Of a stretch of DNA of 64,000 nt, positions 1-64,000 are shown piece after piece. The notes under the pieces were generated by a model. That model made no database searches. It had not been told where the DNA came from and saw only the letters and a program-made list of their open reading frames with translations. The translations under genes and the position numbers were made by a program. How positions within the stretch are numbered: position 1 is the first letter of the stretch; each line of letters opens with the position of its first letter. The stretch spans positions 434,001 through 498,000 of the forward strand of contig NZ_CP017718.1 of assembly GCF_001854405.1 (NCBI RefSeq). Direction: 5' to 3'. Source of the stretch: Hyphomonas sp. Mor2 (GTDB lineage: Bacteria > Pseudomonadota > Alphaproteobacteria > Caulobacterales > Hyphomonadaceae).

Positions 1-373
1 GGCGCTCGTCTTCGGTCAGATGCATCCACACGGCATGCATGAGGATGAGATCAAACGTCTCCCCGCGCGCGATGACGTGAGGGATGTCTGGCAGGATATC
101 ATCCAGCCATTCAATCTCCGGTTCGGGATGGAGCACGGCGGCCCGCGTTCTCAGCGCATCGGTGGGCTCAACCGCCAGCACCGAATGCCCGAGCGAGGCA
201 AACCAGGCCGCATCGCGCCCGGTGCCCGCGCCAATGTCGAGAATGCGGGCAGGGGGCTCGGGAAAGAACTGCGCCCAGCGCGCGTGAATACCAGCCGGGT
301 CGCGGAACTCATAGCGCTCGAAAAGGCTATCGACTTCGTTGGCGTAGCCAGCGTTGGAAGCGCCGTCCGTCAC
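1..373 (-). CDS. Class I SAM-dependent methyltransferase, cut by window edge
   Basis: Only the first ~124 codons are in the window; the C-terminus lies beyond base 1. The translation holds a SAM-binding motif I ([17 protein letters not shown]), then an acidic loop (AVEPTD) and a [12 protein letters not shown] stretch like motif IV, as in Methyltransf_11/25 proteins. The start is GTG at 373. It overlaps the mutB stop codon (GTGA, 4 nt), so translation is probably coupled to mutB and this is the last visible gene of the mutase operon. The substrate is unknown. A small-molecule or protein target is possible, and nothing here decides it. Confidence 0.8.
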
Positions 374-2526
374 TCCGCCGCCCGCACACCGTCGCCTTCA
401 TCGCCAAGCGCTTCCAGCATCGCCACCGCGCAATCAGCAATCACGCTGCCGGGCGGGAAGATGGCCACGGCACCTGCCGCATAGAGGGCATCAAAGTCCT
501 GCGGTGGGATCACGCCGCCGACCATGATCTTGGTCGCCGCAGCGCCTTCATTGCCGAGCGCGCGTTTCAGCTCGGGCACCAGTGTCAGGTGACCGGCCGC
601 GAGTGACGAGGCGGCGACAATGTCCACGCCTGCAGCGCGCGCATCCTTGGCGGCTTCTTCCGGGGTCTGGAAGAGGGGGCCGATCTCGACCTCCCAGCCG
701 AGATCCATCAGCGCCGAGGCAACGACCTTCTGGCCGCGATCATGGCCGTCCTGGCCCATCTTGGCGATGTAGATTTTCGGGCGGCGGCCATGTTTGGCCT
801 CGAATGCCTCGGCCAGGCCGGTGGCTTCCTTGGCGCGTTCGGTGGTCTTCACCCCAGCGCCATAGACGCCTTTGATCGAGCGGATAACCGCCTTGTGGCG
901 GCCCTGGCTGCGCTCAACCGCTTCAGAGATTTCGCCGACCGTCGCCTTGGCGCGCGCGGCATCGACGGCCAGCGCCAGCAGGTTGCCTTCGGTGCCAGCC
1001 GCAGCGGTGGCGATCGCATCGAGCTTGGCTTCGACTTCGGCCTGGTCGCGGTCCGACTTCAGGCGCGCCAGCTTGTCGAGCTGCATCCGGCGGACAGTGG
1101 CATTGTCGACTTTCAGGACCGGGACTTCCTCTTCCTCGTCGAGCAGGAATTTGTTGACGCCGACCACGGTCTGTTCGCCGCTATCGATACGGGCCTGAGT
1201 GTTGGCCGCCGCTTCTTCGATGCGCAGTTTCGGAATGCCTTCCTCAATCGCTTTGCGCATCCCGCCCAGTTTCTCGACCTCAGCAATATGTTCCAGCGCC
1301 TTGGCGGCGAGGTCGTGGGTCAGGCGCTCGACATAATAAGAGCCGCCCCACGGGTCGATGGTCTGCGCGGCGCCGGCTTCCTGTTGCAGAAAGAGCTGCG
1401 TGTTGCGTGCGATCCGAGCCGAAAAATCGGTCGGCAGGGCGAGCGCTTCGTCGAACGCGTTTGTGTGCAGGCTCTGGGTCTGCCCGCCCGCCGCGGCGAT
1501 GGCTTCGAGGCAGGTGCGGACGACATTGTTGTAGACATCCTGCGCGGTCAGCGACCAACCAGAGGTCTGCGAGTGTGTGCGCAGCGAGGTGGATTTGGAA
1601 TTCTTCGGCGAGAATTCCTCGCTGACCAGTTTCGCCCAGATCAGACGCGCAGCCCGCATCTTGGCGACCTCCATGAACGTGTTCATGCCAATCGCCCAGA
1701 AGAAGCTGAGGCGCGGGGCGAACGCATCGACATCGAGGCCTGCGGCGACGCCCGCACGAATGTATTCGATGCCGTCTGCGATCGTGTAGGCGAGCTCCAG
1801 ATCCGCCGTCGCTCCGGCTTCCTGCATGTGATAGCCGGAAATCGAGATCGAGTTGAATTTCGGCATGTTCTGCGAGGTATAGGCAAAGATGTCCGAAATG
1901 ATCCGCATGCTCGGCTTGGGCGGATAGATATAGGTGTTGCGGACCATGAACTCTTTCAGAATGTCGTTCTGAATGGTGCCCGCGAGCTTTTCTGGCCCGA
2001 CGCCTTGCTCTTCAGCTGCAACGATATACAGCGCCATGATCGGCAGGACCGCACCGTTCATCGTCATCGAAACGGACATCTGATCGAGCGGAATCCCTGA
2101 GAACAGCGTGCGCATGTCATAGATGCTGTCGATGGCGACGCCCGCCATGCCGACATCGCCGCTCACGCGGACATGGTCGCTGTCATAACCGCGGTGGGTG
2201 GCAAGATCGAAGGCAACCGAGAGGCCTTTCTGACCCGCCGCCAGGTTGCGACGGTAGAAGGCGTTGGAATCTTCAGCGGTCGAGAAACCTGCATATTGGC
2301 GAACCGTCCATGGGCGCTGAGTGTACATGGTCGGGTAGGGACCACGTCCAAACGGTGCGAGACCGGGATAGTCATCGAGGAAGTCGAGATCCTTGGTGTC
2401 GGCCGCGCTGTACGCGCTGGCGAGGTCGATGCCTTCGGGGGTGGAGAGGGTCCGCGGACGGGTCGTGGCCTGACCGGGCTCGAGCGCGCCGAGATCGAGT
2501 TTGGTGAAATCAGGAAACTTGGTCAT
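370..2526 (-). CDS. mutB: Methylmalonyl-CoA mutase large (B12-binding) subunit
   Basis: Isomerises (R)-methylmalonyl-CoA and succinyl-CoA with adenosylcobalamin; cytoplasmic; last step of propionyl-CoA assimilation. The start at 2526 ([10 protein letters not shown]) gives 718 residues, the usual length for the catalytic subunit, whereas a longer open frame up to 2673 only runs into the preceding gene. The N-terminal half is the CoA-binding TIM barrel (for example [18 protein letters not shown]). The C-terminal Rossmann-like domain has the cobalamin signature DGHDRG at about residues 591-596. It overlaps the upstream secreted-protein gene by 17 nt and the downstream methyltransferase by 4 nt, which argues for one transcript and translational coupling. 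Identification is secure. Confidence 0.97.
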
Positions 2527-3016
2527 GGGAAACTCGTTCACAATTATAGTTGCCGTTGGCATTCCAACGTTGAAACGAGCTGTCGGAGACTCGTTCGAGT
2601 GTGTATCGGTCGATTGAATGTAAAACATGCTGCCGTAGCGATTCCTTGTCGCCTTCCGACACTTCGATTCCATTCTTATGAAGGGTCAAAACTTCAAATG
2701 CCCCATAATGGAGGCTGAATTCTCCATTGGTGTTTGCCCACACGCCACTGCCGGAGCTGACAAGTGCGTAATGGCCTTGTCCGTAACGACCTCGTTCCGC
2801 GTCTGCGTTGAGTTCAACCCGAATGTCAAACGTCTGATCGGGTCGCAAATTCAAATGCTCGATATTGGAAATTTCCTTGATTGGATGGGCGCCGACAGCA
2901 TGTTGCATCGTACACTTCCACGCGCCCGCGAGGGAAGACTCAGCTGTCGGGTTTGCGCTCGCCATGCCAACAAAAACAGGTGCGCAGCAAAACAAGAAGG
3001 CCGCTCGGACGATCAT
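2510..3016 (-). CDS. Secreted protein of unknown function inside the mutase operon
   Basis: About 168 residues with an N-terminal signal peptide ([21 protein letters not shown], cleavage near ANP), so the mature protein is probably periplasmic. The mature part is a compact, mostly beta-like domain with two Cys (WKCTMQH and NYNCERV) that could form a disulphide. The family is not recognised. The ATG at 3016 overlaps the mutA stop as TGATG; a GTG at 3019 is an alternative start. A GGGGGTGA stretch in the mutA tail serves as ribosome binding site. The 3' end runs 17 nt into mutB. An exported protein between two cytoplasmic enzyme subunits is odd and its role cannot be inferred. Confidence 0.75.
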
Positions 3017-4953
3017 CACTTCACCCCCAGTTCGGCTAGCGCGACGGATAGCTCGTGCACCACATCAGCGCCCATGAAGATCTGGCGATCGACCGCTTCC
3101 GCCTCAAGCTTGCCGGCGAGCCAGAGCGCGGCGACACCTGCGTCTTTCAAGGCCTTGGCGGCGTCCTCCGCAATTTCGGCATAGCGTTTGTCCGACCCGC
3201 ACAAGACGGCAATCTTGCAGCCGCTCGCGGTGAAGGCCGCAGCGAGCTCTGATGTGCTCTCAGGTGGGACGGGAGCCGCTTTTGCCTCGATTCCACCCGC
3301 GGCGAAGACGTTGCGGGCAAAGTCGGCGCGGGCGGTATGCTCAGCCAGCGGTCCCACAGTTGCGAGGAAGACGGACGGGCGCTTGCCCGTTGCCTCAAGA
3401 TGCGCCTCGGCCCGATCGCGCAGGTCTTCGAACGGCGAGGCGATTGAAATCCACGTCAGCGGGTCAGCTGTGGTGTCCTCGCCCATGCTGGCCTCAAAGT
3501 TCGGCAAGAGTGCGGTCAGGCCTGCCGGATCGACACCGTCGCCTGGCGGCGGTGAGGTTACCTCTGCAACGGGCGCAGCAATCTCCTCCAGGAGCGGGAA
3601 TTCACTGACGCCAGTGACCGGGACTTTGCGGCGGGCAATGTCCTTGAGCAAGGCGGCGCGTTTCTCGGCGATGCGCGCCTGCAGGCTCCCGGCGACCAGA
3701 CTGTCGATCAGGCCGCCTTCGCTTTCAATCGTCTGGAACTCGGCCCAGGCGGCGTCGGCAAGGTCTTCGGCCAGGGTTTCGGTGAACCAGGCGCCACCGC
3801 TCGGATCGGTGATCCGGCCGAGGCCGCTTTCTTCCATGGCCATGATCTGCGTATTGCGGGCGATCCGGCGGCCGAGCTCTTCGGGCACGCTGAAGCTCTC
3901 ATTGAAGGCCCGCACGGTGATCGCATCCGCGCCGCCTGTGGCGGCGGCGAAGCAGGCCGCGGTTCCGCGCAGCATGTTCACCCAGGCATCATAGCGGGTC
4001 AGCATGCGCGCGCTGGTCACGGCGTGCAGCTGCATTGGAAGGGGCTCCAGACCCAACGCCTCCTGCACGCGCGCCCAGAGACGGCGGGCCGCACGGAGCT
4101 TGGCGATGCCGATGCCATAATTGGCATCCACGGCAAGTCGGAACAGGATTTGCGGCGCGGCTTCAGCGGGCGGGAAACCCGCTTGATCGAGGCGCCGGAG
4201 CAGGTCCACCGCATTGGCCATCATGGTGCCCAGTTCCTGGGCTTCGCTGCCGCCACTTTCATGCACGGTTTGCGCTTCGACTTCGAGGCAAGTGGAAGCC
4301 GGGAATTCTGCGGCCAGTGCTTTAGCCAGCGCGGCCGTTTTCGCGATCGATGCCTCGATGCCGCCGCCAATCTTACCTGTCCGCATCAATTGCCGGATAG
4401 GCGAGATGTTGAAGGCCAGTTTCTGTGCCGACGGGTCGTCCTGTTCGCGGCCCCATAAAGCCAGCAAGGCGGCTGCGCTGGCGCCTGATCCGGCGCCGCG
4501 ATGCCCGAGTGAGATGGTTGCAAGATCCGCCCGGACGCCGTTCAGCGCGACGGTCAGTTGATGATAATCTGTGATGGTGCATCCCGATTGGCCAGAGCAT
4601 TCGATCGCCAGGTAAATGGAGCTCACACCCCGCTCGAGATCGCGCAGGATTTCGGTATTCGTCACCGCCGGGTCGGGATGCGAGAAGCTCTGACGAATGT
4701 CCCAGGGCAGATAGTGATCGGTTTCTTCTTTAGCCCCGCGAAGATAGGGCGCTGCGCCTGGGCCCCCTCGCGGGTCAGCGCTGCTGGCAAAGTCCGTCTC
4801 GCGGTAGAGGGGATGGATCTTGATGCCGTCGCGCGTCTGACGCGTAATGCGCTCAATGCCGCCCCCCTTGAGGGCTTTCTCGACCGCCGCGAGCCAATCC
4901 GTTTCGGTCGCCTCTTCGAACCCGTTCGACAGTGAAAGTGTGCCATCCGCCAT
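3016..4953 (-). CDS. mutA: Methylmalonyl-CoA mutase small (non-B12-binding) subunit
   Basis: 645 residues, the normal size of the small subunit that pairs with MutB in the heterodimeric mutase. It keeps the mutase barrel signatures (IARNTQIMAMEESGLGRITDPSGGAWF) but lacks the DxHxxG cobalamin motif in its C-terminal domain, where the sequence reads VFLATVGPLAEHTARADFA, as expected for this subunit. The start is supported by GAGG upstream of ATG 4953. It is the first gene of the minus-strand operon and its stop is fused to the start of the next gene. A 182-bp gap to the divergent monooxygenase gene carries a palindromic operator candidate. Confidence 0.95.
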   Translation of the reverse strand: MADGTLSLSNGFEEATETDWLAAVEKALKGGGIERITRQTRDGIKIHPLYRETDFASSADPRGGPGAAPYLRGAKEETDHYLPWDIRQSFSHPDPAVTNTEILRDLERGVSSIYLAIECSGQSGCTITDYHQLTVALNGVRADLATISLGHRGAGSGASAAALLALWGREQDDPSAQKLAFNISPIRQLMRTGKIGGGIEASIAKTAALAKALAAEFPASTCLEVEAQTVHESGGSEAQELGTMMANAVDLLRRLDQAGFPPAEAAPQILFRLAVDANYGIGIAKLRAARRLWARVQEALGLEPLPMQLHAVTSARMLTRYDAWVNMLRGTAACFAAATGGADAITVRAFNESFSVPEELGRRIARNTQIMAMEESGLGRITDPSGGAWFTETLAEDLADAAWAEFQTIESEGGLIDSLVAGSLQARIAEKRAALLKDIARRKVPVTGVSEFPLLEEIAAPVAEVTSPPPGDGVDPAGLTALLPNFEASMGEDTTADPLTWISIASPFEDLRDRAEAHLEATGKRPSVFLATVGPLAEHTARADFARNVFAAGGIEAKAAPVPPESTSELAAAFTASGCKIAVLCGSDKRYAEIAEDAAKALKDAGVAALWLAGKLEAEAVDRQIFMGADVVHELSVALAELGVK

Positions 4954-5095
4954 ATTGGAAAACCTCGCAGAAATCTCTCATCGCGGATGTGACCCAGTGC
5001 GCTGCGACTGGCAAGCATTCCGCCAGGGCAATTTACGCCCCGAACCACAGAGATACCGTATGGGAAGGGCTTGTCTATTGTCGGCTCAAGGTTAG

Positions 5096-5107
5096 GTTAG
5101 CGCTAAC
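5096..5107. promoter_or_regulatory. Perfect 12-bp palindrome, LacI-type operator candidate
   Basis: GTTAGCGCTAAC is a perfect palindrome centred on CG, in the divergent gap between mutA and the monooxygenase gene, 28 nt before the latter's ATG. Palindromes with an AGCGCT core are typical of LacI-family operators; which regulator binds here is inference, and no LacI gene lies in the window. Confidence 0.5.
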
Positions 5108-5135
5108 GTAAACGGCAAGTATTGGAAGATTTCCC

Positions 5136-6122
5136 ATGGCGCTCCCTCCCGTTCTGCAAAATCTGCGCATTCCCGTGATTGGCAGCCCGCTCTTCATCAT
5201 TTCAAACCCCGACCTGGTCATCGCACAATGCAAAGCTGGGATCGTCGGATCCTTCCCGTCGCTCAATGCGCGGCCCGAAGCTCAACTGGACGAATGGCTG
5301 GACCGGATCACGACCGAGCTGGCCGAATATGACGCCAAGAATCCTGACCGGCCATCGGCGCCGTTCGCCGTCAATCAGATCGTTCACAAGACCAATAACC
5401 GCCTCGATCATGATGTTGAGATGTGTGTGAAGTACAAAGTCCCGATTGTCATCACATCGCTGGGGGCAAGAACGGAAGTGAATGATGCGATCCATTCTTA
5501 TGGCGGCATCGTCCTTCACGACATCATCAACGCCATCTTCGCCCGCAAGGCGCTGGACAAGGGCGCCGATGGACTGATCGCGGTCGCCGCGGGCGCCGGC
5601 GGCCATGCGGGCACGATCTCACCCCTCGCGCTGATCCAGGACATTCGCGAGTTCTTTGACGGACCCCTCGCCTTGTCAGGCGCCATGGGCAATGGCGGCG
5701 CGGTCGCCGCGGCGCAGGCCATGGGCGCGGACCTCGGCTATATCGGATCGGCGTTTATCTCGTGCGACGAGGCGAATGCGGTCGACGGCTACAAAGACAT
5801 GATCGTCGAGAGCGATGCCAAGGACATTGTCTACTCCAATCTGTTCACCGGCGTGCATGGCAATTATCTCGCCCCATCCATCGCTCAAGCGGGGCTCGAT
5901 CCAAACGATCTCCCGGAAAGTGATCCGAGTGCGATGAACTTTGGCTCTGGCGGCAACCAGAAGTCCAAGGCCTGGCGCGATATCTGGGGCTGCGGGCAAG
6001 GGATTGGCGCGGTCAAATCCAGAATGAGTACAGCGGAGTTCGTCGACAAGCTGGAAGCCGAATACATTGCCGCCATCGACGCGCTGCAAAACCGACGCGC
6101 GTTCAGCATGGCCGACGCCTAG
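5136..6122 (+). CDS. Nitronate monooxygenase family protein (2-nitropropane dioxygenase-like)
   Basis: 328 residues forming an FMN-binding TIM barrel of the NMO/NPD family. The N-terminus has LRIPVIGSPLFIISNPDLVIAQ. The phosphate-binding AAGAGGHAG lies near residues 151-159, followed by LSGAMGNGGAVAAAQAMGAD and the second FMN-binding stretch YIGSAFI. Family members oxidise alkyl nitronates such as propionate-3-nitronate, but many homologues have other or unknown substrates. Divergence from the methylmalonyl-CoA mutase operon across a shared operator is suggestive of a propionate link, since propionate-3-nitronate is a propionate analogue; that is inference only. Confidence 0.88.
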   Translation: MALPPVLQNLRIPVIGSPLFIISNPDLVIAQCKAGIVGSFPSLNARPEAQLDEWLDRITTELAEYDAKNPDRPSAPFAVNQIVHKTNNRLDHDVEMCVKYKVPIVITSLGARTEVNDAIHSYGGIVLHDIINAIFARKALDKGADGLIAVAAGAGGHAGTISPLALIQDIREFFDGPLALSGAMGNGGAVAAAQAMGADLGYIGSAFISCDEANAVDGYKDMIVESDAKDIVYSNLFTGVHGNYLAPSIAQAGLDPNDLPESDPSAMNFGSGGNQKSKAWRDIWGCGQGIGAVKSRMSTAEFVDKLEAEYIAAIDALQNRRAFSMADA

Positions 6123-6203
6123 CGTTCGATCCCGCGCGAATTCAACGCGTTCTTTTGAAGCCTATCCTTTGCTTGACCAATGAGCAGAGGATGGGCTTTT
6201 TTG

Positions 6204-6674
6204 ATGACAGATCTGGTGGGTATCGCAGCCAGCGCAGCCGGGGGCGGTGTATTCGGTGTGCTCGGCACGGCGCTGGGGCGCGTGGCAGCCTATTTTGAGC
6301 GGCGCCAATCGATCGCGCATGAGGAAAGACGATGGCACCATGAAGTCAAGCTGCTTGAGATGCAGCGCCTGGCTGCCGCCGCAGAATCGGAAGCAGAGCT
6401 CGCGCTTGAACACGCCGAAGGCCGCTGGGCCGGGCTGCAGGCCAGTCTGAATGCTGATGCGGCCGTCCGTTCCAGCTATAAATGGGTGGATGCCATCCGC
6501 GGCCTGACGCGGCCACTGCTCACCCTGCTCTTGTGGAGCATCACGACCCTGATCTGGTTTTCGGCCGATCTCGCCAATCGCGGCAATATCACCGAAACCG
6601 CGACCTTTGCTGCCACGGCTGCAACGCTTTGGTGGTTCGGCGATCGCAGCGCTGGAGCGAAACAAGGCGGATGA
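6204..6674 (+). CDS. Small membrane protein resembling GTA_holin_3TM holins
   Basis: About 156 residues from ATG 6204 (MTDLVGIAAS), which has AGAGGA upstream; an ATG at 6180 in the same frame has no ribosome binding site. It has a glycine-rich N-terminal hydrophobic segment (AAGGGVFGVLGTALG), a charged helical middle (ERRQSIAHEERRWHHEVKL), then two hydrophobic segments (TRPLLTLLLWSITTLIWF and TFAATAATLWWFGDRS). This topology and the late WWFGDRS motif resemble holins of phage and gene transfer agents. No other phage or GTA gene is nearby, so the lysis role is tentative. A strong terminator follows directly. Confidence 0.6.
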   Translation: MTDLVGIAASAAGGGVFGVLGTALGRVAAYFERRQSIAHEERRWHHEVKLLEMQRLAAAAESEAELALEHAEGRWAGLQASLNADAAVRSSYKWVDAIRGLTRPLLTLLLWSITTLIWFSADLANRGNITETATFAATAATLWWFGDRSAGAKQGG

Positions 6675-6677
6675 AAA

Positions 6678-6705
6678 AAAGGGCGGCTCCGCGGAGCCGC
6701 CCTTT
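6678..6705. terminator. Bidirectional rho-independent terminator
   Basis: A perfect inverted repeat (AAAGGGCGGCTCC / GGAGCCGCCCTTT) flanked by A-runs on the left and T-runs on the right lies between the convergent holin-like and TonB receptor genes, so it can stop transcription from both sides. Confidence 0.9.
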
Positions 6706-6725
6706 CGAGTTCGGATTTGATTGTC

Positions 6726-9700
6726 TTAGAAGCGCTTAGACACAGCAACGAAGACTTGGCGACCGACGCGGTCATAGCCGACGCCCACAGGGACGTTACG
6801 GAGATCCTGGCTAAATCCACCAGCATCTTCGTCGACCCGTGGTGGGTCCTGATCCAGAAGGTTCTGGACACCCAGACGGACTTCCCAGTCACCACCGTCA
6901 TATCCGACAGAAACGTCGTGATAGAAGGTGTCGTCGACACCGAAACAGTCGGTGACGCGGAACGATGCGGTACCGTTCGGGTCTTCCGCAGACGTTACAC
7001 AGTTGTTTGGAATGTCTGCGTCATCTTCCTGGATCTGGTCACCGATCATGCGGGTCTGCCAGAACACATCGAAGTCGCCGATGTTCAGACGCTGGAAGAC
7101 AGTCGCACGCCATTCTGGGTTGCCGATCCAACCAGTCTCATCGTTGAGAACTGCAGGAGCGCCTGGCAGAATGATGGTTTCGCTGATCTCTTCAGTCTTC
7201 GTGGCCTGACCGTTGAATGAGTAGCTCATTTCCTGGCCAAGTGCGGTGAAGTCTGTGTTGAACAGGACGTTGAAGTCCCAACCATTGGCGTTTTCTTGAG
7301 CGATATTGAACGGCGTGGCGTCAATCTCGTTCAGGAAGCCAGTGTTTGGATCCCGCAGGCGACGTGTACAGAACGGATCGTTCGGGAAGTTCTGCGATGT
7401 GTAGCACTCGCCAACCAGGAAGTTGGCACTTGGCTCAAACACAGACCCTTCGATCTCGATGTTCCAGTAGGTTGCGCTGAACTGCAGATCGAACGAGTCG
7501 AAGAATGGCTGCTCAACAACGAAGCCGTAAGAGTAAGATGTGGACTCTTCTGGGTCGAGGCCAATGTTACCCGCGCTGAATGTCTCAACCGTACCGGTAT
7601 TGATACCGATGGCGAGAGAGAACGGATCCAGACCTTCCAACTGACAGTTGGAAATTACGTCAGGGTTACGACCGTCCAGGTCACCAATGCCGTCGCCGTC
7701 ATTGTCCGGACCTGGTGTGTAGGCGTCAAGCGTACCGTCGCCGTCTGTATCAGACGTCGCCAGGGTTGGCACCTCACATGGGTCGGTCACAGCCGCGAAC
7801 GACGATTGACCAGCGAGGAACAGTTCCCGCAGGTTTGGCGCACGGAACGATGTGCCATACGTACCACGGATGGTCAGGAAGTCAGTTGGCTCATAGCGCA
7901 GCTTGGCCGCGTAGGTTGAGTTCTGACCGTAGAATTCGTGCTCGACCAGACGTCCAGCCAGTTCGAATTCCAGGTTATGCACGAGTGGCTGGTCCTTCAT
8001 CACCGGAACAACCAATTCGCCGAAGACTTCGGCCAGGTCCACGTTACCGCTGGTTGGACGGTCAACGAAGAAGCCTGAACCCAGACCGCGAGCGGTCACG
8101 TCATCAGAGCGTGTATCGATCGCATCTTCACGCCATTCGACACCGATCAGGCCTTGGACAGGACCGGCTGGCAGTTGGAAGATTGGACCCGTGGCATAAC
8201 CACCGAAGATGATCTCGTCCACGAATGTGGTCGAGCTACGCGAGCCAGACAGGTAGTCAAGCAGACGTGGATCTTCGAATTCCGGCTCGCTGCCATCGAC
8301 AGGGTAAAGACCCCCGAAGAATGGGTTGAACGGGATACATGGCTCAAGCGATTCGCCTGGGCTGAAGGGTGCGTTCGGGTTTGGCGTAGGGGCACAAACA
8401 ATCGCACCGGTTGCCGGATCGACCACTGTGTTCAGAGACCGGATGAGGTTCTCTTCCAGGATCACGCCGCGAGACGAGTAGCCTTGCGAACGGGTGTAAC
8501 CGCCGAAGAGTTCATAGTCCCAGTCACCAAGACCGTCGAACAGGAAGCCAAGATCACCGCGCAGGCCAACCAAGCCGCGATACTGAGTCAGCTCTGATTC
8601 AACGCCGTTAGGAGTCGGGTCGATCGGACGCATGGTGAAGTTTGACGTTGGGCCAGCGCCGCCAATCAGGAATCCAGAGGTCTGGATGAATGGATTGTTT
8701 GGCTGGATCGCAGCGTCGATCACACCTGGGCGACCTTCGAACTGAGACTGACGGTTAGACAGGCTGAATTCCATGAACACTTCAGTCCCTGGAATTGGAT
8801 CGAGATCCATCTTACCGGTTGCGAAGATTGCAGCACGTTGGAAGCTTGGTGTGTACTGCAGGTTCTCGTTCCGGCGGACCGAGTTGAAGTACAGACCGTT
8901 GAAGTTGCCACCGAGGTTTGCAAGTTCAAAGTTCGGGATCCCCGCAGCTGGGTTCGTCGTGCCTTCACGGCCGAGCAGGATCGCGCCAAATGGGAACGCT
9001 GCAAAGCTTTGAGACTGGCTACCCGTGCCGAGCTCCATGCCTTCGTCAGTGATGTCGACGGAACCACAGATTTGCTGACCAGCAAAGTCAGGCCAGTTGT
9101 CAGCGCGTGCTTCAGTCCGCATCCAGTCGCGGCTACAGGCGCTCATTTCTTCCTGGCGGAAATATTCACCAGAAATCACGAAATTCGCGCTGTCATTCTC
9201 GACACCAGCAATGAAGTTCAAACGAGAAGATTCACCACCAGGCTCGAGCGACTGGTTGATGTTGCCGCCGATTTCGAGGCCGGTAAACTCATCCTTGAGG
9301 ATGATGTTCACAACACCCGCAACAGCGTCAGAACCGTAAACGGAGGACGCGCCATCAAGCAGGATTTCGTTGCGCTCGACCATCGAGCTTGGAATCAAGC
9401 TGACATCCGGGAATGAAGGCGCGCCTTCGATACCGGCTGGAGCATAACGACGACCATTGATCAGGATCAAGGTACGCTCTGGGTCGAGGCCACGCAGACC
9501 GATCGATTGAGCACCCGGGCCAGCGTCTGATACGAATGATGCGTTGAATTGTTGGTCAAGCTGGGCACCTTGAACAACGGACGAGGTCCGCAGCGCTTCA
9601 GCGAGGTCCAGAAAACCCGCATCGGCGATGGTTTCGCCGTCGAGCACCTGTACTGGCGACGTTGATGTGAACGAGTTACGTGCAATCCGCGAACCGGTCA

Positions 9701-9869
9701 CGACAACTTTCTCTTGCCGTGCTTCGTCAGCGTCAGACACTTCCTCGATTACTGTAACGTCTTCATCGACAACTTCTTGCGCGACCGCAGCGCCGGTCCA
9801 CAGACCGCCCGCAGCGCCGGCAAGAAGCGTCGTTGCAAATAGCTTCTTCTTGAGAAGATCATTAGCCAT
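6726..9869 (-). CDS. TonB-dependent outer membrane receptor
   Basis: 1047 residues. Signal peptide (LLKKKLFATTLLAGAAGGLW, cleavage near AVAQ), then a plug domain at about residues 55-190 (SPVQVLDGETIADAGFLDLAEALR; GLRGLDPERTLILINGRRYAP; DGASSVYGSDAVAGVVNIIL) and a 22-strand-type barrel ending in the aromatic VFVAVSKRF, as outer membrane proteins do. Transports an unknown ligand using TonB-ExbBD energy. Around residues 705-730 an extracellular loop carries calcium-binding-like aspartate repeats (DTDGDGTLD, DNDGDGIGDLDG), typical of thrombospondin type 3 motifs and unusual in such receptors. GGAGGA precedes the start. No partner uptake genes are adjacent, so the substrate is open. Confidence 0.95.
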   Translation of the reverse strand: MANDLLKKKLFATTLLAGAAGGLWTGAAVAQEVVDEDVTVIEEVSDADEARQEKVVVTGSRIARNSFTSTSPVQVLDGETIADAGFLDLAEALRTSSVVQGAQLDQQFNASFVSDAGPGAQSIGLRGLDPERTLILINGRRYAPAGIEGAPSFPDVSLIPSSMVERNEILLDGASSVYGSDAVAGVVNIILKDEFTGLEIGGNINQSLEPGGESSRLNFIAGVENDSANFVISGEYFRQEEMSACSRDWMRTEARADNWPDFAGQQICGSVDITDEGMELGTGSQSQSFAAFPFGAILLGREGTTNPAAGIPNFELANLGGNFNGLYFNSVRRNENLQYTPSFQRAAIFATGKMDLDPIPGTEVFMEFSLSNRQSQFEGRPGVIDAAIQPNNPFIQTSGFLIGGAGPTSNFTMRPIDPTPNGVESELTQYRGLVGLRGDLGFLFDGLGDWDYELFGGYTRSQGYSSRGVILEENLIRSLNTVVDPATGAIVCAPTPNPNAPFSPGESLEPCIPFNPFFGGLYPVDGSEPEFEDPRLLDYLSGSRSSTTFVDEIIFGGYATGPIFQLPAGPVQGLIGVEWREDAIDTRSDDVTARGLGSGFFVDRPTSGNVDLAEVFGELVVPVMKDQPLVHNLEFELAGRLVEHEFYGQNSTYAAKLRYEPTDFLTIRGTYGTSFRAPNLRELFLAGQSSFAAVTDPCEVPTLATSDTDGDGTLDAYTPGPDNDGDGIGDLDGRNPDVISNCQLEGLDPFSLAIGINTGTVETFSAGNIGLDPEESTSYSYGFVVEQPFFDSFDLQFSATYWNIEIEGSVFEPSANFLVGECYTSQNFPNDPFCTRRLRDPNTGFLNEIDATPFNIAQENANGWDFNVLFNTDFTALGQEMSYSFNGQATKTEEISETIILPGAPAVLNDETGWIGNPEWRATVFQRLNIGDFDVFWQTRMIGDQIQEDDADIPNNCVTSAEDPNGTASFRVTDCFGVDDTFYHDVSVGYDGGDWEVRLGVQNLLDQDPPRVDEDAGGFSQDLRNVPVGVGYDRVGRQVFVAVSKRF

Positions 9870-10303
9870 GATCTATCGTCCTCCAATAAACTGAGCGCTC
9901 CCACTCCTAGGAGCCTCTCGATACGCGAATAGAAAAACGCAGATTTTTCTTAGTACGCAGCTTTCCTGATTACGCAGGTAACTCTGCTTAGAGGTGCTAA
10001 AGAGCGGGCGTCAATTAACAGATCACAGAATTGTCACTTTCAACTTCATCTCACAATCGTGTGTGTTGATTTTGCCACATTTGTGCCAAGATCTGCGGCA
10101 CGAACGTGCAGTATTCAAAAGATCGGCGAAAAATTCTTGCGCAAAACTTGCTGAGGAGGGGCGGGAAGGGACGTCTCTGGCAATCCTGTGTCCTGCCAAA
10201 ATCTGTCAGTAGGTGTAATTTCAACCGTTTAGAGGCGCTTGTGTGAAGTATATAGCACAATAGATTAGACCATGGCCTGAACCATTGCCGGGGAAATCAC
10301 TCT
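9870..10303. other. 434-bp divergent intergenic region (TonB receptor / uvrB)
   Basis: No gene was recognised. It is visibly A+T-rich compared with uvrB and must hold both divergent promoters. Three ACGCAG direct repeats sit near the receptor gene (separate entry). I looked for an alphaproteobacterial SOS box (GTTC-N7-GTTC) in front of uvrB and did not see one. Confidence 0.6.
9937..9977. repeat. Three phased ACGCAG direct repeats upstream of the TonB receptor
   Basis: ACGCAG occurs at 9937-9942, 9955-9960 and 9972-9977, 18 and 17 bp apart; the second and third share TACGCAG. The series begins about 68 bp upstream of the receptor start codon. Direct-repeat activator sites look like this, but no regulator can be named. 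Confidence 0.35.
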
Positions 10304-12460
<2,157 letters not shown>

Positions 12461-12468
12461 AATTGCGC

Positions 12469-12858
12469 ATGTCTACGCTTCTGTTCTGGCTCGCGGCGAG
12501 TCTCAGCCTGGTCGGTGCCGCGGCCCACGAGATCCTCGGCGCTCCAAAGGTCCTGGCGCCGCTGAGTGAGACCAATTTGCCGCCAGACGTGATCTGGCTG
12601 CACCATTTCTCCTGGCATGTCGGCACCGTCGCCGTCCTGGTCATGGCGGCGCTCTTCATCGCGGCCACACGCCTCAAGTCAGGACGCCTGCTCGCCGCCT
12701 TCGCCACAGCGATGAGCGCGGGCTTCGCGATCCTGGCGATCAGCCTGGCGCTGTTCGGCGACGCCGTCCTCTGGACCACACCCGCCCCCTATCCCTGGAC
12801 CGTGATCGCCCTCCTGGGCGGGCTGGGGATCGCTTTGTATCCAAAGTCTGACGGCTGA
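12469..12858 (+). CDS. Small four-helix membrane protein of unknown function
   Basis: About 129 residues from ATG 12469, eight bases after the uvrB stop; an in-frame TTG at 12463 is possible. Four hydrophobic helices are visible: the N-terminal LLFWLAASLSLVGAAAHEILG, then VGTVAVLVMAALFIAA, MSAGFAILAISLALFG and YPWTVIALLGGLGIALY. His residues stand at HEILG and WLHHFSWH. The family is not recognised. Close spacing suggests co-transcription with uvrB, without implying a repair role. Confidence 0.7.
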   Translation: MSTLLFWLAASLSLVGAAAHEILGAPKVLAPLSETNLPPDVIWLHHFSWHVGTVAVLVMAALFIAATRLKSGRLLAAFATAMSAGFAILAISLALFGDAVLWTTPAPYPWTVIALLGGLGIALYPKSDG

Positions 12859-13165
12859 TTTTGCGGCGCGGTGCGCGAGACACCCGGGGGGCTGCGCTCT
12901 GATCAAGCGCGGCAAATTCGGCGCGGTTGTTGTGGGTCTGGAGGAAGAGATGGGGGAAGCGGCTGTGAGGAGGGGAGTTAGGGTTTTAGGAAGCTAGGCG
13001 AGCATTAGGAGACGTTAGAGCCGGGTCGAGAGCCGATTATCCTACCCAAGGGCTTCACAGTGTTTGAATCCCCCTCTTCTGGCTTCCTTCCTCGTACTCT
13101 TTTCGATTGTGGACAACTGGACCAAGCAGATTGCACACAACAAATTTGTTGTGTACTGTTAACGC
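12859..13165. other. 307-bp region without a recognised gene
   Basis: Only the 20-bp palindrome at its right end (separate entry) stands out. Composition changes within this gap from the G+C-rich chromosome to the lower-G+C cassette that follows, so the junction of an acquired segment probably lies here. No integrase, tRNA or clear direct repeat is visible. Confidence 0.5.
13135..13154. promoter_or_regulatory. Perfect 20-bp palindrome, likely autoregulatory operator
   Basis: ACACAACAAATTTGTTGTGT is a perfect palindrome ending 11 bp before the start codon of the HTH-metallopeptidase gene. The position over the ribosome binding/promoter region fits autorepression by the encoded HTH protein. 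That the HTH binds it is inference. Confidence 0.7.
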
Positions 13166-14470
13166 ATGATCGCTGATTCTATCATCTACAATGACCGGCA
13201 GGCCAACGAAGCGAAAGCGGCCATTCAAGAAATTGATTTGGCGTTGTCTTCGCGCGAAACGCTGGAACGCATAGTCGAGGGACTGCCCATTCAGGCGGTG
13301 GAGGGAGTGAATCGGGCACTCCAGTCTGAGCGAAATAAACTCAAAGAGCTGGTAACGCTTTACGAAGGGGCGAAGGCTGGAGCTGCACACGAATTGCTTG
13401 CGCACGTGCAAGGAGATATGGGGAGCCTGCTGATCGCTGCGCGAATCTCAAAAGGTCTTACACAGCGAGAACTTGCACATCAACTTGGACTCCGAGAGCA
13501 AGCGGTTCAGCGGTACGAAGCTGATCGATATCGCTCCATCAGTTTGTCGAACTTCCAAAAATTTGCCAGCGTTTTGGGTGTTCGATGGAAGTTCGATGTC
13601 GAGCAAACTCTGCGGGAGCGATTTGGTCTCAAGTACGATGTATCTCCCGGCGAAATGAAGAAAATCATTAAGCATGCGCGTTCACACAATTGGCTGAATA
13701 AGAATACCGTTTCCGAGGAAAGCGCGGTCAGTCAGATCCGCAAAACGGTCGCCGATCATGTTGTTAGACACGGAACTCCATCGTTACTTCGAACAGGACT
13801 AAATGTGATCGATCATTCTGAAGATTGGTTGTTGTTGTCTTGGAAAGCTCAGGTGACACTCCGGTCGGAAAAGAAAATCGCAGAAGGCTTGCCGAAATAC
13901 AATCCGCTGAATGTGAAGTGGCTACTCGATCTGGTTAAACTAAGCCGTGAGCCGGACGGCCCCAAGCAAGCAGAGGAGCTATTGAGGCAGCACGGCATTG
14001 TTCTGGTGATTGAGCCACAAATTGAAGGCATGAAGGTGGATGGTGCGGCGTTTCTGGTTGATGATGTCCCAGTAGTTGCTCTGACGCTTCGGATAGACAC
14101 AATTGACAATTTTTGGTTCTCGCTGCTCCACGAAGTAGCGCACGTGGTCTTGCACTACCGCGTTGGATTAAGCTCGGGATTCTTCGACGAGTTTGGTGAG
14201 CTTCGTTCCGTCGATGAGCTGGAAGACGAAGCAAATCGATTTGCAGGAAACCTCCTCATTCCAGAAGAGCGGTGGAAACGATCGCCTGCGAGAATTTCAA
14301 AGAACGCCGATCCGATCGAGGCTTTCGCAAGGAGCATTGGCGTGCATCCCGCAATTGTTTTTGGACGCGTGCGCATGGAGCGGAACAACTACGCGCTTTT
14401 TTCAAACAAGATCGGTCGCGGATCGATAAGACGGCAATTCCTCCCAGACAAAGGAGTCGACCATGACTAG
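13166..14470 (+). CDS. HTH (XRE) regulator fused to ImmA/IrrE-type metallopeptidase
   Basis: 434 residues in three parts. Residues ~1-80 form a charged helical segment. About 86-140 is an XRE-type helix-turn-helix (SLLIAARISKGLTQRELAHQLGLREQAVQRYE). The C-terminal half is a zinc metallopeptidase domain with HEVAH at 322-326 and a downstream acidic helix (DELEDEANRFAGNLLIPEE) that supplies the third ligand, the ImmA/IrrE arrangement. Such proteins cleave a repressor or act as stress-sensing antitoxin-like regulators. The 3' end overlaps the next gene by 8 nt. G+C is clearly lower than in uvrB, suggesting transfer. Overall family identity is firm; the role in this pair is inferred. Confidence 0.85.
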   Translation: MIADSIIYNDRQANEAKAAIQEIDLALSSRETLERIVEGLPIQAVEGVNRALQSERNKLKELVTLYEGAKAGAAHELLAHVQGDMGSLLIAARISKGLTQRELAHQLGLREQAVQRYEADRYRSISLSNFQKFASVLGVRWKFDVEQTLRERFGLKYDVSPGEMKKIIKHARSHNWLNKNTVSEESAVSQIRKTVADHVVRHGTPSLLRTGLNVIDHSEDWLLLSWKAQVTLRSEKKIAEGLPKYNPLNVKWLLDLVKLSREPDGPKQAEELLRQHGIVLVIEPQIEGMKVDGAAFLVDDVPVVALTLRIDTIDNFWFSLLHEVAHVVLHYRVGLSSGFFDEFGELRSVDELEDEANRFAGNLLIPEERWKRSPARISKNADPIEAFARSIGVHPAIVFGRVRMERNNYALFSNKIGRGSIRRQFLPDKGVDHD

Positions 14471-15611
14471 CGGTAAGAACTTTTTCTACATGCCAGCGCT
14501 GAGAATGAAGCAGGGTGAGCTTAGCGGGCTCAGGGATCTACAGTCTGATATCTTCGATCACGTATTGCCGAGGTTTATCGTCCCTCCAAGGAAGGAGCGA
14601 GATGCAGAATTTAATGCCGCGATGTTTGAGGTCGATGAAATACCCAACACAGCAGGAGTCATTTCTCAGTACATATTGGACCGAGTGATTTCTCTCGATT
14701 GCGAATACCTATATGACGATTTTGGCGAAGCCTCTTCAAGCAGATGGCTTCCGAAAATGTTCGAAGCAAATTGGCATCACGGCGTGCCGGCCATACCTTG
14801 CGTTTCGCTATCCGATCTCTTGTCGTCGCGCGTGGATGGGATCCGAGACTCAATAAACGCGGACAGTTTCCCGAAATTGGCAATCCGCGTAGGGGAAGCC
14901 GATTTAATTGATCCTGAAATGATGAAAGAGCGCGTCGAAGCAGCCCTGGAGGTGCTTCGAGTCGAACCTCAGGCTTGTGTCATAGTCGCCGATTTCAAAG
15001 GTAGTGGATTTGATGAAGTCGAAATAGCGGCAGGCGTCGTAGGTGGCGCTATAGAGTCTTTGCAAGAATTGGGGTTGTGGTATCGAGTTGGGTTTCAGGG
15101 CACACACTACCCACTCAAAAACCCAGCGGGATCTAGTGAGACGGTCCTACATCCTCGCAACGAATGGTTGGCATGGAAAAAGGGAATAGACTTCGGCCCT
15201 TCTACGCCAGACCAAATAATGTTCGGGGACTACGCCCCCGATCATGCCAAAATGGACTTCAAGCAATCTGGAGGTCGCCCACATCGACATTACCGATACA
15301 CCACTCCTAAAGATTGGCTGATTTCACGCGGCCCAGATGAAGGCAGCCATGCATATGCGATGCAATCGGTAAGTAAGGCTATTGTGAAAAGCGGATATTA
15401 CGCCGGTCGTGAATTCTCAGAAGGTGACGATTTTATCTACCAAAGCGCGCAGGGTGCGGTTTGCGGAAATCCTACGAACTGGCGGCAGGTCAACGTGTGT
15501 CACCATGTGACTCGTGTTGTGCGAGATATGGGCAAAGTTAAAGGCCTCTTCTTCTCGGCAAAACCTGTTCAGCTCTCGCTTATCCAGGACGATATGTTCC
15601 AACCCAGATAA
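14463..15611 (+). CDS. 'Beta' family protein (T4 beta-protein-like), partner of the ImmA/IrrE protein
   Basis: 382 residues. The opening (FFYMPALRMKQGELSGLRDLQ...VLPRFIVPP) and closing (RHYRYTTPKDWLISRGPDEGSHAYAMQSVSKAIVKSGYYAG...CGNPTNWRQVNVCHHVTRVV) are those of the 'beta protein' family known from phage T4 relatives and bacterial accessory regions. Biochemical function is unestablished. The middle resembles a barrel of repeated strands (LAIRVGEADL, ACVIVADFKG, LWYRVGFQG). AAAGGAG precedes ATG 14463 within the upstream gene, so the two genes form one coupled unit. G+C is about 44% in two lines I counted, against 60% in a uvrB line. It ends in a stretch with small inverted repeats and no T-run. 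Confidence 0.75.
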   Translation: MTSGKNFFYMPALRMKQGELSGLRDLQSDIFDHVLPRFIVPPRKERDAEFNAAMFEVDEIPNTAGVISQYILDRVISLDCEYLYDDFGEASSSRWLPKMFEANWHHGVPAIPCVSLSDLLSSRVDGIRDSINADSFPKLAIRVGEADLIDPEMMKERVEAALEVLRVEPQACVIVADFKGSGFDEVEIAAGVVGGAIESLQELGLWYRVGFQGTHYPLKNPAGSSETVLHPRNEWLAWKKGIDFGPSTPDQIMFGDYAPDHAKMDFKQSGGRPHRHYRYTTPKDWLISRGPDEGSHAYAMQSVSKAIVKSGYYAGREFSEGDDFIYQSAQGAVCGNPTNWRQVNVCHHVTRVVRDMGKVKGLFFSAKPVQLSLIQDDMFQPR

Positions 15612-15727
15612 CCGTCTTAGGATCGCAATACTCTAGACCACGGCATGTCTGCTTCCAGGAATAAACCGCCGTCGGGCTAGTAACGGCGTTCGGATAGCCG
15701 AACCCCAATCTCAACCACCTCCCCCCC

Positions 15728-16717
15728 TCAAACAAACCCCACCGCCCGCTCGATGAACCAGAGCATCCCGAATGTGCCGATGGCATAGCTCGCCGTCAGT
15801 TTGCTCAGGCCTTTGCTGCCCGCCGCCAGGCGCCAGAGGGTGAGGGCGAGCGCGAGGATCAGGCTGACAAACAGGATCTGGCCGAGCTCGACGCCGAGAT
15901 TGAACAAGAGCAGGGCCCAGAATTCCTGGGCCGGGGGTAGGCCGATCTCGGACAGGGCGCCAGCAAAGCCGAAGCCGTGGATCAGGCCAAACCCGAAGGC
16001 GACCAGCCAGGGCTTCTGGCTGATCAGCGTGTCGTGGCCCGCCTGCAGCGCCAGCGCCTCTCGCGCCAGCAGGACGATGCTGAGCGCGATTACTGCCTCA
16101 ACCGGCGGGCCGGGCAGGGTGAGGCCGTTCAGGGTCGCGAGGCCGAGCGTGATCGAATGCGCGAGCGTGAAGGCGGTGATGGTCGGGATCAGCTGCACCG
16201 GCCGCACCAGCAGGCACAGGCCGAGCACGAAGAGCAGGTGGTCATAGCCGAACAGGATATGCTCCAAGCCAATCCACAAATAAGCGAAGACCGGCAGTCC
16301 GGTCGCCTCGGCCGCGAGGTCGAGCTGCGGGTCGCCGGGGCGCAGGACCTGCGTTCTGGTCTGGCCCTCAAGGTCTGTGATGCGGACGAACACGTCCGTC
16401 AGCGTCCGCTCGAGCCCGTCGATCCGGATCTGGCCAGAGTCGAGCGCGCAGGTGATCTCCCACCGCTCGATGACGGCGCCGCCGACCCCTTCGAGCGTGG
16501 CCGGTCCGCTGACGCATGTGTCCGGAAAGACCGGACGGATGCGCAGCCTGCGGCCGTCTCTCAAGGGCTGTTTCCAGAGCACTGCGTGGTGTTTCGGTGA
16601 GGTTTCGGCGAGTTCCAGCAAGGCTGGGTTCACCTCGTGCGCGGCTGCAGGGGCGGAAAAGTGGGGAACCAGGAGGGATAATGCGAGCATCGCGAGGAGC
16701 GGTCGAAGCGGATTCAA
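15728..16717 (-). CDS. HupE/UreJ family membrane protein
   Basis: About 329 residues: a signal peptide (LLAMLALSLLVPHFSAPAAA|HEVNP), a periplasmic beta domain of ~130 residues, then six to seven membrane helices with the family signatures GLEHILFGYDHLLF, AHSITLGLA and LIHGFGFAGAL. Related proteins are implicated in nickel or other metal uptake, but this two-part version is uncharacterised. It appears to start with TTG at 16717, overlapping the PPIase stop (TTGA, 4 nt), so it is translated from the PPIase transcript. The histidines in the HILFGYDH and HGFGF motifs are plausible metal ligands. Confidence 0.85.
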   Translation of the reverse strand: MNPLRPLLAMLALSLLVPHFSAPAAAHEVNPALLELAETSPKHHAVLWKQPLRDGRRLRIRPVFPDTCVSGPATLEGVGGAVIERWEITCALDSGQIRIDGLERTLTDVFVRITDLEGQTRTQVLRPGDPQLDLAAEATGLPVFAYLWIGLEHILFGYDHLLFVLGLCLLVRPVQLIPTITAFTLAHSITLGLATLNGLTLPGPPVEAVIALSIVLLAREALALQAGHDTLISQKPWLVAFGFGLIHGFGFAGALSEIGLPPAQEFWALLLFNLGVELGQILFVSLILALALTLWRLAAGSKGLSKLTASYAIGTFGMLWFIERAVGFV

Positions 16718-17559
16718 TTGTCTCGGTCCTCGTCACCTGAGTCCCCGTCAAACTCGACCTCATATTTGTCGACAATCGACTGGATGCGCTGCGCCGTTTC
16801 TCGCCGCTGCGCCTGCTCGCGCCAGGCCCGCTCGACGGTGTTTCGGATATCGGAAAACGCCGGCAGGTAAGCCGCCTCGCGCGCATTGATGCGGACGAGA
16901 TGGGTCCCGAGCGCCGAGCGCACCGGGCCTTGCCATTGGGCGTTGGAGCCGTCCAGCGCCGCCATTTGCGCGGCGAATTCGGTCCCGAAAATGTGGGTCA
17001 GCTCGGCTGGAGACACGTCCGTATAAGACCGCTGCAGCATGAACGGATCTCCCCGCGACCGCCAGGCCAGGCCGGGCGCTCCCTGCAGGTCTGCCAGAGC
17101 GATGTCCACGGCCGGATCGTCTGCGCGGGAGAAGAAGATGTGATCAAAAGTGGTGCGTTGAGGCTCTCTGAAACGGTCCTGATTCTCGCTGAACCACGCC
17201 TCAAGCTCGGCCTCGCCGGGCGGCGTCAAAGCCTGTGTTTCCGAGAGCATGAAGATCATTTTCTGGGCCAGGCGGCGTTCGATCACCACGTCCCCGTCGG
17301 CCATGCCGAGCGCGCGGGCTTCGCGGGCCAGCGCCTGTTGCTGAACGTGATCGGTGATGAGCGTTTGCAGGTCTTGCTCGCTTGGGGGCGCCCCGGCCTC
17401 GGTCTCGTACAAGGCTGCGAGCCGCTCAATTTCCTGCGATGAAACGACAATGGTCATCGCTTCCGTTGAGCGCCCATGGCTCAAAATCTGATAGGCGATG
17501 AAGACCAGGCCAGCGAGTATTGCAAAGTGAAGGAGGGGCTCACGGATCAGCTGTTTCAT
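16714..17559 (-). CDS. Membrane-anchored parvulin-type peptidyl-prolyl isomerase
   Basis: 281 residues with an N-terminal membrane anchor (LLHFAILAGLVFIAYQIL) and the bulk in the periplasm. Residues ~110-270 resemble a PpiC/rotamase domain (LTPPGEAELEAWFSENQDRFREPQRTTFDHIFFS; WQGPVRSALGTHLVRINARE), preceded by a SurA/PpiC-like helical region. It probably assists folding of exported proteins. GGAG lies upstream of ATG 17559. It is coupled to the following HupE/UreJ gene and divergent from the DUF3604 gene. I believe these three families recur together, which suggests a shared pathway (from memory, not checked). Confidence 0.82.
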   Translation of the reverse strand: MKQLIREPLLHFAILAGLVFIAYQILSHGRSTEAMTIVVSSQEIERLAALYETEAGAPPSEQDLQTLITDHVQQQALAREARALGMADGDVVIERRLAQKMIFMLSETQALTPPGEAELEAWFSENQDRFREPQRTTFDHIFFSRADDPAVDIALADLQGAPGLAWRSRGDPFMLQRSYTDVSPAELTHIFGTEFAAQMAALDGSNAQWQGPVRSALGTHLVRINAREAAYLPAFSDIRNTVERAWREQAQRRETAQRIQSIVDKYEVEFDGDSGDEDRDN

Positions 17560-17807
17560 GGGGTCAATCTCCGCCCGTCACATGGGGTGCGGCGCACGCT
17601 GCATTGGCAGACATCACGATGGTTGGCCCTCCCGTGCCGCGCTGTTCTAGACGGCCGGTTTTGTCGGCCCTTGCGGTCTGTCCGGATAGTTTACCAGCTC
17701 GGTCTGAGTGTCAAAGCACCAGCCGCATCTGATCTCGTCTGAGCCACGCGGCGATGGACAAGTTTGACGACAGCGGGCACGTTAAGTGCGGGAGTACGGA
17801 GGAAATA

Positions 17808-19703
17808 ATGATACGGATCGGATTGATTGGACTGACCGCCGCGCTAGTAGCCGGCTGCTCGGGGACAGATGTCGAGGACGCGGCGCCACAGAGCGAAACC
17901 GTCGAGACGACGGAAAAAGTGATCGAAAAGACGGCCACTCGAAATGCCTATTTCGGGGACCTTCATGTGCATACGAAAAACAGTTTCGACGCCTATATCT
18001 TCAACGTCCGTCGCACGCCTGATGACGCGTATCGGTTCGCGAAAGGCGAGACCATTCCGCATGATGGCGGCTATGAAATTCAGCTAGAAGGTCCGCCACT
18101 CGATTTTCTCGCCGTCACCGATCACGGCGAATATATGGGGGTCATTCCGTTCATGGATGATCCTAATCACCCGCTCTCAAGAACCGTGACGGCGCAGGCG
18201 GCGTTTGGCGAGGACGCTGCCGCGGCGGCCCAAACCTTTGCCAGTATTGGCGCCTCGTTCGTGACCGGAGAACCGATCGAAGAAATCCGCGATCAGGGAC
18301 ATATGAACCAGATCTGGGCGGAAACCCTGAACGCTGCCGAGCGTCACAATGATCCGGGCGTGTTCACCACATTTGCGGGCTATGAATTCACCGCCATGAC
18401 GATTGTCAGTCAGGAAGAAGGATCTGCCGCGAACCTTCACCGCAACGTCATCTTTCGCGACGAGGCCCCTGACCAGATCTTTTCAACGCTGGATTCGCGC
18501 AACCCGGAAGATCTCTGGGAATGGATGACCGAACAGCGCACTGGCGGGATTGATTCCCTTGCCATTCCTCACAATTCAAATGGCTCGAATGGCGAGATGT
18601 TCGCCTTGTCCACTTACGATGGTGAACCACTGACGGAAGCCTATGCGCTGACCCGGCTGAAGAATGAGCCACTGGTCGAAATTACGCAGATCAAAGGGAC
18701 TTCCGAAACGCATCCCATGTTTTCGCCGAATGATGAATGGGCGGGATTTGAGCAGTATGACTATTTCATCGGGAGTGCGGCGAAGGCCACCATCAATGAG
18801 GCCGACTATATTCGGCCGGCGCTGGGGCATGGGATCGCGCTCGCCGAGGAGCTGGGTGCCAACCCGTTCGAGTTTGGCTTTATCGGGTCGAGTGACACCC
18901 ATATCGCCGCCGCGACTCTCAGCGAAGAAAAGCACTGGGGTAAATTCCCGACAGATGGCGCCGGTCCAAGACAGCGCAGCTCTGTTCCCCCAGAAGGATA
19001 CAGCGACTGGAGTGACGTGCCCGACGCCACGAACCGGCGCGTCCTGACCGGGGCCAAGTTCAGCGCAAGTGGATTGATCGGTGTATGGTCGGAAGCCAAT
19101 ACGCGAGATGATCTGTTCGATGCGATGCGTCGCCGCGAAACATTCGGGACCAGCGGTCCTCGCATGAAAGTGAGATTGTTCGCCGGAGATTATGACGCCG
19201 ACATCACCAATTCTGCGGACATGCTCGAGCAGGCCTATGCTGGCGGGGTGCCGATGGGCGGCAATCTGAATTGGGAGGGCGACGACGCTCCAGCGATGCT
19301 GGCATGGGCCATTCAGGACCCGCTTTCAGCGCCCTTGCAGCGCCTGCAGATCGTGAAAGTCTGGGCCGAGAATGGCGAGGCACGCGAGATGATTTACGAT
19401 GTGGCCTGTTCTGATGGATCGGCTCCGGATCCAGCCAGCCGTCGCTGCGCCGATAATGGCGCCAGTGTTGACGTCACGACTTGCGCGACGACCCCTGGCT
19501 CAGGCGTGGGCGAACTAAAAACGGTCTGGACCGACCCTGATTATGATGCCGATCAGGTGAGCGCCTATTATGTCCGCGTGCTCGAGAATCCGACGTGTCG
19601 CTGGAGTACATGGGATGCCGTTCGCGCCGGAACGCCGCCCAATCCGAAACTGCCGACGACCTTGCAGGAACGCGCCTGGTCGTCACCTGTCTGGGTGGAA
19701 TAG
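17808..19703 (+). CDS. DUF3604 lipoprotein, PHP-like metal-dependent hydrolase candidate
   Basis: 631 residues from ATG 17808, chosen because GGAGG lies just upstream and it gives a lipobox (LTAALVAGC, Cys17). The mature part starts AYFGDLHVHTKNSFDAY (HVH near residue 51), continues with FLAVTDHGEYMG and ends with GSSDTHIAAA. These are DUF3604 signatures, resembling PHP-domain phosphoesterases with His/Asp metal ligands. The C-terminal region has four or more Cys (VACSDG, RRCADNG, VTTCATT, NPTCRW) that may pair in the periplasm. The substrate is unknown. The open frame extends 18 codons upstream without a ribosome binding site. Confidence 0.85.
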   Translation: MIRIGLIGLTAALVAGCSGTDVEDAAPQSETVETTEKVIEKTATRNAYFGDLHVHTKNSFDAYIFNVRRTPDDAYRFAKGETIPHDGGYEIQLEGPPLDFLAVTDHGEYMGVIPFMDDPNHPLSRTVTAQAAFGEDAAAAAQTFASIGASFVTGEPIEEIRDQGHMNQIWAETLNAAERHNDPGVFTTFAGYEFTAMTIVSQEEGSAANLHRNVIFRDEAPDQIFSTLDSRNPEDLWEWMTEQRTGGIDSLAIPHNSNGSNGEMFALSTYDGEPLTEAYALTRLKNEPLVEITQIKGTSETHPMFSPNDEWAGFEQYDYFIGSAAKATINEADYIRPALGHGIALAEELGANPFEFGFIGSSDTHIAAATLSEEKHWGKFPTDGAGPRQRSSVPPEGYSDWSDVPDATNRRVLTGAKFSASGLIGVWSEANTRDDLFDAMRRRETFGTSGPRMKVRLFAGDYDADITNSADMLEQAYAGGVPMGGNLNWEGDDAPAMLAWAIQDPLSAPLQRLQIVKVWAENGEAREMIYDVACSDGSAPDPASRRCADNGASVDVTTCATTPGSGVGELKTVWTDPDYDADQVSAYYVRVLENPTCRWSTWDAVRAGTPPNPKLPTTLQERAWSSPVWVE

Positions 19704-19717
19704 GACTCGAGCAGAGA

Positions 19718-22102
19718 TCAGAACGCACACTCGGCCACATCGTCCAGGTCTTCTCTGACAATTGAGTGGATCTGGAGCTCGAATGCGTCTTCGGATTGGA
19801 ACCGCAACTCGCTGTTGAGCGTCGGCAAGCAGGATTTCGTCAGGACCATTTCCCTCCACCCTTTTCCTGCGGCGACGGCCAGCTCTCCTGTTGCATCAAT
19901 CTGATCCCCGCCTGAGCTGATCGACACCTCGCCCGTGGGGCGATCCACAATCCGGTAGGCAATGCGATAGGCTTCATCTTTGCCGGGGCCGGTGATTGTC
20001 AAACCGCCGCCCGCCTGAAATGCGATCTCGCGAGCATCTTCCTGTGCGGCGCGGTCCAGCCCCCGGATCGAGACGAGCGGGGACGTGCCGCGCATCTGCG
20101 GCAGGTCGTCGGAACCTGCGGACACCGTGACTCCATCAGCCATGCGGCCGGACGAAAACCAGTCGAGACTGGCGGCCTGCACGAGATTGGAACAGGATTC
20201 GTCCAGCGCCGTCAGTGACCCGTCATCTGTGAAGGACAGGCCATAACCGACCGGAAAGAGGGCGCCATCCAGGCTGTTGACCGGGATGCCCGCGCACGCG
20301 ACAGGCCAGGAAAAGGAGAGCCGACCCGTGGGCGCCTGTTTGCCAAACAGAATATCGGCCACGCCGCCGCCTTCACTGCCGGGCAACCAGGCCGCAACGA
20401 ATGCATTCGCAGCGTTGAGTTCCCGATTCATCCAGAGCGGACGCCCGGATAGAAACACGGCGACGGTTGGAACGCCGTCATCCGCGAAGGTCTGCAGTAG
20501 CGCCAGCCCTTCCTCATCGCGGAACACCAGGTCGCGCTTGTCGCCGGCGAATTCTGCATAAGGCTGCTCGCCAAATACAATCACGGCCACATCCGGTCGC
20601 TCAGTGTATTCTCCAGTCTCCGACAGTTGCGCCTGACCGCCGCCAGCCTCGACCGCTGCGGCAATGCCGTCATAGATCGAATGAGCGCCAGGGAACATGT
20701 CATTGGTCAGCTCACCTCCGCCTTGCCAGGTGAGCGTCCAGCCGCCGGAGGCCTGGGCGATGCTGTTAGCTGCGGTGCCTGCGACCAGCACGTTTGACGC
20801 GGCGCTGAGGGGTAGGACGCCCTCATTCTTGAGCAGGACCTGAGATTTCGCGACCGCCTCGCGGGCAATTTCGCGATGCTCTGGGGCGCCCAGTCGTTCA
20901 GGTTGTTGGGCCACCGCCCGCTCGATCGGGCGCGGCGCGTCTTCCGCGAGCAATCCCGCACGGTACTTCATGCGCAGGACGCGCGAGACTGCATCATTCA
21001 GTCGGGCTTCCGAAATCGTGCCGTCCTGGATCTGATTGACCAGGTTTTCCAGCAATGCCTGCCAGTCGTCGGGAACCATGTAGATATCGAGGCCCGCCAG
21101 CAGCGATTGCGGGCAGTCGGTCACGGTGCAGCCAGCAACTTGTCCATGTCCGTTCCAGTCTCCGACGACGACGCCGTCAAAGCCAAGCTCATCGCGCAAC
21201 ACACCGGTCAACAGGTCTGTATTGCCATGCATTTTACGTCCATTGATCGAGTTGAAGCTGGCCATGATGCTTTCGACACCGGCTTCGATCGCGGCCACAT
21301 AGGGAACCACGTGGATTTGCTTTAGTTCATCCAGATCGCCATCGACATTGCCCTGATCGACGCCGCGTTCTGTCCCGCCATCGCCGAAGAAATGCTTGGC
21401 CGTGGAGAGAACACGCCCGTCGCCGAGCCGATCATCGTCACCGACCGCGCCTTGCAAACCTTCCACAAAAGCCGCGCCCAGTTCTGAGACGATTTGCGGG
21501 TCCTCAGAATAGCTTTCATAAGTCCGTCCCCAGCGGTCGTCTCGAGCGATCGCAACGGTAGGCGAGAAGTTCCAGTCAATTCCGGTGACATCGATCTCGA
21601 TGGCCGTGGCGTGCGCGATACGGCGGACGAGGTCGGCATCCCGGGTCGCCCCGAGCGCAATATTGTGCGGGAATATGGTCGCACCGATGACGTTGGTGTG
21701 CCCGTGTACGGCGTCCGTGCCCCACAGCGTCGGAATAGCGGGTTCGTCGCCGGGAAGGGGCTCCATGGACGCCATCCACATTTGATCCGCCAGAGCAAGC
21801 CATTTCGATGCTGGTGCGAACTCGTCCCCGAACGGGCCTCCATTGCCACCATTCAGATAGCTGCCAAACCGATAACGCCGCATATCTTCGACCGTGAAGG
21901 AATTGATTTGCGGCTGAATGAGCTGGGCGACCTTGCGCTCCAGACTCATCCGAGAGACCAGATCGGAGACGAGTTGATCCTCCTGGTTCTGCGCCGAAGT
22001 CACTGAGGATGTTGGGCCTGCATCCGATGGCGGTGAATCAAGGGAAGTGGCGCAACCCGATACCAGCCAACCCGCCGTCATGGCAGCTAAAAATACGCGC
22101 AT
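19718..22102 (-). CDS. Glycoside hydrolase family 3 lipoprotein (beta-glucosidase/exoglucanase type)
   Basis: About 794 residues from ATG 22102 (AAGG upstream; a GTG at 22111 is the alternative). Lipobox GWLVSGC. The N-terminal GH3 barrel has FSPTVAIARDDRWGRTYESYSEDP, KHFFGDGGTERGVDQGN and the nucleophile region GFDGVVVGDWNG (Asp near residue 312). The GH3 C-terminal sandwich follows (AREAVAKSQVLLKNEGVLPL; VIVFGEQPYAEFAGD), then ~170 residues like the ExoP C-terminal carbohydrate-binding-like domain. It removes glucose units from beta-glucans at the cell surface or periplasm. It is convergent with the DUF3604 gene, with 14 bp between stops. Confidence 0.92.
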   Translation of the reverse strand: MRVFLAAMTAGWLVSGCATSLDSPPSDAGPTSSVTSAQNQEDQLVSDLVSRMSLERKVAQLIQPQINSFTVEDMRRYRFGSYLNGGNGGPFGDEFAPASKWLALADQMWMASMEPLPGDEPAIPTLWGTDAVHGHTNVIGATIFPHNIALGATRDADLVRRIAHATAIEIDVTGIDWNFSPTVAIARDDRWGRTYESYSEDPQIVSELGAAFVEGLQGAVGDDDRLGDGRVLSTAKHFFGDGGTERGVDQGNVDGDLDELKQIHVVPYVAAIEAGVESIMASFNSINGRKMHGNTDLLTGVLRDELGFDGVVVGDWNGHGQVAGCTVTDCPQSLLAGLDIYMVPDDWQALLENLVNQIQDGTISEARLNDAVSRVLRMKYRAGLLAEDAPRPIERAVAQQPERLGAPEHREIAREAVAKSQVLLKNEGVLPLSAASNVLVAGTAANSIAQASGGWTLTWQGGGELTNDMFPGAHSIYDGIAAAVEAGGGQAQLSETGEYTERPDVAVIVFGEQPYAEFAGDKRDLVFRDEEGLALLQTFADDGVPTVAVFLSGRPLWMNRELNAANAFVAAWLPGSEGGGVADILFGKQAPTGRLSFSWPVACAGIPVNSLDGALFPVGYGLSFTDDGSLTALDESCSNLVQAASLDWFSSGRMADGVTVSAGSDDLPQMRGTSPLVSIRGLDRAAQEDAREIAFQAGGGLTITGPGKDEAYRIAYRIVDRPTGEVSISSGGDQIDATGELAVAAGKGWREMVLTKSCLPTLNSELRFQSEDAFELQIHSIVREDLDDVAECAF

Positions 22103-22251
22103 GGATGTCACCTTGTCTGTCCCTCAAAGCCGAAATTGTGAACGCTCTCAATTTTAGTGACTAACGAGGAACAGGGCAAAATCAACCAAGAACCCGGACG
22201 ATATTTCCATATTGGTCTCGTGTCCGGTGTGGGCGGGCGGCGATGTCGCCC

Positions 22252-22692
22252 CTAATCTTCATCAATGCATTCGAGCAAATCGAGCAGGGCCAGACCACCG
22301 GTCGGGCAGAATTCTTCGTCCGATCCGCCAGAGCCCGCCGCGGCAGCGACAAGCAGGAGCGCGCCGCCACCGACCAGCCAGAGCGTGGCATTGCTGCCTT
22401 CCTCGCCTGCTTCACCTTCCGCGGCCATACCATCAAGGGCGAAGCCGCTCAGTCCATCCTGTGAGGCGAAGGACAGAGCCGGCAAAAACTCGTACGTTCC
22501 ATCGATCGAATAATGCGTGCCGAGCTGGAGCCTCATTTCAGAGGTCTGTGTGCCAAGCGAAAGGCTGAAACGCATGCCCATCAGCGCCTGACGATCACGT
22601 TCCAGCGTCGAGCGATCCTGATAGAAAGATGTCTCTGCATGAGCCAACGGGCCTGCCACGAGCGCGGCGCAGCAAATGAGTGATCTGAACAT
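22252..22692 (-). CDS. Exported hypothetical protein with C-terminal membrane segment
   Basis: 146 residues, family not recognised. A signal peptide (MFRSLICCAALVAGPLAHAE) leads into a short beta-rich stretch (MRFSLSLGTQTSEMRLQLGTHYS), then a small-residue hydrophobic helix (LWLVGGGALLLVAAAAGSGG) and an acidic, Cys-containing tail. The beta stretch resembles short exported proteins seen near TonB or surface genes in related bacteria. It is divergent from the DUF1214 gene across the two operator-like repeats. The call rests on the signal peptide and coding pattern only. Confidence 0.6.
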   Translation of the reverse strand: MFRSLICCAALVAGPLAHAETSFYQDRSTLERDRQALMGMRFSLSLGTQTSEMRLQLGTHYSIDGTYEFLPALSFASQDGLSGFALDGMAAEGEAGEEGSNATLWLVGGGALLLVAAAAGSGGSDEEFCPTGGLALLDLLECIDED

Positions 22693-22747
22693 AGGGGACC
22701 TCCCAAGCCGATATTACAATCTGGTGTTCGCCCCTTTATCGAACGAG

Positions 22748-22761
22748 TGAGCAATCGCTCA
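22748..22761. promoter_or_regulatory. Inverted-repeat operator candidate, copy 1
   Basis: TGAGC-AATC-GCTCA, an inverted repeat typical of TetR-family operators, in the divergent gap before the DUF1214/DUF1254 genes. Its minus-strand reading TGAGCGATTGCTCA nearly matches copy 2. Confidence 0.5.
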
Positions 22762-22784
22762 TATTGGCGGCAGAGTCAAGTTAG

Positions 22785-22798
22785 TGAGCGTTTGCTAA
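22785..22798. promoter_or_regulatory. Inverted-repeat operator candidate, copy 2
   Basis: TGAGCGTTTGCTAA differs from copy 1 at two positions and lies inside the imperfect palindrome TTAGTGAGCGTTTGCTAA (22781-22798). Two similar sites about 37 bp apart point to cooperative repressor binding; no regulator gene is adjacent. Confidence 0.5.
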
Positions 22799-22909
22799 TT
22801 AAAATGTGGATGTAGAAGCGCTGAGACGGATTGCCTGCAAACTATCGATTTGCTGGTCAAACTTGGTAATCGCGGTTAGCCAGTGAAAGCGCAATGGGAG
22901 GACGAACGT

Positions 22910-23509
22910 ATGAAACTCGCAATCATTCTGGCGACTGCAATACTGATCGTCATTGCGTCCTATTTCAGCGCCCGTGCCCTGACTCTTCAGGGCCTGATGG
23001 ATGAGACATCCATCTTCGATGATTTCGAGGACGTGGATGGCACCTGGCTGTACTCGGACAAGATCGGCGCAGCCGCGGCATCGGGTGTGGAACGCGCGCG
23101 TGTCGCGATTGGTGGCCCGCTTGGTCTGTCCTCGAAAGAGGCGGTATATTTCGTTGCGACCCGGGATGATCAGGGCGCGCCACTGCAATCGAATTGTGTC
23201 TATCGCGTCACGGGACAGCCAATCGATACAAGGTGGTGGTCGCTAACTTTGTATGACAGCGAAACGCAGCATTATGTTCCAAACGCTCAAAATCGATCGA
23301 GCTGGAACAGCGTTTCGGTGCTCCGTGGAGAGGCCGGAGACTGGGTCATCAATGTAGGTCCCGCGCCGCTGGACGCGCCCTGGTTGCCGTCTCAAGAGGT
23401 ACCCGACAAATCATTCGAACTCATGCTGCGTGTCTACAATCCCAGCCCCGAGACCCGGGCGGTATTGCCAAACATTGAGCTTCCAGAAGTGGAGCGTCTG
23501 TCATGCTGA
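22910..23509 (+). CDS. DUF1214 domain membrane-anchored protein
   Basis: About 199 residues from ATG 22910 (GGGAGG upstream). One N-terminal membrane helix (LAIILATAILIVIASYFSA) precedes a periplasmic domain with DUF1214 features (NCVYRVTGQPIDTRWWSLTLYDSETQHYVPN; WVINVGP; LMLRVYNP). DUF1254 and DUF1214 are often fused in one larger protein; here they are two coupled genes, the second starting 7 nt before this one stops. Function is unknown. The two operator-like repeats lie in its upstream region. Confidence 0.82.
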   Translation: MKLAIILATAILIVIASYFSARALTLQGLMDETSIFDDFEDVDGTWLYSDKIGAAAASGVERARVAIGGPLGLSSKEAVYFVATRDDQGAPLQSNCVYRVTGQPIDTRWWSLTLYDSETQHYVPNAQNRSSWNSVSVLRGEAGDWVINVGPAPLDAPWLPSQEVPDKSFELMLRVYNPSPETRAVLPNIELPEVERLSC

Positions 23510-24051
23510 AGCAATCCTTGCCCTATTTGGTGGGGGCCCTTGTTCTGGCCGTTCTGACTTTTGTCATCACGCGAAACCTGATCATCCAGAAAGCACCGAG
23601 TAAGGTCATGTCGACCATTGAGGCCCGCATCGCTGCCGGCGCCGGAGGCTGGAACGCCTGTTTCCACAATCAGGTCTATGGCCCCAGGCTCAACGCGGCC
23701 CGTCGCGCCAACCCAGACAGCATTATCAGCTCAATGGCCTATGATTTGAGCGACGGTCCGGTGCGCGTCGCGGGTGAAACCTGGCCGCGATACTGGTCGA
23801 TCTCCTTCTATCAACAGAACTCTGACAATTTCTTCGTGCGGAACGATCAGGAGCTGGACGGCGCGGAGTTCGACTTTTTGCTTGTGCACGATCGTCAGGA
23901 TACGGAAGGCCTGACGGGCACGCCGATCGTTTCCCCAACCGCCAAGGGCATAATGTTGATCCGGCGTTTTGCGGCGGAAGAGTCCGATATGCCGGGCATC
24001 ATCGCCAATCAGGAAGCGCTTTTCTGTGGCCCTGCGGAAATGGTTCGGTAG
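23503..24051 (+). CDS. DUF1254 domain membrane-anchored protein
   Basis: 182 residues: an N-terminal helix (YLVGALVLAVLTFVIT) and a periplasmic domain that pairs with the preceding DUF1214 protein (GWNACFHNQVYGPRLNAARRANPDSIISSMAYDLSDGPVRV; YWSISFYQQNSDNFFV). It overlaps the upstream gene by 7 nt and probably forms a two-subunit version of the fused DUF1254-DUF1214 proteins. The biochemical role is not known. It is convergent with the alpha/beta hydrolase gene, only 28 bp away, with no obvious terminator between. Confidence 0.82.
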   Translation: MLKQSLPYLVGALVLAVLTFVITRNLIIQKAPSKVMSTIEARIAAGAGGWNACFHNQVYGPRLNAARRANPDSIISSMAYDLSDGPVRVAGETWPRYWSISFYQQNSDNFFVRNDQELDGAEFDFLLVHDRQDTEGLTGTPIVSPTAKGIMLIRRFAAEESDMPGIIANQEALFCGPAEMVR

Positions 24052-24079
24052 CGGGCTGGGATCTCCTGCTCACCTCACC

Positions 24080-24787
24080 TCATTTCGACAGATTAAGGAG
24101 CGCCTCTGCGATCTTGCTTGCGAGCAATTCCGGCTGATCCACGCTGGCCCAGTGCGAAGCGCCCGGCAGTTCGAACCGGGGCAATGGGGTATCTTCGAGC
24201 CAGGACAAAGAGCGTTCGGGAAGGTTGGAGGGACTGTAGAGATATGCCGATCTCGCGGCGGTAAGAAGCCATTGCCCAGGGCAGTTCTTTTGCGAGAAGG
24301 CGTACGCATCGCACCCGAGTTCCCACATGGCGCGCGGGTCGGCGTTCGCGACCACGCCGCGATAGCGCGCGATGATCGGATCGCTCTCTGCCAAGCCCTG
24401 GAGGCGGTCCAGGAATGCAGGTTTGAACGCGTCTGGCGAGGCGTAGTCCGCGGCAGTTCCCGAGAAGTAGGCATCCTCTGCCGTCAGGTTTCCCTCCAAT
24501 GACAAGATCGTTTGAATCGGCGACTGCGGGCGACGCGCGGCAACCGAGGCGATGATCGAGGCCACGGAATGAGCGAGGACAATTTGCGCGCCTTCTGCGG
24601 CGACGCGTTCGACCAACGCGCCGGCAAGTGAGTCCAGGTCTGCCTTCTGTCTATCTGGAAAAGGGGCTCCGAACCCTGGCAGGTTGATCGGGACAAACTG
24701 AAGCGACGTCCGGTTTGCTGCTTCGACCAGCGCGTCAAACATAGTCGCATCGTCGCCGAAACCAGCAACGCAGATGATTTTCGTCAT
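24080..24787 (-). CDS. Alpha/beta hydrolase
   Basis: About 235 residues from ATG 24787 (GAGGA upstream). Alpha/beta-hydrolase fold: oxyanion-side strand IICVAGFGDDATMF, nucleophile elbow LAHSVAS, and a late catalytic-His region ELPGASHWASVDQPELLA. The substrate is unknown; an ester or lactone is typical for this group. No signal peptide, so cytoplasmic. It starts 22 nt downstream of the M14 peptidase stop and is probably its operon partner. Confidence 0.85.
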   Translation of the reverse strand: MTKIICVAGFGDDATMFDALVEAANRTSLQFVPINLPGFGAPFPDRQKADLDSLAGALVERVAAEGAQIVLAHSVASIIASVAARRPQSPIQTILSLEGNLTAEDAYFSGTAADYASPDAFKPAFLDRLQGLAESDPIIARYRGVVANADPRAMWELGCDAYAFSQKNCPGQWLLTAARSAYLYSPSNLPERSLSWLEDTPLPRFELPGASHWASVDQPELLASKIAEALLNLSK

Positions 24788-24809
24788 GCCGCGTGTCCTC
24801 AGTGTTCGG

Positions 24810-27470
24810 TCAGCGCGTCTCGTCCCCGGTCTGATAGTCACCGCGCGGGTGATCGATGAGAGCAGAGAAGAAGATGGCATTCATCAGCAGTTTCTCCGTG
24901 CCTGGATATGTGCCCCGGAAAACCGGGTTATCGGCCATCAGAATCACAACGCCGTTCCCCATGCGCTCGGCGATCACGGAAGGGCTTCCGGCGATTTCTT
25001 CCTGCCGACGCTCGGACGCGTAGCCGGTAAGGAGCGGATCCGCTGAATACTGGACGGGTACCGCGTAAGGATTGCCCTTCGGGCGCTCCAGCGTGAAGCT
25101 GACATTGCGATGGACGGGTAGGTCACGATCCGAGTATCCGAAGCCAAGCGGGTGCGTGGTATCGAGATCTGTCGCGAAGATCGCGCCACCGATGACATGC
25201 TCTGCATCGCGCACGCCCATTTCGCCAAAGTTCAAGCGTTCCGGGGTGGGGTCGTCGTCTGTCTCCGTCTCGGGTGCTGGCGGTTTTGGAGCGCCACCCG
25301 CTTCAATGGCTGCCGCTTCCGCCCGACTCTTGATCGCACTTTGCGTCCAGAGCGCGGCATCGCGAAGGGCCACCAGCGTGCCCCCGCTTTCGACCCAGGT
25401 CAGCACCGTTTCAGACAGGGTCTCATCCAGTACAGGTGGAGCGTCCGGTCCTTGTGCCAGTCCGCCGGCGAGGATCAAATGCGTGTACTTGGTCCAATCG
25501 AGCGATCCAAGCCGGGCCTTGTGAACCAGCGTGACCGGCATGCGTTGTTGGTAGTCCAGTGTCCACCAAATCTCACCCACGTCATAGCGCGCCAGTCCGC
25601 CATCATAGGCGAGGACAACGCGCGGTTCGCTCAGGGCACGGAAGGTGCTGTTGGAGCCAAGATCGCGCCCGGTCACCGGTGTAAGGCCCGACGTTGCCGC
25701 ATAGACCGGTACGCCATCTTCAGAAGCAATGGTCGCCATGATTTTGTGAATGTCTTCGCGAGCGGTTTCCTGCTTGTCCAGCGGCACAAAGATAGCCCCG
25801 CGCCCGAGCGAAACATTGCCGGAATTCGTCCGCACCACGGTTTGTTCCGTCGTCGCCCGTACGAGCAGGTCCGCAGAAAGAATCCGATTCAGAGCTCGCG
25901 GTGCATAGGAATGAGACCAGTCGAACACATACCCGTAGGAGGCCCGCGCAGGCGCCGGTGCCGGTTGGAACGCACCGTCGACGACATCACTGAAGGATAG
26001 AGACCGGGCAGCCCGGGCGGTGACGGGGGCATATTCGAGGTCATAGGCGAGGGGGAGGGTCCAGCCCGACACATCGTAAAAGACGTTTTCTTCGAACTCT
26101 GTGAAGCGCTCAAAAATGCCTCGGATCATCCGATTGTTCGTCTGATCGGTGGAAACGTAATAGCTCGTACTCGCCGGATAGCTATAGCCGTCCACGGTCA
26201 CATTCGAGGTCAGCGCCCTTACTTCGATGTCATGCAGGCGCAACAGGCGCACAAATCGCGCCGCGCGCGCAGGATCGCCATTGGCGGTAAACACCCACCC
26301 CGCGGTACCGATGCTCTGCGCCTGGCGATCATTCTCAGCGAAAAAATCGCGTTGATAGGCGGTGATCTCATCGCGCAGGTCCAGAGCGCCCTGGATCGTT
26401 GTCAGCGCCGTGCGGAATTGGGTGCGCACATTGTCGGCGGTTTCGACGAGGCCGCGTTCGGTCTGGACCGCGCCACCTCGTGCTGCTCCAGCTTCGAACA
26501 GGATCCCGAGCGAACCGTTGATCTGCGGATAGGTGGAGCCTTTGCCGATATAAAAATTGTCAAATCCCTGTTCGGTCCAATAGAGCTTCGCCTCACTATC
26601 CAGAAAGGCGGCATGGCGTTCGCCGATCCCTTTGGTCAGCTCACGCGCGCGTTCAGGGATGAGCGGGTTCCGGCGGAGCGCCTCGCCTGGGTGGAAGTAA
26701 TACGGCGCCGCAGATCCCATCTCGTGATAGTCGGCCGAAACCATCGGTTTCCATCTGTGCCATTGCTTGATCCAGGCTTGGCTTTCCGGCTGGGTCAGCA
26801 ACAGCCACTGGCGATTGAGGTCAAACCAGTAATGGTTGGTCCGCGCCTCAATCCACATATTGTGGGCTTCATCGTTGAGGTCGGTATTCTCGCCATAGGA
26901 CCAGAAGGTCTCAACATGATCGATGCGGCGGGCGTGGCCGTCTGGATTGAATACGACCGTGAAAATCATCACGGCGTCATTGAGTTGGGCTTCAATGTCG
27001 GGGCCCTGGGCAGCTGCAAAGTGATAGAGCAGAGGGATCGCCGCATCCATGGAGGACGTTTCGGCGCCATGCACGCCGTAATTGATCCACAGGACCATAG
27101 GCGCCGCATCGGCGGCGGCGCGGCCGTCCAGACGCGCCAGATGTGTCTCTCGGATCGTTTTCAGGTTGGCGTGATTTTGCGGGCTCGTCACCGTGAAGGT
27201 CAGGATCGGACGCCGCTCATGCGAGTAGCCAATTGTCTCAACGCTAATGCGATCAGAGCGCGTTGCGATATCGCGCAGATAAGCAACCATGTCGTCAAAG
27301 CGAACGGGGCGATCACCGATTTCATAGCCGGCGTGATTTTCGAAAACTGGGATGGTTTCATCATAGACGACACCCTCGACCTGGAAATACTCGACGGGTT
27401 TGGCAAATGCAGGCGCGGCAAAAGCCAAAACAGACAGGGCGGCAATAGCGAAAATGGCACGGCGCAACAT
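24810..27470 (-). CDS. Secreted M14 family zinc carboxypeptidase-like protein
   Basis: About 886 residues from ATG 27470 (GGGGAAA upstream), with a signal peptide (AIFAIAALSVLAFAAPAFA). The catalytic M14 domain comes first, with the zinc motif GVHGAETS (HxxE) near residue 130 and later a YWFDLNRQW stretch. The second half includes a region like class-I glutamine amidotransferase folds (VVLAYDGGLARYDVGEIWW; THLILAGG), common in ~900-residue M14 homologues. It removes C-terminal residues or processes amide bonds outside the cytoplasm; specificity is unknown. Followed by an alpha/beta hydrolase gene. Confidence 0.9.
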   Translation of the reverse strand: MLRRAIFAIAALSVLAFAAPAFAKPVEYFQVEGVVYDETIPVFENHAGYEIGDRPVRFDDMVAYLRDIATRSDRISVETIGYSHERRPILTFTVTSPQNHANLKTIRETHLARLDGRAAADAAPMVLWINYGVHGAETSSMDAAIPLLYHFAAAQGPDIEAQLNDAVMIFTVVFNPDGHARRIDHVETFWSYGENTDLNDEAHNMWIEARTNHYWFDLNRQWLLLTQPESQAWIKQWHRWKPMVSADYHEMGSAAPYYFHPGEALRRNPLIPERARELTKGIGERHAAFLDSEAKLYWTEQGFDNFYIGKGSTYPQINGSLGILFEAGAARGGAVQTERGLVETADNVRTQFRTALTTIQGALDLRDEITAYQRDFFAENDRQAQSIGTAGWVFTANGDPARAARFVRLLRLHDIEVRALTSNVTVDGYSYPASTSYYVSTDQTNNRMIRGIFERFTEFEENVFYDVSGWTLPLAYDLEYAPVTARAARSLSFSDVVDGAFQPAPAPARASYGYVFDWSHSYAPRALNRILSADLLVRATTEQTVVRTNSGNVSLGRGAIFVPLDKQETAREDIHKIMATIASEDGVPVYAATSGLTPVTGRDLGSNSTFRALSEPRVVLAYDGGLARYDVGEIWWTLDYQQRMPVTLVHKARLGSLDWTKYTHLILAGGLAQGPDAPPVLDETLSETVLTWVESGGTLVALRDAALWTQSAIKSRAEAAAIEAGGAPKPPAPETETDDDPTPERLNFGEMGVRDAEHVIGGAIFATDLDTTHPLGFGYSDRDLPVHRNVSFTLERPKGNPYAVPVQYSADPLLTGYASERRQEEIAGSPSVIAERMGNGVVILMADNPVFRGTYPGTEKLLMNAIFFSALIDHPRGDYQTGDETR

Positions 27471-27561
27471 GGTGTTTCCCCAATAGTTTATGCAGTGCCA
27501 AGGACTTAGACGACGAGCGCGTACGGTCAAGCGAATGCCGATCAAGTCAGATATTTTGTGA

Positions 27562-29313
27562 TCACTGCGCCGGTGGGATCACGGGCATGAGCAGGTGCGA
27601 GTCATATTCGCCGCCGAAATGGATGATGTGTGTGCCTTTATTGACGGTGTTCGTGTGGGCGAGCGCATGATGTTCAAAATGATCATGGCCCTGAATGGCG
27701 ATTTCCAGAGTTTCACCCGGCAGGAAGCGCGTACTGCTGGGCAAGATCTCGATTTCGACGGGAACAATCTCCCCGCGATTCAGTTTCAGGCTTTGCTCAT
27801 GCTTGAGCCAGGGTTGCAACGGGGTTGAACGAACCGGGTCGAGCTCGCGCTGAGACACGCGCAGCCAGCCAAGTGCCACGGGGGATCGATTGTGACCGGC
27901 CTTGCCATAGAAAGTGACTTCATTGCCAGCCGTGTCGTACTTCTTGATGGCGGCAAACAGGTCCAGGTCGCGGGCGCCCTCAGCCTCGACCCAGAGTCTG
28001 AGTTTCATATTGCCCGTTAGCTCGGTTTCTTCGGTGAAAGTGTAACGGAACGCGGTGGCGCCGGTGCGGGCTTCATAACTTGCATGGCCTTCCTCTGGCA
28101 AAGGCCCGGATCCAGCTGTCCCGTCTTCACCCAGATAGAGCGGCGTGGCGACCGTGTTCGGCAGCGGCCATGTGTCCTCAAATCGGACAGAATATTCGGT
28201 CAGCGTGTCGCGCACTTCCAATCGCACCGGTGGGCGCGTGTCGAAGCCATTGTCTTCTCCCTTCAGGAAATGATCGAAAAAAGCCGTCTGCACGGCTTTC
28301 GCCTCGTCACTATAGTAGACATCCCATTTCGGTTGGCCGTGCGTGTAGAGCCATTTTTGCGCAGAGGCGATTTGTTTGTAACCTTCGAAGGAGCCACGCG
28401 TGTGCATGCCATGATCTGACCAACTGGCACAGATCAGCGCGGGCACGCGAATGTCTGGCAAAGAGATCCCGGACGGAGCCGCGCGGGCAGACACGCGCTT
28501 CATCAGCATGGGCCGCGAGCCAGCGAAGCGCATGACGCGGTGTGGGGGCAAACTCGTCTTGTTGGCCTTGCTGCGAATGCGGGTGAGCCAGAAATTGGTG
28601 AAGGCTGTCTCCGGCACACCGCCATGGAACAGGACTTCGCGGAAATTGTCGCTTTGGCCTTCCCAGGGCATGATGGCAGCCAGGTGTTCGGGGGCATCGG
28701 CGCCGGCGATCCACTGTGCGATTGCGAGGTAGGAGACCCCGGTCAGGCCGACTTTACCAGTGCTCCAGTCCTGCGTTCCGGCCCAGCTGATCGCATCGTG
28801 AAAGTCGTTCCGGTCCTGGAGGGAGAGCACACCTGCTGTGCCTTCAGATCTCCCGAAGCCGCGACTGTCGACCAGGACAACGGCATAGCCTTCCCGGACC
28901 CAATGGGCCGGATCAGGCGCCTCCCAGGGCGTCCACGCGCTGACGCGAATGGTGCCAAGGTCATAATCGGGGCGCGCATTCTTGCGCAGATAATCGGGAT
29001 ACTGAGTGGGTGTTTCGTCCTTGTGATAAGCGGTGAACGCCATCACGACCGGGTACTGTCCAGGGGCCTTGGGGCGGAAGACATTGGCCGAGAGCCTTAC
29101 GCCGTCGCGCAGTGGGATGCCAAGGTCGCGCTCTATCGTGACCTCTACAGCGAGCGCAGAAACATCTTCGACCAGGACCGGGCTGTCCGATGTGCCGAGA
29201 AAGTCTGACAGGTCGGAGGGCTCATGCAGCTTGGGGCCCGAGAACATCACGTACCAGACGGCCAGAGCGAGTAGGGCGATCATCGATGCGAGGATAATCT
29301 TGAGAGGGGTCAT
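27562..29313 (-). CDS. CocE/NonD family serine hydrolase
   Basis: About 583 residues from ATG 29313 (GGGAGA upstream); the open frame extends ~54 codons further, across the operator, which argues against a longer protein. An N-terminal hydrophobic segment (IILASMIALLALAVWYVMF) anchors or exports it. The hydrolase core has GIPLRDGVRLSANVFRP, the nucleophile GLTGVSYLAIAQW and VPALICASWSD, then a C-terminal beta-sandwich as in X-Pro dipeptidyl peptidases and cocaine esterase. It cleaves acyl esters or amides. Divergent from a TetR gene with a palindromic operator between, so probably controlled by it. Confidence 0.88.
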   Translation of the reverse strand: MTPLKIILASMIALLALAVWYVMFSGPKLHEPSDLSDFLGTSDSPVLVEDVSALAVEVTIERDLGIPLRDGVRLSANVFRPKAPGQYPVVMAFTAYHKDETPTQYPDYLRKNARPDYDLGTIRVSAWTPWEAPDPAHWVREGYAVVLVDSRGFGRSEGTAGVLSLQDRNDFHDAISWAGTQDWSTGKVGLTGVSYLAIAQWIAGADAPEHLAAIMPWEGQSDNFREVLFHGGVPETAFTNFWLTRIRSKANKTSLPPHRVMRFAGSRPMLMKRVSARAAPSGISLPDIRVPALICASWSDHGMHTRGSFEGYKQIASAQKWLYTHGQPKWDVYYSDEAKAVQTAFFDHFLKGEDNGFDTRPPVRLEVRDTLTEYSVRFEDTWPLPNTVATPLYLGEDGTAGSGPLPEEGHASYEARTGATAFRYTFTEETELTGNMKLRLWVEAEGARDLDLFAAIKKYDTAGNEVTFYGKAGHNRSPVALGWLRVSQRELDPVRSTPLQPWLKHEQSLKLNRGEIVPVEIEILPSSTRFLPGETLEIAIQGHDHFEHHALAHTNTVNKGTHIIHFGGEYDSHLLMPVIPPAQ

Positions 29314-29355
29314 AGGCTTTTCTCCCGTTATTCTGAATTGCTGAGATCTATAATA

Positions 29356-29368
29356 TGAGTAATACTCA
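29356..29368. promoter_or_regulatory. TetR operator: TGAGTA-A-TACTCA
   Basis: A perfect 6-1-6 inverted repeat in the gap between the hydrolase gene (start 29313) and the divergent TetR gene. The spacing and half-sites fit a TetR-family dimer controlling both genes. Confidence 0.75.
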
Positions 29369-29416
29369 GTTTTTGTACTCGCTTTCGCGAGGGCGGAGGG
29401 TGTGGGGAGTGTGAGC

Positions 29417-30052
29417 GTGCAAGCACCTGTTAAAATGAGAAAAAATGCCAAACAGGCGCGCGCCAGGCGAACCATTGAGATAATTCTGGAGGCGACTACT
29501 CAGCTTCTGGAGACGCAGAATGTCGATCAGGTTTCGACCAATCACATTGCTGAACGGGCCGGGGTGTCGATCGGGACACTGTATCAGTATTTTCCCAACA
29601 AGACGGCGATCTTCCTGGCCCTCGCCGAACGCGATATTGAGGCCCGATTTCAGGTTGTTGCGAACGCACTGACCGCGTCAGCCCGCTCTGGCACCGTGGA
29701 TCCGGTCAGAACCTTGACCCGCGCTTTCATCGCGACCTTTGCCGGATCGCCGCGCAATGCCTCCCTGGTAAAGGTGATCATGTCCACGCGCGCGCAGGCC
29801 GGGCGGGAGTCTCTTCCGGTTGACCGCATCGCGTCGCTTCTGACGGAGACGGCTGGCGCGATCGGGCCGATGCGCAAGATGACGCGTGTGTCGGCCTTCG
29901 TACTGACTCGCGCTGTTTTGTGGACCATCCTGACGGCAACTCTCGACGCGCCGGAGCTGTTGGAAGAGGCCGAGTTTGAGGATGAGATTGTTCTGCTCAC
30001 GCATTCTCTCCTCAATCCGGGGGCGCGAAACGTGCTGTCCACTCAGGATTAG
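29417..30052 (+). CDS. TetR/AcrR family transcriptional regulator
   Basis: About 211 residues if the GTG at 29417 is used (GGGGAG seven bases upstream); GTG at 29402 or 29411 and ATG at 29435 are also in frame. The N-terminal TetR HTH is clear: ARRTIEIILEATTQLLETQNVDQVSTNHIAERAGVS, then IGTLYQYFPNKTAIFLALAER. The C-terminal helical domain would bind an unknown ligand. It probably represses itself and the divergent CocE/NonD hydrolase through the TGAGTA/TACTCA palindrome. The hydrolase substrate or product may be the inducer, an inference from gene order. Confidence 0.92.
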   Translation: MQAPVKMRKNAKQARARRTIEIILEATTQLLETQNVDQVSTNHIAERAGVSIGTLYQYFPNKTAIFLALAERDIEARFQVVANALTASARSGTVDPVRTLTRAFIATFAGSPRNASLVKVIMSTRAQAGRESLPVDRIASLLTETAGAIGPMRKMTRVSAFVLTRAVLWTILTATLDAPELLEEAEFEDEIVLLTHSLLNPGARNVLSTQD

Positions 30053-30312
30053 GCCTTGAATCTCAACCTAATTAGCGGGGCCATGGAAAAAGTCTTGCGC
30101 TGTCAATGGGTTGAGGACGGGGTGCGATCAAAAAATCGTTATCTCTATGTCTCTGATTTTATTCAGAAATCGAAAATAACTTTCCGAAAAACGGAAAGTC
30201 CTTATTGAAAAACAATAATACCCTCCCCAATTGGTAATGCATCAGCGGAACAAACCACTCTCCATCAACCCCCGCTGATTGGGCATCTGTCCAGTTTTGA
30301 AAGGCAAAGAAA
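30053..30312. other. A+T-rich leader region upstream of a small gene
   Basis: 260 bp with no recognised protein gene. It holds two tandem hairpins (30179-30218) and a CCCTCCCC stretch just after them, which is complementary in type to Shine-Dalgarno sequences. It may be the 5' leader of the following small gene or a separate small RNA; the sequence alone cannot decide. Confidence 0.4.
30179..30218 (+). repeat. Two tandem hairpins with identical AAAAA loops
   Basis: ACTTTCCG-AAAAA-CGGAAAGT (8-bp perfect stem) is followed after two bases by TTATTG-AAAAA-CAATAA (6-bp perfect stem). Neither is followed by a T-run, so they are not plain terminators in this direction. Strand assignment follows the downstream small gene. 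Confidence 0.6.
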
Positions 30313-30516
30313 ATGAACCCGCAAGTCCGCGAAACCGAGCAAACCCCTATCGCGGTTCCTAGCACTCCCCTTCAGGCGACCCCGGTAAATGCATACAAAA
30401 TCGCAAAACCAGTCGCTGTGATCAAAGCCCCAGCTCCCGAAGAAACAGAGGAAACGGGCAAAAGCATGTTGGACAAGCGGCGTCGGCGTCGCGCTCGACT
30501 GAGCAACCGCCACTAA
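30313..30516 (+). CDS. Small basic-tailed protein of unknown function
   Basis: 67 residues, not recognised. The first two thirds are Pro/Ala/Thr/Val-rich and probably disordered (TPIAVPSTPLQATPVNAYK). The C-terminus is strongly basic (MLDKRRRRRARLSNRH), as in small nucleic-acid or ribosome-binding proteins. AAAGG lies about 8 bases upstream of the ATG. A strong terminator begins 20 bp after the stop and a structured leader precedes the start, which together make a real transcription unit likely. Confidence 0.5.
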   Translation: MNPQVRETEQTPIAVPSTPLQATPVNAYKIAKPVAVIKAPAPEETEETGKSMLDKRRRRRARLSNRH

Positions 30517-30536
30517 GTTTCATACCTTTTCAGATC

Positions 30537-30568
30537 AAAGGCCGCCCTTCCTCTCCAGGGCGGCCTTT
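30537..30568. terminator. Rho-independent terminator
   Basis: Perfect stem AAAGGCCGCCC / GGGCGGCCTTT with a 10-base loop, followed by TTC and preceded by AAAG, between the small gene and the convergent GMC oxidoreductase gene; usable in both directions. Confidence 0.88.
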
Positions 30569-30585
30569 TCTTGTCTGCGAAGAGC

Positions 30586-32202
30586 TCACCCTCTGGCCAC
30601 CTTCTCCGCGCCTTTTGCGGCAATCATGATGGTCGGCGTGTTGGTGTTGCCGGACGTGATGGTCGGCATCACCGAGGCATCGATCACTCGCAGGCCTGAG
30701 ACGCCATGCACTTCCAGGTCGGCATTTGTCACCGCCAGCGGATCGTCAGCGGGGCCCATTTTTGCTGTGCCGACCGGGTGGAAGATGGTGGTCCCGATTT
30801 CACCAGCCGCGCGGGCGAGGTCCTTGTCGGAGTATGACAGGCCGGGGAGATACTCATCGGGCTTGAAGGGCGCCAGGGCAGGTTGCTGCATCAGGCGGCG
30901 CGTGACCCGTATGGCGTCGGCGGCGACGGTGCGATCTGCCTCTGTATCCAAATAGTTCGGATCAATGATCGGGGCGGCGGGCGGTTCAGGGGAGGGGACG
31001 CGGATCGTGCCTCGTGAGGTCGGGCGCAAGTTACAGGCCGCGACGGTGATCGCCGGAAAGCGGTGCAGCGGATCGCCAAACTTGTCGAGCGAGAGGGGCT
31101 GGACGTGAAACTGAATATTGGCGCGGGTGTGGTCCGGCGAGGAGCGCGTGAACAGACCGAGCTGTGATGGCGCCATGGTCAGCGGCCCGCGGCGGCGCAG
31201 GGCATAGTCGAGCCCCATCTTCGCTTTGCCCCAGAGCGAATAATAGGTCTGGTTGAGCGTGACGACATTCGAGACTTTGTAGATGGCCCGTTGTTGCAAG
31301 TGATCCTGCAGGTTGGCGCCGACCCCCGGCAGGTCATGGAGCGGCGTGATCCCTGCGTCTTGCAGAGTCTCGGCAGGTCCGATGCCGGAGCGTTGCAGGA
31401 TCTGTACGCTGCCAATGGAGCCGGCGCAGAGGATGACTTCGCGGTTCGCTTTGACTTCGACCCTCTGCCCGTTCTGGCAAAAGATCAGCCCGCTGGCGCG
31501 CTTGCCGTCGAGCGTCACCCTTTCGATCAGCGCGCCGGTTTCGACTCGCAGATTCGGGCGTTTCATGGCGGGTTTTAGGAATCCGCGTGCGGCAGACCAT
31601 CTGCGGCCGGCTTTCTGATTGACGTGGAAGTAGCCGGCCCCCTCATTGTCGCCCGTATTGAAGTCCTCGGTCGCCGGTATGCCCGCCTCCATGGCAGCGT
31701 TGCGGACGGCGTCGAGAACGTCCCAGCGAACCCGCGGTGGCTCGACCCGCCAGGGGCCGCCCGCGCCATGATGCGGGCCTTCGCCGAGAAAGTGATCTTC
31801 GAGCTGCCGAAAGACAGGCAGCACATCCTCCCATCCCCAACCGGGCAGGCCTAAATCGCGCCAGCCATCATAATCGGCGGCCTGGCCGCGCATGGTGATC
31901 ATCGCATTAATCGCGGAGGAACCGCCCAGCGCCTTGCCGCGTGGATAGTTGAGCGCGCGTCCGTTCAGTCCTGGCTGCGCCGTGGTCTCAAACATCCAGT
32001 CCGAGCGTGGATTGCCGATGGCGAACAAATAGCCGACCGGGATGTGGAACCAGATCCAGTTATCCTTGCCGCCTGCTTCCAGAATCAGAACACGCGTGCC
32101 TGTATCCCGCGACAGGCGCTCGGCCACCACGCAACCCGCCGACCCCGCCCCGACGATGACGTAGTCATAGTCGCCATCGAGGGTGCTGAGCGCGTCGGCC
32201 AT
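30586..32202 (-). CDS. GMC family FAD-dependent oxidoreductase (choline/alcohol dehydrogenase-like)
   Basis: 538 residues. N-terminal FAD-binding motif YDYVIVGAGSAGCVVAERLS, then ILEAGG and the GMC signature LNYPRGKALGGSSAIN; second signature near CAGSIGSVQILQRSGIGP. The C-terminal catalytic His region is FHPVGTAKMG, with an Asn-rich end (SGNTNTPTIMIAAKGAE). It oxidises an alcohol to an aldehyde; choline dehydrogenase BetA and alkanol dehydrogenase AlkJ are relatives. The start overlaps the stop of the upstream 3-hydroxyacyl-CoA dehydrogenase gene (TAATG), so both are made together, favouring an aliphatic alcohol/fatty acid role over choline. Product certain, substrate not. Confidence 0.92.
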   Translation of the reverse strand: MADALSTLDGDYDYVIVGAGSAGCVVAERLSRDTGTRVLILEAGGKDNWIWFHIPVGYLFAIGNPRSDWMFETTAQPGLNGRALNYPRGKALGGSSAINAMITMRGQAADYDGWRDLGLPGWGWEDVLPVFRQLEDHFLGEGPHHGAGGPWRVEPPRVRWDVLDAVRNAAMEAGIPATEDFNTGDNEGAGYFHVNQKAGRRWSAARGFLKPAMKRPNLRVETGALIERVTLDGKRASGLIFCQNGQRVEVKANREVILCAGSIGSVQILQRSGIGPAETLQDAGITPLHDLPGVGANLQDHLQQRAIYKVSNVVTLNQTYYSLWGKAKMGLDYALRRRGPLTMAPSQLGLFTRSSPDHTRANIQFHVQPLSLDKFGDPLHRFPAITVAACNLRPTSRGTIRVPSPEPPAAPIIDPNYLDTEADRTVAADAIRVTRRLMQQPALAPFKPDEYLPGLSYSDKDLARAAGEIGTTIFHPVGTAKMGPADDPLAVTNADLEVHGVSGLRVIDASVMPTITSGNTNTPTIMIAAKGAEKVARG

Positions 32203-33506
32203 TAGCCAGGTTGGACGTCGATAAAGCGGCCACCATCCTTGGCCAGGCGTTTCAGCGTCTCGCAGGGGGCGAAGCTCGCATCCTCTGCGCCGAGCTTTTC
32301 CATGGTCGCCAGCACCGCTTCCGCGCCGACCATGTCTCCATAGAGCATCGGGCCGCCTTTATCAGCCGGCCAGCCATAGCCATTGAGCCAGACAATATCG
32401 ATGTCCGAGGCGCGCTGGGCCTTCTTCTCTTCAAGGATCTTCAGGCCTTCATTGATCATCGGATAGATACAGGTGGCGATGATCTCGTCCTGGCCAGGCG
32501 CACCGCCGGGTTCGACGCCCGTGACTTCGGTAATGATCTTGGCGGTGACCTCGGATGGGATCGGGCGGCGGTTTTCATCATAATCATAATAGCCCGCGCC
32601 GGTCTTCTGGCCGCGGCGGTCGAGCTCGCACAGCGCATCACGGATCGGATTGGCCGTCTTGGCGCCTTTCTTCCAACCAATGTCGAGCCCAGCCAGGTCC
32701 GACATCTGATAAGGCCCCATGCGGAAGCCGAACGCGTTCAGCGCCGCATCGACGTCCCAGGGCATGGCGCCCTTATAGACCAGTTTCTGCGCCTGGGCCT
32801 GGCGCGCGAACAGGATGCGATTACCGACAAAGCCGGGGCAAACCCCGACCAGCGTCGCGATCTTGTTGATCGTCTTGGCGAGGTCCATGCTGGTCGCGAT
32901 GACATCGTCGGCCGTGTGATCCGCACGCACGATCTCAAGCAGCTTCATGACATTGGCGGGCGAGAAGAAGTGCAGCCCGATCACGTCTTGCGGACGCTTG
33001 GTCACGCTCGCAATCTCATCAATATTGAGCGCCGAGGTGTTGGTCGCCAGGATCGCGCCGGGCTTGGCGATGCGATCGAGATCGGTGAAGATCTGTTTCT
33101 TCAAATCCATGTCCTCGAACACGGCTTCAATGATCAGATCGCAATCGGCAAAGTCATCCATGCTCAGCGTGCCGATCAGGCGACCCATACGCTCGTCCAC
33201 TTCCTCTACCGGAAAGCGGCCCTTGTCGGCGCTGCGCTGATAATGCCCACGCACGACGCTGAGGCCGCGATCGAGCGCGTCTTGTTGCCGCTCCAGGATG
33301 GTCACCGGGATACCGGCCGTGGCGAAATTCATCGAGATGCCGCCGCCCATTGTGCCAGCGCCGATCACGCCGACTTTTTCAATCGTCCGGCGCGGTGTGG
33401 TCTCCGGCACATCTGGAACGATCCAGGCATCGCGGCCAGATTGAGCAATATAATCGGAGACTTCTTGTGGGGTCATAGAGATGGCTGGCATAGCGGCGTC
33501 TTTCAT
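32202..33506 (-). CDS. 3-hydroxyacyl-CoA dehydrogenase (FadB C-terminal type, no hydratase domain)
   Basis: About 434 residues from ATG 33506; ATG 33491 is an alternative and neither has a strong ribosome binding site. The NAD-binding motif VGVIGAGTMGGGISMNFA lies near residue 50. LHFFSPANVMKLLEIVRA is the catalytic His region and VGVCPGFVGNRILFA precedes the dimerisation domain. The C-terminus ends in a second helical repeat (NGYGWPADKGGPMLYGD), as in the dehydrogenase half of FadB/FadJ, so it oxidises 3-hydroxyacyl-CoA in beta-oxidation without the hydratase half. Coupled to the GMC oxidoreductase. Confidence 0.92.
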   Translation of the reverse strand: MKDAAMPAISMTPQEVSDYIAQSGRDAWIVPDVPETTPRRTIEKVGVIGAGTMGGGISMNFATAGIPVTILERQQDALDRGLSVVRGHYQRSADKGRFPVEEVDERMGRLIGTLSMDDFADCDLIIEAVFEDMDLKKQIFTDLDRIAKPGAILATNTSALNIDEIASVTKRPQDVIGLHFFSPANVMKLLEIVRADHTADDVIATSMDLAKTINKIATLVGVCPGFVGNRILFARQAQAQKLVYKGAMPWDVDAALNAFGFRMGPYQMSDLAGLDIGWKKGAKTANPIRDALCELDRRGQKTGAGYYDYDENRRPIPSEVTAKIITEVTGVEPGGAPGQDEIIATCIYPMINEGLKILEEKKAQRASDIDIVWLNGYGWPADKGGPMLYGDMVGAEAVLATMEKLGAEDASFAPCETLKRLAKDGGRFIDVQPG

Positions 33507-33621
33507 TCTGATCTGAAGGCAGTCCGCTCTCAATGAGAGTGGTCGAACGCCACTTTAGGCCAGGATGGGTGTGGAATGGAACCGCAGCCGGAACCTGCCG
33601 TCGCGTCCCTTGACCGCTTTT

Positions 33622-34128
33622 CTACGGTTCGCCGGACGTTCGCAGAGGATCCGACGTCCAGAGTGCAAACCCGTCTTCACGAAACTTGTGCCAGGTTGAG
33701 TATCGCCACTTATTGGGATGACTCACCAAGCCATGTTTGACGGGATTGCCATGCATGAAACCGACATGGCGCTCCATATCGATCGCATCGCGAATGCGGT
33801 AATCCCAGAAACGCGGGTGCCAAAGCGTTTCGGCCTCTTTCTCGGAAACGTGACCGCCATCGACCATGCGACGGGTGAAGCTTGCCTGCAGGTATTCCAC
33901 GCGCCGGCGAAAATCATTGTCCTCTTCCGGAAGCACCCAGATCACATGCAGATGGTTGGGCAGAATGACCATGGCGACGGTCTCGACCGGGTGGAGGTGC
34001 TCAAAATCGCGAGCGCTGTCGGCCAGCTCGCTGACATGCCGGGTCAGCAAGGTGCTATCGGCGTCGGCGAGGGGGATGGTCAGAAACCAGGTCCGCTCGG
34101 GCCGGAAGAGGGCGTTAAGATCGCTCAC
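33622..34128 (-). CDS. REP-associated tyrosine transposase (RAYT, IS200-like)
   Basis: 168 residues, starting with GTG. The HUH motif is visible in ETVAMVILPNHLHVIWVLP (HLH), followed by FTRRMVDGG, LWHPRFWDYRIRD and HVGFMHGNPVKHGLVSHPNKWRYST, the standard RAYT layout. Such single-copy enzymes are domesticated relatives of IS200/IS605 transposases that act on REP palindromes. I see no clear REP array in the window, so its targets would be elsewhere. It is flanked by chromosomal-type genes with no terminal repeats, so it is not a complete insertion sequence. Confidence 0.9.
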   Translation of the reverse strand: MSDLNALFRPERTWFLTIPLADADSTLLTRHVSELADSARDFEHLHPVETVAMVILPNHLHVIWVLPEEDNDFRRRVEYLQASFTRRMVDGGHVSEKEAETLWHPRFWDYRIRDAIDMERHVGFMHGNPVKHGLVSHPNKWRYSTWHKFREDGFALWTSDPLRTSGEP

Positions 34129-34188
34129 AGCTCTATAAAGCAGGGCTTATACAATCTCTGCAAGTTGCAGAACTGTAATGGTTTTTTC

Positions 34189-34641
34189 CTAGTCACACCA
34201 CGTTGGTTTGACCGTTTCGCTCGGCCACGGGGCAGATAACCCATCCTGCGCGAGTAGCCAGCCTATATGCGTGCCGTCCAGATAGACATGCGCGCGCGTG
34301 CGCCCGAAACGGTCCATGCCTTCTGGTTTGAAAGTCAGGGTCTTGCCAGCCGCGAAGAGCTGTTTTGCTCGGGCTTCGACTTTCTGACCGAGCGCATCTT
34401 CCGCTGGGCAACCGGCGCTATCCCCGGTTTCAGGACTATCCCAGCCGATAAGTCTGAGGCGGACATTGCCATCCAGTCGCTGCAGTTCAAACGTATCGCC
34501 ATCCACGGCGACGACATCTCGGACCGGTGCACTGACACACCGCGCGCCGGTCTCTTCGCAGAGATTTGCCGGTTGGTCCGGTTGGTTACTTTGTGCGCAT
34601 GCGGTGAGAAGCGCGACAGCCGCGAGAGTAGGGTAACGCAT
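34189..34641 (-). CDS. Thermonuclease-like (SNase) lipoprotein
   Basis: 150 residues. An N-terminal lipobox (AAVALLTAC, Cys15) suggests a membrane-anchored periplasmic protein. The SNase fold shows AVDGDTFEL, RLRLIGWDSPETG with the conserved Asp, the alkaline-metal loop region and DRFGRTRAHVYLDG with the active-site Arg; an extra Cys pair (CEETGARC) follows the lipobox. Calcium-dependent cleavage of DNA/RNA is the family activity. Several active-site positions look intact. It is upstream of the RAYT gene on the same strand with a 60-bp gap. Confidence 0.85.
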   Translation of the reverse strand: MRYPTLAAVALLTACAQSNQPDQPANLCEETGARCVSAPVRDVVAVDGDTFELQRLDGNVRLRLIGWDSPETGDSAGCPAEDALGQKVEARAKQLFAAGKTLTFKPEGMDRFGRTRAHVYLDGTHIGWLLAQDGLSAPWPSETVKPTWCD

Positions 34642-34701
34642 ATGCAGACTTAGAGCGCGCGCGCGATCACCGTCAACTAAACGGGCGCAGGAATCGAATG
34701 A

Positions 34702-36702
34702 TCACTCTTGGTCGCGGCGTTCGGATGGCGCGAAACCAGCGTGTTCAAAGGCTTCGCTCCAATCGATCGTATGAGATCCATAGGAGGATATATGATGGCG
34801 ATCGAAGAACAGGGGCTTGTCATTGGTCGTGTAGACACAAATACGATCTTCACAGAACTGATCCCTGACCTTGAAAAAATAGGTGTTCGAGAAAGTCTCG
34901 GAAACGCGTTGCAAGATTTCTTCTGTTTCCATCGCCGCTGTATCCGCTCTCAGGCGGACCGCATCAATACTATCGGCGTTCGAAGACACCCATTCGCGGA
35001 GCATTCGGCGCGCAGGTAGTCGATCACCAATGGAGCGGCTCATCGTATCGACCTCAAACATCGGCACATCCTGAACAAGGATCACGGATTTTTCCGCAAT
35101 CTGCGCTTTGATCAGGAGGTCGGTGATGCTTTGGTCGATGATATCCGCGACCGGTATAGAAGCGCCCAGCTGATTTTCTTCTAACGCGCGTGCAGGGCGT
35201 GAAAGATCCTTCGGCCAATATGATCCTACAACGATGACCTCGATATTTGGATCGTTCAGGACCAGCTCGACTGCTGCGTTGAAGTAAGCGCCGCAGGTGC
35301 GGATGCTGTTGGGATGCACCGAGGAGCTATAACTGTATCCGAGATAGGGACCGCAGGCCGACTTGGTGTGTTGCGCCAAATGTGTGCCATTCTGCTCTGC
35401 AAAAGCGGCCAGTCCGGTTCCTAGAGCGGACGCGTGGCTATCGCCCAGAAGCGCAATTCGCGCCCCTTCGGGATGACATGTATCTGTGCGGACCGGTGCT
35501 GTATCCTTTCCGCCCATCAGGCAATTGCCGCGGCCCTGCAGACGAATCTCCTCAGCCAGGCGGACTTCGCTCGGCAGGCGCTCTGGAATTCCTTTGGAGA
35601 TGTGGCCAATCGCGGGAAGGATCATGGCCGCCGCTAAGGCACTTGCACCGAGCCATAACGGTCGTCCGCTGGAGGTTTGAGGTGTTCTGAATGGCTGTTC
35701 GATGAACCGCCAGGAAAAGACCGCGATCAGGAAGCTCAACGGCACCGCAGCCATCAACGCAATCTGACTTGGATTTTCGTCGGCGACGATCCTGAAATAG
35801 GCCATGATCGGCCAGTGCCAAAGATACCAGGAGTACGAGATCAGGCCAACGAACACGACGGCACGAAACGACAGGATGTGGCGATTGATCCAGCTTTTTG
35901 GGGTCGCAATCAGAAGTATGGTGCCGAGAACGGAAAGGATGATCGGAATAATGGGGAAATCGTCTTTGGGGCCGAGCGTGAAGACGGCGATGACGATCAG
36001 GACGAGCCCCAGAACTGCCGCCAGGTCTCGCTTCGGGATGCGATCGACGGCGGTCTCTCTGTTGACCTGGACCATTGCCAGCGCCGCGCCAATCCCCAAT
36101 TCCCAGGCGCGCGATGGCAACAGATAGAAGGCCGAAACCTGGTCTCTCGTCGATATCCAGAGCATGAAAAGGAATGACAAGGCGGTCAGCGCTAGCATGA
36201 TCCACGCCCGATAGGCTCGCGGCGCTTTGGTGATGGCGAAAATCACAAATGGAAACAGGACGTAGAATTGCTCTTCCACGCCAAGCGACCAGGTCATCAA
36301 AAGTGGTTGCAACTCTGAAGCGGTGTCGAAATAGCCTGTGTGTTCCCAGAAATAAAAATTCGAAGCGCCTATGAGCGCTGTAATCGATTGGGTCGACAAG
36401 ACCTTGAATTGGAAGGAATCGAGAATGAAGAGCCCGGCCAATAGCGTCGCAGTGATGACGACGATCAAGGCGGGCAGGATGCGCTTCACACGACGCGAGT
36501 AAAAGTTCGCGAACGTGAATCGATCCGTGACGATTCCAGAATAGATAATCCCGCCAATCAGGTAGCCGGAGATGACAAAGAAGATGTCGACGCCGACAAA
36601 TCCGGACGGCAGCAAGCCGGGTACAGCGTGATAAATCACGACGGCGCTGACGGCGAGCGCACGCAGGCCGTCAATATCTGCGCGATACTCCCTCACGGAC
36701 AT
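34702..36702 (-). CDS. Acyltransferase 3 (OafA-type) with C-terminal SGNH domain
   Basis: About 666 residues from ATG 36702; a TTG at 36735 is possible. The N-terminal acyltransferase-3 domain of ten or so membrane helices begins with YRADIDGLRALAVSAVVIYH and contains GFVGVDIFFVISGYLIGG and FYSRRVKRILPAL. The C-terminal periplasmic SGNH domain carries ARIALLGDSHASALGTGL (Ser near residue 421) and a late DRHHISSYG block (catalytic Asp-His). Enzymes of this layout O-acetylate lipopolysaccharide or other surface glycans. No polysaccharide biosynthesis cluster is adjacent, so the acceptor is unknown. Confidence 0.93.
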   Translation of the reverse strand: MSVREYRADIDGLRALAVSAVVIYHAVPGLLPSGFVGVDIFFVISGYLIGGIIYSGIVTDRFTFANFYSRRVKRILPALIVVITATLLAGLFILDSFQFKVLSTQSITALIGASNFYFWEHTGYFDTASELQPLLMTWSLGVEEQFYVLFPFVIFAITKAPRAYRAWIMLALTALSFLFMLWISTRDQVSAFYLLPSRAWELGIGAALAMVQVNRETAVDRIPKRDLAAVLGLVLIVIAVFTLGPKDDFPIIPIILSVLGTILLIATPKSWINRHILSFRAVVFVGLISYSWYLWHWPIMAYFRIVADENPSQIALMAAVPLSFLIAVFSWRFIEQPFRTPQTSSGRPLWLGASALAAAMILPAIGHISKGIPERLPSEVRLAEEIRLQGRGNCLMGGKDTAPVRTDTCHPEGARIALLGDSHASALGTGLAAFAEQNGTHLAQHTKSACGPYLGYSYSSSVHPNSIRTCGAYFNAAVELVLNDPNIEVIVVGSYWPKDLSRPARALEENQLGASIPVADIIDQSITDLLIKAQIAEKSVILVQDVPMFEVDTMSRSIGDRLPARRMLREWVSSNADSIDAVRLRADTAAMETEEILQRVSETFSNTYFFKVRDQFCEDRICVYTTNDKPLFFDRHHISSYGSHTIDWSEAFEHAGFAPSERRDQE

Positions 36703-36844
36703 ACTTTCTGTCGCTCCATTCCCGCCCTTTACCAATGGGTGGGTCGTCTATGTCGCGATTGATCCTGGCTGGCGGCCTGAATCACGTGCGATCAGTATTC
36801 AAAGCAATTGTCATGCCGATGACGCGGACGTCCGGGATCGACGG

Positions 36845-37816
36845 TCACGAGAGGTTGTTCGCCGCCATTCTCGATCCCAGAGTGTCCAATAATGTCTGCG
36901 GCGATCGGTAAGGCACAAACAGGTCGCCTGAGGGCGCGAAAACGATGGGAAATGACCATTTTTTCGATTGCTCAGCCATACGCGTTTTCCATGGCTTGGT
37001 GGTTTCTGTTCCGCACAGAATGACGCCTTCAATGTCGCGGAAAAAGCTCGCATCGACCCGGGTATCGTGCACGAGTGCCATTTGCAGGTCATAATAGACC
37101 GTTTCGGGAGCGATATTCTGCATCAGCGCCGAAGCCGCTTCGAAATCTGCTTTGTTTTCGGTGACATAGTCGAGGTCGCCCGCACTCTTCTGGGCAAACT
37201 GCCGGTAGAACCAGATCGGATTGCGTTTGAGTGCCGATTTCAAGCCCATCACGGTGAGCCGAAGACCTCCCCTTGAGGAGAGTGTCTGGCGAACCATCGA
37301 ATGCATCCATCGCGGCCGAACAATGTCCCAGACCTCCTGATGAAACAGCGGATTGGCGAACACCGTGAACGTAATGTCCTGGCTGAGCTTGCTGAGCCTT
37401 GCGCAGACTGAATTTGCGGTGCCCAGTCCCAACAAAACGATGTTTTTCAAGGCCATCGTTACGAGCAGGCGCTGCAGGAGAGCGGCCTCCGTTATGGCCG
37501 CTGCGCCGTTCTGGATTTCAGTTCTGGCTAACAGCGCCACCGGTAATCCAGGCGCGCCGCCAAATCCCGGGCGGCGAATGAAGATCACTTGATACCCGGC
37601 GCTCCACATGAATTCGCAGAACGCTTGTGAAGGCGGCATTGGCAATTCGATCGAGTTGACGATGACCAATGGGATGAGATCCGCCAGGTGTTGACGGTAG
37701 ATCATGACATCGATTTCGATTGAGGATTGATCGATCCGAACGGAGCGCATCTCGCGGGGATCGAGTCGATCGGAGACCGCCTCGGGGGGGCGGATGGAAA
37801 GGTCATTCGCCAACAT
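36845..37816 (-). CDS. Alpha/beta-hydrolase-like protein lacking a nucleophile serine motif
   Basis: About 323 residues from ATG 37816; a GTG at 37861 is in frame, and neither has a strong ribosome binding site. The fold is suggested by LIPLVIVNSIELPMPPSQAFCEFM, YQVIFIRRPGFGGAP, the NIVLLGLGTANSVCARL elbow and a late FPIVFAPSGDLFVPY strand-loop. Where active hydrolases have GxSxG, this reads GLGTANS, and no clear late His is seen, so it is probably non-catalytic or uses different chemistry. The family is not recognised. It lies downstream of the 26-codon gene's terminator. Confidence 0.7.
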   Translation of the reverse strand: MLANDLSIRPPEAVSDRLDPREMRSVRIDQSSIEIDVMIYRQHLADLIPLVIVNSIELPMPPSQAFCEFMWSAGYQVIFIRRPGFGGAPGLPVALLARTEIQNGAAAITEAALLQRLLVTMALKNIVLLGLGTANSVCARLSKLSQDITFTVFANPLFHQEVWDIVRPRWMHSMVRQTLSSRGGLRLTVMGLKSALKRNPIWFYRQFAQKSAGDLDYVTENKADFEAASALMQNIAPETVYYDLQMALVHDTRVDASFFRDIEGVILCGTETTKPWKTRMAEQSKKWSFPIVFAPSGDLFVPYRSPQTLLDTLGSRMAANNLS

Positions 37817-37900
37817 GGACACGTTGTAGAGCCACTTCGTTGCGCTGTCTATTTCGTACACTCGTCAGGCGAGCGTGATCGCTGTGCGACAAATAAGGAA

Positions 37901-37926
37901 AACCCCAGCCGGATCTCGGCTGGGGT
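37901..37926 (-). terminator. Rho-independent terminator of the minus-strand microgene
   Basis: Stem ACCCCAGCCG / CGGCTGGGGT (10 bp, 5-base loop). Read on the minus strand it is followed by TTTTCCTTATTT, a U-rich tail. It closes the short transcript that carries the 26-codon open frame. Confidence 0.85.
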
Positions 37927-38008
37927 CCGTGAGCCGGATGGCTCTTGAATCCTTGGCTGCGTTCAACTCTGCGCGGCGGGAGCCATCGCAGGCAGCCTCA
38001 AGACTGTG

Positions 38009-38089
38009 TCAGAGGGTTCGCAGAGGCTGCTCCATGAAACCCTTAACACAAACGGATCCAATCACCGTTCCTGGTTTCTCACTCGACAT
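38009..38089 (-). CDS. 26-residue peptide with an extreme Shine-Dalgarno
   Basis: Begins MSSEKPGTVIGSVCVKG and ends with FMEQPLRTL; one Cys, no signal peptide or membrane segment. The ribosome binding site GAAAGGAGGTGATCCA (38090-38105) is a 16-nt perfect complement of the usual 16S rRNA 3' end, with AGGAGG seven bases from the ATG. The unit lies between the RcnB-like gene's terminator and its own terminator (37901-37926), so it is a self-contained transcript of up to ~300 nt. Function unknown. Candidates are a small regulatory peptide, a leader peptide or a modified peptide precursor. Expression is likely, but no family is recognised. Confidence 0.55.
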   Translation of the reverse strand: MSSEKPGTVIGSVCVKGFMEQPLRTL

Positions 38090-38224
38090 TGGATCACCTC
38101 CTTTCAGCTGTTGAACGACTATGCCCGGACTGATGTGTTTCCGGACACCATGAATTAAGCATGACTCGTGCCTAATGAAAGGTGAATATGAGGCGCTCAC
38201 GGGATAATTTAATCTTGTGAACGA

Positions 38225-38259
38225 AAACCGCCCACAGACGAGACGTTTGTGAGCGGTTT
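38225..38259 (-). terminator. Rho-independent terminator of the RcnB-like gene
   Basis: Inverted repeat AAACCGCYCACA with an 11-base loop. The one mismatch on the plus strand is a G-U pair in the minus-strand RNA, and the minus strand continues TTTTCGTT. It lies 38 bp past the stop of the RcnB-like gene. Confidence 0.8.
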
Positions 38260-38296
38260 CGGATCGGCGACGATGCGCCTCGAGGGGAAGGGCGGC

Positions 38297-39385
38297 CTAG
38301 TCGGCGAGGGCTCCGATGACGAGACCGATAATCGCGCCAGTGGCAATCGAGGCGAGCACGGCGTCGCCGCTGTCATAGTCATGCACCCAGTGATAGCCAT
38401 AAGGTGGTTCGTACAGGCCCCAATAATCATAATCACCGATGATGATCGTATTATTGTGGTAGCCATAGTGTCCGCCAATCCGGTATCTCGGCACATAGTG
38501 ACTATTGTAGACGAACCGGAAGGTTGGCCGCGAATAGTAGTAGAATGGCCGATGACCGTGATAGTAGAAGGCGCGCGGCGAATAGTGCCGGAAATTATGG
38601 CGGCGATTATGATGCCGACGATAATGATAGCCATTATGATAGCGATAATGGCGATTGAAGTTCCGGTGATGGCGCCAATAGCGGTCATAATTGTAGCGGC
38701 GATGGTTGCGATAGTGGCGATCGCGATGCGCATTGTTGTACCCGCGATCGTACCCTCGATTGTATGAGTTATCGCGGATACGGCGATTTTCGCGACGATT
38801 GTCGGCGCGACGCTCTGCCCGTCGATCCTGACGCCGTTCGAAGCGGCGGTCTGCCCGACGTTCCGCGCGCCGGTCCTGGCGTTGTTCAAAACGGCGATCT
38901 TCGCGACGTTCCGCGCGGCGCTCCTGGCGTTGCTCGAAGCGACGATCCTCACGGCGTTCTGCGCGGCGTTCCTGACGCCGTTCCATCTGGCGATCATCGC
39001 GACGCGCTTCACGGCGGCGCTCCTGACGCCGGTCCATCTGACGATCATCGCGGCGCGCTTCCCGGCGCCGTTCCTGGCGACGTTCTCCGCCACGGAGCTC
39101 GTTTGTGTCGCGGCGCGTCATGCTGCGCTCGCCTCGAATCTGGCTCTGCCCTGCATTGACGTCCCGGCGCCGTTCTCTCGGAAACCGCTCGTTGCGTTGA
39201 CGGTCGCCGCGGGCGCGGTTTTGTTCCCGTCGTTCGGTGCGTCGATCCACGCGGGGTTGATCGGCTTGTGATCTGATATTGCGCTCTGTCCGCTCGCCGC
39301 GGTCAGCAAACGCGACCGGCGCAAGCGTGGCGCCAGACAAGGCGATTGCCGCAACGGTTGCGGTCAATTTAGAGAGGATGGACAT
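38297..39385 (-). CDS. Exported RcnB-like protein with long Arg/Asp/Glu-rich repeat region
   Basis: About 362 residues from ATG 39385 (AGGAGG upstream), with a signal peptide (LTATVAAIALSGATLAPVAFA). Residues ~25-190 are very rich in Arg, Glu, Asp and Gln with near-perfect 16-17-residue repeats (RREDRRFEQRQDRRAE; REARRDDRQMDRRQERR). A His/Tyr/Arg-rich stretch follows (HRRYNYDRYWRHHRNFNRHY), and the C-terminus is RcnB-type (GLYEPPYGYHWV...AVLASIATGAIIGLVIGAL). RcnB modulates nickel/cobalt homeostasis in the periplasm; the His-rich stretch would suit metal binding, but the role here is unproven. Confidence 0.82.
   Translation of the reverse strand: MSILSKLTATVAAIALSGATLAPVAFADRGERTERNIRSQADQPRVDRRTERREQNRARGDRQRNERFPRERRRDVNAGQSQIRGERSMTRRDTNELRGGERRQERRREARRDDRQMDRRQERRREARRDDRQMERRQERRAERREDRRFEQRQERRAERREDRRFEQRQDRRAERRADRRFERRQDRRAERRADNRRENRRIRDNSYNRGYDRGYNNAHRDRHYRNHRRYNYDRYWRHHRNFNRHYRYHNGYHYRRHHNRRHNFRHYSPRAFYYHGHRPFYYYSRPTFRFVYNSHYVPRYRIGGHYGYHNNTIIIGDYDYWGLYEPPYGYHWVHDYDSGDAVLASIATGAIIGLVIGALAD
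38790..39080 (-). repeat. Tandem 48-51-bp coding repeats in the RcnB-like gene
   Basis: Five or six units of 16-17 codons repeat with few changes, for example RREDRRFEQRQERRAE, RREDRRFEQRQDRRAE and RRADRRFERRQDRRAE. The first two are nearly identical, so unit number is prone to change by slippage. Boundaries are approximate. Confidence 0.8.
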
Positions 39386-39502
39386 ACAGGTCCTCCTTTT
39401 CTCGTTCGGCGCCCCCTGGACGCCCGCAGTTTCGGCTGCTCGTGACAAGCCTTATCTCGCACCCTAGTTAGGCTCCCTGAATTGACCCTGAACGGAGCTT
39501 TC

Positions 39503-39937
39503 ATGTCCAATCGAGATCACGTATTCGTGACCGACACGCTTCAGATCCCTGAATGGGAGCTCAGTGAGCGATTCATTCGGGCCTCCGGGCCCGGTGGGCA
39601 GAATGTCAACAAGGTCTCCACGGCGGTGCAGCTGCGTTGGAATGTGCACGCGAGCTCCATCCCTGCGGCGGTGAAAGCACGGTTTCGCCGGCGATATGGG
39701 GCGCGGTTGACTCGGGAGGGAGATCTCGTCCTTGAGGTCAGTGACCATCGCAGTCAGGGGCTCAACCGCGAGGCTGCTCGCAAGCGCCTGGCCGATATGG
39801 TTCGCGCGGTCGCGACGCCGCCACGCAAGCGGATAAAGACCAAGCCGACGCGCGCTTCTGTGCGCCGCCGACTTGAGTCCAAGAAGCAGCGCGGCGCCGT
39901 GAAAGCGCTACGCGGCAAGATAAGCAAAGACGATTAG
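39503..39937 (+). CDS. arfB: Alternative ribosome-rescue factor, peptidyl-tRNA hydrolase
   Basis: About 144 residues from ATG 39503 (GGAG upstream). The RF-1-like catalytic domain has the GGQ loop (FIRASGPGGQNVNKVSTAVQLRW, GGQ near residues 32-34). The basic C-terminal tail (ATPPRKRIKTKPTRASVRRRLESKKQRG) enters the mRNA channel. ArfB (YaeJ) releases peptides from ribosomes stalled at mRNA 3' ends. This tail and length separate it from RF1/RF2, which are far longer and carry codon-recognition domains. It stands alone, divergent from the RcnB-like gene. Confidence 0.93.
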   Translation: MSNRDHVFVTDTLQIPEWELSERFIRASGPGGQNVNKVSTAVQLRWNVHASSIPAAVKARFRRRYGARLTREGDLVLEVSDHRSQGLNREAARKRLADMVRAVATPPRKRIKTKPTRASVRRRLESKKQRGAVKALRGKISKDD

Positions 39938-39944
39938 ATCCCGA

Positions 39945-40781
39945 TCAAGGGCGATTGAGACGTCCGTTCTGATAAGCGACAATACAATCGGCTGAATCGC
40001 GTTTCACATGACTGTCCGTCGTCAGGATCGAGCGACCTTCGCCCGTGAAACGATTATCGTCGCATGTGTTATCATCGGCGTACTCGCCGGAATTATTGCC
40101 GAAATCCAGGAACAGCGTGATCGATCCGGCTTCATACAGCGTCCGGCAATCGGTGGCGTCATGCAGGACATGATTTCGCTGATAGCTCCAATCGTCGCCA
40201 TCATCATGGAAGCGGGCATCGTCACAGGCATCGTCATTGGCGTAATCGCCGCTGTCATCGCCCCATTCAATTTGACCCACCGTCAGCTGTTCCTGTTCCT
40301 TGGGTTTCTTTTCTTCCCGCACCTGATCGGCAATGGCCGTCGTGGTCACCATGTTCAGTCGCAGATTCTGCAGGGTCTGACCGTGATCCAGGATCAAGTA
40401 ACGCGACAGCATCAACGCGCCCGAGTCCAGCTTTACCGCCTTGATGGCAGACCATCTCTGATTGACGTCATTGGCATATTCAACGTCGAAATCCCCTTCC
40501 AGAACAACGAAGAATTCGACCCCGAGACAGGGTTCCTGATCCTGATCGTCGCCGCTGCAGGCCTTGCCTTGGGCGCCGAATATCAGGTCTTCGTCAGTTT
40601 CTGCGACGAATCCGATCCCGGACGACAGGTCTTCCGTCACCGTGTAAGACGCGGAATTGATCACATAACGCATGTCCGCCTTGGTAATCGAGGTGATTTG
40701 CTCTGCATCCCGACTGGTGTCCTGTGCCTGCGCACCAAGGCATAATCCCATGGCGAGCATAGTTGTGGCGATAACTCTCAT
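39945..40781 (-). CDS. Exported YbjN-domain protein with two C-terminal Asp/Cys repeats
   Basis: 278 residues with a signal peptide (TTMLAMGLCLGAQAQ). Residues ~25-150 match the YbjN fold (ITKADMRYVINSASYTVTED; NQRWSAIKAVKLDSGALMLSRYLIL). The C-terminal ~120 residues hold two copies of a repeat: SGDYANDDACDDARFHDDG...DATDC, then SGEYADDNTCDDNRFTGEG...DSADC. Each has a conserved Asp cluster and two Cys, likely one disulphide plus metal or carbohydrate binding. Function unknown. GAGGGA precedes the start. Convergent with arfB (7-bp gap). Confidence 0.75.
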   Translation of the reverse strand: MRVIATTMLAMGLCLGAQAQDTSRDAEQITSITKADMRYVINSASYTVTEDLSSGIGFVAETDEDLIFGAQGKACSGDDQDQEPCLGVEFFVVLEGDFDVEYANDVNQRWSAIKAVKLDSGALMLSRYLILDHGQTLQNLRLNMVTTTAIADQVREEKKPKEQEQLTVGQIEWGDDSGDYANDDACDDARFHDDGDDWSYQRNHVLHDATDCRTLYEAGSITLFLDFGNNSGEYADDNTCDDNRFTGEGRSILTTDSHVKRDSADCIVAYQNGRLNRP

Positions 40782-40948
40782 AATGGTCCCTCACTCTTGT
40801 TCCGCGCAGGGCGCGGGGTACCGATTCCCAGCTCAGAGTCACACTTCCATGACAAAATGGCAAGGAATGGGCAGCGTCTGCTGTGGATGAACACCACCCG
40901 AATGCGTCGCTCAGGCTCGGTTGAATCGCATTGTGTATTGCTGCAGCC

Positions 40949-41479
40949 ATGATGAATCGCATCATGAAACCCCGAGCAGCCGCGCTTGCCCTTGCGGCGC
41001 CTCTGCTCTTCACCGCTCCGGCTTTGGCCGATCCCGGCTCGACGAGCAAGAGCGTCCATGGATCGCTTTCGATTCAAACCGAAAATGGCGGACTGACGCT
41101 TAGCCTCGGCGATCGTCGATATGGATCTTACAGCTATAGTTCGGATCGGTATTACGGTCATCGCGGGTATCAAAGCGATCGCCAGTATCGCAGGGCGGAG
41201 AAGCGTCAGGCCATTCGGGCATGCCGCCGGGCGATCCGCGCTGAAGCCGGCCATCGTGGATTCCACGATGTCGACTTTGACGATGGTCGCTATGCCGAGC
41301 GCATCGGGCCACGCGGTTTCCGCGTCACCTTTAACGAGGTGGAGTTTGAAGGCCGCCGCCGCGACATCGAACGCCCTGTGACCTGCATCGTCAGACGCGG
41401 AGATCAGGTTCGTGAGATCTATGGCATCCCGGAACGCCGCAATCGAGGCCACCGCCGTGGCCATCGCAGCTATTACTAA
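40949..41479 (+). CDS. Small exported Arg-rich protein of unknown function
   Basis: About 176 residues. Start unclear: ATG at 40949, 40952 and 40964 are in frame without a clear ribosome binding site; all precede the signal peptide (AAALALAAPLLFTAPALA|DPG). The mature part has a Tyr/Ser/Arg-rich segment (RRYGSYSYSSDRYYGHRGY), a compact domain with two Cys (IRACRRAIRAEAG; PVTCIVRRGDQVREIYGI) and a basic tail. The family is not recognised. Possibly disulphide-bonded and periplasmic. A clear terminator follows the stop by about 35 bp. Confidence 0.65.
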   Translation: MMNRIMKPRAAALALAAPLLFTAPALADPGSTSKSVHGSLSIQTENGGLTLSLGDRRYGSYSYSSDRYYGHRGYQSDRQYRRAEKRQAIRACRRAIRAEAGHRGFHDVDFDDGRYAERIGPRGFRVTFNEVEFEGRRRDIERPVTCIVRRGDQVREIYGIPERRNRGHRRGHRSYY

Positions 41480-41513
41480 GAACTAGTCCTCACTTTCAGA
41501 ATGAAAGGCGTGA

Positions 41514-41542
41514 GACGGGCTTCCCCTTGGGGAGGCCCGTTT
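41514..41542 (+). terminator. Rho-independent terminator
   Basis: Stem ACGGGCTTCCCC / GGGGAGGCCCGT with a 2-base loop (one G-U pair), followed by TTTTG, after the Arg-rich exported protein gene. Confidence 0.85.
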
Positions 41543-41622
41543 TGCTATTCTGCCGCCTTGCTCTTCGCGAGCGCAGCATTAAAACCCGTGCACGGACAGA
41601 GATTTCGGGGAGGTGAACCCAG

Positions 41623-43155
41623 ATGCAAGACGTGATCGAGGCCCTTGAGGCAAAACGGGAAGAGGCCCGACTTGGCGGCGGCAAGGCACGTATCGAACGT
41701 CAGCACGAGAAGGGTAAACTGACGGCGCGCGAGCGGGTCCAGCTTCTCCTGGATGATGGCAGCTTTGAAGAAACCGACATGTTTGTCGAACACCGCAGCC
41801 ACGATTTCGGCATGGAAAAACAGCGTATTCCAGGCGATGGTGTGGTGACTGGCCTTGGCACGGTGAATGGGCGGCTGGTCTATGTGTTCTCAAAGGACTT
41901 CACCGTGTTTGGTGGCTCTCTGTCGCTGGCGCAATCCGAGAAGATCGTGAAAGTGCAAAAGGCTGCGGCCAAGGTTGGGGCGCCGGTCATCGGCATTTTC
42001 GATGCGGGCGGCGCGCGGATCCAGGAAGGCGTAGACAGTCTTGCGGGCTATGCCGACATTTTCATGGAGAATGTGCTGTCTTCAGGCGTCATTCCGCAAA
42101 TCTCGGTCATCATGGGGCCGTGTGCAGGCGGTGATGTTTACTCGCCCGCACTGACCGATTTCATCTTCATGGTGAAAGACACCTCCTACATGTACGTGAC
42201 CGGTCCGGACGTGGTGAAGACGGTGACCAATGAAGAGGTTACGCACGAGACCCTCGGCGGTGCTTCTGTACATGCGGCCAAGTCCGGCGTCGTCGATGGC
42301 GCCTTCGAGAACGATATTGAAGCGCTGACACAAATGCGCCGCCTGATCGACTTCCTGCCGGGCTCAAACCGCGAGGAACCGCCGGTGCGCCCGACCTTCG
42401 ATACGATTGAGCGCCAGGATGAGAGTCTCGACACGCTGATCCCGGAAAATCCCAACCAGCCCTACGATATGAAAGAGCTGATCGAGAAGACCGTCGATGA
42501 AGGCGACTTTTTCGAAATCAGCCCCGCCTTTGGCGCAAATATCATTTGCGGTTTTGGCCGTATGGAAGGTTCGACCGTCGGCTTTGTGGCCAACCAACCG
42601 ATGACGCTGGCCGGGGTTCTGGACATTGATGCGTCCCGCAAAGGCGCGCGATTTGTCCGCTTCTGCGACTGTTTCAACATTCCCATTGTCACCTTCGTTG
42701 ACGTGCCGGGCTTCATGCCGGGGACCAAGCAGGAATATGGTGGTCTGATCAAACACGGCGCGAAACTGCTCTTTGCCTATGCCGAAGCGACCGTGCCGAA
42801 AGTCACCGTCATTACCCGGAAAGCCTATGGCGGCGCCTATGATGTGATGAGCTCCAAGCACCTGCGCGGCGACGTGAATTATGCCTGGCCGACGGCTGAG
42901 ATCGCCGTGATGGGCGCCAAGGGCGCTGTAGAGATCATCTTCCGCAAGGACATTGGCGACGAGGCGAAGATTGCCGAGCACACCAAGAATTACGAAGACA
43001 ATTTTGCCAACCCTTATGTCGCCGCCCGCAAAGGTTATATTGACGATATCATCATGCCGCACTCCACCCGACGCCGGGTGGCGAAGGCGCTACGGACGCT
43101 AAAAGGGAAAGAGCTGAGTAATCCGTGGAAGAAGCACGATAATATTCCGCTTTAA
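41623..43155 (+). CDS. pccB: Acyl-CoA carboxylase beta subunit, propionyl-CoA carboxylase type
   Basis: 510 residues, the standard length for PccB. Carboxyltransferase subunit: moves CO2 from biotin to propionyl-CoA giving methylmalonyl-CoA, the precursor for the mutase at 0.4-5 kb. Signatures: [75 protein letters not shown], and late [48 protein letters not shown] precedes the ATG. The biotin-carrying alpha subunit pccA is not next to it, so it must lie elsewhere. A short DUF1330 gene follows by 14 bp. Related methylcrotonyl or acetyl-CoA enzymes are less likely by sequence. Confidence 0.93.
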
Positions 43156-43169
43156 CAGGAGATGCTTCG

Positions 43170-43487
43170 ATGACAGACATCCCAGTCTACATGGTCGTGA
43201 ATCTGGCTGAAATTACAGACGCCGAAACGTATCGCCAGTATGAGAAGGGTTTCTTCCCGATCCTCAAAAAGCATGGCGGTGAGTTTGTGACATTCGATGA
43301 TTCGATCGAGACACTCGAAGGAGAGAACCCGCCCCGAGGACGAATGATCATCTTCAAGTTCCCGAGTGAAGAAGCGGCCAAAGGCTGGTATGATGATCCA
43401 GAGTATCAGGCGATTTCAAAACATCGCCGAGCCGGAACCAAGTTGAACTATCTTACGCTCGTGCATGGAATGCCACCGCGCGTCTAG
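43170..43487 (+). CDS. DUF1330 family protein
   Basis: 105 residues of the dimeric ferredoxin-like DUF1330 type: VYMVVNLAEITDAETYRQYEKGF at the start, GRMIIFKFPSEEAAKGWYDDPEYQAISKHR in the middle. Function unknown; some relatives bind small hydrophobic molecules. GGAG lies ahead of the ATG. Only 14 bp separates it from pccB, so it is likely co-transcribed, but no link to propionyl-CoA metabolism is established. Confidence 0.88.
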   Translation: MTDIPVYMVVNLAEITDAETYRQYEKGFFPILKKHGGEFVTFDDSIETLEGENPPRGRMIIFKFPSEEAAKGWYDDPEYQAISKHRRAGTKLNYLTLVHGMPPRV

Positions 43488-43493
43488 GCCGGG

Positions 43494-43940
43494 TCAGTTT
43501 GCGCCAGCCAACTCGCACAAAACCGCACGCGTCGCCGGCTTAAGCCGCATGAACGACTCTTTGACCTCTGCTGGCGCGCGATCGCCGCAAGTCAATTTCG
43601 CCAGGGCGACAACTGTATCCGAATGATCCTCAACTTCGCCGCTCGGGCCGATGACCGGGCGCATGATGTGCCAGTCGCCGTTGACGTCTTTGACATGCAC
43701 GGCGCGGCCGCTCAGCTGCGCGACCATGGTCTGGGTGACGACTTCTTCGCTCGCTGGCAGCTCGACAATGAAGGGGCCGCGATCATTGATGTCGAATTCG
43801 GCCGAACCAGCTGCCAGGTAGAGCTCTTCCTTCGCCGCCAGACGGTCCTGAAACCCGACGAACAGGACAATGAACGCGATCACGGCGATCTGCAGCCAGC
43901 GGTCCTGCCTCAATGCTTCCACAAGTCTGTTCAGCATCAT
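43494..43940 (-). CDS. Membrane-anchored hypothetical protein after tadG-like gene
   Basis: About 148 residues with one N-terminal helix (LQIAVIAFIVLFVGF) and a periplasmic domain of ~100 residues (FIVELPASEEVVTQTMVAQLSGRAVHVKDVNGDWHIMRP; two Cys near TCGDR and LCEL). The family is not recognised. Two adjacent in-frame ATGs (43940, 43937); GAGG spacing favours 43937 slightly. It begins 18 bp after the TadG-like stop on the same strand, so the two probably share a transcript. Confidence 0.65.
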   Translation of the reverse strand: MMLNRLVEALRQDRWLQIAVIAFIVLFVGFQDRLAAKEELYLAAGSAEFDINDRGPFIVELPASEEVVTQTMVAQLSGRAVHVKDVNGDWHIMRPVIGPSGEVEDHSDTVVALAKLTCGDRAPAEVKESFMRLKPATRAVLCELAGAN

Positions 43941-43958
43941 CGCCTCGATTTTGGCGGA

Positions 43959-45176
43959 TTAGTTCACCAGGGTCAGTTGTGACAGCTGGCTTGCGATCGC
44001 GTCATACGCTGCCAGGAGCTCAGTCCCGTTACCGGCGTCGAAGAAGCGGCTATCATCACCGGTACAGTCTTTCAGCGTATTCTTGGCGGCGGTCGGGGCC
44101 TGAAAGGCCACGGCGTAGACGCGGACACCGGCGTCGCGCATTTCACCGCACATCTTCTTTGCCTGAGTGTTACTGTCGCCCATACCGGCTTCATAGGCGG
44201 TGTTGAACTGGCCATCGGTCATCAGAACCACGGCTTTGACGGAATGCGGTTCCGTATAAGACAATGGCGCAGACGCGGTCGGCCACAAATCGTCCCAATC
44301 GGGTGCGATCAGATACCAGGACCAGGCGACGCCGAGGTGACCAGCGGTCAGACCACCTGCGGACAGGCTGTCAATCGCGGTGTCGAACGCGGTGAGATCA
44401 TCGGTCAGTGGCAGCAGGCTGGAATCGGGACAAGACGGGGCTTCGTCGCCAACATATTTGCCCAGCTGAGGCTCATCATCGGTCCAGGCGGCTGTACCGG
44501 TGCGTTCTGAGACACAGACCTTGTCCAGGCCATCGCCATCAGAGTCGTCGGTTGAGAGATTTCCCTGAGCTTCATTGCCGTAGATTCCCGCATTTACCGA
44601 GGCAGCGTAGCTGACAAAGGAAATCCGGACGCGGTTGCCGGACGTCGGCGTGATCAGTGTGCTCGCAGTCTGTTTCGCCGCTGCTTTCAGATCAGTGAGC
44701 TTCTGACCGTCCATCGAGCCGGATACGTCCAGCATGAGGGCAAGGTCCAGCTTGGTCAGGTTGGCGCGCGCGGTTGATTGACTGATGGAGTCCATATTTG
44801 CGCGGGTCAGCGCTTCACCAAGCATGGTCGGTGTCTGACAGGACGCCTGGACCATCACTGTACCGGTGGCACGGTTCACCGTGACGGTTGCGTCGAGGCA
44901 ATTCACGTCGGTATGACGACCCAGCAGGTTGGCCTGATAAGCGCCTTGAGCGATGGCCTCGATCTCGGCATCCGTCTTGGTGGCGTCTTCCAGCGCGCGG
45001 GCGCCGGCCAGAGAGGCGGCGTCAATCGCAGCCTGTAATTGTTGATTGGTGCTCACATGACGTGAGCTGTCGACCGCAAACGCACCCACCAGAAGCAGGG
45101 GCACCGCAATCAGTGCAAAAATCATCGCCACATTGCCACGCGTATCTCGCGCGAACTTTACGCAGTTGGTCCTCAT
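43959..45176 (-). CDS. TadG-like pilus assembly protein with von Willebrand A domain
   Basis: About 405 residues from ATG 45176 (GGGAG upstream). The N-terminus is a TadE/TadG-type transmembrane start (RDTRGNVAMIFALIAVPLLLVGAFAVD), followed by a Tad-like helical region (QAAIDAASLAGARAL). The C-terminal VWA domain has a MIDAS motif, DLALMLDVSGSMDGQKLTDLK, and AVVLMTDGQFNTA. Two Cys pairs (CVSER/SCPDS and CGEMR/CTGDD) suit an extracytoplasmic domain. TadG acts in Tad (Flp) pilus biogenesis; whether this VWA form is a true TadG is uncertain because no other tad genes are nearby. Confidence 0.85.
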   Translation of the reverse strand: MRTNCVKFARDTRGNVAMIFALIAVPLLLVGAFAVDSSRHVSTNQQLQAAIDAASLAGARALEDATKTDAEIEAIAQGAYQANLLGRHTDVNCLDATVTVNRATGTVMVQASCQTPTMLGEALTRANMDSISQSTARANLTKLDLALMLDVSGSMDGQKLTDLKAAAKQTASTLITPTSGNRVRISFVSYAASVNAGIYGNEAQGNLSTDDSDGDGLDKVCVSERTGTAAWTDDEPQLGKYVGDEAPSCPDSSLLPLTDDLTAFDTAIDSLSAGGLTAGHLGVAWSWYLIAPDWDDLWPTASAPLSYTEPHSVKAVVLMTDGQFNTAYEAGMGDSNTQAKKMCGEMRDAGVRVYAVAFQAPTAAKNTLKDCTGDDSRFFDAGNGTELLAAYDAIASQLSQLTLVN

Positions 45177-45259
45177 CACGTGCGTCTCCCGAGTGCCATA
45201 TGGGCACATCCACGTTGTACTCGCGTGATAGGCGAGCAAGCCGTGTGCCAGTTCGCGTA

Positions 45260-45275
45260 TTAAGAATTAGGTAAC
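45260..45275. promoter_or_regulatory. Near-consensus CtrA-type site (TTAA-N7-GTAAC)
   Basis: TTAAGAATTAGGTAAC fits the Caulobacterales CtrA box TTAA-N7-TTAAC with one mismatch in the second half. It lies between the TadG-like gene and the divergent globin gene. Such short sites are common by chance, so this is weak. Confidence 0.3.
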
Positions 45276-45332
45276 TCTACTGCGACCTTGACGGGGCTTG
45301 TTTCGCGGTGTGAGGCACGGATAAAAACGCTT

Positions 45333-45725
45333 ATGAATCTGATCTCTGCCTTCAATCAAAGCTTGGAAGTCGTGGCTGAGCGCTGCGAAGACGTGGTGCC
45401 ACCGGTCTATGCGGAGTTGTTCCAGCGCTACCCGGAATTCGAGGAATTGTTCGTCCTCGACACAGATATGGGCGCTCGCGGGCATATGCTGAACGAGGCC
45501 CTGGTCATGGCCGAGGGCTTGTTGAAAGACGATCCGGTGGCCGTCAGTTTCATTTCGGCTGAACGGATGAATCATGAAGGCTATGGCATTGGCGATGAGG
45601 TCTTCGAAGGCTTCTTCATCGTCCTGGCAAACGTGTTCAAACGCCTCGCCGGCGAGGCCTGGTCAGAAGACATGACCGCGGCATGGGTGGCAGTAACGAA
45701 ACACGCGGCGACTGCAAAATTGTAA
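45333..45725 (+). CDS. Globin-family protein
   Basis: About 130 residues from ATG 45333, the size of a single-domain globin. The A-B helices read FNQSLEVVAERCEDVVPPVYAELFQRYPEFEELF. The probable proximal His is in AERMNHEGYGI, followed by DEVFEGFFIVLANVFKRLAGEAWSEDMTAAWVAV, a typical G-H helix end. Haem binding would allow oxygen or NO chemistry, but no reductase domain is present, so it is not a full flavohaemoglobin. It stands before a DUF6249 gene with an 82-bp gap. Family call good, activity unproven. Confidence 0.75.
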   Translation: MNLISAFNQSLEVVAERCEDVVPPVYAELFQRYPEFEELFVLDTDMGARGHMLNEALVMAEGLLKDDPVAVSFISAERMNHEGYGIGDEVFEGFFIVLANVFKRLAGEAWSEDMTAAWVAVTKHAATAKL

Positions 45726-45807
45726 TCCGCCTGCATCCAATCGCACCAGCGTTTGCATCTCTATCTGTAAGCCCACAAACTGGGCCTCAAGATAAGGAAG
45801 CAAGAGT

Positions 45808-46167
45808 ATGGAAGATATCGTCATTCCAATTTTCATTTTCAGTTCGATCGTCGCGGTGATCTGGCTGTTTAGCCACTACAATTTCAAGAAGCGCCTGACC
45901 GCCCATGAAACGCTGCGTCTGGCGGTTGAGAAGGGCCAGGAAGTCTCACCCGAATTGGTCGAGCGGATGTCCTATCTGAACGATCCGGCCAAATCGGATC
46001 TGCGGCGCGGCATTCTGCTGATCGCTTTTGGTCTCGCGTTTATTTGCCTCGGCCTGCTGGTTCCGCATGATGAACCCGAAGCCTTTCGCGGTATGATGGG
46101 GGTCTCTTCATTCCCGATCATTCTGGGCGCGGCCTATCTCGGCCTATGGCGATTCAGCCACGACTAG
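45808..46167 (+). CDS. DUF6249-like small membrane protein
   Basis: 119 residues with a helix at each end of the chain (IVIPIFIFSSIVAVIWLFSHY and GILLIAFGLAFICLGLLV, then PIILGAAYLGLWRF). The middle HETLRLAVEKGQEVSPELVERMSY is typical of the short proteins found ahead of ECF sigma factor genes. AAGGAAG precedes the start. Role unknown. The sigma gene begins 23 bp later, so these and the following membrane protein form one operon. Confidence 0.78.
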   Translation: MEDIVIPIFIFSSIVAVIWLFSHYNFKKRLTAHETLRLAVEKGQEVSPELVERMSYLNDPAKSDLRRGILLIAFGLAFICLGLLVPHDEPEAFRGMMGVSSFPIILGAAYLGLWRFSHD

Positions 46168-46190
46168 TCGCCGGGGCGGAGGGGAGACCG

Positions 46191-46715
46191 GTGATCACCG
46201 ATCTGGATCTGGCGCACGACGCTGCCTCCGGACAGGAGGCAGCGTTCGAAACCCTGGTGCGGCGCTATCAGGGGACCGTCCGCGGTTTGACCCGCCGATT
46301 GGCGGCGCGACCTGTCGAAGCCGATGATCTGGCGCAAGCGGCTTTCCTGACCGCCTGGCGCAAGATCGCCACTTATCGCGGTGGCTCGTTCAAGGCCTGG
46401 CTGTGCACGATTGCCTATCGGGAGTTCTTGCAGGCGCGGCGCAAGCAGAAGCCCGAGGTTGAATTTGACGAAAGCGCTCACGTGATCGCTTTTGACATCT
46501 CGGCCGCGCGGATGGCCGATCACATGGACCTTGATCGCGCCTTGAAGAGTCTGCCTGAAAACCAGCGCATTTGCGTGGTTTTGTGTGTGGCGGCCGGACT
46601 CAGCCACGCAGAAGCCGCGGGCGCGACAGGATTCCCATTGGGTACGGTGAAGTCCCATGTCAGCCGCGGCGTCGCGGCGCTTCGCAAACAGCTTGCCCCC
46701 GGCAATGTGGCGTGA
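46191..46715 (+). CDS. ECF-type RNA polymerase sigma factor
   Basis: About 174 residues from GTG 46191, chosen because GGCGGAGGGGAG lies directly upstream; an ATG at 46146 inside the preceding gene has no such site. Region 2: AFETLVRRYQGTVRGLTRRLAARPVEADDLAQAAFLTAWRKIATY. Region 4: ALKSLPENQRICVVLCVAAGLSHAEAAGATGFPLGTVKSHVSRGVAALRK. It directs RNA polymerase to a specific promoter set. It is followed within 13 bp by a membrane protein that could be its anti-sigma factor. No autoregulated promoter sequence is obvious. Confidence 0.92.
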   Translation: MITDLDLAHDAASGQEAAFETLVRRYQGTVRGLTRRLAARPVEADDLAQAAFLTAWRKIATYRGGSFKAWLCTIAYREFLQARRKQKPEVEFDESAHVIAFDISAARMADHMDLDRALKSLPENQRICVVLCVAAGLSHAEAAGATGFPLGTVKSHVSRGVAALRKQLAPGNVA

Positions 46716-46728
46716 TGGAGTAGAGAAG

Positions 46729-47076
46729 ATGGAACACGAAGAGCAATATGAAGATCTGACGACCCTGTTCGAGGCCCAGGACGACGCCTTGCAGAGCGAG
46801 GCCTTCGTGGCGCGCGTAATGTCGCCGATCAAGCAGAAACGCTCGCGCTGGCGTACGCCGCTTCTATTCGGCGCTGGCGGGATTGGCGTTGGCGCGGCGC
46901 TTTCACAGATAGGCGGTGTGTTGGATCTGCTCAAAGCGCGCGCGCCAGAGTTGGATGTCACGTTCGATACGATGCCGTCTGCTCAGATCGGTTTGGAGAC
47001 TCCGTCACTGTGGGTGATCGCGACCGTGGTGATCATCGTGGCTTGCGCGGCAATTGTCGCCGCCGAACGCGCATGA
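46729..47076 (+). CDS. Membrane protein, candidate anti-sigma factor
   Basis: About 115 residues from ATG 46729 (GGAG upstream). The cytoplasmic-side N-terminus is acidic (MEHEEQYEDLTTLFEAQDDALQSEAF), then a basic stretch and a Gly-rich helix (LLFGAGGIGVGAALSQIGG), and a final helix (LWVIATVVIIVACAAIVAA). Position directly after a sigma gene and an acidic soluble head before membrane helices suit an anti-sigma factor. No zinc-binding HxxxCxxC motif is present. Assignment rests on gene order. Confidence 0.6.
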   Translation: MEHEEQYEDLTTLFEAQDDALQSEAFVARVMSPIKQKRSRWRTPLLFGAGGIGVGAALSQIGGVLDLLKARAPELDVTFDTMPSAQIGLETPSLWVIATVVIIVACAAIVAAERA

Positions 47077-47080
47077 GGGG

Positions 47081-47974
47081 TTAGTTCGCCCGCCATCTGG
47101 CGCAAATCGAGGTCGGCAGGAGGCGATCATCCTTCGCGTGCGGGATCGCCATTTCACCCATCTCCAAAGTGCCACCGAGACCGTCTAGATGCGCGCTCAA
47201 GGCTTGTGCCAGCGCGATATGCGACAAGCGGACCGCGTAAGCCGTCAAGATCACGAACAGCGGATTGGGTGACAACAGCGCGCGCACATTGGCGAGCAAG
47301 CCCGGAAGATCCTCTTCAAACCGCCAGGTCTCATTCTTTGTCCCGCGACCAAACTTGGGTGGATCAAGCACGATGGCGTCATAGGTATTGCCGCGTCTGA
47401 TCTCGCGCGCGGTAAATTTCATCGCATCGTCCGCAATCCAGCGGATCGGTGCGTCGGCCAGACCGCTCATCTCCGCATGCTCCTTGCCATAGCCGTTCGA
47501 TTTCGGGCTGGCATCGAGATGCGTGACCTCGGCCCCGGCCTGCGCGGCGGCCAGGCTCATCATTCCGGTATAGCCAAACAGGTTGAGCAGTCGGATCTTG
47601 CGCCCGGCCGAGCGGATCTGATCCTGCGCGAACGCCCAGTGGACGCTATGTTCCTGAAACAGGCCAAGATGTCGGAACGGGGTGCGCCGGGCATTCAGGC
47701 GCAGGCCGCGCCATTCGAGCGGCCAGGCCTCCGGTGCCGCCGGATTGATCAGACGCCATTGTCCGCGGTCATCATCGCCGGCCTTCGCATCAAACCGGGC
47801 ATCAGCCTCCCAGCTGTCGACGGGATTTGCCGGCATCCAGAACGCTTGCGGGTCGGGGCGGATTACCACATGCCCGCCGAACCGTTCGAGCTTGTGACCC
47901 TCGCCGCTGTCGAGCAGCGCGTATTGAGTCGGATCCCATTGGTCCGCCAGGAACAGGGTAGAGGTCGTGTTCAT
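47081..47974 (-). CDS. Class I SAM-dependent rRNA methyltransferase (RlmI/RlmK-like)
   Basis: About 297 residues from ATG 47974. Motif I: RLLNLFGYTGMMSLAAAQAGAEVTHLDAS. Motif IV with the nucleophile loop: YDAIVLDPPKFGRGTKNETW. These are hallmarks of the RlmI/RlmK/YwbD group that methylates 23S rRNA. The usual PUA domain before it is short or absent. The start overlaps the stop of the upstream TrmH-type gene (TGATG), so the two RNA methyltransferases are made together. Exact target base unknown. Confidence 0.88.
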   Translation of the reverse strand: MNTTSTLFLADQWDPTQYALLDSGEGHKLERFGGHVVIRPDPQAFWMPANPVDSWEADARFDAKAGDDDRGQWRLINPAAPEAWPLEWRGLRLNARRTPFRHLGLFQEHSVHWAFAQDQIRSAGRKIRLLNLFGYTGMMSLAAAQAGAEVTHLDASPKSNGYGKEHAEMSGLADAPIRWIADDAMKFTAREIRRGNTYDAIVLDPPKFGRGTKNETWRFEEDLPGLLANVRALLSPNPLFVILTAYAVRLSHIALAQALSAHLDGLGGTLEMGEMAIPHAKDDRLLPTSICARWRAN

Positions 47975-48786
47975 CAGGCAAACCCTCGCTGGCGCCAGCC
48001 CTCGTAAAGCATAATCGCTGTCGCCTGGGCGAGGTTCAGGCTGTCGGCTCCACCGCGCATCGGGATCAGGCAGAGCGTATCGCACTCTGCCTCTATCATT
48101 GGCGGTAAGCCTGCTTGCTCATTTCCCATCAGGATCAAGCTTGGCGGGTTGAAATCGACCTCATCATGGCGCGTGTCGCCGTTCACACTTGCTGCAACCA
48201 TGGAGAGGCCGGCACCGCGCCGCCAGTCGTTGAAACTTGCAAAATCCGTCCGGGCCAGGCGTACATCAAACAGGGATCCCATGGAGGCGCGCACCGCTTC
48301 GATACTGTACGGATCGCAGCACTGCTCGATCAGGACAACCCCCGCGGCACCGGCGCAATCGGCCGTGCGCAGAATGGTACCCAGATTGCCGGGGTCACGG
48401 CATTCCAACAGGCCGATCCACAATCCCGGATGGGCCTGATCGAGATCTGATAGGGCCAGATCGCGTTGCTGGATGGCCGCGATCACCGCCTGTGGATTGT
48501 CTTTTCGAGCAATTGACCCAGCCAGGCGATCGGGGACTTGGACCACTCGCGCTCCGCGGTGTTTCGCGTCGCGGCAAAGTGCCTGAACATAGTCCCGATC
48601 GGCCCCGGAATTCGAGATAACGAGCGTATCAATGGTCCAATCCTGGGCCAGGGCCTGTTCGATCAGGCGCGCGCCTTCGGCCAGGAACAACCCTGTTTCA
48701 TTACGGTTTTTCTTGCGCTCCAGGCCGCGCAACCGCTTGATGAGCGGATTGCTCGCCGAGCTGATCTGGTCGATAGAGTCCATCAT
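47974..48786 (-). CDS. TrmH/SpoU family RNA methyltransferase
   Basis: About 270 residues from the first of two adjacent ATGs (48786, 48783). The N-terminal substrate-binding part starts SIDQISSASNPLIKRLRGLERKK and GLFLAEGARLIEQAL. The SPOUT knot motifs follow: GLLECRDPGNLGTILRTADCAG, LILMGNEQAGLP and IPMRGGADSLNLAQATAIMLYE. It transfers methyl to a 2'-OH in tRNA or rRNA, with specificity unknown. It is translationally coupled to the next methyltransferase. The open frame continues ~115 codons upstream but without similarity or start support. Confidence 0.9.
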   Translation of the reverse strand: MMDSIDQISSASNPLIKRLRGLERKKNRNETGLFLAEGARLIEQALAQDWTIDTLVISNSGADRDYVQALCRDAKHRGARVVQVPDRLAGSIARKDNPQAVIAAIQQRDLALSDLDQAHPGLWIGLLECRDPGNLGTILRTADCAGAAGVVLIEQCCDPYSIEAVRASMGSLFDVRLARTDFASFNDWRRGAGLSMVAASVNGDTRHDEVDFNPPSLILMGNEQAGLPPMIEAECDTLCLIPMRGGADSLNLAQATAIMLYEGWRQRGFA

Positions 48787-48873
48787 ATCCGCCGTGTAAC
48801 ACGCACTTGCCTGATTCCAAGGTATAAGGCAGACCTGAAGCTGTAATGCAGTCACTATCAGGGGAGAAACTGC

Positions 48874-50343
48874 ATGAGTGCCTATGACACGATGATTGCT
48901 GGCTTGAGCGGCGCGGGCCTCGCGCTGCTGGGCATCATCACTGTCCATGGGACGTCTGAGTACCACCTCAACGCGGCGCAGATGCACGAGCAATTGGAAG
49001 CGTCCGCAGAAGCGGCCCTGGCGGAATCCGGGCAAGGCTGGGCGACCCTCGAGATGAATGGCCAGCGGGCTGTGTTGACCGGCGCACCGCCAAGTGTTGA
49101 GGCTGCTGAGGTTGCGCGGGTGGCTGTGCTGCAATCCTCTGGCGATGGTGGTTTACTAAGGGGCGGCATCTGGAGTGTGGAGACCCAGTTCGATGAAATT
49201 CGCAGCATGCCCACCGCATCCCCTTATGTCTGGCGAGCCATCAAGAGTCCCGACGGAGCTATGATCCTGGTTGGGTCGGCACCGGATGAAACGATCAAGT
49301 CGGCATTGTCCGCCTATGCGACCGATCTGTCGGGACGAGCACCAGATGACCGAGTCGAGATCGCCCTGGGCGCGCCTCCGGGAGACTGGGGGGGCACAGC
49401 TCGGTTTGGCATGGATCAATTGGCACGCCTTGATAGCGGCGAAGCGCGGTTGACAGACCATGAGCTGCGCCTCAGCGGAATTGCGATGGACGATGCGGCG
49501 CGCATCGAGGTCACCGCTTCGGTTGCCAATCTCGGCGAGCCCTGGCGCGGTGTGCCGAACATTGATGGCCCCAGCCATTGGAAAGCCGAGCATGTCGACG
49601 GCACACTGGTTCTGTCAGGCAGCTGCGAAACGCTCGAAGAACGCGCCGAGATTGCCGAGATCGCTGCGTCTTACTTTGATGGGCCGGTTATCGATCAGAT
49701 GACCATTTCTTCGACCGAATATGAGCAATGGATCCAGGGCGTCCGCCTTGGGCTTCCCCATTTCAGTCAATTCGACAGCGGTGAAATGGAGTTTCAGCCC
49801 GAGGGGCAGGGGTTCAAATTCGAGGGAGAGGCAACCAGTTCAACCTTGCAATTCCTGCGAGAAGACATGGCCACGATGGATGGGGAGTATGCCGTCCAGA
49901 TTGCCGCGGAGACGGTAACTGTAGCACTCGACGAAATTTCAGATGTCGAACTCAGCGCAGATCCACTGGAGGCCTGCCAGACTTCGTTTGATCTGATCAT
50001 GGACACCAACGCGGTTGTGTTCAATTTGGGGAGCGCTGAAATCTCGCGTGAAAGCGGTCTCACGCTCGACAAGATCATGGCGGTGTCCGGGGCCTGTGCC
50101 GATACGCTGATGTTTGAAGTCGGCGGGCATACCGATGATTCCGGTGATCGCGCAGAAAATATCGAACTCAGCCAGGCCCGTGCGCAGGCCGTCGCCAATT
50201 ATATGGCAGCCACCGGGTTTGATACGGCGCGCCTAATCGTCCAAGGTTACGGACCAGATCAACCGAAACTCGACAACGCAACGCCAGAAGGGCGCGCTGC
50301 GAATAGAAGAATCGAGTTCAAAGTTCAGGAGTGGAACGAGTAG
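48874..50343 (+). CDS. OmpA-family protein with N-terminal anchor
   Basis: 489 residues with an N-terminal hydrophobic segment (MIAGLSGAGLALLGIITVHG) that anchors it to the inner membrane. The middle contains BON-like repeats (WATLEMNGQRAVLTGAPPSVEAAEVARVAV; GAMILVGSAPDETIKSALSAY; GTLVLSGSCETLEERAEIAEI). The C-terminal OmpA domain has TNAVVFNLGSAEISRES, FEVGGHTDDSGDRAENIELSQARAQAVANYM and NRRIEFKV, which bind peptidoglycan. The following gene starts at the next base after the stop. AGGGGAG precedes the ATG. Likely links peptidoglycan to the membrane; partner role unknown. Confidence 0.9.
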   Translation: MSAYDTMIAGLSGAGLALLGIITVHGTSEYHLNAAQMHEQLEASAEAALAESGQGWATLEMNGQRAVLTGAPPSVEAAEVARVAVLQSSGDGGLLRGGIWSVETQFDEIRSMPTASPYVWRAIKSPDGAMILVGSAPDETIKSALSAYATDLSGRAPDDRVEIALGAPPGDWGGTARFGMDQLARLDSGEARLTDHELRLSGIAMDDAARIEVTASVANLGEPWRGVPNIDGPSHWKAEHVDGTLVLSGSCETLEERAEIAEIAASYFDGPVIDQMTISSTEYEQWIQGVRLGLPHFSQFDSGEMEFQPEGQGFKFEGEATSSTLQFLREDMATMDGEYAVQIAAETVTVALDEISDVELSADPLEACQTSFDLIMDTNAVVFNLGSAEISRESGLTLDKIMAVSGACADTLMFEVGGHTDDSGDRAENIELSQARAQAVANYMAATGFDTARLIVQGYGPDQPKLDNATPEGRAANRRIEFKVQEWNE

Positions 50344-51570
50344 ATGCAGTGGCTTATTGCGAATATGTGGATGGCACTGGCGGCTGCGACCGTCCTCGGC
50401 CTGTTCTTCGGGTTTTCATTTCGCGGATTGCTGGTTGGTTCGCGCGTGCGCCGCGCCCAGGTTGAACGCGAGATCGCCAGGACTGAACTGACACAAGCCA
50501 AGGCTGAGGTTGAAGCCCTCTACGCGGCGCAGCGCAAGCGCAAGGAAGAAAATTCACAGGCGGTTGGCGGCGATCAAAGGCTACAAGCTGAGTTGGAAGA
50601 TCGCGAAACTCGGATCGTGTCGCTGGGGGATGAACTTTCTGCTGCGCGCGCAGAACTCGAGCAGCTGAAAACCGAAAACGGCAATGGTGGACGCGTCGTT
50701 GAAACCGCCAGCGCTGCAGTTGCGGGCGCCGTGGCGGGTGCCGTTCTGGCGGACGGGGATCAGGAAGAATTGACGCAATTGCGCGACCGTAATGTCTGGC
50801 TCGAGGAACGCGTCGCCGCGCTGGAGGCGGAGCCAGCACCTACGCCGTCTGTTGCCGAACCGGCGCCGCCAACAATGCCCGATTCAGATGATCCTGCGCT
50901 GGAAAAGATGACCTGGCAGGCGGGGTATCTCAGACAGCGTGTGGATGCACTGGAATCAGAGCTTGTCACCGTACGGGCGGCGGATGTCGCCATTGCGGCT
51001 GCGCCGGTCGCAGAACCGCCTGTGCCGGAAGCGCCGGCAGAGGATTCGGCGACTGCAGAGGGCGATGAGGAACTGGCGCGACTGCGATGGCGCAATCGCT
51101 ATCTGGAAGGCCGGCTGGCCTATTTCGAAGCGGGAGAGGCCGAAGCAGCTGAAGCGGAAGCCAGCGGTGAGTCGGCTGCCGAAATGCTCGTTGAAGAGCC
51201 CGCTTCAGAAGCGCCGGAAGCGTTGCCACCAGAGCCTGAGCCTGAACCAGAGCCTGAACCAGAGCCTGTTGAAGCCTCAGAACCGACCGTACATCCGTCA
51301 GAGGCCATGCTCGCCGAACTCGAAGGCGTTCAACCTGAGCAGATCGACAAACCGGATGATGGCGGCGATGACCTGACGGCCATTACGGGGATTGGTCCTC
51401 GGATCGGCGAGGTTCTGAACGAGCTGGGAATATTCCGCTTCGCGCAGATCGCGATCTGGACGCCAGAGAATGAGACCTGGATCGAAAATCATCTTTCGTT
51501 CAAGGGCCGGGTGAGCCGTGAAAACTGGGTCGAACAGGCCAAGACGCTTATGGCTGAACAAAGCGCCTGA
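50344..51570 (+). CDS. Membrane-anchored coiled-coil protein with C-terminal HhH domain
   Basis: 408 residues. One N-terminal helix (MWMALAAATVLGLFFGFSF), then long charged helical segments (about residues 30-140) likely to be coiled coil. Acidic Pro/Ala/Glu-rich linkers include a PEPEPEPEPEP run near residues 298-310. The C-terminus is a helix-hairpin-helix domain: LTAITGIGPRIGEVLNELGIFRFAQIA, then WIENHLSFKGRVSRENWVEQAK, a form common in alphaproteobacterial membrane proteins. It starts one base after the OmpA gene, so the pair is one operon. Function unknown; HhH suggests protein or DNA contact. Confidence 0.82.
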   Translation: MQWLIANMWMALAAATVLGLFFGFSFRGLLVGSRVRRAQVEREIARTELTQAKAEVEALYAAQRKRKEENSQAVGGDQRLQAELEDRETRIVSLGDELSAARAELEQLKTENGNGGRVVETASAAVAGAVAGAVLADGDQEELTQLRDRNVWLEERVAALEAEPAPTPSVAEPAPPTMPDSDDPALEKMTWQAGYLRQRVDALESELVTVRAADVAIAAAPVAEPPVPEAPAEDSATAEGDEELARLRWRNRYLEGRLAYFEAGEAEAAEAEASGESAAEMLVEEPASEAPEALPPEPEPEPEPEPEPVEASEPTVHPSEAMLAELEGVQPEQIDKPDDGGDDLTAITGIGPRIGEVLNELGIFRFAQIAIWTPENETWIENHLSFKGRVSRENWVEQAKTLMAEQSA

Positions 51571-51687
51571 TCGTGCTTCATCCAGCATTCACGTGACGCA
51601 TGCGAAATTCTATGCGAGCATTCGTAATTCCATAGGTGTGGCTGGGTGAGATCGGCGCACAACAGGCGGGCAAAGGGAGACTGGCAG

Positions 51688-52602
51688 ATGGATAAACTAC
51701 TGATTACCGACGAGATGATCGAAACCGGCGACCGCATTGATGCGCCGAGAGATTTTCTGGAGAAAGCGCCGCGTCTGCGGATGTCGCGTCGCGGGATCAT
51801 CAAGGGTCTGGCCTGTGGGACGATTGTGCCCATCGTGACAGGGTGTTCGACCAATCCGGTGACAGGCGAGTCTCAGCTTATTCTTCCCGGTTTTGACAAT
51901 GCCTCGCTGGCGGCGATGTCGACGACAGCCTGGTCCGAAATGAAAAAGCAGACCCCGCAAACCGGCGATAGCCGTTTGCGCAATCGCGTGCTGACCACCT
52001 GGGACCGCACGGCAAGAGGGCGCTCAGCAGCGCTCAAGGACAAGTACAATCAGGATGTCGCCTATGTGCCCAACGAGTGGGAAGTCGCGGTATTCGATAC
52101 CGATGATGTCAACGCGTTCGTCATGCCGGGACAACAGGTCGGTGTTTATCGCGGGATTACAGAACTGACGGAAAATGACGATCAGCTGGCGTCTGTGCTT
52201 GGTCATGAAGCTGGGCACATTGATGGCCGTCACTCTGCGGCGCGGGCGTCTGCCCAGGTCACAGCGCAAGTTGCCATGGTCGCCGGGCAGGTAGCGATCG
52301 CGCAATCTGATGAGCTGCGTCAGTACGGCAATACATTGGCGGCTCTGGGCGGCGCCGCGATCCAGTTCGGCGTGCTGTTGCCTTATAGCCGGAACCATGA
52401 ATTGCAGGCGGATAAACTCGGCGTCGATTACATGCATAAAGCTGGATATGACGTCACTGAAGCGCCGCGTCTCTGGGAGCTGATGGATCAGAAAAGCGCG
52501 GGTAATCGTCCACCTGAATTCATGTCGACGCACCCGGATCCAGGCCGTCGCCGCGATGAGTTGATCAATTACATCAATGCCAATGGGTACGCATTTATCT
52601 AA
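51688..52602 (+). CDS. M48 family metalloprotease with internal Tat-like lipoprotein signal
   Basis: About 304 residues from ATG 51688 (GGGAG upstream). The catalytic domain has VLGHEAGHIDGRHS (HEAGH near 173-177) and NHELQADKLGVDYM, which supplies the third zinc ligand. An unusually late export signal at about residues 32-57 reads MSRRGIIKGLACGTIVPIVTGC, a twin-arginine motif plus lipobox. This suggests Tat export and lipid attachment, or that translation starts at the internal ATG 51781, which lacks a ribosome binding site. Relatives (LoiP/BepA type) act in outer membrane quality control. Confidence 0.9.
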   Translation: MDKLLITDEMIETGDRIDAPRDFLEKAPRLRMSRRGIIKGLACGTIVPIVTGCSTNPVTGESQLILPGFDNASLAAMSTTAWSEMKKQTPQTGDSRLRNRVLTTWDRTARGRSAALKDKYNQDVAYVPNEWEVAVFDTDDVNAFVMPGQQVGVYRGITELTENDDQLASVLGHEAGHIDGRHSAARASAQVTAQVAMVAGQVAIAQSDELRQYGNTLAALGGAAIQFGVLLPYSRNHELQADKLGVDYMHKAGYDVTEAPRLWELMDQKSAGNRPPEFMSTHPDPGRRRDELINYINANGYAFI

Positions 52603-52626
52603 GGCAGCTACAGCACATGTCATTGA

Positions 52627-52667
52627 AAAGCCCGTGTCCATTTTGCGACGCGGGCTTTACTTTTTTT
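52627..52667. terminator. Bidirectional rho-independent terminator
   Basis: Stem AAAGCCCG / CGGGCTTT around a 16-base loop, followed by a T7 run on the plus strand and preceded by AAAA, between the M48 gene and the convergent lipoprotein gene. Confidence 0.85.
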
Positions 52668-52674
52668 CACCTGG

Positions 52675-53028
52675 CTACAAAGCGCGGCAGGGGACACCTG
52701 TGAGCTCGATCCGCTCGCCTGACCCTTCACGCTCCGCGTAACAATCCTCACCGACCAGGATCAGGCGAAACTGGACTGGGGTTACCGGGCTTCGTGCTTC
52801 ATAGCGACCTGGCGGTGGCGGCAGCACAGTAACATTGGATTGTGCGGTCGGATCACCGGCGCCGAGCGAGATCTGCGCCAGACCCATTGCATCGGCAAGA
52901 TGTGACTTCAGCCGATCCATCGTGGCGTCTGAACCGTCCGCGATGACCGCCGGAACAATTTGTCCCTGATGCTGGCAGGCACCGAGCAGAAGCGTGCCGA
53001 GGCTGACCGTAAGGGCGCGCTTGATCAT
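52675..53028 (-). CDS. Small lipoprotein of unknown function
   Basis: 117 residues with a signal and lipobox (TVSLGTLLLGAC, Cys18). The mature part has a helical stretch (DATMDRLKSHLADAMGLAQISLG), a proline run (VLPPPPGRYEAR) and two Cys near the C-terminus (DCYAER, VPCRAL). The family is not recognised. The ATG overlaps the S41 peptidase stop by 4 nt (ATGA), so it is co-translated with it and may work with it in the periplasm. Confidence 0.75.
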   Translation of the reverse strand: MIKRALTVSLGTLLLGACQHQGQIVPAVIADGSDATMDRLKSHLADAMGLAQISLGAGDPTAQSNVTVLPPPPGRYEARSPVTPVQFRLILVGEDCYAEREGSGERIELTGVPCRAL

Positions 53029-54719
53029 GGTTGTGTCATGTCCCGATTATTGGCGAGGAAGTTCTCCTCAGGCGTGAGCGGCGTGCTGGCGACAAGCCCG
53101 GGCGTGCCCTTTGCGACTGCGGCCTGCGCAGTCGTCTTGGGCGTTACGGCCGGACATGTTCCATCCTGGCGATATTGCAGGGCTGCGGCGAGCATTCCCT
53201 CACTGGGATCGCCAAGTTCGGTGTTGAGATCATCAGATACAATGCAGCCGGAGACGCGCTCGCCAAAGGCGGTATTCGAGTTTCCGGGAATGAATCCGTC
53301 CGTATAGTCGCCAAACCCCTTATCGTTCACGCCCTGAAACTGGATCGTATAATACGTTCGTCCGCAATTGTCGGTCGGATAGAACCCGAAAGGCTTACCG
53401 CACGTATTGCCTCCAGGCGTCACGGCGCCAGGACTGCCAAAGAGAACGATTTCGACATCGATGCCCCGCAGGCCGTTGATGACCGCCTCGCTGGCGCTGC
53501 AGGTGCCTTCGGTGGCCAGAATGAAGACGCGGTTGAGGTTCAAATCATCGAGCGGCGTCCCATTCGCAAGCGAGAACCCTACACCCGTTCGGGTGAAGGG
53601 AATGGGGTCATTGAACGCGCCGGTGACCGGGTTGGTATTACCGGCATCGGCATTGAATCGCAGCAGTTCAAACGTCCGCCCATTCGTGCGCGCCGGGCCG
53701 GCAATCATATAAGCGAGCTGTGAGGCCACAGTGAGCAGGCCTCCGCCATTATAGCGCAGGTCCAGAACCAGATCATTCACGCCCGCATTGCTCAAGGTCG
53801 TGATCGCATTGGCAATGTCGGCTTCGGAGGAGAAGGGACTGAACGTATTGAACAGGATATAACCGACATCTCCGGTTGGTGTATTGATGATCGCGGTCCG
53901 GTTTACCGGCTGTTGCGCGATATCCGCGGAGGTGACCGTCACCGTTCGCGTCGAGGCCGAACCCGGCTCCTGGATGGTGAATGTATGCGTTTCGCCCGGA
54001 TTGGCAGGCGACAGACCCGCATTCAGCGCATCAATATCAGATTGTGAGTTGCCGTTGACCAGATCGACGCCGTCGATCTGGAGAATGCGCGCTCCGCGAA
54101 CAAAGTTTGGTTGTCCGCTGACGATCTGGGAGGCCGGCGAGTTGGGCTCGGTGTAGCGCACGCGATAATCACGTGGGACCGTATTGGAGAATACAATCAG
54201 GCTGAGACCATAACCGGCGCTTGCGGCGGAGTTTCGCCGTTCCAGAAACGCTTCGGTGGTCTCACTAAAATGGAAATCGTCCTTGTTCTCACCGGATGGC
54301 GTGAGCGCATTGGTCTTGAGCTGATCGAAATAGGTCACGCGGTTATTGAAAGTTGCAGGATCCCGATCTGTGACTTCATTGTTCCAGAGGTAGGTTTCGT
54401 CAGTCCAGGAGCGCAACCAGAACATCTCCTCCAGCAGCGTTCCGGCCTGATCCGGGAAAGTGTTTCCCTCAATATCAACGCCGCTTCTCGGCGCCTCGCA
54501 CTGATCCTTGAACGTGCTGGCTGGTTCGAACACGCCTTGTGTCCAACTGGGACCTTGGCTGGTCGGCGGTGGCGGAGGCGGAGGAGGGGGCGGCGAGCCT
54601 GTCACAGGTGGGGGAGCGGAACCGCCGCCACCGCCGCCACCGCCACATGCGGCGAGCGCCACACTTCCCGCGACCGACACCATTGCCTTCGCAATTGAGG
54701 CAAAACCAGATTTCGCCAT
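53025..54719 (-). CDS. S41 family C-terminal-processing-type peptidase, lipoprotein
   Basis: About 564 residues from ATG 54719 (GGAG upstream). The lipobox VSVAGSVALAAC is followed by polyglycine and polyproline tracts (eight Gly, ten Pro), a flexible tether. A PDZ-like domain lies near residues 150-250 (NFVRGARILQIDGVDL). The catalytic S41 domain has GDVGYILFNTFSPF, DLVLDLRYNGGGLLTVASQLAYM and ILATEGTCSASEAVINGL, where the serine of SASE is the predicted nucleophile near residues 406-409. Several Cys suggest disulphides. It degrades or processes periplasmic proteins. It is the first gene of a pair with the small lipoprotein. Confidence 0.92.
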   Translation of the reverse strand: MAKSGFASIAKAMVSVAGSVALAACGGGGGGGGSAPPPVTGSPPPPPPPPPPTSQGPSWTQGVFEPASTFKDQCEAPRSGVDIEGNTFPDQAGTLLEEMFWLRSWTDETYLWNNEVTDRDPATFNNRVTYFDQLKTNALTPSGENKDDFHFSETTEAFLERRNSAASAGYGLSLIVFSNTVPRDYRVRYTEPNSPASQIVSGQPNFVRGARILQIDGVDLVNGNSQSDIDALNAGLSPANPGETHTFTIQEPGSASTRTVTVTSADIAQQPVNRTAIINTPTGDVGYILFNTFSPFSSEADIANAITTLSNAGVNDLVLDLRYNGGGLLTVASQLAYMIAGPARTNGRTFELLRFNADAGNTNPVTGAFNDPIPFTRTGVGFSLANGTPLDDLNLNRVFILATEGTCSASEAVINGLRGIDVEIVLFGSPGAVTPGGNTCGKPFGFYPTDNCGRTYYTIQFQGVNDKGFGDYTDGFIPGNSNTAFGERVSGCIVSDDLNTELGDPSEGMLAAALQYRQDGTCPAVTPKTTAQAAVAKGTPGLVASTPLTPEENFLANNRDMTQP

Positions 54720-54845
54720 GAACTCCACTCTCCAATATAGTTTGCGTTTTCCCGCACGGTATTGGCAACATAGTGTGGACGTTAGTTGCAACCACAATCT
54801 TCAGTAAATGAACCAAATTTGATCGGCTCGACGCAGTTCGAATGG

Positions 54846-54874
54846 TTGACCCTGCGACGCGAAAGTGCTTTAGG
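54846..54874 (+). promoter_or_regulatory. Candidate promoter for rplK-rplA
   Basis: TTGACC and TTTAGG separated by 17 bp, followed by the G+C-rich GCCCCG discriminator typical of stringently controlled ribosomal promoters, 130 bp before rplK. The -10 box is a poor match, so the assignment is tentative. Confidence 0.4.
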
Positions 54875-55003
54875 CCCCGTCTTGTTCGCGAGAACAACCA
54901 CATCCGTTTGTGGGAGGGGCCGCCAGCCCGGACCACGAACCCTCTAAACCCTGGCGTCTGGATCGAAAGACCACCAGACACCGAAACTGCCAGAGAGGCT
55001 ATC

Positions 55004-55432
55004 ATGGCGAAGAAACTGCTGGGGCAGCTTAAGCTCCAGATTCCTGCCGGTGCTGCAAACCCGTCGCCCCCAGTTGGGCCGGCGCTTGGCCAGCGCGGAA
55101 TCAATATTATGGAATTCTGTAAGGCGTTTAACGCCAAGACAGAGAAGATGGAAAAAGGCCTGCCACTGCCGGTCGTCATCGACTATTATCAGGACAAGTC
55201 GTTCACTTTTATCGTGAAGACCGCACCTGCTTCAGTTCTGCTGCGCAAGGCTGCAAAACTGAAAAAGGGCAGCCAGGAGCCTGGTCGTTCGGTCGCCGGT
55301 AAAGTGACCCGCGCTCAGTGCCGCGAAATTGCGGAAGCCAAAATGGTCGACCTGAACGCGAACGATCTCGATCAAGCAACCAAGATCATTGAGGGCTCTG
55401 CGCGCTCAATGGGTCTCGAAGTGGTGGAGTAA
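55004..55432 (+). CDS. rplK: 50S ribosomal protein L11
   Basis: 142 residues, the normal length, starting [39 protein letters not shown], which holds the L11 N-terminal domain and [11 protein letters not shown] motif. The C-terminal RNA-binding domain ([31 protein letters not shown]) is complete. Part of the GTPase-associated centre; binds 23S rRNA with L10. AGAGAGG precedes the ATG at 55004; the frame extends upstream but only into noncoding sequence. Unusually, the neighbour on its 5' side is an S41 peptidase gene, not nusG/secE. Confidence 0.98.
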
Positions 55433-55436
55433 GAGC

Positions 55437-56129
55437 ATGGCTGGAAAACGTTATCGCGCCGCCGCTGAAGCCATCGATGCGGATGCCACATACAGCGTCT
55501 CGGACGCTGTGAAGCTGGTAAAGACCAACGCCAAGGCAAAATTCGACGAGACCGTCGAAATCGCCGTAAATCTCGGTGTTGACCCGAAATATGCGGACCA
55601 GATGGTTCGCGGTGTGGTCTCGCTGCCGTCAGGCACCGGTAAAGACGTCCGCGTGGCCGTGTTTGCCCGCGACGCCAAGGCTGAAGAAGCCAAAGAGGCT
55701 GGCGCTGAGTTTGTGGGCGCTGAAGACCTGATGGAAGAGATCCAGAACGGCAAGTCTGACTTTGACCGTGTGATCGCTTCACCAGACATGATGTCTGTGG
55801 TCGGTCGCCTGGGTAAGGTACTCGGCCCTCGCGGTCTGATGCCAAACCCGAAAGTTGGCACGGTCACGCCAAATGTTGGCCAGGCTGTGAAGGACGCCAA
55901 AGGCGGATCGGTTGAGTTCCGGGTTGAGAAGCTTGGCATCATCCATGCCGGTATTGGTAAGGCCTCCTTCACCGAAGATGCGATCGAAAAGAACGTTCGC
56001 GCCTTCATCGAAGCGCTACTGAAGGCCAAGCCATCAGGCGCCAAAGGCACCTATATGAAGAAGATCGCCATCAGCTCAACCATGGGCCCTGGTGTTGCGA
56101 TTGATACAGCGGACGCGATCCCGAGTTAA
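55437..56129 (+). CDS. rplA: 50S ribosomal protein L1
   Basis: 230 residues, normal for L1, from ATG 55437, four bases after the rplK stop. The two-domain fold shows [35 protein letters not shown], the mid-protein [22 protein letters not shown] and the C-terminal [16 protein letters not shown]. It binds 23S rRNA at the L1 stalk and, in other bacteria, represses its own operon mRNA. A terminator lies 30 bp downstream. In most bacteria rplJ would follow soon after; here three unrelated genes intervene. Confidence 0.98.
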
Positions 56130-56158
56130 TTTCGGTATCGATCCCGATCCAGTTGAGG

Positions 56159-56199
56159 CACCCGTCGGCATCCGCGCCGGCGGGTGTTCTTGTCTTTTC
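56159..56199 (+). terminator. Rho-independent terminator after rplA
   Basis: Stem CACCCGTCGGC / GCCGGCGGGTG (one G-U pair) with a 6-base loop, followed by TTCTTGTCTTTT. It ends the rplK-rplA transcript and separates it from the radical SAM gene. Confidence 0.85.
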
Positions 56200-56336
56200 A
56201 CGGAGTTTCTTGCCAAAACCGCAGGAAAGTCGATAGGAGATGAGTACTCGGATAAGTTGAGTATTCTTTTTCTGGCGGCTTTTTTGCATAAACGTTTGCA
56301 GCACGCAGAATGCGTGGGAAATATTAGGGGACAAGC

Positions 56337-58370
56337 ATGCGGATCTATCTGGCGGACCTGGGCCATAATTTCATCACCGTGACCTCGGACGTCTACCCGC
56401 TGGGCGTGGCCAATTTGGCAGCTTACGCCAACAAGCATATTAGCTCTGATGAGCCGGTTGAATTTGAGATTTTCCGCGAACCCGAAGATCTTCAAGCGGC
56501 GATCGACAAGGCTGCGCCCGATATTCTTGGCGTATCCTCCTATTCCTGGAACCACCATCTCGCTTTGCGCATGGTGCGTTATGCGAAAGAGAAGAACCCA
56601 GGCATCCTGACCCTGATGGGCGGCCCAAACTTCCCATTGACCGTTGAAGAGCAAGAAAGCTGGATGCGGACCATGCCGGAAATCGACATCCATGTGCGTG
56701 GACCGACTTATGAGGGGGAAGTGGCCTTCACTTACCTTGTGCAGCGCTTTGTCGATGTCGGTGGTCAAGTCGACAAGATGTTTGAAGAAATCATTCCCGG
56801 TAATCAGTGGATTCATCCCGAAACCGGAGAATTCGTGATCGGGCCGGAGCTGCCACGCATCCGTGATCTCGACGAAATCCCATCGCCTTATCTGACGGGA
56901 CTGATGGATAAATTCCTGGACAGCGGTTACTTTGCACTCATGCAAATTGCGCGTGGGTGCCCGTTCACGTGCCAGTTCTGTAACTCAGCGCCGCGGTCCA
57001 ATTCCAAGGCGTTTCGTCATTCGTTCGAGAACATCAAGGCTGATCTCGACTATATCGTAGAGCGCATCAATCCTGACGCACCACTTTGTTTCGCTGACGA
57101 TAATTTCGGCATGTACCAGCAGGATGAAGAGATTGCCGACTATCTGGGCGGCCTGATGGATGAATATGACTGGCCGAAATACATTCGGACGACGACCGGA
57201 AAGAATAAGAGTGAACGGATCATCCGGGTGATGCACAAGGCGAAAGGCCGACTGCCGATGACGTCGGCGGTGCAGTCGCTCAATCCGCAAGTGTTGAAGA
57301 ATATCAAACGCCAGAATATCAGCCTTGATACCTATGCTGAAGTGCAGAAAGACCTGCACGCGCAAGGGATGCAGTCATATGGCGAGCTGATCCTGTGTAT
57401 GCCAGGTGAATCCAAAGAGACATTCATGGATGCCGTGGATCAATTGATCGAAACAGGTGTCAGCCGGGTGGCGGCTCACCAGTTGATGCTGCTGCACGGT
57501 GCGCCACTGGCGAATCCTGACCAGCGGGAACATTTCGGCTTCAAGACGCGGTTCCGCATCGTCGCCCGTTGCCTTGGCGAATATGCAGATGAGCGGGTGA
57601 TCGAAACTGAGGAAATGGTCGTCGAGACGCCTGACTTCACATTTGATGACTATATCGACACGCGCGTCTTCCACCTGTTGCTGACGATCTATTATTACGA
57701 GGACAATTTCCAGGAAGCCTTCAAGCTCACGCGCGAATTTGGCTTCCGACCGTTTGAAGTGGTCAAGCGGATGCAGGAAATGCTGTCCGATGCGCCGCAG
57801 GCTTTCCAGGACGCAATCGCAGAGTACATCCAGGAAAACAAGGATGAGCTCTACGAGTCGCGGGACGAATGCGTGAAGGCGGCCAACGAGAATTTTGACA
57901 AATTGATCAGTGGTGAACTGGGTGGCAACCTGCTGTCCAAATACTCCATGATCGGTCGCTTCTTTGTGTTGCCAGAAGCCCTCGACTTCCTCGAAGACGT
58001 CATGTTGTCGCTTTGCCCGATTGACGAGACCGGCGACGAGGCCCGGATCATGACGAGCGGTGTGATTGACTATTTCCGGCGTGTCATGTTGCACGCCCCG
58101 TTCAAGGCTTCGTTGGACGCAGCACCGGAATGGTCGTCCAACTATGACATCGAAGCCTGGCGGGAGAATGAATTCAAAACGCCCTTGCGCGAGTATCGTC
58201 AGGATGCGCTCATCTACTCCCGTGCGCATGTTGAGGATCGCGTGAAGTCTTTGATCCAGTCGCGGCTTGAAACGTTTGGCGAGCACCCGCAGGGTATGGG
58301 TCGATTTACCCGTACCATGTTCGCCAAAGATCTCCGTCGCAAGATCCAGGTCAGAGATCGGGTGGAATAA
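56337..58370 (+). CDS. B12-binding-domain radical SAM protein of unknown function
   Basis: 677 residues. Residues ~1-140 form a cobalamin-binding-like Rossmann domain (PLGVANLAAYANKHI; DILGVSSYSWNHHLALRMVRYAK; ILTLMGGPNFP), without a DxHxxG motif. The radical SAM core has the iron-sulphur motif GCPFTCQFCN (Cys208, 212, 215). The C-terminal ~260 residues are helical and not assigned to a known domain. Proteins of this layout methylate or rearrange carbon or phosphorus centres; the substrate here is unknown. It is inserted between rplA and rplJ, followed by an amidohydrolase gene. Confidence 0.88.
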   Translation: MRIYLADLGHNFITVTSDVYPLGVANLAAYANKHISSDEPVEFEIFREPEDLQAAIDKAAPDILGVSSYSWNHHLALRMVRYAKEKNPGILTLMGGPNFPLTVEEQESWMRTMPEIDIHVRGPTYEGEVAFTYLVQRFVDVGGQVDKMFEEIIPGNQWIHPETGEFVIGPELPRIRDLDEIPSPYLTGLMDKFLDSGYFALMQIARGCPFTCQFCNSAPRSNSKAFRHSFENIKADLDYIVERINPDAPLCFADDNFGMYQQDEEIADYLGGLMDEYDWPKYIRTTTGKNKSERIIRVMHKAKGRLPMTSAVQSLNPQVLKNIKRQNISLDTYAEVQKDLHAQGMQSYGELILCMPGESKETFMDAVDQLIETGVSRVAAHQLMLLHGAPLANPDQREHFGFKTRFRIVARCLGEYADERVIETEEMVVETPDFTFDDYIDTRVFHLLLTIYYYEDNFQEAFKLTREFGFRPFEVVKRMQEMLSDAPQAFQDAIAEYIQENKDELYESRDECVKAANENFDKLISGELGGNLLSKYSMIGRFFVLPEALDFLEDVMLSLCPIDETGDEARIMTSGVIDYFRRVMLHAPFKASLDAAPEWSSNYDIEAWRENEFKTPLREYRQDALIYSRAHVEDRVKSLIQSRLETFGEHPQGMGRFTRTMFAKDLRRKIQVRDRVE

Positions 58371-58502
58371 CAGACCCTAGTAGATCCCGAGAGGGAGAGG
58401 CTCGCCCACTGTCTGGCGGCGAGCCTGTCAACTTTGTCCGGCGTTTGGCCCGTATTGCAATTCCTGGTGTTTAGGTCAGGTTGTCAGCGGGAGGATCTGG
58501 CC

Positions 58503-60251
58503 ATGCGTATATCAGCCATAAGTGTTTTCGTTTCCATGGCGCTGGTCGGCTGTGGCCAACCCGCGAGTGAAACAGAGCAAACCCCGCTAGCGGGCAAAGA
58601 CGCTATCATTTACGTTGCCGACACCGTCATCACGATGAGCAATGATGAGATCGCAGGAGCGGTCGCTGTACGTGATGGACGGATCCTCGCCGTGGGCGAG
58701 CCCGAACAACTCGAATCGGATTTTCCGGGGGCCACGGTTGATACTTCGTTTTCACAGAAAGTGATCGTTCCGGGCCTGATCGATCCGCATATTCACATGG
58801 GGCTTTCCTCCCTTCAGTATGCGACCCCACTGACGCCGCCTTGGCCGATGGCGACGCCAGACGGGATGGTTCGTGGTCTGCCCAGTCGAGAGGCCTTTTT
58901 CGAGCGCCTGCGAGAGATAGAAGCCGATGCGCCTGCTGGGGATCCGCTGATCGTCTATGGCTTCCACAATCTTGTACATGGTGACCTGGTCAAAGAGGAT
59001 CTGGACGCGGTCACGTCCGACCGCCCATTGGTCATTTGGCACTATTCCAGTCACGACTTTTACCTCAATTCCGCAGCGCTGGACTGGGTGGGGGTCGATC
59101 CCTCCTGGCATGATGAGTTCGAAGGTGTCGATTTGGACGAAGCCGGCGAACTGACCGGTCGGATTTACGAGGATGCCGTCGGCGAGCTTCTACATACGCT
59201 GGGGCCGATTTTGTTTGCTCCGGATCGATTATCGCGCGGCGTGGACGGTTTCTCCGGCCTGTTGCGAGCCGGAGGCGTAACGACGGTCGCAGATCTCGGA
59301 TATGGAATATTCACGCTCCCGGTTGAAAACGCGAACATCGGATTCAATTGGAAATCGATCGATCACTCAGGGTATCGCCTGTATCTGGTGCCTGAGCATC
59401 GCGCCTTTAAGGCGGCTTTTGGGGAGGCGCGGGTGGATACGATCCTCGGCATGGCGGCAGGTGAGATCGAAACGCCGGCACCAGTTCTGCCGCAGGTCAA
59501 ATTCTTCACGGATGCCGCGTTCTATTCGCAAACCATGCGCGTGTCTGATCCGGGCTATCTCAGCGGTCAGTCCATTGGCACGCAAGGCCTCTGGGTCATG
59601 CAACCGGATGAGATTGTTCCGACCATTCAGCCTTATTGGGATGCGGGGCTTGCAGTGCGTATCCATTCGAATGGCGATGCCGCGCAATCAGCCACTTTGG
59701 ATGCGCTTGCGGAGTTACGACCGTCGGCTCCGGATCGGGCATTCATATTCGAACATGCCGGTCTGTTTTCACCGCAGCAGGTGGCGCGCGCGGCTGAGCT
59801 GGGAGCCGGAATCTCGGCCGCCAGCCATTACGTATTCTACCTCGGCGAGGCCTACCAGTCGCCGCTTGGCCCGGGGCGAGGCGATTGGATCCTGCCACTG
59901 GCCAGCCTGAGCACAGCCGGGGTGCCGGTGACCTTGCACTCCGACGCACCACTGGCGCCACCTTTGCCTTTGCGAGCGGCAAGCGTGCACATGACCCGAT
60001 CAACCCGCGAAGGCACGGAACTGACACCGACGGAGAAGCTGTCTGCACGGGAAGCCCTGGAATCGATCACGATTGATGCGGCCTACGCGCTTGGCCTGGA
60101 GAGCGAGCTGGGAAGTATTGCGCCGGGCAAGTTGGCGGATTTCACCATCCTCGACGCCAACCCGCTTGAGACCCCGGGCGAGGCCTGGGGCGAGATCGGC
60201 ATCTGGGGCGTGGTGCTGGATGGTGAAAAGCGTCCGATAAAGGCAGAGTAG
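58503..60251 (+). CDS. Amidohydrolase-family lipoprotein (YtcJ-like)
   Basis: About 582 residues from ATG 58503 (GGGAGGA upstream), with a lipobox (SVFVSMALVGC). The metal-dependent amidohydrolase fold shows VPGLIDPHIHMGLS (HxH near residues 96-98), RIHSNGDAAQSATLDAL, FIFEHAGLFSP, VTLHSDAPLAPP and the C-terminal beta-sandwich LGSIAPGKLADFTILDANP. The group hydrolyses amide or ester bonds in heterocycles or formyl compounds; specificity unknown. It lies downstream of the radical SAM gene with a 132-bp gap. Confidence 0.9.
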   Translation: MRISAISVFVSMALVGCGQPASETEQTPLAGKDAIIYVADTVITMSNDEIAGAVAVRDGRILAVGEPEQLESDFPGATVDTSFSQKVIVPGLIDPHIHMGLSSLQYATPLTPPWPMATPDGMVRGLPSREAFFERLREIEADAPAGDPLIVYGFHNLVHGDLVKEDLDAVTSDRPLVIWHYSSHDFYLNSAALDWVGVDPSWHDEFEGVDLDEAGELTGRIYEDAVGELLHTLGPILFAPDRLSRGVDGFSGLLRAGGVTTVADLGYGIFTLPVENANIGFNWKSIDHSGYRLYLVPEHRAFKAAFGEARVDTILGMAAGEIETPAPVLPQVKFFTDAAFYSQTMRVSDPGYLSGQSIGTQGLWVMQPDEIVPTIQPYWDAGLAVRIHSNGDAAQSATLDALAELRPSAPDRAFIFEHAGLFSPQQVARAAELGAGISAASHYVFYLGEAYQSPLGPGRGDWILPLASLSTAGVPVTLHSDAPLAPPLPLRAASVHMTRSTREGTELTPTEKLSAREALESITIDAAYALGLESELGSIAPGKLADFTILDANPLETPGEAWGEIGIWGVVLDGEKRPIKAE

Positions 60252-60256
60252 CGCGC

Positions 60257-61648
60257 TTATAGCTCCTCTTTCGGACGTTCAAAGCTCATTGGCAGGATCA
60301 AGATGATCAACAGCACATAGGCCAGGAACTGGAAGATCAAGAGCGATTTCGCCAGGTAGCTTGTTGGCGACATGTCGGAAAACCCGGACGTCATCACAGC
60401 CATGGCGCTGAAGACAAACCCATTGATCACAAGATCTCTGCGATCATTGGTGTCTTCCATCTGTTTAATCTCCCAGTAGAGGAGCTCTGTGAGATAGGCT
60501 TTCAGAACCAGGTCGAGGGGGTGCAGCCCCGCCATGACCACACCAGGTTTCGCATCCGGCGCATCCCACCCATCCTCTGAAACGAGCGGTTGAAACTCGG
60601 GCACTGGTACGCATGTGCCCTCATTGTAGTCTGGTCGGGGATATTGGGCGCACAACAAGGCATCGGCGACAGCATACTCAATACGGGAAACGCCCCGATT
60701 GTAGGTCAATGCCATTTCGCTGGGGATCAATGACTCATTGTCCCCGCCAAAATCACGAAGGGTCGTTTTGGCGATGTCAGCGAGATATTCGATCAAGGCA
60801 CGCCGGTCCGCCCGGGTCGGGGCCTCGCGCTGTTCGTTTTCGATCTGATAGACATAGGTCATCAAAGCGCTGCCAACGTAATCGAAGAATGTTGCTTTTG
60901 GTCTGACAGGCTCGAGCGCTGCAACCGCCGAGTTGCGGCTATCATCCGAGCGCAGGATCCACATATGCTCAGAGAATTTCTCGATCTTGAAGATATCGTC
61001 AAACCAACGCTCAGCCTTGTAAAGCTCCTTTGGCGAACGTTCGATGGGGTCTGTTTCGTCGCAATAGTGGAACATGAACAATGAGACCTGGAGACTGGGG
61101 CAGGGCCGCGCGGTCAAGCGCGCATCATACGGATAGTCGTTGGGCGGAGGCTTCCCGGATTCAGTCATCGATTTCACATAGGCGTTGAGCTGTTTGACCG
61201 ATGACGCGTGACTGTCCGCCAGAATTTCCGCCGCCAGACGTCGATTGTTGAAATCGGCGGCGGGCGAGTAGTCAGAGAATCTGAAATGGCGAAAGGAGTC
61301 ACCGCTGAGCAAAGTCGCAGCATAAGCTGCACCAAACATCTGGGTGACGGCGATGACCGATGCGAAACTGATAATCAGGCGGCGACCGGACGGCATATCC
61401 CGGGCCGTCAGCATAACCCGGCCCAGGAAGGTTAGATTGATCAGTCCCCAGATGAGGCACAAACACTGGATCCAGAATTGCGGGAATAAAACGGCCAAAC
61501 CGGCGGGCGCGAGACACAGCGCAATACTGCTGAAAGCGTGTGATTCAACCCAAGCCGTGGCGGTGCGGATGTGTCGATCTGCGATGACGGGCCAGCGGTC
61601 GCGGGGCGCGACCTCGGGCGCATCCGTTTCTGGCTCGATTTCGTCCAT
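60257..61648 (-). CDS. Membrane protein with ion-channel-like pore and altered filter
   Basis: About 463 residues from ATG 61648; a TTG at 61690 is in frame. Two N-terminal helices (FSSIALCLAPAGLAVLFP; LCLIWGLINLTFLGRVML) and a third (LIISFASVIAVTQMFGAAYAATLL) precede a ~270-residue soluble region with several Cys. The C-terminus reads FVFSAMAVMTSGFSDMSPTSYLAKSLLIFQFLAYVLLIILILP, laid out like the pore of two-helix potassium channels (helix, filter, SP, helix). Where those have TVGYGD this has TSGFSD, so ion selectivity is questionable. It is antisense to, and ends 6 bp from, the amidohydrolase gene. Confidence 0.7.
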   Translation of the reverse strand: MDEIEPETDAPEVAPRDRWPVIADRHIRTATAWVESHAFSSIALCLAPAGLAVLFPQFWIQCLCLIWGLINLTFLGRVMLTARDMPSGRRLIISFASVIAVTQMFGAAYAATLLSGDSFRHFRFSDYSPAADFNNRRLAAEILADSHASSVKQLNAYVKSMTESGKPPPNDYPYDARLTARPCPSLQVSLFMFHYCDETDPIERSPKELYKAERWFDDIFKIEKFSEHMWILRSDDSRNSAVAALEPVRPKATFFDYVGSALMTYVYQIENEQREAPTRADRRALIEYLADIAKTTLRDFGGDNESLIPSEMALTYNRGVSRIEYAVADALLCAQYPRPDYNEGTCVPVPEFQPLVSEDGWDAPDAKPGVVMAGLHPLDLVLKAYLTELLYWEIKQMEDTNDRRDLVINGFVFSAMAVMTSGFSDMSPTSYLAKSLLIFQFLAYVLLIILILPMSFERPKEEL

Positions 61649-62032
61649 CTCCGCCCCCTGAGTGTGCTCAGGTCTGACAGCATCCCGCAAACGGATGAGG
61701 CGTTCAAGTCCGGAGGGCGTTTAGGGAAAACGCACATAAGCCTTGACTTTTCTGATTTTAGGGGTTGCGCGCCTGTAGATCAAAGGTTAAGGAACGCGGC
61801 TTGCGGGAGATTGGCGATTCGTCGGTCTCCCGTTTCCTGTCCGAGACCATGGGTGGCTTTGTTTTAAGTGTAAATCCCTTGATAGACGGGGTGAGGCAGG
61901 TTGGTCTGCGGTTGTCCGCAGTTCGGCTGGTCTGCCAGGCCCTGGGCAGGCGCTGGAGGCAGCGTCTTGACGCCGCCAAAGGCAAACCCAGGCGCCCGGA
62001 TGGTCCGGTCGCCTTATTGAAGGAGATCCGTA
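61649..62032 (+). other. Leader region of rplJ-rplL, no protein gene
   Basis: About 384 bp with no recognised gene. In most bacteria the rplJ leader folds into a structure bound by L10 for feedback control. This stretch is rich in short inverted repeats (for example TGCGGTTGTCCGCA at 61907-61920) and could do the same, but I could not align a conserved L10-leader motif. A TTGACT box at 61743 has no good -10 partner. Confidence 0.4.
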
Positions 62033-62548
62033 ATGGATAGAGCCGGAAAAGCCGAAGCCATCAAAACGCTCGAGGGCGTTATTGCTGACTCCGGCAGTGT
62101 CATCGTGGCACGCTATACCGGTCTGACAGTTGCGGAAATGACCGAGTTTCGTGGCATGCTGCGTGAGCAGGGTGCGACAGCGAAGGTGGTCAAGAACCGT
62201 CTCTTTAAGAAAGCGCTGGATGGGAAAGGTGGCGACGCAGCAAATGCGCTGTTCGCGGACCAGACCGTCATCGCTTACGCAGAAGATCCTGTGGCATCTG
62301 CCAAGGCCGCTTCTGAGTTCGCCAAGGAAAACGAAAAGCTCGTTATCGTTGGCGGTCTGATGGGCGACGAAGTTCTTGATTCGGCGGGCGTGGAAGCGCT
62401 CTCCAAAATGCCGTCTCGCGAGGAACTTATTGCGACTGTTGTTGCCCGTCTCATGGGACAGGCAAGCCAGATTGCTCAGCGCATCAATGCGCCGGGACAA
62501 CAACTGGCCGGTGCAATCAATGTGATTGGCGAGCAAGCAGCGGCATAG
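62033..62548 (+). CDS. rplJ: 50S ribosomal protein L10
   Basis: 171 residues, normal length. MDRAGKAEAIKTLEGVIADSGSVIVARYTGLTVAEMTEFR is the N-terminal rRNA-binding part; the C-terminus (SQIAQRINAPGQQLAGAINVIGEQA) is the helix that carries L7/L12 dimers. AAGGAG precedes the ATG. Forms the stalk base with L11 and feedback-represses its own operon in other bacteria. Followed 61 bp later by rplL. Confidence 0.97.
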   Translation: MDRAGKAEAIKTLEGVIADSGSVIVARYTGLTVAEMTEFRGMLREQGATAKVVKNRLFKKALDGKGGDAANALFADQTVIAYAEDPVASAKAASEFAKENEKLVIVGGLMGDEVLDSAGVEALSKMPSREELIATVVARLMGQASQIAQRINAPGQQLAGAINVIGEQAAA

Positions 62549-62609
62549 GTCGGACCCCAACAAGAAGATCAACCAAATACCCTCAACCCCATAAAGGACA
62601 TCAGAACAA

Positions 62610-62990
62610 ATGGCTGATATCGCAAAACTCGGTGATGAGCTTCTCGGCCTCACCATCATGGAAGCAAAAGAGCTCAACGACTATCTCGAAGAGCGTGGCA
62701 TCAAAGCTGCTGCAGCAGTTGCTGTAGCTGGCCCAGCTGGTGGCGGCGACGCTGGCGGCGCGGCTGCTGAAGAGAAAGACGAGTTCGACGTCATTCTGAC
62801 CGCTGGCGGCGACAAGAAGATCAACGTGATTAAAGTTGTTCGCGAAGTCGTTTCTGGCCTCGGCCTGAAAGAAGCGAAGGAGCTCGTTGAAGGCGCTCCT
62901 AAGCCGATCAAAGAAGGCGTGTCGAAAGACGAAGCTGAAGAAATCAAGAAGAAGTTCGAAGAAGCTGGCGCAACCGTCGAGCTCAAGTAA
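62610..62990 (+). CDS. rplL: 50S ribosomal protein L7/L12
   Basis: 126 residues: N-terminal dimerisation domain ([20 protein letters not shown]), an Ala/Gly-rich hinge ([18 protein letters not shown]) and the C-terminal factor-binding domain ([57 protein letters not shown]). It recruits elongation factors to the ribosome, present in several copies per particle. Followed by rpoB with a hairpin-containing spacer, as in many bacteria. Confidence 0.98.
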
Positions 62991-63067
62991 GGCTTCTGCC
63001 CTCGCATGAGGGTCGTAAAGTAAAACGAAAAGGTGTTTGCGCGAGACGCCCTTTCGTCGAAATCAAG

Positions 63068-63096
63068 CGCGGCAAAGTCGTTCTGGCTTTGCCGCG
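63068..63096 (+). promoter_or_regulatory. Hairpin in the rplL-rpoB spacer
   Basis: CGCGGCAAAG / CTTTGCCGCG, a perfect 10-bp stem with a 9-base loop and no T-run. In E. coli the equivalent spacer has an attenuator and an RNase III site; a similar role is likely here. A smaller CCCTC/GAGGG hairpin precedes it near 63000. Confidence 0.6.
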
Positions 63097-63161
63097 TGCG
63101 CGCGTTCTAGGCGACACGCGGCTTGGGTGCCTCATCCAAGCGGCCCAAAACGGAAGACAAG

Positions 63162-64000
63162 ATGGCACTCTCTTTCACTGAAAAGAAACGCATCCGCAAA
63201 TCCTTCGGCAAAATTCCCGAAGCCATCGATATGCCAAACCTCATCGAGGTTCAGCGCTCCTCATACGAACACTTCCTCCAGATGCACACGCCACAGGCCG
63301 AGCGGACCGATGATGGTCTCGGCGGTGTGTTCAAGTCTGTGTTCCCGATCATTGATTTCAATGAGCGGGCCTCTCTGGAATATGTGTCCTACGAGTTCGA
63401 GCCGCCAAAATTCGATACTGAAGAATGTATGCAGCGCGACCTGACTTACGCGGCGCCACTGAAAGTGCGCCTGCAGCTCGTCGTGTTCGATATTGACGAA
63501 GATACCGGCGCCAAGTCGGTCAAGGAAGTCAAAGAGCAAGAGGTCTATCTCGGCGATATCCCGCTGATGACCAATAAGGGGACGTTCATCGTGAACGGAA
63601 CCGAGCGCGTGATTGTAAGTCAGATGCACCGGTCGCCAGGTGTGTTCTTCGATCACGACAAGGGAAAGACTCACTCTTCAGGCAAGCTGCTCTTTGCCGC
63701 TCGGATCATTCCTTATCGCGGCTCCTGGCTCGATTTCGAGTTTGATGCCAAGGACATTCTGAACGTCCGGATCGACCGTAAGCGTAAGCTGCCAGCGACC
63801 ACGCTGCTGATGGCGCTCGGCTATGATGCCGATCAGATCCTCGACATGTTCTACACTCATTCGATCTATCGCCTGGACAAGGCGGGCTGGATCACGGCCT
63901 TCAAACCGGAAACCTGGAAAGGCGTGAAACCAGCTTTCGATCTGGTGGATGCCAAGTCCGGCAAAGTCGTTGCGCCGGCTGATCGCAAAATCACCGCGCT
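63162..64000 (+). CDS. rpoB: RNA polymerase beta subunit, cut by window end
   Basis: The first ~279 of about 1,360 expected residues are in the window. [40 protein letters not shown] is a standard RpoB N-terminus, followed by [21 protein letters not shown] and [44 protein letters not shown] precedes ATG 63162. Catalytic core of transcription. The rifampicin-binding region lies beyond the window. Confidence 0.97.

Follow-up and report, generated by a model that had tools for sequence, protein, structure and literature searches.

A two-gene cassette encoding homologues of PD-lambda-2 proteins B and C and preceded by a conserved palindrome: a probable A-less lineage of an abortive-infection defence family

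Gene organization and base composition of the locus

The cassette is located in a stretch of 64,000 nucleotides of Hyphomonas sp. Mor2, which was analysed as a whole and is termed the window. It consists of two genes on the + strand, gene B (positions 13166-14470) and gene C (positions 14463-15611), which encode proteins of 434 and 382 amino acid residues, respectively. The open reading frames (ORFs) of these genes overlap by 8 nt. A 20-bp perfect palindrome, ACACAACAAATTTGTTGTGT, is located at positions 13135-13154, 11 nt 5' of the ATG codon of gene B, and is termed the predicted operator of B. The coordinates of the genes, their overlap and the position of the palindrome are the same as those given in the original prediction. 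According to Pfam, the neighbours are uvrB, an ORF of 131 residues and a TonB receptor gene on one side, and a HupE/UreJ gene on the other side, which is encoded on the strand opposite to that of gene C. Neither a recombinase domain nor a CBASS gene is detected when the four neighbouring proteins are scanned with Pfam. An Rfam search of positions 12400-16000 gives just two matches, mir-920 and a trypanosome snoRNA, both of which are below the gathering scores and are taken as chance. A tRNA end suspected by eye at around positions 13062-13088 is rejected, and ARAGORN detects no tRNA across the window.

The G+C contents of gene B, gene C and the whole cassette are 50.8%, 50.0% and 50.3%, respectively, while those of uvrB, the HupE/UreJ gene and the whole window are 62.4%, 65.9% and 58.3%, respectively. 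For its length, the cassette is the stretch of lowest G+C in the window; only one of 616 sampled segments of 2,477 bases is that low, and this segment is the cassette itself. Thus the low G+C content claimed for the cassette is real, but the value of ~44% that was given for it overstates the drop.

Domains of proteins B and C

Protein B contains an Xre-type HTH_3 DNA-binding domain at residues 90-140 (positions 13433-13585, + strand; Pfam, 2.2e-12) and an ImmA/IrrE peptidase domain (Peptidase_M78) at residues 276-374 (positions 13991-14287, + strand; 7.9e-11). The HExxH motif of the latter is HEVAH, at residues 322-326 (positions 14129-14143, + strand). H322, E323, H326 and E353 are invariant among the 28 sequences, including that of the window, in alignment A4. 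We take E353 to be the likely third zinc ligand, from the spacing in IrrE. The AlphaFold2 model of protein B has a pLDDT of 82.8. Among the PADLOC models, PD-Lambda-2_B gives the best match to protein B (1.6e-67, residues 96-425), and weaker matches are given by capP (6.4e-11) and capH (6.1e-7).

Protein C contains a Beta_protein domain (PF14350) at residues 9-354 (3.6e-52), and its best PADLOC match is PD-Lambda-2_C (1.7e-34). It is predicted to form a TIM-like (beta/alpha) barrel. Thirty-one columns are invariant among 36 sequences of protein C, and the predicted barrel yields no catalytic prediction. NCBIfam gives no family above the cut-off for either protein. The matches to HTH_3, Peptidase_M78 and PF14350 confirm that the cassette encodes an HTH-ImmA/IrrE metallopeptidase and a Beta protein, as was originally proposed.

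Conservation and distribution of the gene pair

In 35 of the 40 species loci, gene C directly follows gene B. These loci are a biased sample, because the alignment used to retrieve them consists of sequences closely related to the window's C. A search of the genome contigs with this alignment gives the 40 loci, and a query with the single sequence of C gives none. The five loci without a B call are L108, in which the contig stops at C, L110, which has 1.4 kb upstream, and L124-L126, which contain fragments. Genes B and C are inherited and evolve together. Their distance matrices are correlated with an r of 0.969 for 40 pairs, a value that is reached by none of 2000 permutations; this test leaves out L032, whose C is broken into two ORFs, L120, which is masked, and five loci with an A gene. 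Across loci, B has a median identity of 50% and C one of 38%, indicating that C changes faster than B.

The hosts of the pair are alphaproteobacteria, betaproteobacteria and one Desulfuromonadaceae bin. It also occurs on plasmids: among the best 40 of 79 plasmid matches, all eight with a B at least 47% identical also carry C, which in L032 is the split C mentioned above. Among 120 genomes, including that of the window, the best B after the window's own shares 37% identity with it over residues 80-428 (in G017 and G052, at loci with a DUF6932-type A gene). The distribution is patchy, and the cassette was probably acquired. A blastn search of the regions after uvrB in eight relatives (L186-L193) gives no cassette match, two of these regions, L188 and L190, reaching just ~2.3 and 1.6 kb past uvrB, respectively. 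A clean empty site is not demonstrated; the HupE block of G008 lies on a separate contig (L194).

These results bear on whether the two genes simply encode a regulator and an enzyme that belong to the host chromosome and have nothing to do with defence or mobility. Their position between uvrB and the HupE/UreJ gene, with four neighbouring proteins that have no recombinase domain in the Pfam scan, is what such genes would have. However, the low identity of the best B in the 119 other genomes, the negative blastn search, the G+C content of the cassette and the presence of relatives on plasmids and in distant hosts argue against it, and we regard it as very improbable. The original prediction would have been refuted by a pair that is not conserved in other genomes, or by two ordinary chromosomal genes of matching composition in all relatives; neither is the case.

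Absence of an A gene and variants of the first gene

A tblastn search with 11 A proteins (HigB-like, DUF6932 and GNAT; E<=0.01) gives no match upstream of B at 42 of 47 loci, including the window, the absence covering less than 1.5 kb at L051, L104, L106 and L113, in which the upstream stretches are short. The remaining five of the 47 loci have a DUF6932-type A gene. The longest + strand ORF that starts within positions 12860-13165 of the window has 38 codons. When the upstream ORFs of all loci are compared with one another, the only matches besides the A genes are one between L117 and L119, which are close relatives, and one of 30 residues between L113 and L115. Because a HigB-like A gene is not found, the cassette is regarded as an A-less relative of PD-lambda-2 and not as a complete PD-lambda-2 system. 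The sole A-like match in the whole window is a weak one to DUF6932 at positions 60371-60586 (E of 0.005, 32% identity over 74 residues), far from the cassette.

In a tree of 46 B proteins, all 42 A-less rows lie on one side of one branch with a support of 100/100. This tree leaves out L037, a near copy of L036, and the row of L033, which has a DUF6932-type A gene, is long and of unsure placement.

Three types of first gene are found at other loci. The viral contigs L196 and L197 carry a HigB-like A (PD-Lambda-2_A, 2.3e-30 and 3e-30, respectively) together with B (3.9e-186 and 8.4e-184) and C (2.6e-143 and 4.8e-135) in PADLOC. DUF6932 (PADLOC PDC-M63A) is identified as A by Pfam at L030 and on viral contig L195, and by similarity to L030 at L033, L036, L037 and L043, the last of which is cut. 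These DUF6932-HTH-ImmA-Beta operons have the same B-C core as the cassette, but unlike the cassette they start with the DUF6932 A gene. The DUF6932 A proteins contain a DGS...GD.DACW stretch, which in our view resembles a nucleotidyltransferase signature. L200 and L201 have a GNAT-like first gene and a B without an HTH match, and L203 has the same layout as judged from ORF lengths. A search of the viral contigs with the C profile detects no Beta; six Beta genes are found there adjoining B instead.

Palindrome upstream of gene B

ACACAACAAATTTGTTGTGT is the second longest palindrome of the window, the longest being one of 28 bp at positions 6678-6705. A 20-bp perfect palindrome is expected by chance ~0.06 times per 64 kb. 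The site pattern taken from the window, ACACAACA-N4-TGTTGTGT, has 16 specified positions and was scored over the 130 nt before B. A site that matches at least 12 of the 16 positions is present upstream of B at 41 of the 42 A-less loci, including the window; the exception is L120, which is masked there. In contrast, a score of at least 12 is reached by only 5 of the 1273 windows that were taken from these loci as controls. The distance from the end of the site to the start codon of B is 10-13 nt at 38 loci. At L029, L032 and L115, the end of the best site is 36-37 nt away from the start of B, and a second, weaker site is located nearer. Conservation of the site upstream of B in the relatives argues against chance as the origin of the palindrome.

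At the loci with a DUF6932-type A gene, the site is absent directly before B. Instead, TTACAACATTATTGTTGTAA or ATACAACATTATTGTTGTAA is located at L030, L036 and L037, beginning 21-23 nt before the A gene. A similar palindrome (ACAACA-N4-TGTTGT) is thus present before A at three (two distinct, because L036 and L037 are near-copies) of four alphaproteobacterial loci of this type. Two of five loci with a DUF6932-type A gene, L033 and L060 (the G283 locus, L043/L060), lack it. With or without an A gene, the palindrome therefore tends to be located where the operon begins. Such an arrangement is expected if B, which is the one DNA-binding protein that both types of operon encode, is an autorepressor.

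A TTGACA-like -35 hexamer in register over the left arm of the palindrome matches on average 4.21 of 6 positions at 38 loci, while the best of the other registers tried gives 2.97. This hexamer is perfect at 10 of the 38 loci, and that of the window matches 4 of 6 positions. A promoter scan of positions 12860-13260 detects no sigma-70 promoter. Symmetric covariation of the two arms is not significant, with four double changes against a mean of 2.0 in shuffled data, 225 of 2000 shuffles reaching four. The transcript may be leaderless, because the gap between the site and the start codon is short. We infer that B binds the palindrome and represses its own promoter.

Genes flanking the pair

The flanks of 35 species loci are represented by 122 of 129 proteins, the seven left out being mostly cut at the end of the locus. 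Among the best 25 of 288 PADLOC families for these flanks, the GajA models match five to seven members and GajB matches five. Pfam detects integrases, resolvases, cytosine methylases and Fic proteins, two of each. Ten flanking proteins from nine loci were checked singly, and the result overstates the share of defence genes, because these proteins were chosen by length as likely ATPases or helicases. Five of the ten match a defence model: GajA and GajB at L116, GajB at L117, GajA at L118 and PDC-M01A/PtuA, which is Septu-type, at L087. The other five (L089, L092, L109, L122 and L123) match no PADLOC model at E<=1e-40. Gabija or Septu-type genes thus adjoin four A-less loci of the nine checked. 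In a control of 96 of 111 proteins from chromosomal regions of relatives, 32 PADLOC families match (E<=1e-10), each in at most one member, but this control is weak because the regions are unmatched for mobile DNA. At the plasmid loci L028 and L032, annotated UvrD-helicase and AAA ATPase genes are located beside the pair.

The original prediction of a coupled unit of toxin-antitoxin or defence type agrees with a pair that is conserved, patchy in distribution, co-inherited and accompanied by such genes at these four loci.

Comparison with known systems

PD-lambda-2 was identified in E. coli by functional selection (Vassallo et al. 2022, PMC9519451). According to the available text of that paper, it is an experimentally validated system with protection of the abortive-infection type and consists of A, which is HigB-like, B, which is an Xre-peptidase fusion, and C, a relative of a P4 phage antitoxin. 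On its own, B is toxic, and A neutralises it, while C is necessary for defence against lambda-vir but dispensable for neutralising B. The cassette resembles PD-lambda-2 in that its B, with HTH_3 and Peptidase_M78, and its P4 beta-like C are homologous, in the same order and overlapping. It differs from PD-lambda-2 in that it has no HigB-like A and has a palindrome of its own sequence directly before B. Inverted repeats are also located upstream of the first gene of the viral PD-lambda-2 systems of L196 and L197, with a sequence other than that of the cassette palindrome, and the B proteins of these systems are 33-39% identical to that of the cassette over part of the sequence. The original prediction took the arrangement to be undescribed, which holds only in part. 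As judged from the PADLOC matches, the two proteins correspond to the known components B and C of PD-lambda-2, whereas the A-less architecture and the conserved control site differ; the literature searched, which excludes preprints and most subscription papers, yields no account of such a lineage or of its control site.

Short mobile operons of Xre and COG2856 (Zn peptidase) have been grouped with toxin-antitoxin-like systems, and for the Xre-COG2856 fusions a protease that cleaves the Xre repressor in a multi-component system has been proposed (Makarova et al. 2009, PMC2701414, available text). The cassette has such a fusion in a short operon, but its partner is Beta rather than RelE or PIN, the partners mentioned in that text. 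This grouping, the relation of C to a phage antitoxin, the overlap of the genes, their patchy presence and their occurrence on plasmids are what a two-gene toxin-antitoxin system for element maintenance would have, in which B is the toxin and C is the antitoxin and neither has a phage-specific function. We consider such a system unlikely, at odds as it is with the role of C in E. coli, where it serves defence and not the neutralisation of B, and with the Gabija or Septu-type genes that adjoin four A-less loci.

The cassette also resembles CapH/CapP of CBASS, IrrE(PprI)-DdrO and ImmA-ImmR in having an Xre HTH domain and an ImmA/IrrE metallopeptidase domain with an intact HExxH motif. Unlike in these systems, a single polypeptide carries both domains, and its gene precedes a Beta gene. 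Moreover, unlike CapH/CapP, the cassette has no CBASS gene among the four neighbouring proteins scanned; downstream of B are Beta and then the HupE/UreJ gene. In the available text of PMC10904395, IrrE/PprI and CapP are activated by single-stranded DNA, and cleavage of the repressor relieves repression. Protein B might accordingly be just a fused CapH-CapP-like switch, in which the protease inactivates the repressor after DNA damage, with C as an effector that is freed when B cleaves itself. Such a role would be in line with the matches of B to the capP and capH models, with the conservation of the operator at the head of the operon and with the many invariant columns of C. We regard it as doubtful, since the toxic component of PD-lambda-2 is B, and the viral relatives with a GNAT-like first gene retain the peptidase without an HTH match, which suggests that cleavage of its own HTH domain is not the only purpose of the peptidase.

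Proposed function

The reading that we favour, with moderate confidence, is that the cassette represents an A-less, two-gene, self-repressing lineage of the PD-lambda-2 abortive-infection defence family. DNA binding, self-repression, protease activation, toxicity and defence are presumed. A dimer of B would bind the ACAACA-N4-TGTTGT palindrome and repress its own promoter, keeping both proteins low. A cue from infection would switch the peptidase on, and this cue may be a phage product that C perceives or, if B behaves like IrrE/PprI and CapP, exposed single-stranded DNA. The active peptidase would then cleave B itself or another target, so that repression is lifted and more B and C are produced. 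Finally, the peptidase would harm the cell or the phage, and the spread would stop. Protein C, as a predicted barrel with many invariant residues, may be the partner that senses for B or licenses it. Because A is absent, C probably restrains B, as A does in E. coli PD-lambda-2, although this role is a guess, because C is not required to neutralise B there (PMC9519451, available text).

A broader proposal, which we put forward tentatively, is that a large defence family is built on B and C as its real core and has an exchangeable first gene, which may be HigB-like, DUF6932, GNAT or none. B of the A-less lineage would then be repressor, protease and toxin in one, the Beta barrel alone would restrain it and recognise the phage, and the pair would be a complete two-protein, protease-based immunity. 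The available text on PD-lambda-2 gives its genetics and contains no mechanism (PMC9519451). A conserved A-less lineage would show that A is inessential to the architecture, would narrow the mechanism to a protease and Beta, and offers a 20-bp operator and two genes for direct testing. Searches that require an A gene would miss it.

Beta genes have other partners as well. In an even sample of alphaproteobacteria, 13 unbroken Beta loci are present in 12 of 385 genomes, and G416 has a further, broken one. As judged from coordinates, the partner is a full B at three of the 13 loci (one of which, G283, has an A gene), a short stand-alone ImmA peptidase at six and neither at four, so that the most frequent partner of Beta in this sample is not a full B. 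The E. coli Beta gene, present in 93 of 5426 genomes, is rejected as a reference for PD-lambda-2, with no B annotated or found beside Beta in L031, the one such region examined. In the 20 matches listed, the E. coli Beta gene adjoins an sce7726 gene.

Gene arrangements related to the cassette

A GNAT-like first gene is accompanied by a peptidase gene and a Beta gene in three contigs of the viral collection (L200:6353-8959, L201:7117-9746 and L203:1-2603), in which the GNAT-like identity was assigned by a scan that covered L200 and L201, and L203 was placed with both by the lengths of its ORFs. The peptidases of these loci give no match to the HTH. This layout represents a further architecture built on the B-C core.

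A DUF6932-B-Beta operon is located at L195:6900-9776, on another contig of the viral collection, and an inverted repeat of 30 nt begins 58 nt upstream of its first ORF. Open frames of approximately 500-600 aa in L007, L008, L009 and L010 have only approximately residues 5-150 of B, its helical part and HTH, in common with this protein. DUF6932-like ORFs are present in L007, L008, L009 and L040, the last being a longer stretch around L010. This arrangement represents one more swap of partner. In an Acinetobacter plasmid (L033:1790-14678), Tn7-like genes adjoin the DUF6932-type A and B genes, and the Beta gene is split by a segment in which a beta-lactamase gene accompanies genes for IS30 transposases.

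Other features of the window and genome

A region distant from the cassette (window:60371-60586, minus strand) weakly matches a DUF6932 A protein (tblastn, E 0.005, 32% over 74 residues). A perfect 28-bp palindrome, AAAGGGCGGCTCCGCGGAGCCGCCCTTT, is located at window:6678-6705 between a plus-strand ORF ending at 6674 and a minus-strand TonB receptor gene, and is perhaps a bidirectional terminator.

The genome of Mor2 contains another Beta locus (L035:9890-12107, corresponding to G000:C1:1159890-1162107), in which an ORF of 181 aa with a hydrophobic N-terminus, a stand-alone ImmA peptidase of 183 aa and a Beta protein of 361 aa are all encoded on the minus strand, close to a DUF3363 relaxase-like gene. 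L048 also has this trio, as do L045 and L054, where the matches are weaker.
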